Below are positions 1 to 38,039 of a stretch of 38,039 nt of DNA, in pieces. Position 1 is the first letter of the stretch. Every line of letters starts with the position of its first letter. A program made the translations under genes and the position numbers. Under the pieces are notes generated by a model, which had not been told where the DNA came from, made no database searches, and saw only the letters and a list, made by a program, of their open reading frames with translations. The stretch lies in NCBI GenBank assembly GCA_029974225.1, contig JARKSP010000029.1:1-38039 (forward strand), given 5' to 3'. The DNA comes from Erysipelotrichaceae bacterium (lineage in GTDB: Bacteria > Bacillota_I > Bacilli_A > Erysipelotrichales > Erysipelotrichaceae).

Positions 1-602
1 TCTCCTCCCGAATCGCCACCTGAATCACCGTCAGAGATAGTATTTATAACTAACTTCTGCAGTTCAAGCTTGCCGTCTTTAATAATTGCCTCACCGTCAT
101 ATTGGGCCTTATATTTTTCATCATCAGAAGTATATAAAACCACAAATTTAACCCTGTCACCTTTAACCTCCTTTGAAATCAGCTGATAGCTGCCACCCAT
201 ATATGAGGTTACATTTTTATCCAGCCCTTCAAGCAGATCCATCAGCATAGAGGTTTTGATTTCTTTAATCTGATAATCACTGTCCACGATATCGAAGCTG
301 TCAATCACCCAGCCGTTTTCAGTAGCTGTTGACTTAACCTGGTATCTGGCCTGATAATCATACAGTTCTGAACTGCCACTGTAGCTGACAAGCAGATCAT
401 CAGTTTTCTTGTCACAGGTTCTTGAAACAATGGTGTAGGTACCGGTGAAATCGTCATTTTCCAGTATCGGATCGCGGCCTTTTAAATATTCTGCAATAGC
501 ACTTTCAGCAATCGGTTCAAGAAGCACTTCCTTATCTTTACATCCTGTTAATGACATAAAGATAAAAGAAGCAATCAGAATAAATCTTAGTATTCTTTTC
601 AT
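1..602 (-). CDS. Putative lipoprotein, tandem paralogue (partial, C-terminus beyond window)
   Basis: The reading frame is open from the ATG at 602 to the window edge (200 codons plus 2 bases), so its C-terminus is missing. A Shine-Dalgarno sequence (AGGAGG) sits 7-8 bases before the ATG. The N-terminus is a type II signal peptide: basic start, hydrophobic stretch, lipobox Leu-Thr-Gly-Cys with the lipid-accepting Cys at residue 21. It should therefore be membrane-anchored on the outer face. By my hand alignment, roughly three quarters of the first 110 residues match the gene at 642-1868, and similarity persists to about residue 185. That alignable part holds the same two-module repeat (from about residues 54 and 137). 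The last visible residues form a Gly/Ser/Asp linker (DGDSGGDSGG) that the neighbour lacks. I recognise no family and assign no function. The 39-base gap after the upstream paralogue shows no terminator, so co-transcription is likely. Confidence 0.85.
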   Translation of the reverse strand, partial: MKRILRFILIASFIFMSLTGCKDKEVLLEPIAESAIAEYLKGRDPILENDDFTGTYTIVSRTCDKKTDDLLVSYSGSSELYDYQARYQVKSTATENGWVIDSFDIVDSDYQIKEIKTSMLMDLLEGLDKNVTSYMGGSYQLISKEVKGDRVKFVVLYTSDDEKYKAQYDGEAIIKDGKLELQKLVINTISDGDSGGDSGG

Positions 603-641
603 ATTCTATGCCCTCCTAAATAATCTATATTAAATTCATTC

Positions 642-1868
642 TTATGGAACTTTAACGAATGTATCTCCTGATTTAGAAGATAATATATCTGCATCCAACC
701 TTACTTCATTGATTGATAGAATTGTTACCGCAAAGCTTTCCGGTTCAGCTCCATTGCTCCAGACCGCTTTGAAGACCTTGTTTCTGTTCTGCCACTTCAT
801 TGAAGTGCTGCTAATACGATAATACTCTTTAAGGACAACTTCATGGAATTCACCATCAACGAGATAGAATTCATGAAGCTCAAACTTCCAGTTTTTATGC
901 ATAATGATATAGCTGCCGTTGGCCTTGTTGACATAGACACCCTCGAAGTTAGAAATGACATCTGAATCATATTTACCTGATCCGCTTATTACTAAACCTT
1001 CCGGAAATTCAAATAAACCATATCTCCAGTACTCGGTATCAGATACATATGTATATCTTCTTTCAAAAAGGACTTCACAATTGACAATAAATTCAGTGGC
1101 ATCCAATATTTTGACAAAAGTAACAACCACACCATACGAGTAATGTTTTTCAATACAGTTGGCAACACGCTGCTCAAGAGTATTAAAAACCTGTTTTGCT
1201 GGAGGTGTATAGCCATATTCTGCAGCAGTTTTATATGGATTGTAGTTATCGCTTAAGGTGATTTCCGGAGCATCAACATCAGGATCGGGTTCAGCATTTG
1301 TTATATCTGTTATTTCAACATCAACCAGCATAAGCCTGCCATCCTTAATTTTTGCGATACCTTCATACTCAGCATCGTAGTCTCCCCAATAGGAAATATA
1401 TCTCATAACAAAATTAACGATATTATCATTAATCTGTTTTGATATCAGGGAGTAGGTACCGCCAGATTCATCACTTAGATTACTGTCAACCTCTTTCAGC
1501 AGATCCATCAGCATGCTTGGAGTTATTTCCTTCATCTGATAATCGCTATCCACAATATCAAAACTGTCAATCTTCCAGCCATCTTTTGTAGCTGTGGATT
1601 TGACCTGATATCTTGCCTGGTAATTATAAAGCTGGGAACTGCCATCAAAGCTGACAATCAGATCATCCGTCTTCTTATCGCAGGTTCTGGAAATGATAGT
1701 GTAAGTACCAGCTAGATCATCATTATCCAAGACTGGGTCTTTACCCTTCAGATATTCAGCAAGTTCACTTTCAGCAATTGGATCAAGCAGTATTTCTTTC
1801 TCTTCACATCCCATTAATGACATGAAGATAAAAGAAACAATTAAAATTAGTTTAATAGTTTTCTTCAT
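642..1868 (-). CDS. Putative lipoprotein with internal tandem repeat, function unknown
   Basis: 408 residues; ATG at 1868 preceded by AAAGGAGATG. The signal peptide ends in the lipobox Leu-Met-Gly-Cys (Cys21), indicating a lipid-anchored surface protein. Two modules of about 83 residues follow, each with a helix-like segment, then a beta-rich block starting GTY(T/S)(I/L)IS(R/K) at about residues 54 and 137. Each ends in a KDGxxxxxxx(D/E)I-type strand near residues 96-105 and 175-187. An acidic Asp/Pro linker (about 191-200) leads to a different C-terminal region, residues 225-408, with many aromatic residues and strongly beta-like (about 306-408 may be its own domain). No catalytic motif is visible. 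The downstream paralogue (1-602) shares residues 1 to about 185. Together they look like a recent duplication within a lineage-specific lipoprotein family. It could be a sensor, adhesin or cell-wall-associated protein; nothing here decides. Confidence 0.85.
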   Translation of the reverse strand: MKKTIKLILIVSFIFMSLMGCEEKEILLDPIAESELAEYLKGKDPVLDNDDLAGTYTIISRTCDKKTDDLIVSFDGSSQLYNYQARYQVKSTATKDGWKIDSFDIVDSDYQMKEITPSMLMDLLKEVDSNLSDESGGTYSLISKQINDNIVNFVMRYISYWGDYDAEYEGIAKIKDGRLMLVDVEITDITNAEPDPDVDAPEITLSDNYNPYKTAAEYGYTPPAKQVFNTLEQRVANCIEKHYSYGVVVTFVKILDATEFIVNCEVLFERRYTYVSDTEYWRYGLFEFPEGLVISGSGKYDSDVISNFEGVYVNKANGSYIIMHKNWKFELHEFYLVDGEFHEVVLKEYYRISSTSMKWQNRNKVFKAVWSNGAEPESFAVTILSINEVRLDADILSSKSGDTFVKVP

Positions 1869-2052
1869 GATTTCATCTCCTTTAAGTAATAATCATATAT
1901 GTTATTCAGCTAACAAATAGCTTCAAAAATTAGCAGAACACTTACTGTGAATTGTAAAAGGGAATATATTCTATATAATTTTTATTTAATTATCTGTTAT
2001 TCATTTAATTAATCTCATTCAACTAAAATATACCATTTATATTTAGTGCTGT

Positions 2053-2080
2053 AAATAAAAAACAGTTCTTTCGAACTGCT
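2053..2080 (-). terminator. Rho-independent terminator of psuKG
   Basis: On the minus strand the hairpin CAGTTC-GAAA-GAACTG (2063-2078), extendable by an A-T and a G-T pair, is followed by TTTTTTATTTA. The stem begins at the psuG stop codon (2079-2081). Confidence 0.8.
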
Positions 2081-3002
2081 ATTTATTTAGTTTTGCATAC
2101 TCTACAGCTATTTCAGCAGCTACCTTAGCATTATTGTAAGCTAATTGCAGGTTGGCGGCAAATGATTCTCCCTTAGTCATGTCTTTAATGTTGGCTAAAA
2201 GAAACGGTGTTGTTTCTTTTCCTTTTATGCCTTTTTCCTCCGCTAGTTTCAGAGCATTGTTAATTACTTTTTCCATTTCATCGAAATCCAAAGAATATTT
2301 TTCAGGGATAGGATTAGCGATCATAATACCGCCATCTAAGCCCAAATCCCATTTGGTTTTCATAATCTTGGCAGCTGTTGCCGCATCTGGCAGATTAAAG
2401 TCCACACCAAAACCTGATTTAACAGTATAGAATGCCGGAAAATCATCAGTTCTATAACCTAAAACTGGTACTCCCATGGTTTCCAGATATTCTAGAGTCA
2501 AACCGATATCCAGGATTGATTTACATCCCGCTCCTACTACAGCAACATTGGTATGAGCCAGCTCCTGCAGGTCAGCAGAAATATCCATAGTCTCCTGTGC
2601 TCCTCTATGAACTCCGCCGATACCACCAGTAGCGAATATAGGAATATCAGCCATTTCAGCAATCATCATTGTTGTTGCTACGGTTGTAGCACCATTTTTT
2701 CTGGTCGCAATATAGGTTGCAACATCTCTTCTAGAAACTTTGCCGATATTTTCGGCCTTGCACATCAGCTGTAATTCATCAGCAGATAAGCCAACTTTCA
2801 GTTTGCCATCGATAATGGCTGTAGTTGCAGGTATTGCTCCCGCTTCTCTTACTACTATTTCGACATTCTTTGCAAATTCAACGTTTTCAGGATAAGGCAT
2901 ACCATGTGACAGGATGGTTGATTCCAAAGCAACCACCGGTCTGCCTTCTTTAATAGCTAAAGCTACTTCGTCTGCAATACTTAAATAATTCTTTAAATTC
3001 AT
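2079..3002 (-). CDS. psuG: Pseudouridine-5'-phosphate glycosidase PsuG
   Basis: 307 residues, full length for the family. PsuG cleaves the C-C glycosidic bond of pseudouridine 5'-phosphate, giving uracil and ribose 5-phosphate, through a lysine Schiff base. Conserved blocks visible: VVALESTILSHGMPYPEN (E27), VSRRDVATYIA (preceded by K88), ATGGIGGVHRGAQETMDISADL (D140) and VVGAGCKSILDI. K161 in the last block aligns with the catalytic lysine of the E. coli enzyme, with a constant offset of five residues from the other key positions. The ATG at 3002 directly follows the stop of the kinase gene at 3004, so the two are translationally close and act in sequence: kinase first, glycosidase second. 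A terminator overlaps its 3' end. No pseudouridine transporter is present in the window, so the substrate may come from RNA turnover or from a transporter elsewhere. Confidence 0.95.
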   Translation of the reverse strand: MNLKNYLSIADEVALAIKEGRPVVALESTILSHGMPYPENVEFAKNVEIVVREAGAIPATTAIIDGKLKVGLSADELQLMCKAENIGKVSRRDVATYIATRKNGATTVATTMMIAEMADIPIFATGGIGGVHRGAQETMDISADLQELAHTNVAVVGAGCKSILDIGLTLEYLETMGVPVLGYRTDDFPAFYTVKSGFGVDFNLPDAATAAKIMKTKWDLGLDGGIMIANPIPEKYSLDFDEMEKVINNALKLAEEKGIKGKETTPFLLANIKDMTKGESFAANLQLAYNNAKVAAEIAVEYAKLNK

Positions 3003-3003
3003 A

Positions 3004-3939
3004 CTAACCTCTCTCTTTTGAAATTATTTCTTCAATTTTTTCTATACCCATTTCTGGATTTATTGTACTTTGACTGCTGATAGCAATAGCTCCAGCGGCT
3101 AAAGCATAATCTAATGTTTTCTCGATATCAAAGTTATTGACATAGCCGTAGATGACTCCGGCCATAAAGGAATCACCGGCACCCGAGGCATTAACCATCT
3201 CAATCTCTTTAAAAGCTTTTATAAGACAATTGCCCAGATAATCATAATATAGGCAGCCATCTTTTCCAAGGGAAACAAAAACTTGCCTTACGCCTTTTTC
3301 AATAAGAATCTTACAGGCTTCTATCTTATTCTGCTGACCATCGGTAGGATGATCTGACAGAATTGAAAGCTCCAGTTTATTTGGTTTTATTGTATGGATA
3401 TATGGTAGATATTTTTTGATTCTTTTAGCATATGTGGTACTAACCGGATCACAGAAAATCTCTACCTTATTGGCATAATTATGACATAAATAGTCCAGTG
3501 CCTCTTCGGAAAGACAAGGGTCAAGCACCATTACTCTAGCCTCTTTAATAACATCAGAAACCGATCTTAAATAATCAGCAGTAATATTATTAACAATGTG
3601 CATGTCACTTATTGCGACAAACATATCCCCTTTTTCATCCAGAACACATAAATAAGTAGAGGAACTTTCATCTTCAACAGTTAACACATCAGAAAAATCT
3701 ATTCCGGCATTTACTGAATATTCTTTGATAGCTTTCCCGTAATAATCATTGCCGATTGCCGTAATTATTTTAGTTGAATAACCTAATCTGGCCAGATTTT
3801 CTAAAACGTTTCTGGTAACTCCACCAATAGAAACAGCCATAAAACCAGGATTAGAATCACGCATAACCACAGAATTTTTACTTCTGCCGCTGATATCAAT
3901 ATTTGCGGCTCCAATACCTAAAATATAATCATTTTTCAT
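3004..3939 (-). CDS. psuK: PfkB-family sugar/nucleoside kinase, probable pseudouridine kinase PsuK
   Basis: 311 residues of the ribokinase/PfkB superfamily. The N-terminal signature is GGVTRNVLENLARLG (39-53), which holds the substrate lid and glycine pair. The C-terminal ATP-binding signature is NASGAGDSFMAG (250-261), with the catalytic base D256 in GAGD. The usual DTxGAGD reads NASGAGD here. Sequence alone places it among nucleoside kinases; the specific call as pseudouridine kinase rests on its position one base ahead of psuG, the standard partner. It would phosphorylate pseudouridine to the 5'-phosphate in the cytoplasm. The ATG at 3939 has GGAG at 3947-3950 as ribosome-binding site. A strong extended -10 box lies only 18 bases before the start, so the leader is very short. 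Confidence 0.88.
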   Translation of the reverse strand: MKNDYILGIGAANIDISGRSKNSVVMRDSNPGFMAVSIGGVTRNVLENLARLGYSTKIITAIGNDYYGKAIKEYSVNAGIDFSDVLTVEDESSSTYLCVLDEKGDMFVAISDMHIVNNITADYLRSVSDVIKEARVMVLDPCLSEEALDYLCHNYANKVEIFCDPVSTTYAKRIKKYLPYIHTIKPNKLELSILSDHPTDGQQNKIEACKILIEKGVRQVFVSLGKDGCLYYDYLGNCLIKAFKEIEMVNASGAGDSFMAGVIYGYVNNFDIEKTLDYALAAGAIAISSQSTINPEMGIEKIEEIISKERG

Positions 3940-3956
3940 AAAATAACTCCAAAATC

Positions 3957-3965
3957 ATTATAACA
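3957..3965 (-). promoter_or_regulatory. Extended -10 promoter of psuKG
   Basis: Minus-strand TG-T-TATAAT (TATAAT at 3962-3957). The -35 region falls in the poly-T tail of the upstream terminator and is a poor match, as is common for extended -10 promoters. The predicted start, about 7 bases on, would lie at the edge of the GGAG ribosome-binding site. Confidence 0.6.
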
Positions 3966-3972
3966 TATGCTT

Positions 3973-4001
3973 AAAAAAAAGAAGAGATTTTATTTCTCTT
4001 C
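3973..4001 (-). terminator. Rho-independent terminator of the rimP-rbfA operon
   Basis: Minus-strand stem GAAGAGA (4001-3995) and TCTCTTC (3987-3981) around a 7-base loop, followed by eight T (3980-3973). The hairpin starts inside the last codons of rbfA, whose stop lies at 3990-3992. Confidence 0.9.
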
Positions 4002-4340
4002 CTTTAAATTTAATTCATTGATAATTTCTTCAATGCGATTGGCATTATGAAGAGATTTATCTAAAACAAAGTTGATTTCTGGACATTTTCGGATAGTCAG
4101 TTTTTTAGCCAGTTTGCTTCTTATTAAGCCTTTGGCTTTATTTAAGGTGGCTAAACGATATTCATCTTTCTGATATTTATCTAAGAATGTCACATACACT
4201 TTGGCAATTGAACAGTCTTTGTTCAATATGACATCAGTAACAGTTACATAGCCAACACCACTGTCCTTGACATCATCACGGATAATCATCGTCAGATGTC
4301 TGAAAATTTCTGACTGTAAACGTTCTTTTTTAAGTGTCAT
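3990..4340 (-). CDS. rbfA: Ribosome-binding factor A
   Basis: 116 residues, the normal length of RbfA, a single KH-fold protein that binds the 5' region of 16S rRNA and is needed for late 30S maturation and cold adaptation. Recognised by the N-terminal region (RLQSEIFRHLTMII, then VGYVTVTDVILNKDCSIAKVYV), the LATLNKAKGLIRSKLAKKL helix and the C-terminal PEINFVLDKSLHNANRIEEII signature. It follows infB by five bases, the usual order, and is the last gene of the rimP-nusA-ylxR-infB-rbfA transcript. The terminator hairpin overlaps its stop codon. A weak ribosome-binding site (AAGGAAT) lies before the ATG and overlaps the end of infB. Confidence 0.95.
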   Translation of the reverse strand: MTLKKERLQSEIFRHLTMIIRDDVKDSGVGYVTVTDVILNKDCSIAKVYVTFLDKYQKDEYRLATLNKAKGLIRSKLAKKLTIRKCPEINFVLDKSLHNANRIEEIINELNLKEEK

Positions 4341-4345
4341 ATCTT

Positions 4346-6172
4346 TTATTCCTTCACTTCCTGGTCTTCAAAAGCCTCAATGACATCGTCTACTTTGATA
4401 TCGTTATATCTTTCAATCGTTAAACCACATTCATAACCAGCTTTTACTTCTTTGACATTATCCTTAAAACGCTGCAGTGAGCCTAGTCGGCCAGTATAAA
4501 TAACCACACCGTTTCTAATCAGTCGGACACCGGCATTGTTTTTAATAATGCCATCATCAACATAACAGCCGGCGATTGTACCGATTCTGCTGACTTTAAA
4601 GAGCTGTCTGACAGTTGCCTGTCCCAAAACAACCTCTTCATAAACAGGTGCCAGCATCCCCTTCATAATTGATTCAAGTTCTTCTAACGCCTTGTAGATT
4701 ATATTGTGAAGACGAATAGAAATATTATTTTCTTCTGCCATTCGTTTAACAATAGCATTAGGTCGCACATTGAAGCCATAGATGATAGCGTTAGAAGTGG
4801 TGGCTAACATAATATCCGATTCGGTAATTGCTCCTGCTGCAGCTCTTAAGACTCTGATTTTGACTTCATCATTAGAAAGCTTTTCCATTGAACTTTGAAC
4901 TGCCTCTGCACTTCCGGCAACATCAGCTTTTATAATGATATCAAGCTGCTGCAGGTCACCTTCTTTAATTTTAGCCGCTAAATCATCAAGTGTAAGTACG
5001 GTTGATCTTCTTTCAACTTCAATCTTAGCCTGTGCACGGTTAGAAGCTACTGCTCTGGCACGCTTTTCATCAGCAAATACCTTAAAATGATCACCTGCTT
5101 CCGGAACATCAGATAGCCCGATTATTTCCACTGGCATCGAAGGTTTGGCGGTCTTGATTTCCTTCCCCTTGTCATCAGTCATTTTTCTGATGCGGCAGAA
5201 CGCTGAACCGACAACCAGACAGTCACTTGATGTAAGAGTTCCATTTTGAACCAGTAAGGTTGCGACCGGCCCTCTTCCTCTATCCAGTTTAGCTTCAACC
5301 ACGGTACCGGTTGCCAGTTTATTAGGATTAGCTTTTAGTTCTAACACTTCTGATAATAACAGTATCATTTCCAAAAGTGTCTGAACACCTTCTCCGGAAG
5401 TGGCACTTATTTTAGTAAACATCGTGTTACCGCCCCATTCTTCAGGTATTAATCCATAATCCGCTAATTCATTATAGACTCTATCGACATTGGCATTATG
5501 TTTGTCAATTTTATTGATAGCGATAATGATAGGCACATCCGCAGCTCGGGCATGGTCGATAGCCTCTTTTGTCTGAGGCATAACTCCGTCATCCGCTGCT
5601 ACAATGACAACAACTATATCCGTCATCTTGGCTCCTCTGGAACGCATAGCAGTAAATGCCTCATGCCCAGGAGTATCCAGGAAGGTGACCTTCTGACCAT
5701 TGACAGTTGTCTGATAAGCACCGATATGCTGAGTGATACCACCGAATTCCCCGGCTGTAACATTGGTTTTTCTGATAAAGTCAAGTAAAGTTGTCTTACC
5801 ATGGTCAACATGTCCCATGATAGTAACAATTGGTGCTCTTAATACCAGATCTTTAGGATCGTCCGCCACATCATCTTCTAAAGAGTTTGAATCAACAACT
5901 TCTTCTTTAGTAATGTTGATGTTATACTGCAATGCTATAAGTTCAATTGTTTCATCATCTAAAGACGTATTGACAGTATACATTTTACCTAACATAAACA
6001 AGAATTTAATAATATCAGCCGGTGATTTATTAATCTTTTCTGCTAATTCTTTAACAGTGATGCCTTCCTGATAGGTACAATCCTTAGCTGCATCATTTCT
6101 TCTGACATAATTTGGATTGTATTTTTTCTTACTACTACTTCTTCTTTTATTACTCGATTTTTTATTTGTCAT
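4346..6172 (-). CDS. infB: Translation initiation factor IF-2 (short N-terminus)
   Basis: 608 residues. IF-2 is the GTPase that places initiator tRNA in the 30S P site and promotes subunit joining. A lysine/serine-rich start leads into an IF2_N module (about 35-85, [22 protein letters not shown]). The G domain has G1 GHVDHGKT (120-127), switch region [10 protein letters not shown] (144-153), G3 DTPGH (166-170) and G4 NKID (220-223). Domains II-IV follow, with the fMet-tRNA-binding C-terminal part near the end. The protein is short because the long, variable, charged N-terminal region found in many bacteria is nearly absent, as in other small-genome Bacillota. The start ATG has AAAGGTGGTG upstream. 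Only 23 bases separate it from ylxR; the L7Ae-like ylxQ gene often found here is absent. Confidence 0.97.
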
Positions 6173-6195
6173 AAATGCACCACCTTTCCTTTAAT

Positions 6196-6453
6196 TTATA
6201 ACAATGAATCTAATTCATCATAAACAGTTTCCGGAACTTCACATTCCAGATGCCTGGCAAGCAGATTTTTACTTCTTGCCAGTTCGAATACCGCTTTATC
6301 TTTACGCAGATAGGCGCCACGGCCATTCTTTTTTCCAGTCAAATCGACAACAACTTCGTTTTCAGGAGTTCTAACTACTCTTATCAATTCCTTTTTCGGA
6401 AAACGTTCATTGGTTATGATACATTTTCGCATAGGGACTTTTCTTATTTTCAC
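6196..6453 (-). CDS. ylxR: YlxR-family (DUF448) RNA-binding protein
   Basis: 85 residues from the proposed GTG start. The family signature PMRKCIITNERFPKKELIRVVR is near the N-terminus, and GRGAYLRKD follows near the middle; these mark the YlxR fold, a small nucleic-acid-binding protein that in Bacillus and relatives is linked to gene regulation and to RNase P RNA. I chose GTG at 6453 because GAGG lies 6 bases upstream and the codon comes 1 base after the nusA stop (TAA at 6457-6455). A longer frame from ATG at 6486 would overlap nusA by 32 bases, has no ribosome-binding site, and its extra 11 residues do not resemble the family. Position between nusA and infB is the conserved one. Confidence 0.9.
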   Translation of the reverse strand: MKIRKVPMRKCIITNERFPKKELIRVVRTPENEVVVDLTGKKNGRGAYLRKDKAVFELARSKNLLARHLECEVPETVYDELDSLL

Positions 6454-6454
6454 C

Positions 6455-8152
6455 TTAGTCCTCTTCGTAGAACTCTTCGTATTCATCGAAGTCTATGTCA
6501 TCATAATACCAGTAATCCTCATCTGGATTTTCAAACTCTTCAAGTTCTTCCTCAGTATATTCTGGTTTGATTTCATATTCCTGCTTTTTAAGCTCTTCGA
6601 TTCTTTCTTTGTGTTCTCTTTCTTCGATTTCTTCTTTAGTCTCTTTCCTTTTTCTTCTTGATGTTGTCTTTTCTTCTTCGCTGTCTTTTTTAGCATCAGC
6701 CAGGCTTTCAAATTTCGAAACATACTTGGCTGCTCTAGCCGCAATTCTGGCTTTACGAAGTTCAATTTCCTCTTGAGTTTCTTTTACAGTTTCCTCAATC
6801 TGCTCTTCAGCTTTTTCGACAGCTATTTCCGTCTTCACTTCGACAGTTTCTGGCATGGTTTCAGTTTCTTCTTCATAAGTTTCAGTTTCTGAAACATCTT
6901 CCTGAGCCTTTTCTGCTTCTTCCTGAGCTTTTTGCTGCAGATACAGTTCTAATTCCCTGGCCTTTCTTTCCGCTTCAGCTTTAGCCAGTTCTGCTGCTTT
7001 TCTTTCTGCCTCTCTTAGACGTTTTTCTTTCTCTTTCGCAATGTATTGAGCCATTTCCGCCTGCCAGTCAATACCAGCATCTTCTAAGGCTGTAGCCGTT
7101 TTAATGTCAACTTTCTTAGCTAACAGTTCTGAAGCTAACTGGGCATTGATTCCCTTTTTCCCAATCGCTAAAGATAGCTGATCATCTTCAACTACAATTT
7201 GAATAGTGTCGTCTTTTGGAACCACGCCAATAATGTTGGCCGGTTTCATGACGTTTTTTACATATTCAATATAATCATCTGACCATTCAATAATATCAAT
7301 ACTTTCCTGAGTAAGTGAATTATCCTGCTGTCTGATTTCAGAAATAACCGCAGAAACTCGCGAACCTCTATTGCCAATACAGGATCCAATAGCATCAACA
7401 TTAGGATCTTTTGAATAAACCGCCATTTTGGTTCTGTTGTTTGCTACTCTGGCAATTCCCTTGATTTCAACTGTTCCATCATAAATTTCAGAAACTGACT
7501 GTTCAAACAGTCTCTTGACCAGATTCTTAGATGCCCTGGATACGGTTATAGGGGCTCCTTTGGTTTTATCACTTACTTCTTTGATGATGACTTTAAGTCT
7601 TTGTCCATCATAGTATTTTTCATAAGGAATCTGTTCTCTCTGAGCCAGAAGCGCTAGATCTGAATCATCGATTTTAACCAGGACGAACTTATCTTCGACT
7701 GATTCTACTACAGCTGTAACTATATCGTCGACTTTGTCCTTATATTTATCAAGCAGGTTTTTCTTATGCGCTTCTTTGATTTTCTGCGTAAAAACATTCT
7801 TCAGGTTAGAAATCTCCTTCCTGCCGAAGTTTTTAATGTTAACCTCCTGTTCGATTTCATCACCAAGCCTGGCTTCCGGATAAATATCACCTATTTCATC
7901 TAGTTCTAATTCCAACTCATCATCATTAACTTCTTCAACAACAGTTTTAATGTGATAAAGCTTTATTTCGCCTTTCTTAGTAACTTCTACTCGCAGTTTG
8001 GGCTTAGGTAAATTCGAATCCTTCTTGACATCTATAAATCTATAATAAGCTGTCTTTAGACCCTCACTTAAAGCATCAACAATAACCTCACTGGAAATAT
8101 TGCTGTTTTCCTCAATTGAACTGATTGCACTTACAATTTTCTTTAAATCCAT
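6455..8152 (-). CDS. nusA: Transcription termination/antitermination factor NusA with long acidic C-terminal extension
   Basis: 565 residues. NusA binds RNA polymerase and nascent RNA and modulates pausing, termination and antitermination. An N-terminal polymerase-binding domain is followed by an S1 domain (about 135-205) and two KH domains with CIGNRGSRVSAVISEI (about 258-273) and AIGKKGINAQLASEL (about 327-341). The conserved body ends near residue 365. About 200 more residues follow: an Ala/Glu/Lys/Arg-rich stretch likely to form coiled coil, low-complexity Glu/Thr/Val sequence, then a very acidic, Tyr-rich tail. The B. subtilis protein stops close to the end of the KH region, so this tail is a lineage-specific extension. 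I chose ATG at 8152 (AAGGTG 6 bases upstream) over GTG at 8161, which lies inside that ribosome-binding site. It starts 12 bases after rimP. Confidence 0.95.
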   Translation of the reverse strand: MDLKKIVSAISSIEENSNISSEVIVDALSEGLKTAYYRFIDVKKDSNLPKPKLRVEVTKKGEIKLYHIKTVVEEVNDDELELELDEIGDIYPEARLGDEIEQEVNIKNFGRKEISNLKNVFTQKIKEAHKKNLLDKYKDKVDDIVTAVVESVEDKFVLVKIDDSDLALLAQREQIPYEKYYDGQRLKVIIKEVSDKTKGAPITVSRASKNLVKRLFEQSVSEIYDGTVEIKGIARVANNRTKMAVYSKDPNVDAIGSCIGNRGSRVSAVISEIRQQDNSLTQESIDIIEWSDDYIEYVKNVMKPANIIGVVPKDDTIQIVVEDDQLSLAIGKKGINAQLASELLAKKVDIKTATALEDAGIDWQAEMAQYIAKEKEKRLREAERKAAELAKAEAERKARELELYLQQKAQEEAEKAQEDVSETETYEEETETMPETVEVKTEIAVEKAEEQIEETVKETQEEIELRKARIAARAAKYVSKFESLADAKKDSEEEKTTSRRKRKETKEEIEEREHKERIEELKKQEYEIKPEYTEEELEEFENPDEDYWYYDDIDFDEYEEFYEED

Positions 8153-8164
8153 AACTTTCACCTT

Positions 8165-8629
8165 TTATATTTTTACAGCCAGTCTAATTAATCTGACATT
8201 ATCGTAATCAATGGCTGTTTGTTTTTTTATGCCTTTCACCATATAAGTTATATTCAAAACTTTATCTTCAAAACTGGTTAATGTTCCATCAAGAGCATCA
8301 ATACCCTTCTGAGGATTTCTTAGTTCTATATGGACATAATCTCCAACATGATTTTTAATTTCAATTTCATTCTCTAAGACTTCTTCCGCCCCGAATGAAC
8401 AGACATCCAAAATGTAAGGCTGGTCAGAATCATCATGCTGATCCAGAATATCAGAGATCTGATTGGAAACAATTTCACATACATCCAGATCAACTTCTCC
8501 ATCAATCTTTTTGATACATATTTCCAGGATGGAATTTTTACCGGATTTTTGTGAAATCTTGAATTTGCCAATATTGTTGGCTTTCAATATTGGCTGAATT
8601 AGACTTTCAATTTTTTGAATATTTAACAT
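8165..8629 (-). CDS. rimP: Ribosome maturation factor RimP
   Basis: 154 residues, typical for RimP, which assists 30S maturation before uS12 incorporation. An N-terminal alpha/beta domain contains LEICIKKIDGEVDLDVCEIVSNQISDILDQ and the LDVCSFGAEEVLE segment. The usual motif there is LEVSSPGxxRPL, so it is divergent: SFGAEEVLE replaces SSPGxxRPL. A small Sm-like C-terminal barrel contains VHIELRNPQKGIDALDGTLTSF. First gene of the rimP-nusA-ylxR-infB-rbfA operon, the standard position. GGAGGG lies just before the ATG. A good promoter and a leader hairpin are upstream at 8651-8711. Confidence 0.9.
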   Translation of the reverse strand: MLNIQKIESLIQPILKANNIGKFKISQKSGKNSILEICIKKIDGEVDLDVCEIVSNQISDILDQHDDSDQPYILDVCSFGAEEVLENEIEIKNHVGDYVHIELRNPQKGIDALDGTLTSFEDKVLNITYMVKGIKKQTAIDYDNVRLIRLAVKI

Positions 8630-8650
8630 TTTCCCTCCAAAGCAATATAT

Positions 8651-8672
8651 AAGGAGCGATTTCTCGCTCCTT
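8651..8672 (-). promoter_or_regulatory. 5' leader hairpin of rimP operon
   Basis: A perfect 9-bp stem AAGGAGCGA / TCGCTCCTT with a GAAA (GNRA-type) loop on the minus strand lies between the rimP promoter and its ribosome-binding site. There is no T-run after it on either strand, so it is not an ordinary terminator. Outer GCAA and TTGC segments could add a second helix. It would sit very near the 5' end of the operon mRNA, as a stabiliser or a protein-binding site. Confidence 0.6.
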
Positions 8673-8682
8673 GCTCTTATTC

Positions 8683-8711
8683 ATAATACTATATATAAAA
8701 TAATAATTCAA
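8683..8711 (-). promoter_or_regulatory. Sigma-A-type promoter of rimP-nusA-infB operon
   Basis: Minus strand: -35 TTGAAT (8711-8706), 17-base spacer, -10 TATTAT (8688-8683). It starts just after the stop codon of the glycerophosphodiesterase gene at 8720. Confidence 0.75.
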
Positions 8712-8719
8712 GCATTATT

Positions 8720-9469
8720 TTAGATATACTGCGATTTTTCTTTTAAATAGTCTTCTCTTATTAAGATCGCTTTATCAGGATAATTGGTAATAATGGCATT
8801 GATATTGGTTTTTAAAGCAGTATAGATATAGATTGGATCATTTACCGTCCAGGTATTGATTAAAAGACCATTATCCATTGCTTCCTTCAGATAATTCTGA
8901 TCGAGCAGAAGATAGAAGGCTGGATGCAGATATTTGCCATTATGACTTTTTACATATTTAGCCATATCGATAATCTTATCACTTTGTAAAAACCCGCAGA
9001 TAGCATCAGGGGCAAGTTTTAAAATCTTTAATATTGAATAATGATTGAAAGATGAATAGATGACTCTATCTTCCATCTGATATTCCTTTACTAGTTTTAA
9101 GACTTTTTCCTCCATGCCCTCATATTCAAAAACGGAGTTTTTAAGTTCAATGTTTAAAGTAAGTTCAGTAGGCTTTAAAAGTTTCAATACCTCTTCTAAG
9201 GCTGGTATCTGACAGAAAGGATAGCTGTTGTTATTGTTATTGAAATTATACTTTCTTAATTCCGCAAAATCCAGATCTTTAACGAAGCCCTTATGGTCAC
9301 TAACCCGGTCAATCTTCTCATCGTGAGTAACAACCACCACTCCATCTCTGGTCATTTGAACATCCAGTTCAATACCTTCTGCTTTCTGTTCAATAGCCAG
9401 TTTAAAGGCTTCTAAGGTGTTTTCCGGAGCATAGGCACTTGCTCCTCTATGAGCCCAGATATAAGTCAT
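8720..9469 (-). CDS. Glycerophosphodiester phosphodiesterase (cytoplasmic)
   Basis: 249 residues of the GDPD family, a TIM-barrel enzyme that hydrolyses glycerophosphodiesters (deacylated phospholipids) to glycerol 3-phosphate and an alcohol. The N-terminal signature IWAHRGASAYAPENTLEAF carries the catalytic HRG and the PENT motif. GIELDVQMTRDGVVVVTHDE supplies the E-x-D metal ligands and the second catalytic His. NTWTVNDP near the C-terminus matches the family's (N/V)(T/V)WTVN strand. There is no signal peptide, so it acts inside the cell, closer to UgpQ/YqiK types than to secreted GlpQ. It starts 14 bases after polC and is probably carried on the polC transcript. I see no clear terminator after it, only an AT-only stem at the rimP promoter. 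Confidence 0.92.
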   Translation of the reverse strand: MTYIWAHRGASAYAPENTLEAFKLAIEQKAEGIELDVQMTRDGVVVVTHDEKIDRVSDHKGFVKDLDFAELRKYNFNNNNNSYPFCQIPALEEVLKLLKPTELTLNIELKNSVFEYEGMEEKVLKLVKEYQMEDRVIYSSFNHYSILKILKLAPDAICGFLQSDKIIDMAKYVKSHNGKYLHPAFYLLLDQNYLKEAMDNGLLINTWTVNDPIYIYTALKTNINAIITNYPDKAILIREDYLKEKSQYI

Positions 9470-9483
9470 ATTCTCCCTCCTCT

Positions 9484-12400
9484 TTAAAATAGAGATAACT
9501 GATTTTCTTCAGCTAAATGATCTAATACACCCATTCTTTCAAAGTTGGCCAGCTGAGTGTTATTAACAGATGTTCTTTTTAGCAGATCTTCCTTAGAAAT
9601 AAATTTCTGATTTTCTCTTTGCTCAACAATGGAATAAGCTACAGCTTCTCCCAGTCCATCAATACTGGTAAAGGCAGGAATTATGCCAAATTCATCATCC
9701 GGATCAATAATGAAATGGGTTGCCTGGGATTTTTCTAAAGAAATATTGTTGAAATGATATCCTCTTAGATACATCTCTAAAGCGATTTCCAGAACCAGCT
9801 GCAGGTCTTCTTCTCTTTTAGTCAGTTTTACTCCCGAAGAAGCCTTGTCCTGTATTTCATTTAAACGATTATAAATCGCCACTTTACCCTGCAGCATCGT
9901 TTCAATTTCATAGGCATCACAGCGACAGGTGAAATATACCGCATAGTAGGCTGCCGGCTGATGGACCTTATACCAGGCCACTCTGACTGCATTCATCGCA
10001 TAGGCAACTGCGTGGGCCTTAGGGAACATGTATTTAATCAAAAGACACGAATTAATGTACCAGTCCGGAACATTATGCTGATTCATGGTTTTAATCCACT
10101 CGTCCTTCAAGCCTTTTCCTCTTCTCACCGATTCCATTATCTCGAAGGCGGTTATCTTTTCCAGACCCTTGGAAATCAGATAGGTCATAATATCATCTCG
10201 ACAGGAAATGACATCATTCAAATCACAGATACCCTTTTCTATTAATATCTCCGCATTATTGGTCCAGACATCTGTACCATGGGTTACCCCCTCAATGGCA
10301 ACCAATTCATTAAAAGATGAAGGTTTGGTCTTATCAAGAATCCTTCTGATATTGCGGGTACCAAATTCCGGCAAACCGGCAGCCCCATTCAGTTCACTGT
10401 ATAACCCATCAGGATCAGAAATATTTAAAGAATCAGTTGAATAAAACACCTGATAGACCTTAGGATCACTCATAGGAACATCACTGTAATGGATGCCCGA
10501 AAATAGAGATAACAATCTTATGGAAGTTGGATCAATGTGCCCTAGAATATCCAGTTTCAGGATATTGTCATGTAAATCAGCAAAAGCAAAATGAGTTGTT
10601 TTCCAGTCACTGAAAGGATTGTTGGCCGGATACTGAATTGGCGTAAAATCATGGACATCCTTTTCTTTAGGAATAACCACTATACCTCCAGGATGCTGTC
10701 CGGTAGTTCTTTTAACCCCTTCACACATTTTGGATAAAACTTCGTTGAAATAATCAGAAAAATGTGGAACACCGATCTCTTCACAATAGGCTTTTACATA
10801 ACCAAAAGCTGTTTTCTGGGCAACTGTACCAATTGTTCCTGCTCTATAGGTATACTGTTCACCAAAAATATCTTTGACCTGCTGCATGGCAGTTCCCTGA
10901 TAGTCAGGTGAAAAGTTTAAATCGATATCAGGCACTTTGTCAGCATCAAATCCCAAGAAAGTTTCAAAAGGGATATTGTGTCCGTTTCTGTTTAAAGGGG
11001 TCAAACATTCAGGACAGTCTTTTTCTGGTAAATCAAAGCCATTGGCATATTCATTATTAACAAAGAACTGTGAGTAATGGCATTTTGGACAGACATAATG
11101 AGGAACCAGAGGATTAACTTCGGTAATATTGGCCATGGTAGCAATAAAACTACTGCCGACTGACCCTCTGCTTCCTACCGGATAACCATCAGCTTCAGAC
11201 TGCTTAACCAGCAGATGAGCAATATAATACTGTACCGAATAACCGTTTTTGATAACATTGGTTAACTCTTTTTCAATTCGTTCCGCAACTATATCAGGTA
11301 ATCTGTCACCGTAGATACGATGTGCGTTCTTATATATTTCATCAGTGATAACGACATCACAGCCTTCTATGGTTGGCGTAATCAGTTTGCTGGGAATCGG
11401 ATATTCCTTTTCTATCATATCAGCAATCATATTGGTATTTTTTATAACAAACTCTTCTGCTCTGCCGGTCCAGTCGAATTTTTCCAACAGTTCCCGGGTT
11501 GTCATCAGATGCTGATTAGGAGAAGTGAAAACTTTTCTTTTTTCAAAATTCATCGGATACATCGGGTGTCTTAAACCACCGATTCTTTTTCCCATGATAT
11601 AAATATCACGAGCTATCTTCTGATAAGGATGGGTGTAATACGGATTGCTGCTGGCAACAATCGGTTTATTAAGCTTATCTGCAGTTCTGATAATATCCTG
11701 TACTACCATTTTGATTCTTGCCATATCAAAAGAAGAACCAACTTCTACTAAATATTCATAATTTTCCAAAGGATGTAACTCTATATAGTCATAAAATTTC
11801 ATGCATTCCTCTAAATCAGCCATGCTTCTGTTGCTGGCGATTTCAAAAAGTCTGGAGTACTGATCACAGCTGCCGATCAGAATATTCTGTCTTCTTCTTT
11901 CGACTTCGGATTGAGTAATCCTTGGTTCAGCAGAAACATCAGCATCTATTTTTCTAGCATTCTCCTTGGCAAAATATGTTAAATAATCTGTATGAGACAG
12001 AGTTACTATCTCATAAATATCTTTAATACCAGCCAGATTCTTAGCCAGTAATGTGGCACTGTAAGGTCGAGCTTTTTTAAAAATATCTTCTTCCTGCTTG
12101 TTTTGCAGATCTTCAAAGGTAATATTCTCAAAATCCGGTATTAAAGGAATCATTCTAACCAGAATATTAGCTAGCACATCGGCGTCATAGTCAGCTCTGT
12201 AAGCGATACTGTCGTCATATGCCACATCAAAATAATTGGCTATTACTCCCAAACGATAGTATTTTCGATCTTTAACGGTTTCTCTAGCCAGATTTAAAGT
12301 ATCCAGACAAATGTTGTTTAAAGGTTTTCTTCCCAGTCTAATTAAAGTATCATTTAGAAAATTAAAGTCAAAGTCTGCATTATGAGCCACTATTACCCGG

Positions 12401-13791
12401 TCTCCGATAAAATCAACTATCTGGTCAATAGCCTTTTCAATCGGTAAAGCATCTTTCAGCATTTCATTGGTGATATTGGTTTTATTGACAATGAAAGCCG
12501 GTAAGTCAATTGGCGGTTTGACAAACAGCTGCATTCTTTCATGAGTAATGGTATTTCTAGCTACTATAACCGCGCCAAATTCAATAATATGATCGTATTT
12601 AGTCGATAAACCGGTTGTTTCCAGGTCTAAAACACAATATTCCTTATCAACCAGCAATTCAGAAGTAGGATTATAAACGATATTTAATCTATCAGGAACA
12701 ATTTTTACATCAATACCGTAAATAATTTTAAAATCTCTGTTCGGATTATTCTTTTCCAGTTTTTTATGTGTCTGTTGTGCCAGTGGATAGGCCTGAACTA
12801 CACTATTATCAGTAATAGCAATCGCTTTATGGCCAAAATTAAAGGCTTGCGTAATGATTTCTTCAGTTTCTGAAATTCCGTCATATTCACTTCTATTGGT
12901 ATGAGCATGCAGTTCAACATGCTTTAAACCCGGATAATCATCATATCTGACATAGGGGTCCTGCAGCATTTCTTCAATCAGATCAAGCTCAAAAACATTG
13001 GCTTTCTCAAAAGGGTCGTATTTAACTTCCCCATATATTTCAACGCACATACCTTCGGTTACCGGCAGTTTGATATTCTCTGACATATTGTCAGAAACAA
13101 ATCTTTTCACCAGTACGGCATCATAAAAATCCGTAACAATGAATTTTTCCACATTAAAAATCTTACCGCTTTTATTTCTGAAACTTCTTAAATCAACAGA
13201 AAAAACCTTTCCCCGGCAAAAGATTTTATTATTTGAAGCATTGATTTTGTTCATCGTAAGGAATAGATAGTCATTTCTGTTGCCTTTGAATCTGCTTCTG
13301 TATCTGCCGTCTGATATTTTAAAAGAGTTATTATCAAAAGCGACAATTTCTTCCGTATCGCTAATATTTTTTTCTGATTTTAAAACAATTTCCTTTTTAA
13401 TACCCAGATCATTCAAAAACCTCTTTAAAGATTTAAAGATTTTCTTATCTTCAATATTAATAAATATTTTTTCACCATCCACTACCGGTATCAGATTAAG
13501 ACTGGTATTATTTTTCTGATTATAGTAATCAATATAGCTCATGATGTCTGAGGAATTGATTTCCTGATTAGTTATCTTAAAAGTCAGGTTGACTGAAAGA
13601 TGCAGATATTCTGATAGTTTTGAAGTGAGTTCTTCAATAACCGGATAGGGTAAAAACTGATGATTAATTACTTTCATGCTGATCAGATTATTCTTTTTAT
13701 CAAGTTGCGGGCGACACAAAATAACCCTTTTTATTAAACTAAGGGTTTCCTGACTAAAATGAATCTTATCAAGTAGAAAATCAATATCCAT
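9484..13791 (-). CDS. polC: DNA polymerase III alpha subunit, PolC type, with altered exonuclease and PHP motifs
   Basis: 1435 residues, the full length of Gram-positive replicative PolC. Order: N-terminal domains; OB fold (about 170-275); PHP domain with HAH at 295-297; inserted 3'-5' proofreading exonuclease (about 385-550); rest of PHP; polymerase core. Visible core motifs are a Cys4 zinc element (CPKC and CPEC), PDIDLNF with the catalytic Asp pair, and LKLDILGH. The C-terminus ends QLSLF, the canonical sliding-clamp binding pentapeptide. Exonuclease motif I (D389-L-E391) and II (H470-N-A-D473) are intact. In motif III, where Bacillus PolC has HRAIYD, this protein has Y531-R-A-D-Y-D536, so the catalytic His is Tyr. 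In the PHP domain TDHA reads TDNS (N329). The gene starts directly after the rnc stop, with only a weak GGTAAA ribosome-binding site. Confidence 0.97.
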   Translation of the reverse strand: MDIDFLLDKIHFSQETLSLIKRVILCRPQLDKKNNLISMKVINHQFLPYPVIEELTSKLSEYLHLSVNLTFKITNQEINSSDIMSYIDYYNQKNNTSLNLIPVVDGEKIFINIEDKKIFKSLKRFLNDLGIKKEIVLKSEKNISDTEEIVAFDNNSFKISDGRYRSRFKGNRNDYLFLTMNKINASNNKIFCRGKVFSVDLRSFRNKSGKIFNVEKFIVTDFYDAVLVKRFVSDNMSENIKLPVTEGMCVEIYGEVKYDPFEKANVFELDLIEEMLQDPYVRYDDYPGLKHVELHAHTNRSEYDGISETEEIITQAFNFGHKAIAITDNSVVQAYPLAQQTHKKLEKNNPNRDFKIIYGIDVKIVPDRLNIVYNPTSELLVDKEYCVLDLETTGLSTKYDHIIEFGAVIVARNTITHERMQLFVKPPIDLPAFIVNKTNITNEMLKDALPIEKAIDQIVDFIGDRVIVAHNADFDFNFLNDTLIRLGRKPLNNICLDTLNLARETVKDRKYYRLGVIANYFDVAYDDSIAYRADYDADVLANILVRMIPLIPDFENITFEDLQNKQEEDIFKKARPYSATLLAKNLAGIKDIYEIVTLSHTDYLTYFAKENARKIDADVSAEPRITQSEVERRRQNILIGSCDQYSRLFEIASNRSMADLEECMKFYDYIELHPLENYEYLVEVGSSFDMARIKMVVQDIIRTADKLNKPIVASSNPYYTHPYQKIARDIYIMGKRIGGLRHPMYPMNFEKRKVFTSPNQHLMTTRELLEKFDWTGRAEEFVIKNTNMIADMIEKEYPIPSKLITPTIEGCDVVITDEIYKNAHRIYGDRLPDIVAERIEKELTNVIKNGYSVQYYIAHLLVKQSEADGYPVGSRGSVGSSFIATMANITEVNPLVPHYVCPKCHYSQFFVNNEYANGFDLPEKDCPECLTPLNRNGHNIPFETFLGFDADKVPDIDLNFSPDYQGTAMQQVKDIFGEQYTYRAGTIGTVAQKTAFGYVKAYCEEIGVPHFSDYFNEVLSKMCEGVKRTTGQHPGGIVVIPKEKDVHDFTPIQYPANNPFSDWKTTHFAFADLHDNILKLDILGHIDPTSIRLLSLFSGIHYSDVPMSDPKVYQVFYSTDSLNISDPDGLYSELNGAAGLPEFGTRNIRRILDKTKPSSFNELVAIEGVTHGTDVWTNNAEILIEKGICDLNDVISCRDDIMTYLISKGLEKITAFEIMESVRRGKGLKDEWIKTMNQHNVPDWYINSCLLIKYMFPKAHAVAYAMNAVRVAWYKVHQPAAYYAVYFTCRCDAYEIETMLQGKVAIYNRLNEIQDKASSGVKLTKREEDLQLVLEIALEMYLRGYHFNNISLEKSQATHFIIDPDDEFGIIPAFTSIDGLGEAVAYSIVEQRENQKFISKEDLLKRTSVNNTQLANFERMGVLDHLAEENQLSLF

Positions 13792-14478
13792 TTATTTTAC
13801 CAGCTTTCCCAAGGCTTCCTTTGCTGCCTGCTGTTCAGCCTTTTTCTTTGTTCTTCCTTTACCTTGCCCTAAAAGAACGCCATCCAGGTAGACACCCATT
13901 TCAAATTCCGGGTTGTTTGATGGACCGGTTTCAGAAAGCAGTTCATATTTTAAAACCGCTCTGGTATCTGACTGAACGTATTCCTGAATTCTGGATTTAT
14001 AATCCGTATTCTCATAAAGTGCCTGCTGATTTTCGATATCAATCGTATCATTTAAAACCGCATTGATGTACTTTACTCCACCATTTAAATAAAGTGCTCC
14101 AATAAAGGCTTCAAAAACGTCGGCCAGCAATGAATTTCTGTTTCTGGCTCCACTTTTCTCTTCCCCTACTCCCATTTTGATATATTTGGCAATACCCAGC
14201 TTGCGCATAAAATTGGCCAGAGACTTTTCACAGACCAATTGAGCACGCATCGTGGTCATTACCCCTTCATCAATAACCGGTAAATGATGGAAAAGCTTAT
14301 TAGCGACCCACATCCCGACAATTGAATCACCTAAAAACTCGATTCTCTCATAATCACTGCCCTTAAAGTCTTTATTTTCATTAAGATAGGAAGAATGAGT
14401 TAAAGCATCTTCCATAACCTGTTTATTACTGATGGTGATATTGTAGTTTTCTTCTAACCAGTCATAAATTGTACTCAT
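13792..14478 (-). CDS. rnc: Ribonuclease III
   Basis: 228 residues. RNase III cuts double-stranded RNA during rRNA processing and mRNA turnover. The catalytic signature is ERIEFLGDSIVGMW (44-57), with acidic residues E47 and D51. The second acidic pair is in LADVFEAFIGALY (D120 and E123). The C-terminal double-stranded RNA-binding domain spans about 153-228 (DYKSRIQEYVQ through RTKKKAEQQAAKEALGKL). All key residues are present. It lies 34 bases after recG and abuts polC. A possible extended -10 box (TG-A-TAGAAT) sits in the gap before the ATG, so rnc-polC may have its own start as well as read-through from recG. The ribosome-binding site (AAAAGGG) is 9-10 bases from the ATG. Confidence 0.96.
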   Translation of the reverse strand: MSTIYDWLEENYNITISNKQVMEDALTHSSYLNENKDFKGSDYERIEFLGDSIVGMWVANKLFHHLPVIDEGVMTTMRAQLVCEKSLANFMRKLGIAKYIKMGVGEEKSGARNRNSLLADVFEAFIGALYLNGGVKYINAVLNDTIDIENQQALYENTDYKSRIQEYVQSDTRAVLKYELLSETGPSNNPEFEMGVYLDGVLLGQGKGRTKKKAEQQAAKEALGKLVK

Positions 14479-14512
14479 ATTTAAAATCCCTTTTACCTAT
14501 TCTATCATATCC

Positions 14513-16504
14513 CTACGAGATAAGGACACCTTCATTTTCTGATTGCTTCAGATATTGTTCAAGCCAAGGATATTTATCTAACTCTTCCATTATTCTTTTG
14601 GCATCCTGATAGGAGCTGTTCAGTATTTTACTGTCTCTGATAATATTACCTAAAACAAAGGCTGGCAGTCCGCTTTGACGATAGCCTAAAATATCACCTG
14701 GGCCTCGCAACTTCAAATCATAATGAGAGATTATAAACCCATCACTGTTGTTGACAATAACATTTAGCTTCTCTATCACTTCCGCTTCTCTGGAAGAGGT
14801 CAACAGATAACAGTATCCTTCTTTTTTTCCTCGGCCTATTCTTCCTCTTAACTGATGAAGTTGAGACAGACCGAATCTGTTGGCATCATAAATTACCATG
14901 ATATTGGCATTTTTTACATCTACTCCCACTTCTATGACGGTAGTACAGACCAGTATGTCTATTTCTCCTTTTGAAAACTGTTTTTCCACCACTTGTTTCT
15001 GTTCATTGTCCAGTTGCCCGTGTAGCAGACCGACCCTATATCTTCCCTGATAGTACTGCTTAAGATTGGTATATATGTCATTGACATTTCGAACATTATC
15101 AGCTCCCTTTTCAATGGCCGGACAGACAACATACATCTGATTTTTCTGTTCCAGAAGTTTTTCAATTTCTTTCATTTTTGAAGTGAACGAGTTCTGTTTA
15201 ATTAATATAGTATGAATCTTTTTATCTGAATATGGAGTCTGAGTGATAGTTGTAACATCTAAATCACCAAATAAGGCTGTTGCCAGAGTTCGAGGTATCG
15301 GAGTGGCAGACATCAGAAGCATGTCCACATATTCCCCTTTCAAAAGGAAGGACTGTCGCTGTCTGACACCGAAACGGTGTTGTTCATCAGTAACAATCAG
15401 ACCTAAATTATTAAATTCAACTCCTTCCTGAAATAAAGAATGAGTGCCGACAATAAGAGAGATTTCCCCGTTTCTTATCTTTTCCAGAGTGATTTTTCTT
15501 TCCTGAATTGTCTGTGACGAATATAGAATACCGATACCTGTATCGTAAGCGGCAAAAAATCTGAGCATGTTCTGATAATGCTGCTTGGCCAGTATTTCGG
15601 TTGGAGCCATAATAGCCGCCTGTTTACCAGCCAGTACTGTTGCGTACATCACAATAAAGGCCACAATTGTTTTGCCGCAGCCAACATCCCCCTGCAGCAG
15701 TCGGGCCATCTGCCTGCTGCTTTTCAAATCAGCAAATATCTCCTCTAAAGCCTTTGTCTGATCATCAGTCAGTTTAAATGGCAGATTAGAAATAAACTCA
15801 TTTATTTTCGAAGAGTCAAATTTCTTTTTAAAATTGTCATCCTGAATAAAACTATCGCTTTTTCTTTTAGCCATTATCAGATTGAACTTTAAAAATTCTT
15901 CGTATTTTAAAGTGTTAATCGCCTTTAAAAGCAGCTTCTTATTCTGAGGTCGATGAATCTGTTTTATCGCCTCGACTTTGGACAGAAAATAATTTCTGCT
16001 TTTAATATTTTCCGGAATAAAGTCCGTAATCTGGTTTTCATATTTTTCCAGAACCTGCTGAACAAGTTTATTAAAACCTTTTTCGCTTTTGGAATCAATC
16101 ATAGAATAGAATGGCCTGATTCCTAGCTGCTGTTTTAAAGGTAACGTGTTGATATTGCTGGCCAGAATTTTATTATTGCCTTCATAAGTGCCGATGATGG
16201 TAATCTGCTCCTTTACTTTAAGTTTCATCAGCCAGTGTCGATTAAATATTGATACCCTGAAGTAATCGTCATCATTGACAACGTTTATATATAGAACCGA
16301 CTGTCTGCCTTTATAGTAGTTGATTTTCGGTTTGTCGGTTACTGTAGCCTCTATGATGATTTTGCTGCCGATCTGCCAGTCTTTAAAAGGAAGCTCTTCA
16401 ATTTCTTCATAACGATAAGGATAGTATGAAAGGATATCAGTTAATTCACCAATACCCATTTTCTGTAAATTTTCTTGCCATTTCGCTGTAAGTTTAATAC
16501 TCAT
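14513..16504 (-). CDS. recG: ATP-dependent DNA helicase RecG
   Basis: 663 residues. RecG remodels stalled forks and migrates branched DNA. The N-terminal wedge/OB domain (about 45-125) is followed by superfamily 2 helicase domains: Walker A GDVGCGKT (272-279), Walker B DEQHRFG (about 374-380), motif III SATPIPRTLA, and the C-terminal helicase domain with QLRGRIGRG. The C-terminus carries the KLRGPGDILGYRQSG block typical of RecG. Length is normal (family about 670-690). The ATG at 16504 follows a T- and A-only stretch with no recognisable ribosome-binding site; a TATTAT box centred about 8 bases before the ATG would give a nearly leaderless mRNA. The preceding terminator suggests that recG begins a new transcript. 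Upstream asp23-fakA then recG resembles the Bacillus order. Confidence 0.96.
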   Translation of the reverse strand: MSIKLTAKWQENLQKMGIGELTDILSYYPYRYEEIEELPFKDWQIGSKIIIEATVTDKPKINYYKGRQSVLYINVVNDDDYFRVSIFNRHWLMKLKVKEQITIIGTYEGNNKILASNINTLPLKQQLGIRPFYSMIDSKSEKGFNKLVQQVLEKYENQITDFIPENIKSRNYFLSKVEAIKQIHRPQNKKLLLKAINTLKYEEFLKFNLIMAKRKSDSFIQDDNFKKKFDSSKINEFISNLPFKLTDDQTKALEEIFADLKSSRQMARLLQGDVGCGKTIVAFIVMYATVLAGKQAAIMAPTEILAKQHYQNMLRFFAAYDTGIGILYSSQTIQERKITLEKIRNGEISLIVGTHSLFQEGVEFNNLGLIVTDEQHRFGVRQRQSFLLKGEYVDMLLMSATPIPRTLATALFGDLDVTTITQTPYSDKKIHTILIKQNSFTSKMKEIEKLLEQKNQMYVVCPAIEKGADNVRNVNDIYTNLKQYYQGRYRVGLLHGQLDNEQKQVVEKQFSKGEIDILVCTTVIEVGVDVKNANIMVIYDANRFGLSQLHQLRGRIGRGKKEGYCYLLTSSREAEVIEKLNVIVNNSDGFIISHYDLKLRGPGDILGYRQSGLPAFVLGNIIRDSKILNSSYQDAKRIMEELDKYPWLEQYLKQSENEGVLIS

Positions 16505-16512
16505 AATAAATA

Positions 16513-16543
16513 ATAAAGAAAAGAATAATTTTACAATTATTCT
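16513..16543 (-). terminator. Rho-independent terminator after fakA
   Basis: Perfect 9-bp stem AGAATAATT / AATTATTCT (16543-16535 and 16530-16522) with a 4-base loop, followed by TTTCTTTATT on the minus strand. The hairpin starts in the last codons of fakA. The stem is AU-rich, so its strength is uncertain. Confidence 0.65.
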
Positions 16544-18135
16544 ATTCCTAAAATAAACGGATACAAATCCTGCTGGCCATTAACAATCTGACCTTCCATG
16601 TCATATTTCTCCTCAACGTAGTCAAGCACTTGCTGAGCTGTTTCCTCATCAGTCTGACTGCCGTAGATTATGGTTATATAGCTGTCGTCTTCGTCAATCA
16701 GATTATCTAACAAGGTAAATGTCGCTTCCAGCATATCATCAGTAGCAACCAGTACTTCTTTATCACTGATACCCATATAATTATTCTTTTTTATTTCCAG
16801 AGCATTATAGGTTGTGTCTTTGATTGCCTGAGTTACGCTTCCGGTTTTAATTGATGAAATTCCCATATTCATATTATCGATATTATCCTGAACATCCAGT
16901 TCCACACTGAAATTGATACAGGCACTGATGCCCTGTGGAATACTTTTGGTATCCAGGACATACACATTTTTATCATCAACAATATCCTTTGCCTGATTGG
17001 CTGCCAGAAAGATGTTTGAGTTGTTTGGCAGAATAAAGACATTCTCAGCATTCAGCCTGTTGAGGATATTGACAAAGTCCTCGGTCGCCGGATTCATTGT
17101 CTGTCCGCCATTGATAATATAATCTACATGCAGCGATTCAAACAGTTCTTTAATTCCCTCCCCATTACAGACAGAAATAATTGCATATTTCTTATGTTCT
17201 TTTAACTTTTCATCATTCTCATAGGCATAGGCAGAACTGTGCTGGCTACTGTATTTTTCAACCTTGATGTTTTCCAGCTCACCAAAGCGATGAGCAGTAT
17301 TGATAATATCACCAGGCGTACTGGTATGAACATGAATGGTTACCTGGTTATTGTTTTTAATCACTTTAATATCATTGCATGTTCGGCCCAGAGATCTGGT
17401 TAATCTTTCAATCGAAAACTCTCTTTTATATAAATCGTTTAAATTAACCAGAACTTCAACACAATATCCGGTTTCAACAGCCTGGCTAATTTCCTGAGCC
17501 GATAAAAGCTTGACCGGCTTATTTTTCAGATACAGATCCATTCCTTCGATTATGGTTAAAAAACCTTTTCCGCCGGAGTCAACTACTCCGACTTCTTTTA
17601 ATACCGGCAGCAGTTCTGGGGTTCTATCCAGTGATTCCTGAGCCATCATACGGATATGATCAAAATAGTCTTCAATCGAACATTTAGGATTCTGCTCAAC
17701 ATAATGCAATCCATAATCAGCCATTTCTCTGGCAACTGTTAAAATAGTTCCTTCCACCGGTCTCATAACAGCTTTATAGGCAATTCTTGAGCCATTGACA
17801 AAAGCATTGGCCAGCTCTCTGACATTAGCCTTCTGTAAACCGGCCAGACCATTGGCAAGACCCTTGAAGATCTGTGATAAAATAACTCCTGAGTTTCCTC
17901 TGGCGCCCATCAGCATATTTTTACTTAAAAATTTAGCTGTATCACCTATAAAATCATTTAAATAGTTGACAGTCTCATTAACTCCCGCGACAAAAGTCAT
18001 TTTCATATTCGTTCCCGTATCGCCGTCAGGAACCGGAAAGACATTCAATTTATCTATTTCGTCCTGTTTGTTTTCCAGATGATTAGCAGCAGATTGAATC
18101 ATTCCCTTAAAACTTTTACAATCAAGTACTTTCAT
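16537..18135 (-). CDS. fakA: Fatty acid kinase catalytic subunit FakA (YloV, DAK2 domain)
   Basis: 532 residues. FakA phosphorylates fatty acids held by a FakB (DegV-type) carrier, giving acyl-phosphate for phospholipid synthesis. The N-terminal DhaL/DAK2 kinase domain (about 1-205) has FPVPDGDTGTNMKMT, with metal-binding D37 and D39, then GARGNSGVILSQIFKG and RPVEGTILTVAREMADYG. A middle domain contains VDSGGKGFLTIIEGM and EVLVNL. The C-terminal domain (about 325-532) ends with the DxxITIIYG...EE segment typical of YloV. The asp23-fakA pair (yloU-yloV) is conserved across Bacillota; no fakB is in this window. The 21-base gap after asp23 carries GGGGAAAATATT before the ATG. A terminator overlaps the 3' end. 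Confidence 0.93.
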   Translation of the reverse strand: MKVLDCKSFKGMIQSAANHLENKQDEIDKLNVFPVPDGDTGTNMKMTFVAGVNETVNYLNDFIGDTAKFLSKNMLMGARGNSGVILSQIFKGLANGLAGLQKANVRELANAFVNGSRIAYKAVMRPVEGTILTVAREMADYGLHYVEQNPKCSIEDYFDHIRMMAQESLDRTPELLPVLKEVGVVDSGGKGFLTIIEGMDLYLKNKPVKLLSAQEISQAVETGYCVEVLVNLNDLYKREFSIERLTRSLGRTCNDIKVIKNNNQVTIHVHTSTPGDIINTAHRFGELENIKVEKYSSQHSSAYAYENDEKLKEHKKYAIISVCNGEGIKELFESLHVDYIINGGQTMNPATEDFVNILNRLNAENVFILPNNSNIFLAANQAKDIVDDKNVYVLDTKSIPQGISACINFSVELDVQDNIDNMNMGISSIKTGSVTQAIKDTTYNALEIKKNNYMGISDKEVLVATDDMLEATFTLLDNLIDEDDSYITIIYGSQTDEETAQQVLDYVEEKYDMEGQIVNGQQDLYPFILGIE

Positions 18136-18156
18136 AATATTTTCCCCTGTATTTTC

Positions 18157-18516
18157 CTATTCTATTACTTTAACACCCTGTACAAAGACGTTTACTGCTG
18201 CAAAATCAATATCCAAAGTACGTTCAATCTCATATTTAACTTTCTTTTGAACTTCACTGACAACTTCAATTACTTTTACGCCATAACAGATAATAATATA
18301 AATATCCAGTTCCAGACCTCTTTCAGTCTGTTTAACTACTACACCTTTAGAAAAGTTATCCTGTTTTAAAAGAACCGCAAAGCCATCTTTAAAAAACTGT
18401 TTGCTGGCCATACCTACGACACCGTAACATTCACTGACTGTTGCACCGGTTAAAGAAGCAATTGCTCCAACAGTAACATTAATATTTCCAAGTTTTGAGT
18501 TTTTCTTCATTGTCAT
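18157..18516 (-). CDS. Asp23/Gls24 family envelope-stress protein (YloU type)
   Basis: 119 residues. The family is recognised by LGNINVTVGAIASLTGATVSECYGVVGM near the N-terminus and by the GLELDIYIIICYGVKVIEVVSEVQKKVKYEIE strand-helix block, followed by VDFAAVNVFVQGV-type sequence at the end. These proteins line the inner face of the membrane in staphylococci and affect envelope homeostasis; the exact role is unclear. The gene lies directly before fakA, its regular neighbour. The ATG at 18516 is 10 bases from AGGAG, which itself overlaps the stop of divIB, so translation of the two is probably coupled. A second ATG two codons later is a possible alternative. Confidence 0.92.
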   Translation of the reverse strand: MTMKKNSKLGNINVTVGAIASLTGATVSECYGVVGMASKQFFKDGFAVLLKQDNFSKGVVVKQTERGLELDIYIIICYGVKVIEVVSEVQKKVKYEIERTLDIDFAAVNVFVQGVKVIE

Positions 18517-18521
18517 AATCT

Positions 18522-19289
18522 CTATTCTCCTTTATCTTCTTCAGGTTTAATCATGTAAGATTCAATCTCTGAACAGTTGATTCTAACTGCTTTGGAATAC
18601 TCTTCAATGATAAGGATACATTTGTTGTCTCCTTTATCTTCATAGGCAATTATCTCAGAATAATTGTCTACATAAGGCAATCCCTTTATGGAACTGCAGA
18701 CATAGAATCCTTCGTCCATTACTAATTTTACCATATTGTTATCATAAGTAAATGATAAATTATGAACCTCGCTGATCCTGCTTAAGGTGTCGAAGGAAAG
18801 TTTATTAAATTCCACAGCTATCATTTTAATCTTATCCAGATCAATGTCTACAAATAGCGGTATCAGGGCAAGATTATCAATATATATTGCTTTAAAGTCG
18901 ATAGTTGAGCCATCACCTAAAATAAAACTGGTTTTTCCGTTGCTGATAAAATGACCAACTATGCGATTTTCTTTAATATCGACAATAACACAGTTGTTAT
19001 CGCCAATCTGTATTTTAACATCTTTAAATAATTTATTTTCCTTCAGTTTTTTCTCTTTTAAACTGGGAAATAAAGTAATAAGACTGTCATTAACTTCAAA
19101 ATCAAGAATTGATTTAATATAGTTTTCACTGATAAACTCAGTATTGATTATCTTAATGCTTCTGATTCGTGCCAAATCAGACATGTAATACATTGTAAAA
19201 CAGCCTGTTAGAACGATAAAAAGGGATACTAACAGCAGCACACCTTTTTTAGATAGTTTCTTTCTGGATTTTTTTACTAGTTTTTCCAA
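18522..19289 (-). CDS. divIB: Cell division protein DivIB/FtsQ
   Basis: 255 residues. FtsQ/DivIB is a bitopic divisome protein bridging early and late division components. A lysine-rich cytoplasmic start (1-15) leads into one membrane segment (about 16-36) and a POTRA-like domain starting IRSIKIINTEFISENYIKSIL (about 43-63). A beta domain follows. The sequence is divergent, and the call rests on this architecture plus its place after murG-murB, the usual order in Bacillota. The start is TTG at 19289, preceded by GTGGAG at 8 bases; it overlaps the last 13 bases of murB in another frame, which fits translational coupling. FtsA and FtsZ are not adjacent. Confidence 0.85.
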   Translation of the reverse strand: MEKLVKKSRKKLSKKGVLLLVSLFIVLTGCFTMYYMSDLARIRSIKIINTEFISENYIKSILDFEVNDSLITLFPSLKEKKLKENKLFKDVKIQIGDNNCVIVDIKENRIVGHFISNGKTSFILGDGSTIDFKAIYIDNLALIPLFVDIDLDKIKMIAVEFNKLSFDTLSRISEVHNLSFTYDNNMVKLVMDEGFYVCSSIKGLPYVDNYSEIIAYEDKGDNKCILIIEEYSKAVRINCSEIESYMIKPEEDKGE

Positions 19290-20179
19290 TTGAACTTCTC
19301 CACTTCCATAATCATTTCAATACCATATTTCTCTTTGATAATCTCAATTATCTGATCTGACAGTTCAACTACATCTTTGGCTTTAGCGTTGCCCTTGTTG
19401 ATGATAAAGTTGGTATGCTTTTCACTGACCGCAGCACCACCGACTGTTTTACCTCTAAAACCGATTTCATCAATCAGCTTCCAGGCGAAAATATCGCCGA
19501 TATTACGAAAAGTAGAACCGGCACTAGGATAATTAAGCGGTTGAGATGCCATTCTTCTCTGCTGACGGTTTTTCATCAGTTTTTTAATATCGGCAACATT
19601 GCCAGGCTTTAATATCAGTTTTGCCTCTAATATAATCCAATCAGGGTTATTTAGAAAAACGCTGCTGCGATAGCCAAACTGACATTGAGAATTGCTGAGC
19701 CAGACAATTTCATTATTTCTGATTACTTTTACCGAATCGATAATATCACTCATTGAGCTGTTATAGGCTCCGGCATTCATAAAGATACTGCCTCCCAGGG
19801 TTCCTGGAATACCACTGGCAAACTCTAGTCCTGACAACGATTTCTCACTGGCTTTATAGGACAGGGAGATAATTGAGCAGCCGGCCTGAGCAATCAGCTC
19901 ATTGTCAGCAAAGTAAAAATTGCTCATGTTTCTGGTTAGTTTTATAATGAACCCCTCATATATTTCATCATCACACAGCAGATTTGAACCATGACCAAAA
20001 ACTTTATAGGCCAGATTGTTTTCATTGAGAATATCTAAAATCGATTTCAGAGAAAACTCATCTTTTGGATAAATGACATATTTTGCGATTCCGCCTATTT
20101 TAAAGGTAGTTAAGTTTTTAAAGGACTTGTCATACTCTATAGTACAATACTGCTGTAATCTTTTTAAAATTCTATCCAT
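19277..20179 (-). CDS. murB: UDP-N-acetylenolpyruvoylglucosamine reductase
   Basis: 300 residues, short type II MurB, which reduces UDP-GlcNAc-enolpyruvate to UDP-MurNAc using FAD and NADPH. The FAD-binding domain is marked by TTFKIGGIAKYVIYP (24-38) and GSNLLCDDEIYEGFIIKL. SGLEFASGIPGTLGGSIFMNAGAYNSSM is the flavin/phosphate-binding block. The catalytic serine lies in PSAGSTFRN, and the final catalytic Glu is in the C-terminal EIEMIMEVE. Its ATG overlaps the murG stop by one base (TAATG). The order murG-murB-divIB places lipid II precursor synthesis and septum assembly on one transcript. Confidence 0.96.
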   Translation of the reverse strand: MDRILKRLQQYCTIEYDKSFKNLTTFKIGGIAKYVIYPKDEFSLKSILDILNENNLAYKVFGHGSNLLCDDEIYEGFIIKLTRNMSNFYFADNELIAQAGCSIISLSYKASEKSLSGLEFASGIPGTLGGSIFMNAGAYNSSMSDIIDSVKVIRNNEIVWLSNSQCQFGYRSSVFLNNPDWIILEAKLILKPGNVADIKKLMKNRQQRRMASQPLNYPSAGSTFRNIGDIFAWKLIDEIGFRGKTVGGAAVSEKHTNFIINKGNAKAKDVVELSDQIIEIIKEKYGIEMIMEVEKFNWKN

Positions 20180-21261
20180 TAGTTCTTACCTGCTGTTTCT
20201 TTCATTAAATTGATAATATCGTAGGCTGCATTGGGATGAGACATCTTTTTAGCCGCTATTGACATGGCATTTAGTTTTTCATCATCATTAATCAGCTTTT
20301 CGATAATAGAGATTGTATTATTGACCTGTAAATCTTTCTCTTCTAAAAGATAGGAAGCCCCTTTGTCAAACATCTCTTTGGCGTTGATGTACTGGTGGTT
20401 GTTGGTAACATATGGTGAAGGTACAATAATTGTAGGTACCCCTAAAGCCATATATTCACTGGCACTGGTGGCTCCTCCTCTTGAAATAACCAGATCGCAG
20501 TTACCGGCGATATTAAACTGGTCAATATAATCAACAATCTTTAAATTTTCCGATTCACTGATGTTTGCCATTACTTTCTGATAGTTACTTCTACCGGTGA
20601 CATAGAGGATGTTGAAGTCTTTCTGCTTAAGCCCTTCCAGAATACCCATCATCTTTTCATTGACACTGGTGGAGCCTAAAGAACCCATAACGATAAGCAA
20701 AGTCTTTTTTGAACAATCCAGGCCGAACTGCTTAAAGATAAACGGATCTTTTACAAAACTCAAGGCAGCAGAGGCTCTGGGATTACCTAAAAGATAGGTT
20801 TTCTTTGTGTTGAAGGCCTCTCTGGCACTGTCATAACAGATAACGACTTTATTGACAAAATGACCTAATGTCCGATTGGCCAGTCCGGCTAAAGAATTCT
20901 GTTCATGGATAATTGTTTTTATTTTTAATTTGACAGCTGCCATAATAACCGGTACTGTCACATAGCCGCCAAAACCTATAACTATATCCGGATTAAAATC
21001 TTCCAGGATATGAAGGCATTCCTTATAAGCCTTATATAGAATGGTTAAAGCATTCAATTTGTTTTTACTGGAGTTGAATCTAGCTGCCCTGATACCACGA
21101 AAACGATAACCTAACTTTGGAATTTCATTTGCTTCCATTCGATCATGGTTACCGACGAACAGTATCTCGTTGTTTTTATCATCAGACATTAATCTATCAG
21201 CCAAAGCAGTTGCCGGATAGATATGGCCACCTGTACCTCCGGTGGCAATCACAATTCTCAT
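20179..21261 (-). CDS. murG: Lipid II synthase MurG (GlcNAc transferase)
   Basis: 360 residues from the chosen start. MurG adds GlcNAc from UDP-GlcNAc to lipid I at the inner face of the membrane. The N-terminus MRIVIATGGTGGHIYPATALAD carries the GGTGGH loop. FGGYVTVPVIMAA, IIHEQNSLAGLANR and the C-terminal SRGGATSASEYMALGVPTIIVPSP nucleotide-binding block are family hallmarks. I set the start at ATG 21261, with CAGGAGTG just upstream, because it aligns with MurG proteins. The open frame extends 71 codons further upstream into the end of ruvB, but that stretch has no homology and would contain the ruvB terminator. An extended -10 promoter lies 20-28 bases before the start. Confidence 0.96.
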   Translation of the reverse strand: MRIVIATGGTGGHIYPATALADRLMSDDKNNEILFVGNHDRMEANEIPKLGYRFRGIRAARFNSSKNKLNALTILYKAYKECLHILEDFNPDIVIGFGGYVTVPVIMAAVKLKIKTIIHEQNSLAGLANRTLGHFVNKVVICYDSAREAFNTKKTYLLGNPRASAALSFVKDPFIFKQFGLDCSKKTLLIVMGSLGSTSVNEKMMGILEGLKQKDFNILYVTGRSNYQKVMANISESENLKIVDYIDQFNIAGNCDLVISRGGATSASEYMALGVPTIIVPSPYVTNNHQYINAKEMFDKGASYLLEEKDLQVNNTISIIEKLINDDEKLNAMSIAAKKMSHPNAAYDIINLMKETAGKN

Positions 21262-21280
21262 AATCTCACTCCTGCAAAAT

Positions 21281-21289
21281 ATTATAACA
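21281..21289 (-). promoter_or_regulatory. Extended -10 promoter of murG operon
   Basis: Minus-strand TG-T-TATAAT (TATAAT at 21286-21281), with TTGTTC near the -35 position at 17 bases spacing. It closely resembles the psuK promoter region (shared TATGTTATAAT, then ATTTTG) and, like it, lies directly behind a terminator. Confidence 0.6.
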
Positions 21290-21305
21290 TAGTAATTTTT
21301 TTTGA

Positions 21306-21340
21306 ACAAAAAATCGGCAATTCTTTTTGAAGTACCGATT
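21306..21340 (-). terminator. Rho-independent terminator of ruvAB
   Basis: Minus-strand 12-bp stem with one mismatch and one G-T pair: AATCGG...CCGATT at its base (21340-21335 and 21317-21312), AAAAA loop, then TTTTTTG. It begins 7 bases after the ruvB stop. Confidence 0.88.
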
Positions 21341-21346
21341 ATTATT

Positions 21347-22354
21347 TTAATTAATATTGAATAAATTATCCTGCATATCAATTTTAAGGTGCTGATATGC
21401 TTTCTCAGTAGCAATTCTGCCCCTGGCAGTTCTTTGAATAAAGCCGATCTGTAGCAGATAAGGTTCATAAACATCTTCTAAAGTCGTCGTTTCTTCTGAA
21501 ATTGAGCTGGCCAGAGCTTCAATTCCTACCGGTCCGCCTTTAAAGCGTTCTATAATACCTTTTAAATAGCGCACATCAACATCATCCAGTCCCAGGCTGT
21601 CAACTTTCAGACGATTTAAAGCCTCGTTGGTAATTTCGGCATCGATAATTCCCTCATTTAGAACCTGAGCAAAATCGCGGACTCTACGAAACAGCCGGTT
21701 GGCAATTCTGGGAGTTCCTCTGCTTCGGGCTGCCAGTTCTACAACAGCGCTATCATCAATGGCGGCTTCAAATACTCTGGAGGTTCTTTTAATGATTTCT
21801 CCCAGCTGTTTATGTGTATAGTAGTCTAACTTCGATATGATGCCAAATCTGTCTCTTAAAGGCGCAGAGACATCACCAGCTCTGGTAGTGGCTCCTACCA
21901 GGGTAAATGGCGGCAGCTCCAGTCTGACTGAACGACTTGTCGAATCTCTTCCGACAATTACATCAATCACAAAGTCTTCCATTGCCGGATATAGTACCTC
22001 TTCCACCTGCTTTGGCAGACGATGTATCTCATCAATAAACAAAACATCCCCTGCCTGCAGCGAAGAAAGAATGGCTGCCAGATCTCCTGTTCTTTCAATA
22101 GCCGGACCACTGGTAACTTTTATATTAGTCCCCATTTCATTGGCGATAATATAAGCTAAAGTGGTTTTTCCCAGTCCAGGAGGTCCATAAAACAGGCAAT
22201 GGTCCAATGATTCATTTCTTTCCTTCGCAGCCTGAATAAAGACTCTCAGATTTCCTTTTAATGAATCCTGTCCGACATACTCATTTAAAGACTGTGGACG
22301 TAATGATGCATCTTCATTTTTTTCCAATTCATTTGCACTCATTAATCTTTCCAT
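21347..22354 (-). CDS. ruvB: Holliday junction branch migration ATPase RuvB
   Basis: 335 residues. RuvB is the hexameric AAA+ motor that drives branch migration on RuvA-bound junctions. [18 protein letters not shown] near the start is followed by Walker [10 protein letters not shown], Walker B FIDEIHRL, sensor 1 VGATTRAG, the arginine finger region APLRDRFGI, and a C-terminal winged helix ending in [21 protein letters not shown] chose ATG at 22354 (GGAGG 5 bases upstream) over a GTG at 22366 that would overlap this ribosome-binding site and ruvA. With that start only one base separates ruvB from the ruvA stop. RuvC is absent, as expected in Bacillota, where RecU (25518-26093) resolves junctions. 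Confidence 0.97.
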
Positions 22355-22355
22355 A

Positions 22356-22934
22356 TTATCCTCCACTTCGTTTATTCAACAGTTTCAGGCCTTCCGATAA
22401 ATATTCTCTGGTTGACTGACAAGCCATTTTTATCAGCTGAGCTTTGATGCTGTTGATTTCAAATGCTTTATAACCTAATGATTTTAATCCTTCAATGGCT
22501 TCCTGAAGCTCCAGATTGACTGCACTGTCTTCAGTTGTGATTTCAATCAGTTTCCCTTTTAAATCCAGAATTATCTGCTGGGCTGTCTTGGTTCCCACAG
22601 AAGGCATTCTCTTTAAAAACTGAACATCGCCATTTTCAATAGCCATAATCAGATCATTTGTTTTGCATCGGCTTAATATCATACTAGCGGTCTTGGGACC
22701 TAATCCCTTGACTGAAATCAGCTTCTGGAAAATCTCCAGTTCATTTTTATCGCCGAAACCATATAAAACCGTCGCATCATCTCGGAAATGCTGATAGGTA
22801 AATAATGTAACTGTTTCTCCTAAGGTCAACAGTTCCGGACGATAGAAGTTGATATAGTAGCCAATACCGTTATTATCTAAAATAACATGCTCAGCACTAA
22901 ACTCATAAATTTTACCTCGAATAAAAGTTATCAT
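22356..22934 (-). CDS. ruvA: Holliday junction binding protein RuvA
   Basis: 192 residues. RuvA forms a tetramer that holds the four-way junction flat and recruits RuvB. The N-terminal OB domain is [30 protein letters not shown]. Two helix-hairpin-helix motifs follow: [17 protein letters not shown] and [21 protein letters not shown]. The C-terminal RuvB-contacting domain includes [19 protein letters not shown] (about 143-160). Domain order and length are normal. Start ATG at 22934 has GTGGTGA upstream, and a perfect TATAAT box lies 16 bases before it. First gene of the ruvAB pair, which ends at the terminator before murG. Confidence 0.96.
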
Positions 22935-22949
22935 AAAATCACCACTTTT

Positions 22950-22978
22950 ATTATAGACTATTTCCCTGATTAAATGAA
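22950..22978 (-). promoter_or_regulatory. Probable ruvAB promoter
   Basis: Minus strand: -10 TATAAT (22955-22950), 17-base spacer, weak -35 TTCATT (22978-22973). The -35 lies within the last codons of obgE. Confidence 0.45.
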
Positions 22979-24262
22979 TTCAGTTATTTCAAAGACATAG
23001 TCTTCGATGAAAACCTCATCATTTTCCTGGGCTCCTCTTTCTAATAGGGCATCATTGACACCCATCTTCTTTAGAGCTACAGCGAACCTGAGCACTTCTT
23101 CAGGATTTTCAAAATTAATTCGCTGGAATAATTTTTTTACTCTGTCTCCTTCTAAAGCCCACTTGCCATTACCCAGGTTTCTGATTGTAAATGGTTCCGG
23201 TTCGGGAATAAACTTATAAACAACTCCAAACTCACCGGAATCTTCATCATCCTGCAAAGGAAATGGTTCTGTCACATCTAACAGATCAGCTACCCGATAT
23301 AATACCGGCTGCAGCCCTTCATTAATCAGAGAGATTGTTTCAAATATTTCAATATCGGGATAGGCCATTTTTAATTTTTCTAAATTTTCCGCAGCCCCTT
23401 CTTCATCCATTTTATTGGCTACCACAATCTGCGGCCTTTCCATTAATCGGTATTTATATGTTTCCAGCTCATTATTGATTGTTTTATAATCCTGGACAAC
23501 ATCTCTTCCGGTGAAATCTCCCATATCAATGACATGAATAATAACCCGACACCTTTCAATATGTTTTAAAAACTCATGTCCCAGACCTTTTCCCTGCGAA
23601 GCTCCCTCAATCAGACCTGGCAGATCAGCCATTACAAAACTTCTGCCATCGCCAACATTAACAACCCCTAACTTTGGTGACAGGGTTGTGAAAGGATAAT
23701 CCGCAATTTCCGGTTTGGCACTGGAAACAACTGATAGAATGGTACTTTTGCCAACCGAAGGAAAACCGACAAGCCCAACATCAGCTAAAAGCTTTAATTC
23801 TACTTCAATATCGAATTCCTCTCCCTCTTCACCCTTTTCGGCAAAGTCGGGAGCCGGATTACGGCTGGATTTGAAACTGAAGTTTCCTCGGCCACCCAGG
23901 CCGCCTTTACAGATGATTTCTCTTTGACCGACATTGGTCAAATCAGCAATTATATTACCGGTTTCCAGGTTTCTGACTATTGTTCCTAAAGGAACACCAA
24001 TAACTTTGTCTTTGCCATCAGCACCACGCATTTTTTTGGTTTTGCCGTTTCCTCCGCTTTCCGCAGTTAAAAGTTTCATAAACCTGAAATCCAGAAGTGT
24101 GGTTTTATGAGTATCCACTTCGAAAATAATTGAGCCACCTTTACCGCCATCACCACCAAAAGGTCCACCCAGCGGCACATGGGCTTCGCGACGAAAGGCA
24201 ATAATGCCATCTCCGCCTTTACCGGCTTTGACTCTTAATTTGGCTGAATCTATAAATTTCAT
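22970..24262 (-). CDS. obgE: GTPase Obg (ObgE/CgtA)
   Basis: 430 residues. Obg is an essential GTPase of 50S assembly and stress signalling. The glycine-rich Obg fold (1-157) contains AGKGGDGIIAFRREAHVP, GGPFGGDGGKGG and GGLGGRGNFSFKSS. The G domain has G1 GFPSVGKS (166-173), DLPGLIEGAS in switch II and NKMD for G4. A C-terminal OCT domain (about 345-430) follows. I set the start at ATG 24262, with AAAGGAG 8 bases upstream. A longer frame from ATG 24280 would add six residues encoded by the ribosome-binding site itself. The gene follows rplU-prp-rpmA, the conserved Bacillota arrangement, but a terminator lies between rpmA and obgE, so its expression may depend on partial read-through. Confidence 0.97.
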   Translation of the reverse strand: MKFIDSAKLRVKAGKGGDGIIAFRREAHVPLGGPFGGDGGKGGSIIFEVDTHKTTLLDFRFMKLLTAESGGNGKTKKMRGADGKDKVIGVPLGTIVRNLETGNIIADLTNVGQREIICKGGLGGRGNFSFKSSRNPAPDFAEKGEEGEEFDIEVELKLLADVGLVGFPSVGKSTILSVVSSAKPEIADYPFTTLSPKLGVVNVGDGRSFVMADLPGLIEGASQGKGLGHEFLKHIERCRVIIHVIDMGDFTGRDVVQDYKTINNELETYKYRLMERPQIVVANKMDEEGAAENLEKLKMAYPDIEIFETISLINEGLQPVLYRVADLLDVTEPFPLQDDEDSGEFGVVYKFIPEPEPFTIRNLGNGKWALEGDRVKKLFQRINFENPEEVLRFAVALKKMGVNDALLERGAQENDEVFIEDYVFEITEFI

Positions 24263-24279
24263 CGTGTCTTCTCCTTTCA

Positions 24280-24311
24280 TAAAAAATAAATCCCCAGGAT
24301 TGCGGGGATTT
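24280..24311 (-). terminator. Rho-independent terminator after rpmA
   Basis: Minus-strand stem AAATCCCC / GGGGATTT (24311-24304 and 24295-24288) with an 8-base loop, followed by ATTTTTTAT. It lies between the rpmA stop (24319) and the obgE ribosome-binding site. Confidence 0.85.
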
Positions 24312-24318
24312 CGATTAA

Positions 24319-24603
24319 TTAAGCAGCTGGATATACAGAGACCTGTTTTCTTTTTTTACCAAGTCTTTCGTATTTAACAATGCCAGCAGTTAAAGCAAAT
24401 AATGTATCATCGCCTCCGCGACCAACATTGTTACCAGGATGAATTTTAGTTCCTCTTTGACGATATATGATAGAACCTGCATTGGTGTATTGGCCATCAG
24501 CTTTTTTAGCACCTAGGCGTTTTGCAGCAGAATCACGACCGTTTTTAGTAGAACCAACACCCTTTTTAGATGCGAACATTTGAATATTTAATGTAAACTT
24601 CAT
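24319..24603 (-). CDS. rpmA: 50S ribosomal protein bL27 with Prp-cleaved N-terminal leader
   Basis: 94 residues. bL27 reaches the peptidyl-transferase centre with its N-terminus. The protein starts [21 protein letters not shown]. In Firmicutes L27 carries a short leader that is removed by the protease Prp between the aromatic/hydrophobic residue and Ala in a motif like LNLQFFA-SKKG. Here the matching segment is [11 protein letters not shown], so cleavage after F10 would expose A11 (mature AHKKG/ASKKG type). The rest, [17 protein letters not shown] through [23 protein letters not shown], is standard. It is the last gene of rplU-prp-rpmA and is followed by a terminator. Confidence 0.97.
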
Positions 24604-24606
24604 TGG

Positions 24607-24921
24607 TTATACCTCCGTAATATGTATTTTAATGTTTTCTGGAAATTTTTCTTCAATCGTCTGAAACTGAATGATTCCCGTCTGTAAAATTGTCTGAATA
24701 GTTTTTTCACTATTCAATACTCTGATTGAAACAAGATTTTCTGTGACTGCTATGGTACAGCATTCATCAGCCAGCCTGTCCAGTGCATTGGCTAGGCCAA
24801 TGGCGACACAGCTGACACCTGCACAAACCAGGTCTTGTCCATATTGGCCTCCATTGGCATGACCAGATATTTCAAGACTGATTATCAGTCCATCTTTTTT
24901 AACAATCCTAACCTTCACCAT
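24607..24921 (-). CDS. prp: Ribosomal-processing cysteine protease Prp (YsxB family)
   Basis: 104 residues. Prp removes the N-terminal leader of bL27, a step essential in staphylococci. The Cys/His active site is visible as SGHANGGQYGQDLVCAGVSC: H21 lies in the SGHA loop, and C33 in the DLVCAGVS helix start. The position between rplU and rpmA, with its substrate directly downstream, is the conserved arrangement. Gaps are two bases to rplU and three to rpmA. Together with the leader of bL27 in this window, it shows that the processing system is intact. Confidence 0.95.
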   Translation of the reverse strand: MVKVRIVKKDGLIISLEISGHANGGQYGQDLVCAGVSCVAIGLANALDRLADECCTIAVTENLVSIRVLNSEKTIQTILQTGIIQFQTIEEKFPENIKIHITEV

Positions 24922-24923
24922 AT

Positions 24924-25235
24924 TTAAGCTTCAATAGTTTTGACTGTGCATTTAGTATATGGCTGACGATGGCCCTGGCGTCTGCGAGAAGAACCTTTTT
25001 TAGCTTTATACTTGAAAATTCTGATCTTCTTACCTCTACCTTGTTTTTCGACAGTAGCAGTAACTTTAGCCCCCTTGACATAAGGAGCGCCTACTTTAGT
25101 GGTTTTGCCTGATAACAATACAACTTTGTCAAAAACAACTTCTGAATCAACCTCAGCATCGAGTTTTTCCACATAGATAACTGAACCTTCTTCAACTCTG
25201 ATCTGTTTTCCGCCAGTTTCGATAATAGCATACAT
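24924..25235 (-). CDS. rplU: 50S ribosomal protein bL21
   Basis: 103 residues, normal length. bL21 binds 23S r[23 protein letters not shown] at the start and the C-terminal [28 protein letters not shown] are family signatures; the last segment is the conserved rRNA-contacting part. First gene of rplU-prp-rpmA. The ATG at 25235 has GGGAGGTG upstream. A structured leader of about 105 bases precedes it, with its own promoter, consistent with autoregulation by L21 as in other Bacillota. Confidence 0.97.
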
Positions 25236-25239
25236 GTCT

Positions 25240-25345
25240 TTACACCTCCCTTTTTAGCATTTAGACTCGCCTGATAAGGTGACATAACGTACTTAAACCC
25301 TATTTAGAGCGGTTGAAATCCCAAAAAAGGAATTGCAACGCTATT
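25240..25345 (-). ncRNA. Probable L21 leader (autoregulatory 5' UTR of rplU)
   Basis: The region between the -10 box and the rplU start is about 105 bases and can fold. GCGTTG...CAACCGC (one bulge) encloses an inner stem AATTCC / GGGATT with a T6 loop (25341-25307). Further down, CCT-TATC-AGG forms a small stem near 25270. Position fits the L21 leader class known from Bacillota; I cannot run a covariance search, so the family assignment is inference. Confidence 0.6.
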
Positions 25346-25374
25346 ATCCTATCATAATAATTGTTTTAATTCAA
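25346..25374 (-). promoter_or_regulatory. rplU-prp-rpmA promoter
   Basis: Minus strand: -35 TTGAAT (25374-25369), 17-base spacer, -10 TAGGAT (25351-25346); GATAAT three bases further on is an alternative -10. Confidence 0.65.
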
Positions 25375-25458
25375 CTGTTTTTTAAAGGCATAATCAATAA
25401 AAAATCACTTAATTCTAAAGTGGAAATAATAATTGGCTCAGCCTGGACTATCTTGTGG

Positions 25459-25487
25459 TAGACAATAAAATAATTGTCAACTATAAT
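25459..25487 (+). promoter_or_regulatory. recU-ponA promoter
   Basis: Plus strand: -35 TAGACA (25459-25464, 5 of 6 consensus), exact 17-base spacer, -10 TATAAT (25482-25487). It diverges from the rplU promoter 85 bases away. Confidence 0.8.
25461..25478. repeat. Inverted repeat overlapping recU promoter (operator candidate)
   Basis: GACAAT-AAAATA-ATTGTC is a perfect 6-bp dyad that covers the -35 box and most of the spacer. The placement would suit a repressor site; it is short enough to be chance in AT-rich DNA. Confidence 0.4.
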
Positions 25488-25517
25488 AGAATGGTTTATA
25501 ATTATATAGGTGATTAA

Positions 25518-26093
25518 ATGGTAAATTATCCAAACGGAAAGTTTTCAAATCGTTCGAAAGTTATAAACTACGCTCGTCGCGGAATGTCTTTGGAAGAAGA
25601 TTTAAACCTGACAAATAAATACTATCTGGAAACTGATAAGGCTGTAATCTATAAAAAGCCAACTCCGGTTACGATAGTGGATGTCGATTATAAATCGAGA
25701 AGTACTGCTAAGATTGTGGAAGCCTACTTCCAGACTCCTTCTACCACTGACTATAACGGTATCTATAAAGGATTGTATCTGGATTTTGAGGCTAAGGAAA
25801 CTAACTCAAAAACAGCACTGGTACTGGCGATGATTCATCCTCATCAGTTAGAACATATGCAAAGGGTTGTCAAACATCAGGGAATATCTTTTCTGATAGT
25901 ACGATTTTCCTGCTATGATGAAACCTATCTGGTTTTCTCAACTGATCTGTTTGAATTTATCAGTTCAACCAAAAGAAAAAGTATTCCCCACAGCTGGTTT
26001 ATCGAAAAAGGTATCCTGATACCTTATAACTTTCAGATTAAAGTTGATTATCTGTCAGTTATTGACTCTTATATACTTGGAGGTAAGATCTAA
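25518..26093 (+). CDS. recU: Holliday junction resolvase RecU
   Basis: 191 residues. RecU is the junction-resolving nuclease of Bacillota that replaces RuvC. YPNGKFSNRSKVINYARRGMSLEEDLNLTNKYYL is the conserved N-terminus; the catalytic region is TDYNGIYKGLYLDFEAKET, with D78, E91 and K93 in the PD-(D/E)XK arrangement (10 positions before the B. subtilis residues). PHQLEHMQ and GISFLIVRF follow. The ribosome-binding site is AGGTGA. Its stop overlaps the ATG of the penicillin-binding protein by one base (TAATG), the same recU-ponA pairing seen in Bacillus and Staphylococcus, so both are translated in a coupled manner. It is divergently transcribed from rplU. Confidence 0.96.
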   Translation: MVNYPNGKFSNRSKVINYARRGMSLEEDLNLTNKYYLETDKAVIYKKPTPVTIVDVDYKSRSTAKIVEAYFQTPSTTDYNGIYKGLYLDFEAKETNSKTALVLAMIHPHQLEHMQRVVKHQGISFLIVRFSCYDETYLVFSTDLFEFISSTKRKSIPHSWFIEKGILIPYNFQIKVDYLSVIDSYILGGKI

Positions 26094-28780
26094 TGAGATT
26101 ATTCAATAAAAATAATTCAGACAATGACAATTCAAAAAATAACTACAGTCCGGCACGTAGAAAATTTGAACAGAAGAAGCTAAGAAGAAGAATAGTAAAT
26201 TCTATTATGGGATTTATTGTCTTTTGTGGTCTGCTGGGTGTTTTAAGTGGTTTTAATATCGTCAAGCTTATTTTAAGCAAGACAGATGTTATATTGGAAA
26301 CTGATGATTTAACAAGTCAGGACGCTTCATTGATTTTTGATGATTCAGGAAATCAGATTATGATTCTAGGTAAAGAAAACCGAATTTCTTTCGCCTACAA
26401 TAAATTCCCTCAGGTGTTAGTAGATGCCTTTATCGCTGTTGAGGATTCTCGCTTCTTTGAACATCCGGGTTTTGACCTGCCTCGTTTTGCCAAAGCATTT
26501 TTAGAGAACATCAAATCTCTATCCTTTGCTCAGGGTGGTTCCACTATTACGATGCAGGTAATCAAAAACACCTACTTTGCGGTCGATACAATTGCTGAAA
26601 GCACGATAAACCGAAAAGTACAGGAAATCTATTATGCTTTACAGATAAGTAATATGATAAGCAAAGAAAGAGTCTTTGAGATGTATATCAACAAGGTAAA
26701 CTTCGGAGCCAATGCTCGAGGAGTTCAGGTTGCTTCAAAATACTATTTCAATAAAGACTGCACCGATCTTTCATTAGTGGAAAGTGCGATGCTAGCTGGA
26801 ATTATCAAGGCCCCAAATGCCTATAATCCTTACTATGATATCGAAGCCTGCCAGGAAAGAACTGCCGATGTACTATATCTGATGCACTATCACGGTTATA
26901 TTACTGATTTAGAATATGAACTGGCTCTAAAAGTCCGAGTTGAAAATCTGCTATACGGAAATACCCTAACCAGTTCCAGTCAGCTAACCGAATACGTTGA
27001 TGGCACCATTGACAATCAGGCCTATATTGATATAGTCCTGGCAGAACTGGAAGAAATGTACGGAATTGACCCATACGTTACTCCGGTAAGAGTTTATACC
27101 GGTATGAATCAGACGGTTCAGGCAACCTGTGACGCTTTATCAAGAGGCGAAATTATCACCTTTAAAGACAATAATATCAATACTGCAGCTGCCATTATCC
27201 AGAATTACACCGGTTTAATAGTCGGTGTCTGTGGAGGCAGAAACTATAATGGACAAAGAATTTATAACTATGCCTATGATAATAGAATCTCTCCGGGTTC
27301 TACTTCAAAAGCCTTGTTCACCTATCCACTGGCTTTTGAACATTGCGGCATGTCAACATCATATACCATCAATGATGAGCCAACTCTTTATAGCGGAACA
27401 AACATTCTGCTTTATAATGACACTCGTACCTGGTATGGAGAAACCTCGGTTCAGAAAACCTTCCCACTTTCATATAACGTACCATCTTTAAAACTGTATC
27501 AGCTGATAAATGAAACTGTCGGTGAAACAATCATGAGAAAATATTTGAAAAATATCGGTCATGACCAGTCAGTAGTCGATTTCATGAATGAACAGTTTGC
27601 GATTGGCTGTTTCGGTTATCTGGTTTCACCTGTTCAGATGGCTGCGGCTCAATCAATGATTTTATCCAAAGGTGTTTATACTACTCCGCATACCATTACC
27701 AGAATTGAGTTTATCAACTCTTCCAGAGAACCGATCATCGCTAATGTTCCTTCTGTCAGAGCCTTAAGTGAAGGGGCAGCCTGGTTAACATCTTATCTTG
27801 AGTATATCGGTGTTAATGGCGGTACGGAAGATGATTACGCCTATAACGTACGTTTGACTTACATCAGAAGAAGCAACTATGCGGTTTACGGTAAAACCGG
27901 ATTAAATGCCTACGATTCGGCAGTCAGAAGAAAATGGGGCTATCCGGTCGGCGCCGAGCAGGACATGTTATATGTATTTGGCACCAATGACTATTCGTTC
28001 TCTTTCTGGATGGGATATGACACTGGTAGATATCAGGACGAAACAACCTATATGTCGTATTATTATGCTCATGACCTACGAGATGTTCCGGCCATAAACG
28101 CCTTAATTAATGCTGTCTATACAGCCTATGGTGTTCCGAAAAATACCAATAACAGACCTTCTTCTGTCGTTTCCATAACCCATATTAAAGGCCTTTATCC
28201 GTATACTGCCCTACCGGAATATGCAGATAAGAGATATCAGACCACCGGTTACGTATTAGCTCAGTTTGCTAATCTTGAAGAATACAAACCGGTTGAAACC
28301 ATTGAATCATTAGCCAAATTTGATGCTAAATACAATGAAGATACCAAAGAAGTTGATATCAGATTTGCTCCTTATCCGGATCCGGAAGCTCTAAAAATAG
28401 CACCGACAATTTATAGGGCGACAAAATTAGGGGTATCCTATAATGCCCGAAGAAGATTCCACCCATCATGGATTGATGGCTGTGTCCAGTATTTTGTAGA
28501 TATTATTGATGCAGAATCAGGCGAAATACTGACTACTCATATTTCTGGGGAGGATTCCTTCAGCTATTTTATTGAAAATAACACCAATAAGCCTGTCAGA
28601 TATATCTTAAGAGGCTACTATAGTTACACTGTAGCAGAGGTAAGAAGCAACTCCTTTGAAGTTGAGGTTACTATTCCAGGCAAAACTGCGGAAGTTCCTG
28701 ATCCTGATCCTGGTACTGAACCGGGAACCGACCCTGGCTATAATCCTGGTTCGGGTACAAATCCAGGTAATAATCCATAA
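26093..28780 (+). CDS. ponA: Class A penicillin-binding protein (PBP1A/PonA type)
   Basis: 895 residues. Bifunctional enzyme that polymerises and crosslinks peptidoglycan outside the membrane. Basic cytoplasmic start, one membrane segment (about 36-58), then the GT51 glycosyltransferase: EDSRFFEHPG (E117 catalytic), QGGSTITMQVIKN (147-159) and KVQEIYYALQ. The transpeptidase has SxxK at S403-T-S-K406, SxN at S460-Y-N462 and KTG at 601-603, where the usual KTGTT reads KTGLN. The C-terminus (about 865-895) is a Pro/Gly/Asp/Asn repeat tail, encoded by imperfect GATCCTGATCCTGG-like units at 28696-28778, perhaps a wall-spanning or disordered linker. Coupled to recU. A bidirectional hairpin terminator follows 17 bases after the stop. 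Confidence 0.95.
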   Translation: MRLFNKNNSDNDNSKNNYSPARRKFEQKKLRRRIVNSIMGFIVFCGLLGVLSGFNIVKLILSKTDVILETDDLTSQDASLIFDDSGNQIMILGKENRISFAYNKFPQVLVDAFIAVEDSRFFEHPGFDLPRFAKAFLENIKSLSFAQGGSTITMQVIKNTYFAVDTIAESTINRKVQEIYYALQISNMISKERVFEMYINKVNFGANARGVQVASKYYFNKDCTDLSLVESAMLAGIIKAPNAYNPYYDIEACQERTADVLYLMHYHGYITDLEYELALKVRVENLLYGNTLTSSSQLTEYVDGTIDNQAYIDIVLAELEEMYGIDPYVTPVRVYTGMNQTVQATCDALSRGEIITFKDNNINTAAAIIQNYTGLIVGVCGGRNYNGQRIYNYAYDNRISPGSTSKALFTYPLAFEHCGMSTSYTINDEPTLYSGTNILLYNDTRTWYGETSVQKTFPLSYNVPSLKLYQLINETVGETIMRKYLKNIGHDQSVVDFMNEQFAIGCFGYLVSPVQMAAAQSMILSKGVYTTPHTITRIEFINSSREPIIANVPSVRALSEGAAWLTSYLEYIGVNGGTEDDYAYNVRLTYIRRSNYAVYGKTGLNAYDSAVRRKWGYPVGAEQDMLYVFGTNDYSFSFWMGYDTGRYQDETTYMSYYYAHDLRDVPAINALINAVYTAYGVPKNTNNRPSSVVSITHIKGLYPYTALPEYADKRYQTTGYVLAQFANLEEYKPVETIESLAKFDAKYNEDTKEVDIRFAPYPDPEALKIAPTIYRATKLGVSYNARRRFHPSWIDGCVQYFVDIIDAESGEILTTHISGEDSFSYFIENNTNKPVRYILRGYYSYTVAEVRSNSFEVEVTIPGKTAEVPDPDPGTEPGTDPGYNPGSGTNPGNNP

Positions 28781-28796
28781 AAAAATAATAAAAGTT

Positions 28797-28824
28797 AAGG
28801 TATGACTCTCATGAGCCATACCTT
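28797..28824. terminator. Bidirectional terminator between ponA (+) and nth (-)
   Basis: 12-bp stem with one mismatch: AAGGTATG-A-CTC / GAG-C-CATACCTT, loop TCAT. T-rich sequence follows on the plus strand and AACTTTTATTATTTTTTT on the minus strand, so it can serve both convergent genes. Confidence 0.8.
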
Positions 28825-28830
28825 TTCATT

Positions 28831-28855
28831 AAAAAAGAAGTTTTTCTATAACTTC
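28831..28855 (-). terminator. Rho-independent terminator of dnaD-nth
   Basis: Minus-strand stem GAAGTT / AACTTC (28855-28850 and 28842-28837), 7-base loop, then six T (28836-28831). It overlaps the nth stop. Confidence 0.75.
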
Positions 28856-29466
28856 TCTTTCTGGCATATTTCTATGAAAGGACAATTTTCACAGATTGGA
28901 TTTCGGGCTAAACACTTATATCTGCCAAAATGAATCAGCAGATGATGCAGTTTAGACCAGTACTCTTTTTTAAATCTCATTTTCAGACTTTCCTCAACTT
29001 CGATGACTGAAGCATCCCTGTCCGCTAACCCCAGTCTTTTGCTGACTCTGTTAACGTGGGTATCTACGGCTATTGCCGGAAATTTAAACAATTCCGATAA
29101 AACCACATTGGCAGTCTTTCTGCCGACTCCATCAAGGCTAATTAACATTTGCTGGCTATCAGGTACTCTTCCGGCAAATCTTTCTACAATCGCTTTAGAA
29201 AGGCTGATAATGTTTTTGGCTTTATTCTTGTATAGGCCGATTGATCTGATAATATTCTCTACATCTTTATTGTCTGCCTTTGCTAAGGCGTAGACATCAG
29301 GATATTTTTTAAAAAGATGCTCAGTTACCTTGTTTACAGCAACATCAGTAGTCTGGGCACTTAAGACCACAGCAACAAGCAAGTGATAATCACTCTGATA
29401 GTTAAGCTCGCAGCCGGCATCGGGAAACATTTCAAGTAGTTTCTGATAAATCAGCTCACTGTTCAT
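28846..29466 (-). CDS. nth: Endonuclease III (DNA glycosylase/AP lyase)
   Basis: 206 residues. Nth removes oxidised pyrimidines and nicks the abasic site. Visible: LLVAVVLSAQTTD (29-41), helix-hairpin-helix LDGVGRKTANVVLSE with catalytic K117, the catalytic Asp in VDTHVNRVSKRLGL (D135), and a C-terminal [4Fe-4S] loop, CLARNPICENCPFIEIC, with all four cysteines. I chose ATG at 29466 because AAAGGTG lies 6 bases upstream; the longer frame begins at a GTG (29475) inside that ribosome-binding site. The start overlaps the end of dnaD by 11 bases. The dnaD-nth pairing is the usual one in Bacillota. Its terminator overlaps the stop. Confidence 0.97.
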   Translation of the reverse strand: MNSELIYQKLLEMFPDAGCELNYQSDYHLLVAVVLSAQTTDVAVNKVTEHLFKKYPDVYALAKADNKDVENIIRSIGLYKNKAKNIISLSKAIVERFAGRVPDSQQMLISLDGVGRKTANVVLSELFKFPAIAVDTHVNRVSKRLGLADRDASVIEVEESLKMRFKKEYWSKLHHLLIHFGRYKCLARNPICENCPFIEICQKEKL

Positions 29467-29953
29467 CTTCAACACCTTTTGCCAGTATCTTATCGATGTA
29501 ATTGATTGATTTTTTATTATAGATCAATGCTTCTCTTAAAGCTTTGATAATCGTATTATAATTGTAAATCCTTAGCCATTCAGCAATTATTGAAGCTTCT
29601 TTCTGAGATAGTATCCGACCGAATTCAGCTTCGAAAATCTCGAAAATATCATTACTTTCAATCATCTCGTTTTTTGATTCAAATATATTGTCGATATCAA
29701 AAACTATCTGTCCGCCATCAGTCATAAGAACCAGATAGCCCTTGGCAATCAGGGAAGCGATGGTTTCGTCGACAACAAGTTTTTCCATATTGGAACTTCT
29801 GGATAAAGTATTGATGTTTAAAGGCTCATCATACTGATTACCATAGTCGATTAATAAAAGAAGTAATGCTTCATTACTGTTGATATTAAGTTTGCTGATG
29901 TTTTCTAAAATCCAGTTTCTGCGGTTAAAGTATCTTTTCTGATATATTTTCAT
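29456..29953 (-). CDS. dnaD: DNA replication initiation protein DnaD
   Basis: 165 residues from the chosen ATG. DnaD takes part in primosome assembly and helicase loading at origins and restart forks. N-terminal winged helix (about 10-85, NSNEALLLLLIDYGNQ and LIAKGYLVL). C-terminal DnaD domain: FEIFEAEFGRILSQKEASIIAEWL (about 105-128), then IIKALREALIYNKKSINYIDKIL. The usual YxxxILxxW motif ends as YIDKILAKG here, without the Trp, and the protein stops eight residues after ILA. ATG at 29953 has GTGGAGTG upstream; the longer frame from 29989 lacks a ribosome-binding site and runs through the promoter region. It overlaps nth by 11 bases. TGA is the stop. Confidence 0.93.
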   Translation of the reverse strand: MKIYQKRYFNRRNWILENISKLNINSNEALLLLLIDYGNQYDEPLNINTLSRSSNMEKLVVDETIASLIAKGYLVLMTDGGQIVFDIDNIFESKNEMIESNDIFEIFEAEFGRILSQKEASIIAEWLRIYNYNTIIKALREALIYNKKSINYIDKILAKGVEDEQ

Positions 29954-29971
29954 GTAAATCACTCCACAAAT

Positions 29972-29977
29972 ATTATA
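29972..29977 (-). promoter_or_regulatory. -10 box of dnaD-nth promoter
   Basis: Minus-strand TATAAT (29977-29972), with TTG immediately upstream. No good -35 is visible. It diverges from the promoter at 29993. Confidence 0.45.
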
Positions 29978-29992
29978 CAATAATTTCAATTA

Positions 29993-30022
29993 TTTACATA
30001 TACTTTAGCAATGTGATAAAAT
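29993..30022 (+). promoter_or_regulatory. Promoter of the thioredoxin-like membrane protein gene
   Basis: Plus strand: -35 TTTACA (29993-29998), 18-base spacer, -10 TAAAAT (30017-30022) with TG-A before it (extended -10). Confidence 0.55.
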
Positions 30023-30037
30023 AACTTAGGTGAAACT

Positions 30038-30544
30038 ATGATTAAAAGAATTATTTTTTATACATTAATATTAGTCCTTATCTCTTTCGGAGTTTTTCAG
30101 ATCTATCAGAGTTATAAACCGGAGGAAACTGAAAAGCCGGTTATTGAGATTAATTACGAGTTTGATAAGGTTCTGACCATTGAACAGTTCAATGAACTTA
30201 TTGTTGACAGTGAGGAAGCCTTGAATGTTATTTTCTTCGATTCAACTTCCATCAATTCTCAGTACCTGTTTAACATTATTTTAAATGAAATCATGACCAA
30301 TAATGAAATCTTAAAGATTGAAAATCTGGTTTATGTCGATCTGGCTGGCTTTGATATCTCCGAGTATGGTTCATTCAGATTAAAATACGGCTTCTCTTCA
30401 ACACCGGCCTGTGCCAACATGTCCTATTCTGAAGGGTTGATCGTGGTCAACAGCATCATTGAAGAAAGCAATAACAGTATCCTGACCATTCAGATTGTGC
30501 AAAACTGGCTGGTAAACAATGGACTGATCAAGATTAAAGAATAA
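30038..30544 (+). CDS. Membrane-anchored protein, possible degenerate thioredoxin-fold protein
   Basis: 168 residues, single-gene plus-strand transcript between a promoter and a bidirectional terminator. N-terminal signal anchor (about 5-23) with no lipobox or cleavage motif, then an acidic spacer and a folded domain of about 125 residues. ALNVIFFDSTSINSQYLFNIILNEI (about 61-85) followed by NLVYVDLAGFDISEYGSFRLKYGFSSTPACANMSY (about 95-130) looks like a thioredoxin-type strand-helix-strand pattern: an IFF strand where CxxC would follow, and FSSTPA in place of the cis-proline loop (GVxxTPT). The CxxC is absent (DSTSIN), and the only Cys is C124, next to the TPA loop. It may therefore bind a partner rather than do redox chemistry. 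The fold assignment is inference; I do not recognise the family. Ribosome-binding site AGGTGA at 30028-30033. Confidence 0.75.
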   Translation: MIKRIIFYTLILVLISFGVFQIYQSYKPEETEKPVIEINYEFDKVLTIEQFNELIVDSEEALNVIFFDSTSINSQYLFNIILNEIMTNNEILKIENLVYVDLAGFDISEYGSFRLKYGFSSTPACANMSYSEGLIVVNSIIEESNNSILTIQIVQNWLVNNGLIKIKE

Positions 30545-30547
30545 AAT

Positions 30548-30570
30548 AAGTTGGAACTAATCCAACTTTT
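30548..30570. terminator. Bidirectional terminator between convergent genes
   Basis: Perfect 8-bp stem AAGTTGGA / TCCAACTT with a 5-base loop. TTC and T-rich sequence follow on the plus strand, ATTTTATTC on the minus strand. The mtnN stop codon (30557-30559) lies in the loop region. Confidence 0.75.
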
Positions 30571-31249
30571 CTATTATCAGTTTGCTGAACTGGGCTGCTC
30601 TTTTAGAGGCAATGTGTTTGTATTCATTAAAATCAAGTTCATTGCCTTTTTTGGTGACAATATCGGAAAACGAACGGATAATCAGAAACTTCTTGTCATA
30701 CTCCTGGCAGCAGTGTGCTATGGAGCAGGCCTCCATATCGCAACCATAAGCTTCAGGAAAATATTTTTGAATATAGGCAACCTTTTCCGCAGCACTGATA
30801 AAAGCATCACCGGAAACCAGTGGTTTTACAAAGACATTGTATTCATCACTTTTTATGACATCATAGGCCAAACCTGTTAAATATTCGTCAGCGATAAAGG
30901 TATAATAGTTGTTGTCAAAAGATGGCTCTATTCTATCAATAGAATATAGATCAAAATCATGATAGGTGACTTTAGAGGCCACAATGACATCACAGATACT
31001 GGCCTTTTGATAAAGACCGCCGGCTGTGCCGATATTCATTACCAGATCAATATCATAGTTTTCCAGGATACTTGCCGTGTTGATGGCACTGATTACTTTT
31101 CCGATACCACAGGTGGCGACAATTACATCCTTATCTTTAATCTTACCCATGGTGTAAAGCTGATTTCGACTGCTGATAGTTTTTTTATCTTCAATAATCT
31201 CTTCGATGGCGGCTCTTTCACAGTCCATTGCGACCATTATGGCTATCAT
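30557..31249 (-). CDS. mtnN: 5'-methylthioadenosine/S-adenosylhomocysteine nucleosidase
   Basis: 230 residues. It hydrolyses methylthioadenosine and S-adenosylhomocysteine to adenine and the thioribose or homocysteine sugar, recycling SAM by-products. Catalytic residues line up with the E. coli enzyme at a constant offset of one: E11 (MDCERAA), E173 (GCDMEACSIAH) and D196 (RSFSDIV). NIGTAGGL (72-79) and VKPLVSGDAFI (141-151) are family blocks. The DMEGAA motif reads DMEACS here. Its ATG overlaps the stop of the NadD-like/YqeK gene by four bases (ATGA), so it is the last gene of the tightly packed parE-parC...yqeH operon and ends at a bidirectional terminator. Confidence 0.95.
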   Translation of the reverse strand: MIAIMVAMDCERAAIEEIIEDKKTISSRNQLYTMGKIKDKDVIVATCGIGKVISAINTASILENYDIDLVMNIGTAGGLYQKASICDVIVASKVTYHDFDLYSIDRIEPSFDNNYYTFIADEYLTGLAYDVIKSDEYNVFVKPLVSGDAFISAAEKVAYIQKYFPEAYGCDMEACSIAHCCQEYDKKFLIIRSFSDIVTKKGNELDFNEYKHIASKRAAQFSKLIIEKLD

Positions 31250-32082
31250 ACTATTCCCCTACTTTCCAAATATTCTCTATTCTGCTTTTTAACAGTTTCA
31301 AAAGCTCTGTTTATATCCCGGCAGGCAATTTCAATCTCTACTGCTGAATCATAATCCCTTGTCGGATCCAGTTTATCAGCCACAAATATCAGTTTGCTGT
31401 AAATACCGTTATCATCACCCAGACAGTGATGTCTGATTGCTTTCAGCATCTCTTTATCTTTCAGATGACAGTGATGCTTCAGATAGTAATACCCAACATA
31501 CTGATGCCAGACCTTATGACTGTACTGCAGTTCATAAGGTTTTTCAATGTTCATATATCTAAGCAGCTCTTCTTTACTGAAATCCTTGGCAATATCATGA
31601 TAAAGACCGATTAAATAAGCTTTATATTCATCCAGCCTGTTACCTCTTGCTATTTTTAAACATAAATCAGCAACTGACAGACAGTGCTTAAATCTGTTTT
31701 TACTTAGATATGAACTCATTATTTCTCGGGCATAGATACCGTTATTAAAAATATAACTGCGAACCTTTTTTTTGACTACTGCCAGATTGCCTGCTTTCAG
31801 TAACGCACTCTGTTTATCACTTTCTTCATCCGTAACGAAGAAATACTGATTTTCTTTATTTCGCTTCATCAGTCTCTGATAGTTATTGATATAAACAAAC
31901 TTGCGATAAGGTCCGATTGCCAGTTTAATCATCTTTTCCCGATGATAGATATCGTCGTTACCGGTGACATCAATATAAAAGCAGACTAAGTCAGCATTTT
32001 CCTGTTTCAATACTTTTTTAGCTGTCTTAATATGATTTTTGGTAATCGGGTCAAAAAGATTTTTATAAATTGCTATTTTCAT
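31246..32082 (-). CDS. YqeK HD-domain hydrolase with fused degenerate NadD-like N-terminus
   Basis: 278 residues. Residues about 122-278 are a YqeK-type HD-domain phosphohydrolase: H133 (RFKHCLSVA), H162-D163 in GLYHDIAKDFS, H189, HH at 218-219 and D236 in VADKLDPTRDYD. YqeK proteins are reported to hydrolyse Ap4A symmetrically. Residues 1 to about 115 resemble nicotinate-nucleotide adenylyltransferase (NadD): KIAIYKNLFDPITKNHIKTAKKVLK aligns with the GGTFDPxHxGH start, but the Gly pair is Lys-Asn and the HxGH motif is TKNH. The domain is also about 80 residues shorter than NadD. It ends VRSYIFNNGIY, like the NadD C-terminus. So the first half is probably catalytically dead or changed. It overlaps yhbY and mtnN by four bases each. 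The yhbY-nadD-yqeK order is typical, so this looks like an in-place fusion. Confidence 0.88.
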   Translation of the reverse strand: MKIAIYKNLFDPITKNHIKTAKKVLKQENADLVCFYIDVTGNDDIYHREKMIKLAIGPYRKFVYINNYQRLMKRNKENQYFFVTDEESDKQSALLKAGNLAVVKKKVRSYIFNNGIYAREIMSSYLSKNRFKHCLSVADLCLKIARGNRLDEYKAYLIGLYHDIAKDFSKEELLRYMNIEKPYELQYSHKVWHQYVGYYYLKHHCHLKDKEMLKAIRHHCLGDDNGIYSKLIFVADKLDPTRDYDSAVEIEIACRDINRAFETVKKQNREYLESRGIV

Positions 32083-32372
32083 CTTGGTAATTCTATTTTA
32101 GGTTCCTTAACATTTCTTTTGTAAAAAACAATCTTTCGCCCCAGTTGGCTGATAATCTCACTGTTTGTTTCGCTGGCAATCTCAATAGCCAGCTGTTCAG
32201 GCGTAGCCTCAGCATTGCTTAACACTGAAACTTTAATCAGTTCATGAGAATTTAAACCCTCTTTTACTGAAGTAATAACATTTTCAGTTAGACCGTTTTT
32301 ACCAACCATTACTGTTGGTTTTAAAGTATTTGCCAAACCTTTCAAATACTGTTTCTGGTGTTTTTTTAACAT
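32079..32372 (-). CDS. yhbY: CRM-domain RNA-binding protein YhbY (YqeI)
   Basis: 97 residues, a single CRS1-YhbY (CRM) domain, which binds pre-50S ribosomal particles. KQYLKGLANTLKPTVMVGKNGLTENVI is the family N-terminus with the GKNG loop (G24-K-N-G27). HELIKVSVLSNAE and the C-terminal GRKIVFYKRN complete the fold. Directly abuts the yqeH stop and overlaps the next gene by four bases. Its neighbours are those in B. subtilis (yqeH, yhbY, nadD, yqeK), apart from aroE, which lies elsewhere or is lacking. Confidence 0.95.
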   Translation of the reverse strand: MLKKHQKQYLKGLANTLKPTVMVGKNGLTENVITSVKEGLNSHELIKVSVLSNAEATPEQLAIEIASETNSEIISQLGRKIVFYKRNVKEPKIELPR

Positions 32373-33422
32373 TTAAATCATTGCCTTTCTCATATTTACA
32401 TAAATTTGCGGAGCGGTATATATCGCTATATCTGCTCTTTCACAATTGACGGTAATAAAACCTAAACCTGAAATAAAATAGTCATTTTTACCTATGTTGA
32501 CAAAAGAATGTTTCTTCATATCTGCAAAACTGTCACAACCATTTAAGGTTGGTTTTAATTCAGTACCATAATTGTTTTCCCATAGCTTATCAGCATTTTC
32601 AGCTTTCCCTCTCCTTATATTCAGCAGATTGGAAACATAGACTACCACATTGGCTCTTTGATTTTTTAAAACATCTATTCTGGCAAGCCCGCCAATTGAA
32701 AGGGTCTGATTTTCCATCAGCTGATAAACTATCGGTCTGATCTGTTTTAAGGGAACCACTGTCTTTAACTGCTTGTTAGAAAGATACATCTGCATTGAAT
32801 TTTCGATAACAATTCCAACGGTATCAATTATGTGATAATCTTCAGTTTTTATTTCATTAATATTAATAGTTGTGACTGGATATCTGTTAACCGTGACAAC
32901 CCTGTCCTGCAGTAAATGATTAATGATGGTGCTTTTTCCAACATTGGCCAGACCAGTCATGATCACCGGTGTATCATCAACTTTGATGTATCTGTTAAAT
33001 ACTTCAATAAAATCATTGTTGACTCCTCTGGTAATGATGGCTTTGGATCTGATTTTAAGTTTTTTTATTCGCTCCAGAACATATTCAGCCAGCTTTTCAA
33101 AATTTATCTTCGCAGGCAGTAAATCACATTTATTCAGAATAATATCACAGCTGTGATGCTGATAAAATTCTACCAGAATACTGTTTAGTGAACTGTCCAG
33201 ATCGAAAATATCAATAATCCAGACAAAATTTCCTTCCAGCCTGTCCAGTTGCCTCATTATCAAATCATTATCTGGTAGAAAATCATTTTCTCTATGCCGG
33301 TCATAATGAATCATTCTAAAGCATCTCTGACAGTAATTCATGTTTAAATCCACAACATAACCAATATCATCTTCATTGCCGGTTTGCAGCTGGACTCCAC
33401 AGCCCATACATTTTCTTTCCAT
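32373..33422 (-). CDS. yqeH: Circularly permuted ribosome-assembly GTPase YqeH
   Basis: 349 residues. YqeH is needed for 30S assembly. A zinc finger of the form CMGCG...YCQRC (C5, C8, C31, C34) is followed by a permuted GTPase order G4-G5-G1-G2-G3: NKCD (97-100), then GLANVGKST (157-165), then DTVG (200-203). The 349-residue length and the C-terminal domain (about 230-349) are as in the Bacillus protein. It is four bases after the 3-TM protein gene and directly abuts yhbY. Nothing in the sequence suggests loss of function: the G1 Lys163 and Ser/Thr are present. Confidence 0.95.
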   Translation of the reverse strand: MERKCMGCGVQLQTGNEDDIGYVVDLNMNYCQRCFRMIHYDRHRENDFLPDNDLIMRQLDRLEGNFVWIIDIFDLDSSLNSILVEFYQHHSCDIILNKCDLLPAKINFEKLAEYVLERIKKLKIRSKAIITRGVNNDFIEVFNRYIKVDDTPVIMTGLANVGKSTIINHLLQDRVVTVNRYPVTTININEIKTEDYHIIDTVGIVIENSMQMYLSNKQLKTVVPLKQIRPIVYQLMENQTLSIGGLARIDVLKNQRANVVVYVSNLLNIRRGKAENADKLWENNYGTELKPTLNGCDSFADMKKHSFVNIGKNDYFISGLGFITVNCERADIAIYTAPQIYVNMRKAMI

Positions 33423-33426
33423 CAGA

Positions 33427-34425
33427 TTACATCCTGGTATATAAATAGTAAAACAGAAGGGCGATGTTAAGCAGACCTAAAATTACTGCGGCAGTTATCA
33501 GAACAGAAATAATATTTTCCTCTTTTTCTTCTTTAAGATATTCTAATTCTTCTTTATCAAGCTGCTGTTTTTCAAGTGTTTCCTGCTTTTCTATTTCCCT
33601 GAAGATCAGATTGGCTTTTTTAATATCCTTTGAAGCAACCTGGTCTGTTATTACCAGTTGAGGCAGACCCTGAGTATTAAGATATGAACTCTCAGAACCT
33701 TCAATATAGATCATTTGAGTTTCGGTCAATTCAACAGGTTGTACTACCTCTGAAACAATCATATCCTGCTTTACTTTTTCCAGATGAACTTCTTCTTTTT
33801 CTGGTTTTTCTTCCGTAATCTGAACTTCCTGCTCAGAAGATTCTTCTGCTGTTTTTTCATCATTCTGTTCAGCACTGATTTTCTTCATCGATAAAGTATC
33901 ATATAGGACATCGATTACATCTCTTGGTTTTTCTTCTTCGATTATAGAATCTTCGCTAACATCTGATTCTTCTTTGACCATGACAGCTGTTTCAGCAGCA
34001 GACTGCTCCTCACCTTTTATAAATACTTCAGCTGTTTCTTCCTTGACAGCAACATCCTCTTCATAAGCAGGTTCTTCTTCAACGAAAATATCTTCTTCGT
34101 TCATACCGATAAACTCAATTTCACTGGCATCAGTAAACTCATAGTTATCATCCTTAATTTCCTCATCAGTTAAAACAAACTCTGGAATTTCCCTTTCTGA
34201 AGGTTTCACTTCTAATTCCTCATCCGCAGAATCTCTCTTTTTTAAAACTAACATAATGACAGTTAATACAATGGCGATTATCAAAGTGACAATAGCTAAA
34301 ATCAACTGATGAAGCGGATTCTTTAACAAGTAAAATTCATTGAAATAGCTTATCAATGAGAAACATCCGATAAATAAAGTAGCATATATGCATATCAGCA
34401 TGACTAAACGTGAAACTCTATTCAT
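33427..34425 (-). CDS. Three-TM membrane protein with long acidic loop, function unknown
   Basis: 332 residues, family not recognised. Two N-terminal membrane segments (about 7-27 and 40-61) are followed by a positively charged LKKRD. Next comes an acidic, low-complexity region (about 65-303) of Glu/Asp/Val/Ser, with a few Lys-rich patches (KEEVHLEKVKQ). A final membrane segment spans 305-329. By the positive-inside rule the acidic region should be cytoplasmic and probably disordered. No catalytic motif appears. The gene sits between parC (two-base gap) and yqeH (four-base gap), so it is co-transcribed with topoisomerase IV and a ribosome-assembly GTPase. It might tether a partner to the membrane; that is only a guess. 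A short FIGC sequence in the first membrane segment does not behave like a lipobox. Confidence 0.85.
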   Translation of the reverse strand: MNRVSRLVMLICIYATLFIGCFSLISYFNEFYLLKNPLHQLILAIVTLIIAIVLTVIMLVLKKRDSADEELEVKPSEREIPEFVLTDEEIKDDNYEFTDASEIEFIGMNEEDIFVEEEPAYEEDVAVKEETAEVFIKGEEQSAAETAVMVKEESDVSEDSIIEEEKPRDVIDVLYDTLSMKKISAEQNDEKTAEESSEQEVQITEEKPEKEEVHLEKVKQDMIVSEVVQPVELTETQMIYIEGSESSYLNTQGLPQLVITDQVASKDIKKANLIFREIEKQETLEKQQLDKEELEYLKEEKEENIISVLITAAVILGLLNIALLFYYLYTRM

Positions 34426-34427
34426 AG

Positions 34428-36905
34428 TTATACCTCCAGGGTCAATTCTTCAAATTCTTTTTTATCTTCTTTTTTGGGAACATCAATTATTTTTATCTCT
34501 GCTATTCCACTGTGATGATACCAGTTTTCAATTGCTGAGGTAGAAAATCTTGAATCTGCTCCCAATAGATTTATATCTTTAGCTTTTAATTCCAGTGGCT
34601 CATTGTTGGAAATGATTCCTAAATCATCGGATAATGAGCTGACAATGACATTTTTTATCTCGGCAGGATTGGTTTTGTTCTTCTTGGCAATCAATAGACC
34701 TTTGGTAGCTCTTCTTGTTACCTGCACATCGCTTAGCTTGATACGTTTAGAATTGCCTTTAGAAGTGATGAAAATCGCTTCCGTCTTATTGGCGGATATA
34801 ATATCCATCGAAGCAACCCTATCTTCACCGCTTAATCTTAGGGCTATCACTCCCTTGGCCCGCGAAGAAACATTTGGAATCTCATCAATAGAATATCTTA
34901 AGGCATAACCATCCTTAGTGACAAGCAAAACTTCGTCACCGTCATAAGCCAGTTTAGCATCAATAACCCGGTCATTGTCCTCTAAATTCATCGCTAGTGA
35001 ACTTCTTGAAGTTCTAACCAGTTTCCAGGAGTTCAAATCAGTTCTCTTGATCATTCCGGCTTCCGAAACACTGACAATCCAGGCATAAGTGTCAAAATCT
35101 TTAACTATAAATGCGGAAACAAACTGTTCGGCATTGTTAACTTTGACATAGTCTGATATATGATTGCCGATTTCGCGCCATTTGGATTCGTTGAGCTGAT
35201 ATAAAGGCACCAGTACATATTCACCTGAAGCGGTAAAGGCCATCAGCGTGTCGATAGTATCCGCTTCAATAAAGCCTATCAGCTCATCAGTTTCCTTTAT
35301 TCCCGGCAGGCTGCTTTCCGTCGAATTGTAAGACCTTAAGGAAACTTTCTTGATATAGCCATCCCTGGTAAATGAGACCATTATCCTTTCGTTGGTTACC
35401 ATTCTGGTCTTATCAATCTGAATATCTTCAATTTCATCTTCGATTACGGTATATCTTTCGTGAGCAAACTTATCTTTCAGCTGCGTAAGCTCTTGACATA
35501 AAACTCTGTTTAATGATGCTGGGTTGCTGATAATTTCGTGTAAATCCTTCATCTCATCAACCAGCTGTTTATACTCGTCCTTTAACGCAAAAATATCAGT
35601 ATTGGTCAGACGATATAAACGCAATTGCACTATCGCCTCAGCCTGAGCATCAGTAAACTCAAATCGGCTGATCAGATTCTTTTTGGCATCAGCTTTATCC
35701 TGACTGCTGCGAATAATCTTTATCACTTCATCCAGAACACTGACAGCCTTGATTAAACCTTCCAGAATGTGACACCTGTTTAAACGTTTATCGAATTCAT
35801 ATTTAGTTCTACGCAGCACAAAATCCTGATAGAATTCAATATAGGCATCCAGCAGATCCGCTAAGCCCAGATACATAGGTCGATTATTAACGATAGCGAC
35901 CATATTGTAGTTATAATAGACCTGCAAATCCGTATTTTTATACAGATAACTTAAAATCAGATCGGCATCGACATCTTTTTTGATGTCAATCACAATCTTC
36001 AAACCGTTTCTATCTGATTCATCACGCACATCTAAAATGCCATCCAGGTCTTTGTTATAGCGAATATCATCAATCTTCTTGACAATATTAGTTTTGACTA
36101 CTTCATAGGGTATTTCAGTGACTACAAGCTGCTGAATGCCACCTTTACCCTTTTCAATGGCTACCTTGCTTCGAATGACGATTCTTCCTTTACCGGTAGT
36201 GAAGGCTTCTTTAATACCATCGATTCCCTGAGCGATTCCTTTCGTCGGAAAATCCGGACCTTTAATGATTTTCATAAGCTCCGCCATACTGCAATCCGGA
36301 TTATTGATCCGATAAACGGTCCCTTCAATAACTTCTTTCAGATTGTGCGGTGGAATGTTGGTAGCATAACCGGCGGCTATACCGGTAGAACCATTAACCA
36401 GCAGGTTAGGAAATCTGGCCGGTAAAACGGTTGGCTCATTTTCCGTATCATCAAAGTTCGCAGTCCAGATGATGGTATCCTTGTCAATATCTTCCAGTAA
36501 GGTAGAGGAAATCTCCGCCAGTCTAGCCTCGGTATAGCGCATTGCTGCCGGAGGGTCATCATCAATTGAGCCGTTGTTACCATGCATTTCAATCAGGGTG
36601 TGATTCAATTTCCAGTTTTGTGAAAGTCTGACCATGGCATCATAAATTGAACTGTCACCATGAGGATGGTAGTTACCAATAACCAGACCGACAGTTTTAG
36701 CACTTTTGCGATAGGCTTTTTCATGGGTGTTGCCATCTTTATGCATCGCATAAAGTATTCTTCTTTGCACTGGCTTTAAACCATCTCTGGCATCAGGCAG
36801 GGCTCTTTCCTGAATAATATTCTTCGCATACTCACCATAGCGATCACTTATCAGGTCTTTTAAAGGAAGTTCTAATATATTCTCTTCAACGTTTTTCTTT
36901 TTCAT
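34428..36905 (-). CDS. parC: DNA topoisomerase IV subunit A
   Basis: 825 residues. ParC cuts and rejoins DNA in the decatenating enzyme ParC2ParE2. The cleavage domain has QRRILYAMHKDG and HPHGDSSIYDAMVRLSQ (80-96), the quinolone region. AAMRYTEARL contains the catalytic Tyr (Y124). GNNGSIDDDPPAAMRYTE distinguishes ParC from GyrA. The GrlA residue E84 of S. aureus corresponds to D89 here. The C-terminal beta-propeller occupies about 490-810. I chose ATG 36905 (GGAGG 9 bases upstream), one base after the parE stop; an upstream extension of 29 codons overlaps parE and has no ribosome-binding site. parE-parC is the usual order. Confidence 0.96.
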   Translation of the reverse strand: MKKKNVEENILELPLKDLISDRYGEYAKNIIQERALPDARDGLKPVQRRILYAMHKDGNTHEKAYRKSAKTVGLVIGNYHPHGDSSIYDAMVRLSQNWKLNHTLIEMHGNNGSIDDDPPAAMRYTEARLAEISSTLLEDIDKDTIIWTANFDDTENEPTVLPARFPNLLVNGSTGIAAGYATNIPPHNLKEVIEGTVYRINNPDCSMAELMKIIKGPDFPTKGIAQGIDGIKEAFTTGKGRIVIRSKVAIEKGKGGIQQLVVTEIPYEVVKTNIVKKIDDIRYNKDLDGILDVRDESDRNGLKIVIDIKKDVDADLILSYLYKNTDLQVYYNYNMVAIVNNRPMYLGLADLLDAYIEFYQDFVLRRTKYEFDKRLNRCHILEGLIKAVSVLDEVIKIIRSSQDKADAKKNLISRFEFTDAQAEAIVQLRLYRLTNTDIFALKDEYKQLVDEMKDLHEIISNPASLNRVLCQELTQLKDKFAHERYTVIEDEIEDIQIDKTRMVTNERIMVSFTRDGYIKKVSLRSYNSTESSLPGIKETDELIGFIEADTIDTLMAFTASGEYVLVPLYQLNESKWREIGNHISDYVKVNNAEQFVSAFIVKDFDTYAWIVSVSEAGMIKRTDLNSWKLVRTSRSSLAMNLEDNDRVIDAKLAYDGDEVLLVTKDGYALRYSIDEIPNVSSRAKGVIALRLSGEDRVASMDIISANKTEAIFITSKGNSKRIKLSDVQVTRRATKGLLIAKKNKTNPAEIKNVIVSSLSDDLGIISNNEPLELKAKDINLLGADSRFSTSAIENWYHHSGIAEIKIIDVPKKEDKKEFEELTLEV

Positions 36906-36906
36906 A

Positions 36907-38039
36907 TTAGTTATCCTCCAGTATATATCCATCTTCCAAGGTAAAGGTGACATATGATTCAATCCATTCTCTTCTGATAGCTGCATTATCACCCATCAGG
37001 GTGCTGAATCTTTTATCCGTCGAATGATTGTCATCAATTCCTACCTGAATCAGGGTTCTGGTTTCTGGATTCATTGTGGTTTCCCACAGCTGATCAGCAT
37101 TCATTTCGCCCAGACCCTTATAACGCTGGATATCAACTTTGCCATACTTCTCTTTTAAAGCAATAAGCTGGTCTTCATTATAGGCATAAAAGAACTCTTT
37201 ACCTTTGGTAACCTTATAAAGCGGAGGTAAAGCGATATAAACCATACCGGCATCAATTAATGGACGCATATAACGATAAAAGAAGGTTAAAAGTAAAACC
37301 TGAATATGGGAGCCATCAACATCGGCATCAGTCATAATGATAATTTTACTATAGTTGGAATCTTCAACATCAAACGAATCACCGATTCCAGCACCAATTG
37401 TCTGGGTCAAAGTATAAAGCTCTTCATTCTTATTAATATCAGTCAGTGAGGCTTTTTCCGTATTAAGAACTTTTCCTCTTAACGGCAGTATAGCCTGATA
37501 TCTGGAGTCTCTACCCTGTTTGGCACTACCGCCTGCTGAATCACCTTCAACCAGAAACAGTTCTTTTACCTCTGCATCCTTAGATTGAGCAACCGCCAGT
37601 TTTCCGGATAAGGCTCGCTCATCCTTCTTATTTCTTTTGCTTTTTCTGGCTTCCTCTTTTGCTTTGCGGGCAGCTTCTCTGGCTGCTGCTGATTTAAGCA
37701 TCTTTTTTATCAGATCATTAGAAAGTTCCTTATTTTCATCTAAAAAGTAAGACAGCTGTTCTGAAACCAGATTCTCCACCACCCCTCTGGCTTCAGGTGT
37801 CCCCAGTTTGGATTTAGTCTGCCCTTCAAACTGCAGCAGATCTTCAGCAATATTGACGGAAATAATGCTGATCAGTCCATCTCTGACATCATTACCTTCC
37901 AGGTTTTTATCCTTTTCCTTCAAAAGACCGTTCTTTCTGGCATATTCGTTAAAACATTTGGTGAAGGCTGTTTTATAGCCGATTTCATGCGAGCCGCCAA
38001 AAGGAGTTCGAACATGGTTAACAAAGGAATAGGCATTTT
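36907..38039 (-). CDS. parE: DNA topoisomerase IV subunit B (partial, N-terminus beyond window)
   Basis: The frame is open to the window edge. It encodes the last 376 or so residues of the ATPase subunit of topoisomerase IV. Conserved content includes VNHVRTPFGGSHEIGYKTA in the transducer domain and the Lys/Leu segment LLKEKDKNLEGNDVRDGL. The TOPRIM region has LVEGDSAGGSAKQGRD and MTDADVDGSHIQVLLLTFFYR, the metal-binding DxD. The C-terminal KRYKGLGEMN-like block (IQRYKGLGEMNADQLWETTM) follows. A shorter frame beginning at an internal TTG (37923) is not the true start, because homology continues past it. It is the first gene of the dense parE-parC operon seen here. Confidence 0.95.
   Translation of the reverse strand, partial: NAYSFVNHVRTPFGGSHEIGYKTAFTKCFNEYARKNGLLKEKDKNLEGNDVRDGLISIISVNIAEDLLQFEGQTKSKLGTPEARGVVENLVSEQLSYFLDENKELSNDLIKKMLKSAAAREAARKAKEEARKSKRNKKDERALSGKLAVAQSKDAEVKELFLVEGDSAGGSAKQGRDSRYQAILPLRGKVLNTEKASLTDINKNEELYTLTQTIGAGIGDSFDVEDSNYSKIIIMTDADVDGSHIQVLLLTFFYRYMRPLIDAGMVYIALPPLYKVTKGKEFFYAYNEDQLIALKEKYGKVDIQRYKGLGEMNADQLWETTMNPETRTLIQVGIDDNHSTDKRFSTLMGDNAAIRREWIESYVTFTLEDGYILEDN

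Follow-up and report, generated by a model that had tools for sequence, protein, structure and literature searches.

A tyrosine at the catalytic histidine position of the PolC proofreading exonuclease in an uncultured Erysipelotrichia genome

Proofreading sites of replicative polymerases and the polC locus

In DEDDh exonucleases, the D-E-D-D carboxylates bind two metals, which position the 3′ phosphodiester, and the histidine of motif III activates the attacking water. DEDDy enzymes carry a tyrosine four residues before the motif III aspartate, inside a helix (PMC11194089). Escherichia coli clones with the dnaQ H162Q allele have a mutant frequency that is higher by two orders of magnitude (~100-fold) (PMC5867336), and the activity of MrfB is significantly lower when its histidine is replaced in the H258A mutant (PMC11194089). 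In Bacillus subtilis, the mut1A mutation in the PolC exonuclease confers a strong mutator phenotype, and this exonuclease also proofreads errors made by DnaE (PMC5627055). An active PHP proofreader is recognized by the nine-ligand signature HHDHEH[C/H]DH, and a survey of more than 3000 complete genomes found that the PHP proofreader of Pol III catalytic subunits decays while the DnaQ-type proofreader does not (PMC12926913). We found no report of a His-to-Tyr change in PolC, or of its activity, in the literature searched.

The window, by which we mean the whole stretch of 38,039 nucleotides that was analysed, forms contig 28 of a draft genome of 1.57 Mb (120 contigs, 95% complete) from an uncultured member of the Erysipelotrichia. 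The closest relatives with a name are metagenome-assembled genomes labelled Erysipelotrichia bacterium. The window carries the following gene.

9484..13791, minus strand: polC, DNA polymerase III PolC-type, 1435 aa, a single open frame, intact

The initial annotation had named this gene as PolC, and the NCBIfam profiles bear the name out with scores far over their cut-offs (NF001688, 1543.5 bits with a cut-off of 873; TIGR01405, 1444.8 bits with a cut-off of 1043). The match is full-length, and the product has the full domain order expected of a PolC-type polymerase, with the exonuclease sitting inside the PHP domain. No second copy of PolC was found in the source genome. The neighbouring genes form a standard cluster: rimP, nusA, infB and rbfA are on one flank of polC, and rnc (RNase III) and recG are on the opposite flank. 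The gene order of the window matches that of three congeners across almost its entire length. A broken gene or a misassembly of polC is ruled out, as the frame is intact and collinear with the congeners.

The G+C content of the window (positions 1-38039) is 37.3%, and that of the collinear contigs of the three closest congeners is 28-31%. GC varies widely within the genus, and the fourfold-site GC of polC spans 0.11 to 0.83 among relatives. The fourfold sites are too diverged for an informative comparison of mutation spectra, which these GC shifts also confound.

Motif residues and structure of the exonuclease domain

The exonuclease domain and its motifs map as follows.

12112..12648, minus strand: DEDDh (DnaQ-like) proofreading exonuclease domain, residues 382-560, PF00929 match
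12619..12627, minus strand: motif I, D389-x-E391, intact, invariant in 221 of 221 sequences
12367..12384, minus strand: motif II, H470-N-A-D-F-D475, in which D475 is the catalytic Asp (Asp in 222 of 222)
12199..12201, minus strand: codon 531, TAC, encoding Tyr where the catalytic His of DEDDh enzymes stands in 222 of 223 PolCs
12184..12186, minus strand: motif III Asp536, intact

At codon 531 the initial annotation had read a tyrosine in the position of the catalytic motif III histidine. Alignment to the Enterococcus faecium PolC (PDB 9QPC) confirms this reading: the local stretch AYRADYDADV, within the context SIAYRADYDADV, lines up with HHRAIYDAEA of that enzyme. The only histidines between residues 380 and 570 are those at 401, 417 and 470, so that no alternative histidine is available to motif III. 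It had also been pointed out that TAC is one step from CAC, and the three closest congeners, with PolCs 81-82% identical to that of the source genome, indeed carry CAC or CAT at this codon. The description of motifs I and II as intact holds for D389, E391 and H470 but needs amending in one residue: D473, which had been taken as part of the intact motif II, is not a metal ligand and varies across the order, unlike the metal-binding D475. Four of the residues of an active DEDDh exonuclease, D389, E391, D475 and D536, are therefore present, and the histidine five before the motif III Asp is absent. The spacing is not that of the DEDDy class either, as had been noted from the start, since Y531 stands five residues before the Asp (YxxxxD instead of YxxxD) and the residue at the DEDDy position is R532.

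Modelling of the domain, which the initial annotation had proposed, gave an AlphaFold model of high confidence (pLDDT 95.7) with a DnaQ-like DEDDh fold. Its highest-scoring structural match is the exonuclease of E. faecium PolC (9QPC; Z 25.6, 33% identity, rmsd 1.6 across 180 residues), with further matches to DinG, Pol III epsilon (2GUI, Z 24.4) and other DEDDh enzymes, and its closest solved relatives are DEDDh enzymes only. In the model, Tyr531 (model residue 154) is placed just before the last helix (156-173), which is the DEDDh arrangement. From precedent we infer that Tyr531 would cost PolC its exonuclease activity and raise the mutation rate. The earlier suggestion of a weak or inactive site is thus plausible, harm being documented for the equivalent His changes in epsilon and MrfB.

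Distribution of Tyr531, other proofreaders and age of the change

The PolC sequences compared came from three sources: the genus, 146 genomes of the order, and ~130 genomes sampled across the class. The alignment holds 226 sequences, of which 223 cover residue 531. Histidine occupies the position in 222 of the 223 PolCs of the same order and class and tyrosine in one. This alignment of relatives, likewise proposed at the outset, places Tyr531 in the source genome only, and lineage-wide loss of the histidine is excluded because the congeners retain it. As judged from the aligned sequences, Tyr531 is a private change of a single genome and not a property of the genus or the lineage.

The background rate of such changes was counted in 160 near-invariant PolC columns over 151 sequences of the order. 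These columns hold 32 singleton departures, 10 of them in one frameshifted gene, and the ~22 that remain correspond to about 1 departure per 1000 site-genomes. By arithmetic from this background, a survey of 146 order genomes should contain ~0.7 departures among the five catalytic residues; one was observed, so that uniqueness alone is no proof of a biological event. H531Y is the sole departure from a near-invariant column in the source PolC.

In L137 (the polC of G104), H470 of the HNA motif is replaced by Gln in an exonuclease that is otherwise normal, and the class alignment contains one more PolC of this kind. In two single-contig genomes, polC is interrupted and reads as two or three frames (L186 of G116 and L188 of G066), probably through frameshift errors in assembly. 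No C-family polymerase was found in two genomes of the same family as the source (G046 and G067, 98-99% complete), for which a data gap is likelier than a bacterium without Pol III. In class family f12 (G234, G246, G219, G173, G203 and G227), the PolC frames are 1518-1887 aa long and match the query in fragments, which suggests insertions or strong divergence.

The PHP signature of the source PolC reads HHDNDSDNY. Six of the nine ligands are changed, and the signature departs from that of an active PHP proofreader at the following positions.

12805..12807, minus strand: PHP ligand 4, N329 for His, lost; N, T or I genus-wide
12709..12711, minus strand: PHP ligand 5, D361 for Glu, changed
12058..12060, minus strand: PHP ligand 6, S578 for His, lost
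11863..11865, minus strand: PHP ligand 7, D643 for Cys/His, lost
11638..11646, minus strand: PHP ligands 8 and 9, N716 for Asp and Y718 for His, lost

The site is degenerate in the source PolC and in L002-L007 and L013-L017, with ligand 4 mostly N, T or I and ligand 9 mostly Y; the more distant L018 and L021 retain the TDH and DVHY motifs of the PHP domain. Among the 220 PolCs in which both sites are readable, the PHP site deviates in 48, and 47 of these retain the exonuclease histidine, the exception being the source PolC. By residue comparison, the PHP loss is at the level of a clade, the genus and its closest relatives, in which the DEDDh histidine is retained.

The N-terminus of DnaE, the replicative partner of PolC, is without PHP His motifs in the source genome, a degeneracy that agrees with published surveys of DnaE3 (PMC3919608). 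A PF00929 search of the genome found no spare DnaQ or DinG-type domain, that of PolC being the only one, and MutS and MutL are intact. The degenerate PHP site of PolC, the DnaE PHP without its His motifs and the lack of a spare DnaQ in the search, none of which the initial annotation had taken up, are what would make Tyr531 matter: if real and inactivating, it would remove the last recognizable Pol III proofreader and leave mismatch repair.

After a long absence of proofreading, the unused domain would be expected to have drifted and the branch to be long. The exonuclease domain has four private changes in the source genome and five (G001), two and none in the three closest congeners; relative to these congeners, no relaxed constraint was seen on the rest of the domain, and Tyr531 is the only private change in it at a site that is invariant in further relatives. 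Relative-rate counts for PolC, source versus the three congeners, are 72/71, 73/60 and 75/59, so the source branch is not significantly longer. For the proteins of the collinear window the counts are 215/189, 208/171 and 219/162 (the last against G003), with chi2 values of 1.7, 3.6 and 8.5, suggesting that the source branch is accelerated at most mildly. With no drift of the domain and no clear excess on the branch, the change would be recent, tolerated or erroneous, which argues against an old, fixed mutator lineage.

Readings of Tyr531 and comparison with known systems

Our preferred reading, held tentatively and at a probability of roughly 0.48, is that Tyr531 is a real missense change of recent origin that severely impairs proofreading by PolC, a natural allele of the mutator type. 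Tyr531 would have arisen recently and be present in the sampled population. Lacking DEDDy geometry, the site would keep its binding of metals and DNA, and cleavage would be expected to be slow with the tyrosine in a loop five residues before the Asp. With the other proofreaders gone, fidelity would be guarded mainly by mismatch repair. Under this reading we infer the loss of activity, the mutator phenotype, the recency of the change and the correctness of the base call alike. An error in the consensus, the assembly or the reads, or a strain or minority variant that entered the contig, would put the same tyrosine in the sequence, and we hold this to be unlikely while granting it an appreciable chance. 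The genome is a draft of 120 contigs at 95% completeness, the exonuclease domain is conserved elsewhere, and another genome (L137) shows a lone H470Q in the same domain; with ~0.7 catalytic singletons expected over 146 order genomes, a single one is within background and leaves room for an artefact. The gene is nevertheless intact and collinear, its sequence is not generally noisy, as Tyr531 is its only near-invariant departure, and CAC-to-TAC is an ordinary transition outside any homopolymer.

A real but tolerated tyrosine, whose hydroxyl (or the metals alone) would give reduced but useful exonuclease activity with little effect on fidelity, is in our view rather unlikely. None of the 222 other PolCs has a tyrosine here though it is one transition away, the spacing is YxxxxD with R532 at the DEDDy position, and the equivalent histidine changes are harmful in epsilon (PMC5867336) and MrfB (PMC11194089); on its side are a constraint on the domain equal to that of the congeners, a branch acceleration that is mild at most, the use of tyrosine for this role by DEDDy enzymes, and the closeness that is possible between His and Tyr frameworks, as MrfB shows (PMC11194089). 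That proofreading was instead lost long ago and fixed, as an endpoint of PHP decay in the genus with reliance on mismatch repair, would fit the earlier PHP decay, the lack of a spare DnaQ-type domain in the PF00929 search and the slight branch excess against G003 (219 vs 162, chi2 8.5). We consider it highly improbable, given that the idle domain is unrelaxed and PolC is without clear acceleration; the GC of 37% against 28-31% in the closest congeners would also favour it, but GC in the genus varies widely regardless. Improbable, too, is a natural bacterial lineage whose chromosome is replicated without any functional Pol III-linked proofreader (be it PolC PHP, PolC DEDDh, DnaE PHP or a spare DnaQ) and which is viable through mismatch repair.

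If the change is real, a PolC with both proofreaders gone would be an exception to the genome survey described above (PMC12926913) and would show the consequence of losing the last replicative proofreader in nature; if it is a recent mutator allele or a base error, the case is an ordinary one. The sturdier result is that, among the 220 PolCs, the exonuclease histidine is retained in all 47 other sequences with a decayed PHP site, in keeping with an indispensable role for the DEDDh site as proofreader.

The source PolC shares its domain order, the position of the exonuclease within the PHP domain and residues D389, E391, D475 and D536 with the PolCs of E. faecium (PDB 9QPC/9QRN) and B. subtilis, and differs from both in the tyrosine at the catalytic histidine and in its degenerate PHP site. 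In E. coli DnaQ (Pol III epsilon) H162Q, the equivalent motif III histidine of a replicative proofreader is replaced (PMC5867336), but there the proofreader is a separate subunit, the new residue is Gln rather than Tyr, and the allele emerged during drug selection in the laboratory. The polC mut-1 and exonuclease-null alleles of B. subtilis represent proofreading loss inside PolC itself, with mismatch repair intact, although these alter other residues and were engineered or selected in the laboratory. DEDDy exonucleases have Tyr as their fifth residue, as here, yet theirs lies four residues before the Asp in a helix, whereas that of the source PolC lies five before it in a loop. The PolCs of Clostridia and Negativicutes that lack the exonuclease are likewise without a DnaQ-type proofreader, but in these the whole domain is absent, and PolC is paired with DnaE1, an enzyme with a PHP domain that is highly conserved in Firmicutes (PMC3919608); in the source genome, by contrast, the exonuclease domain is present and the PHP sites of PolC and DnaE are both degenerate.
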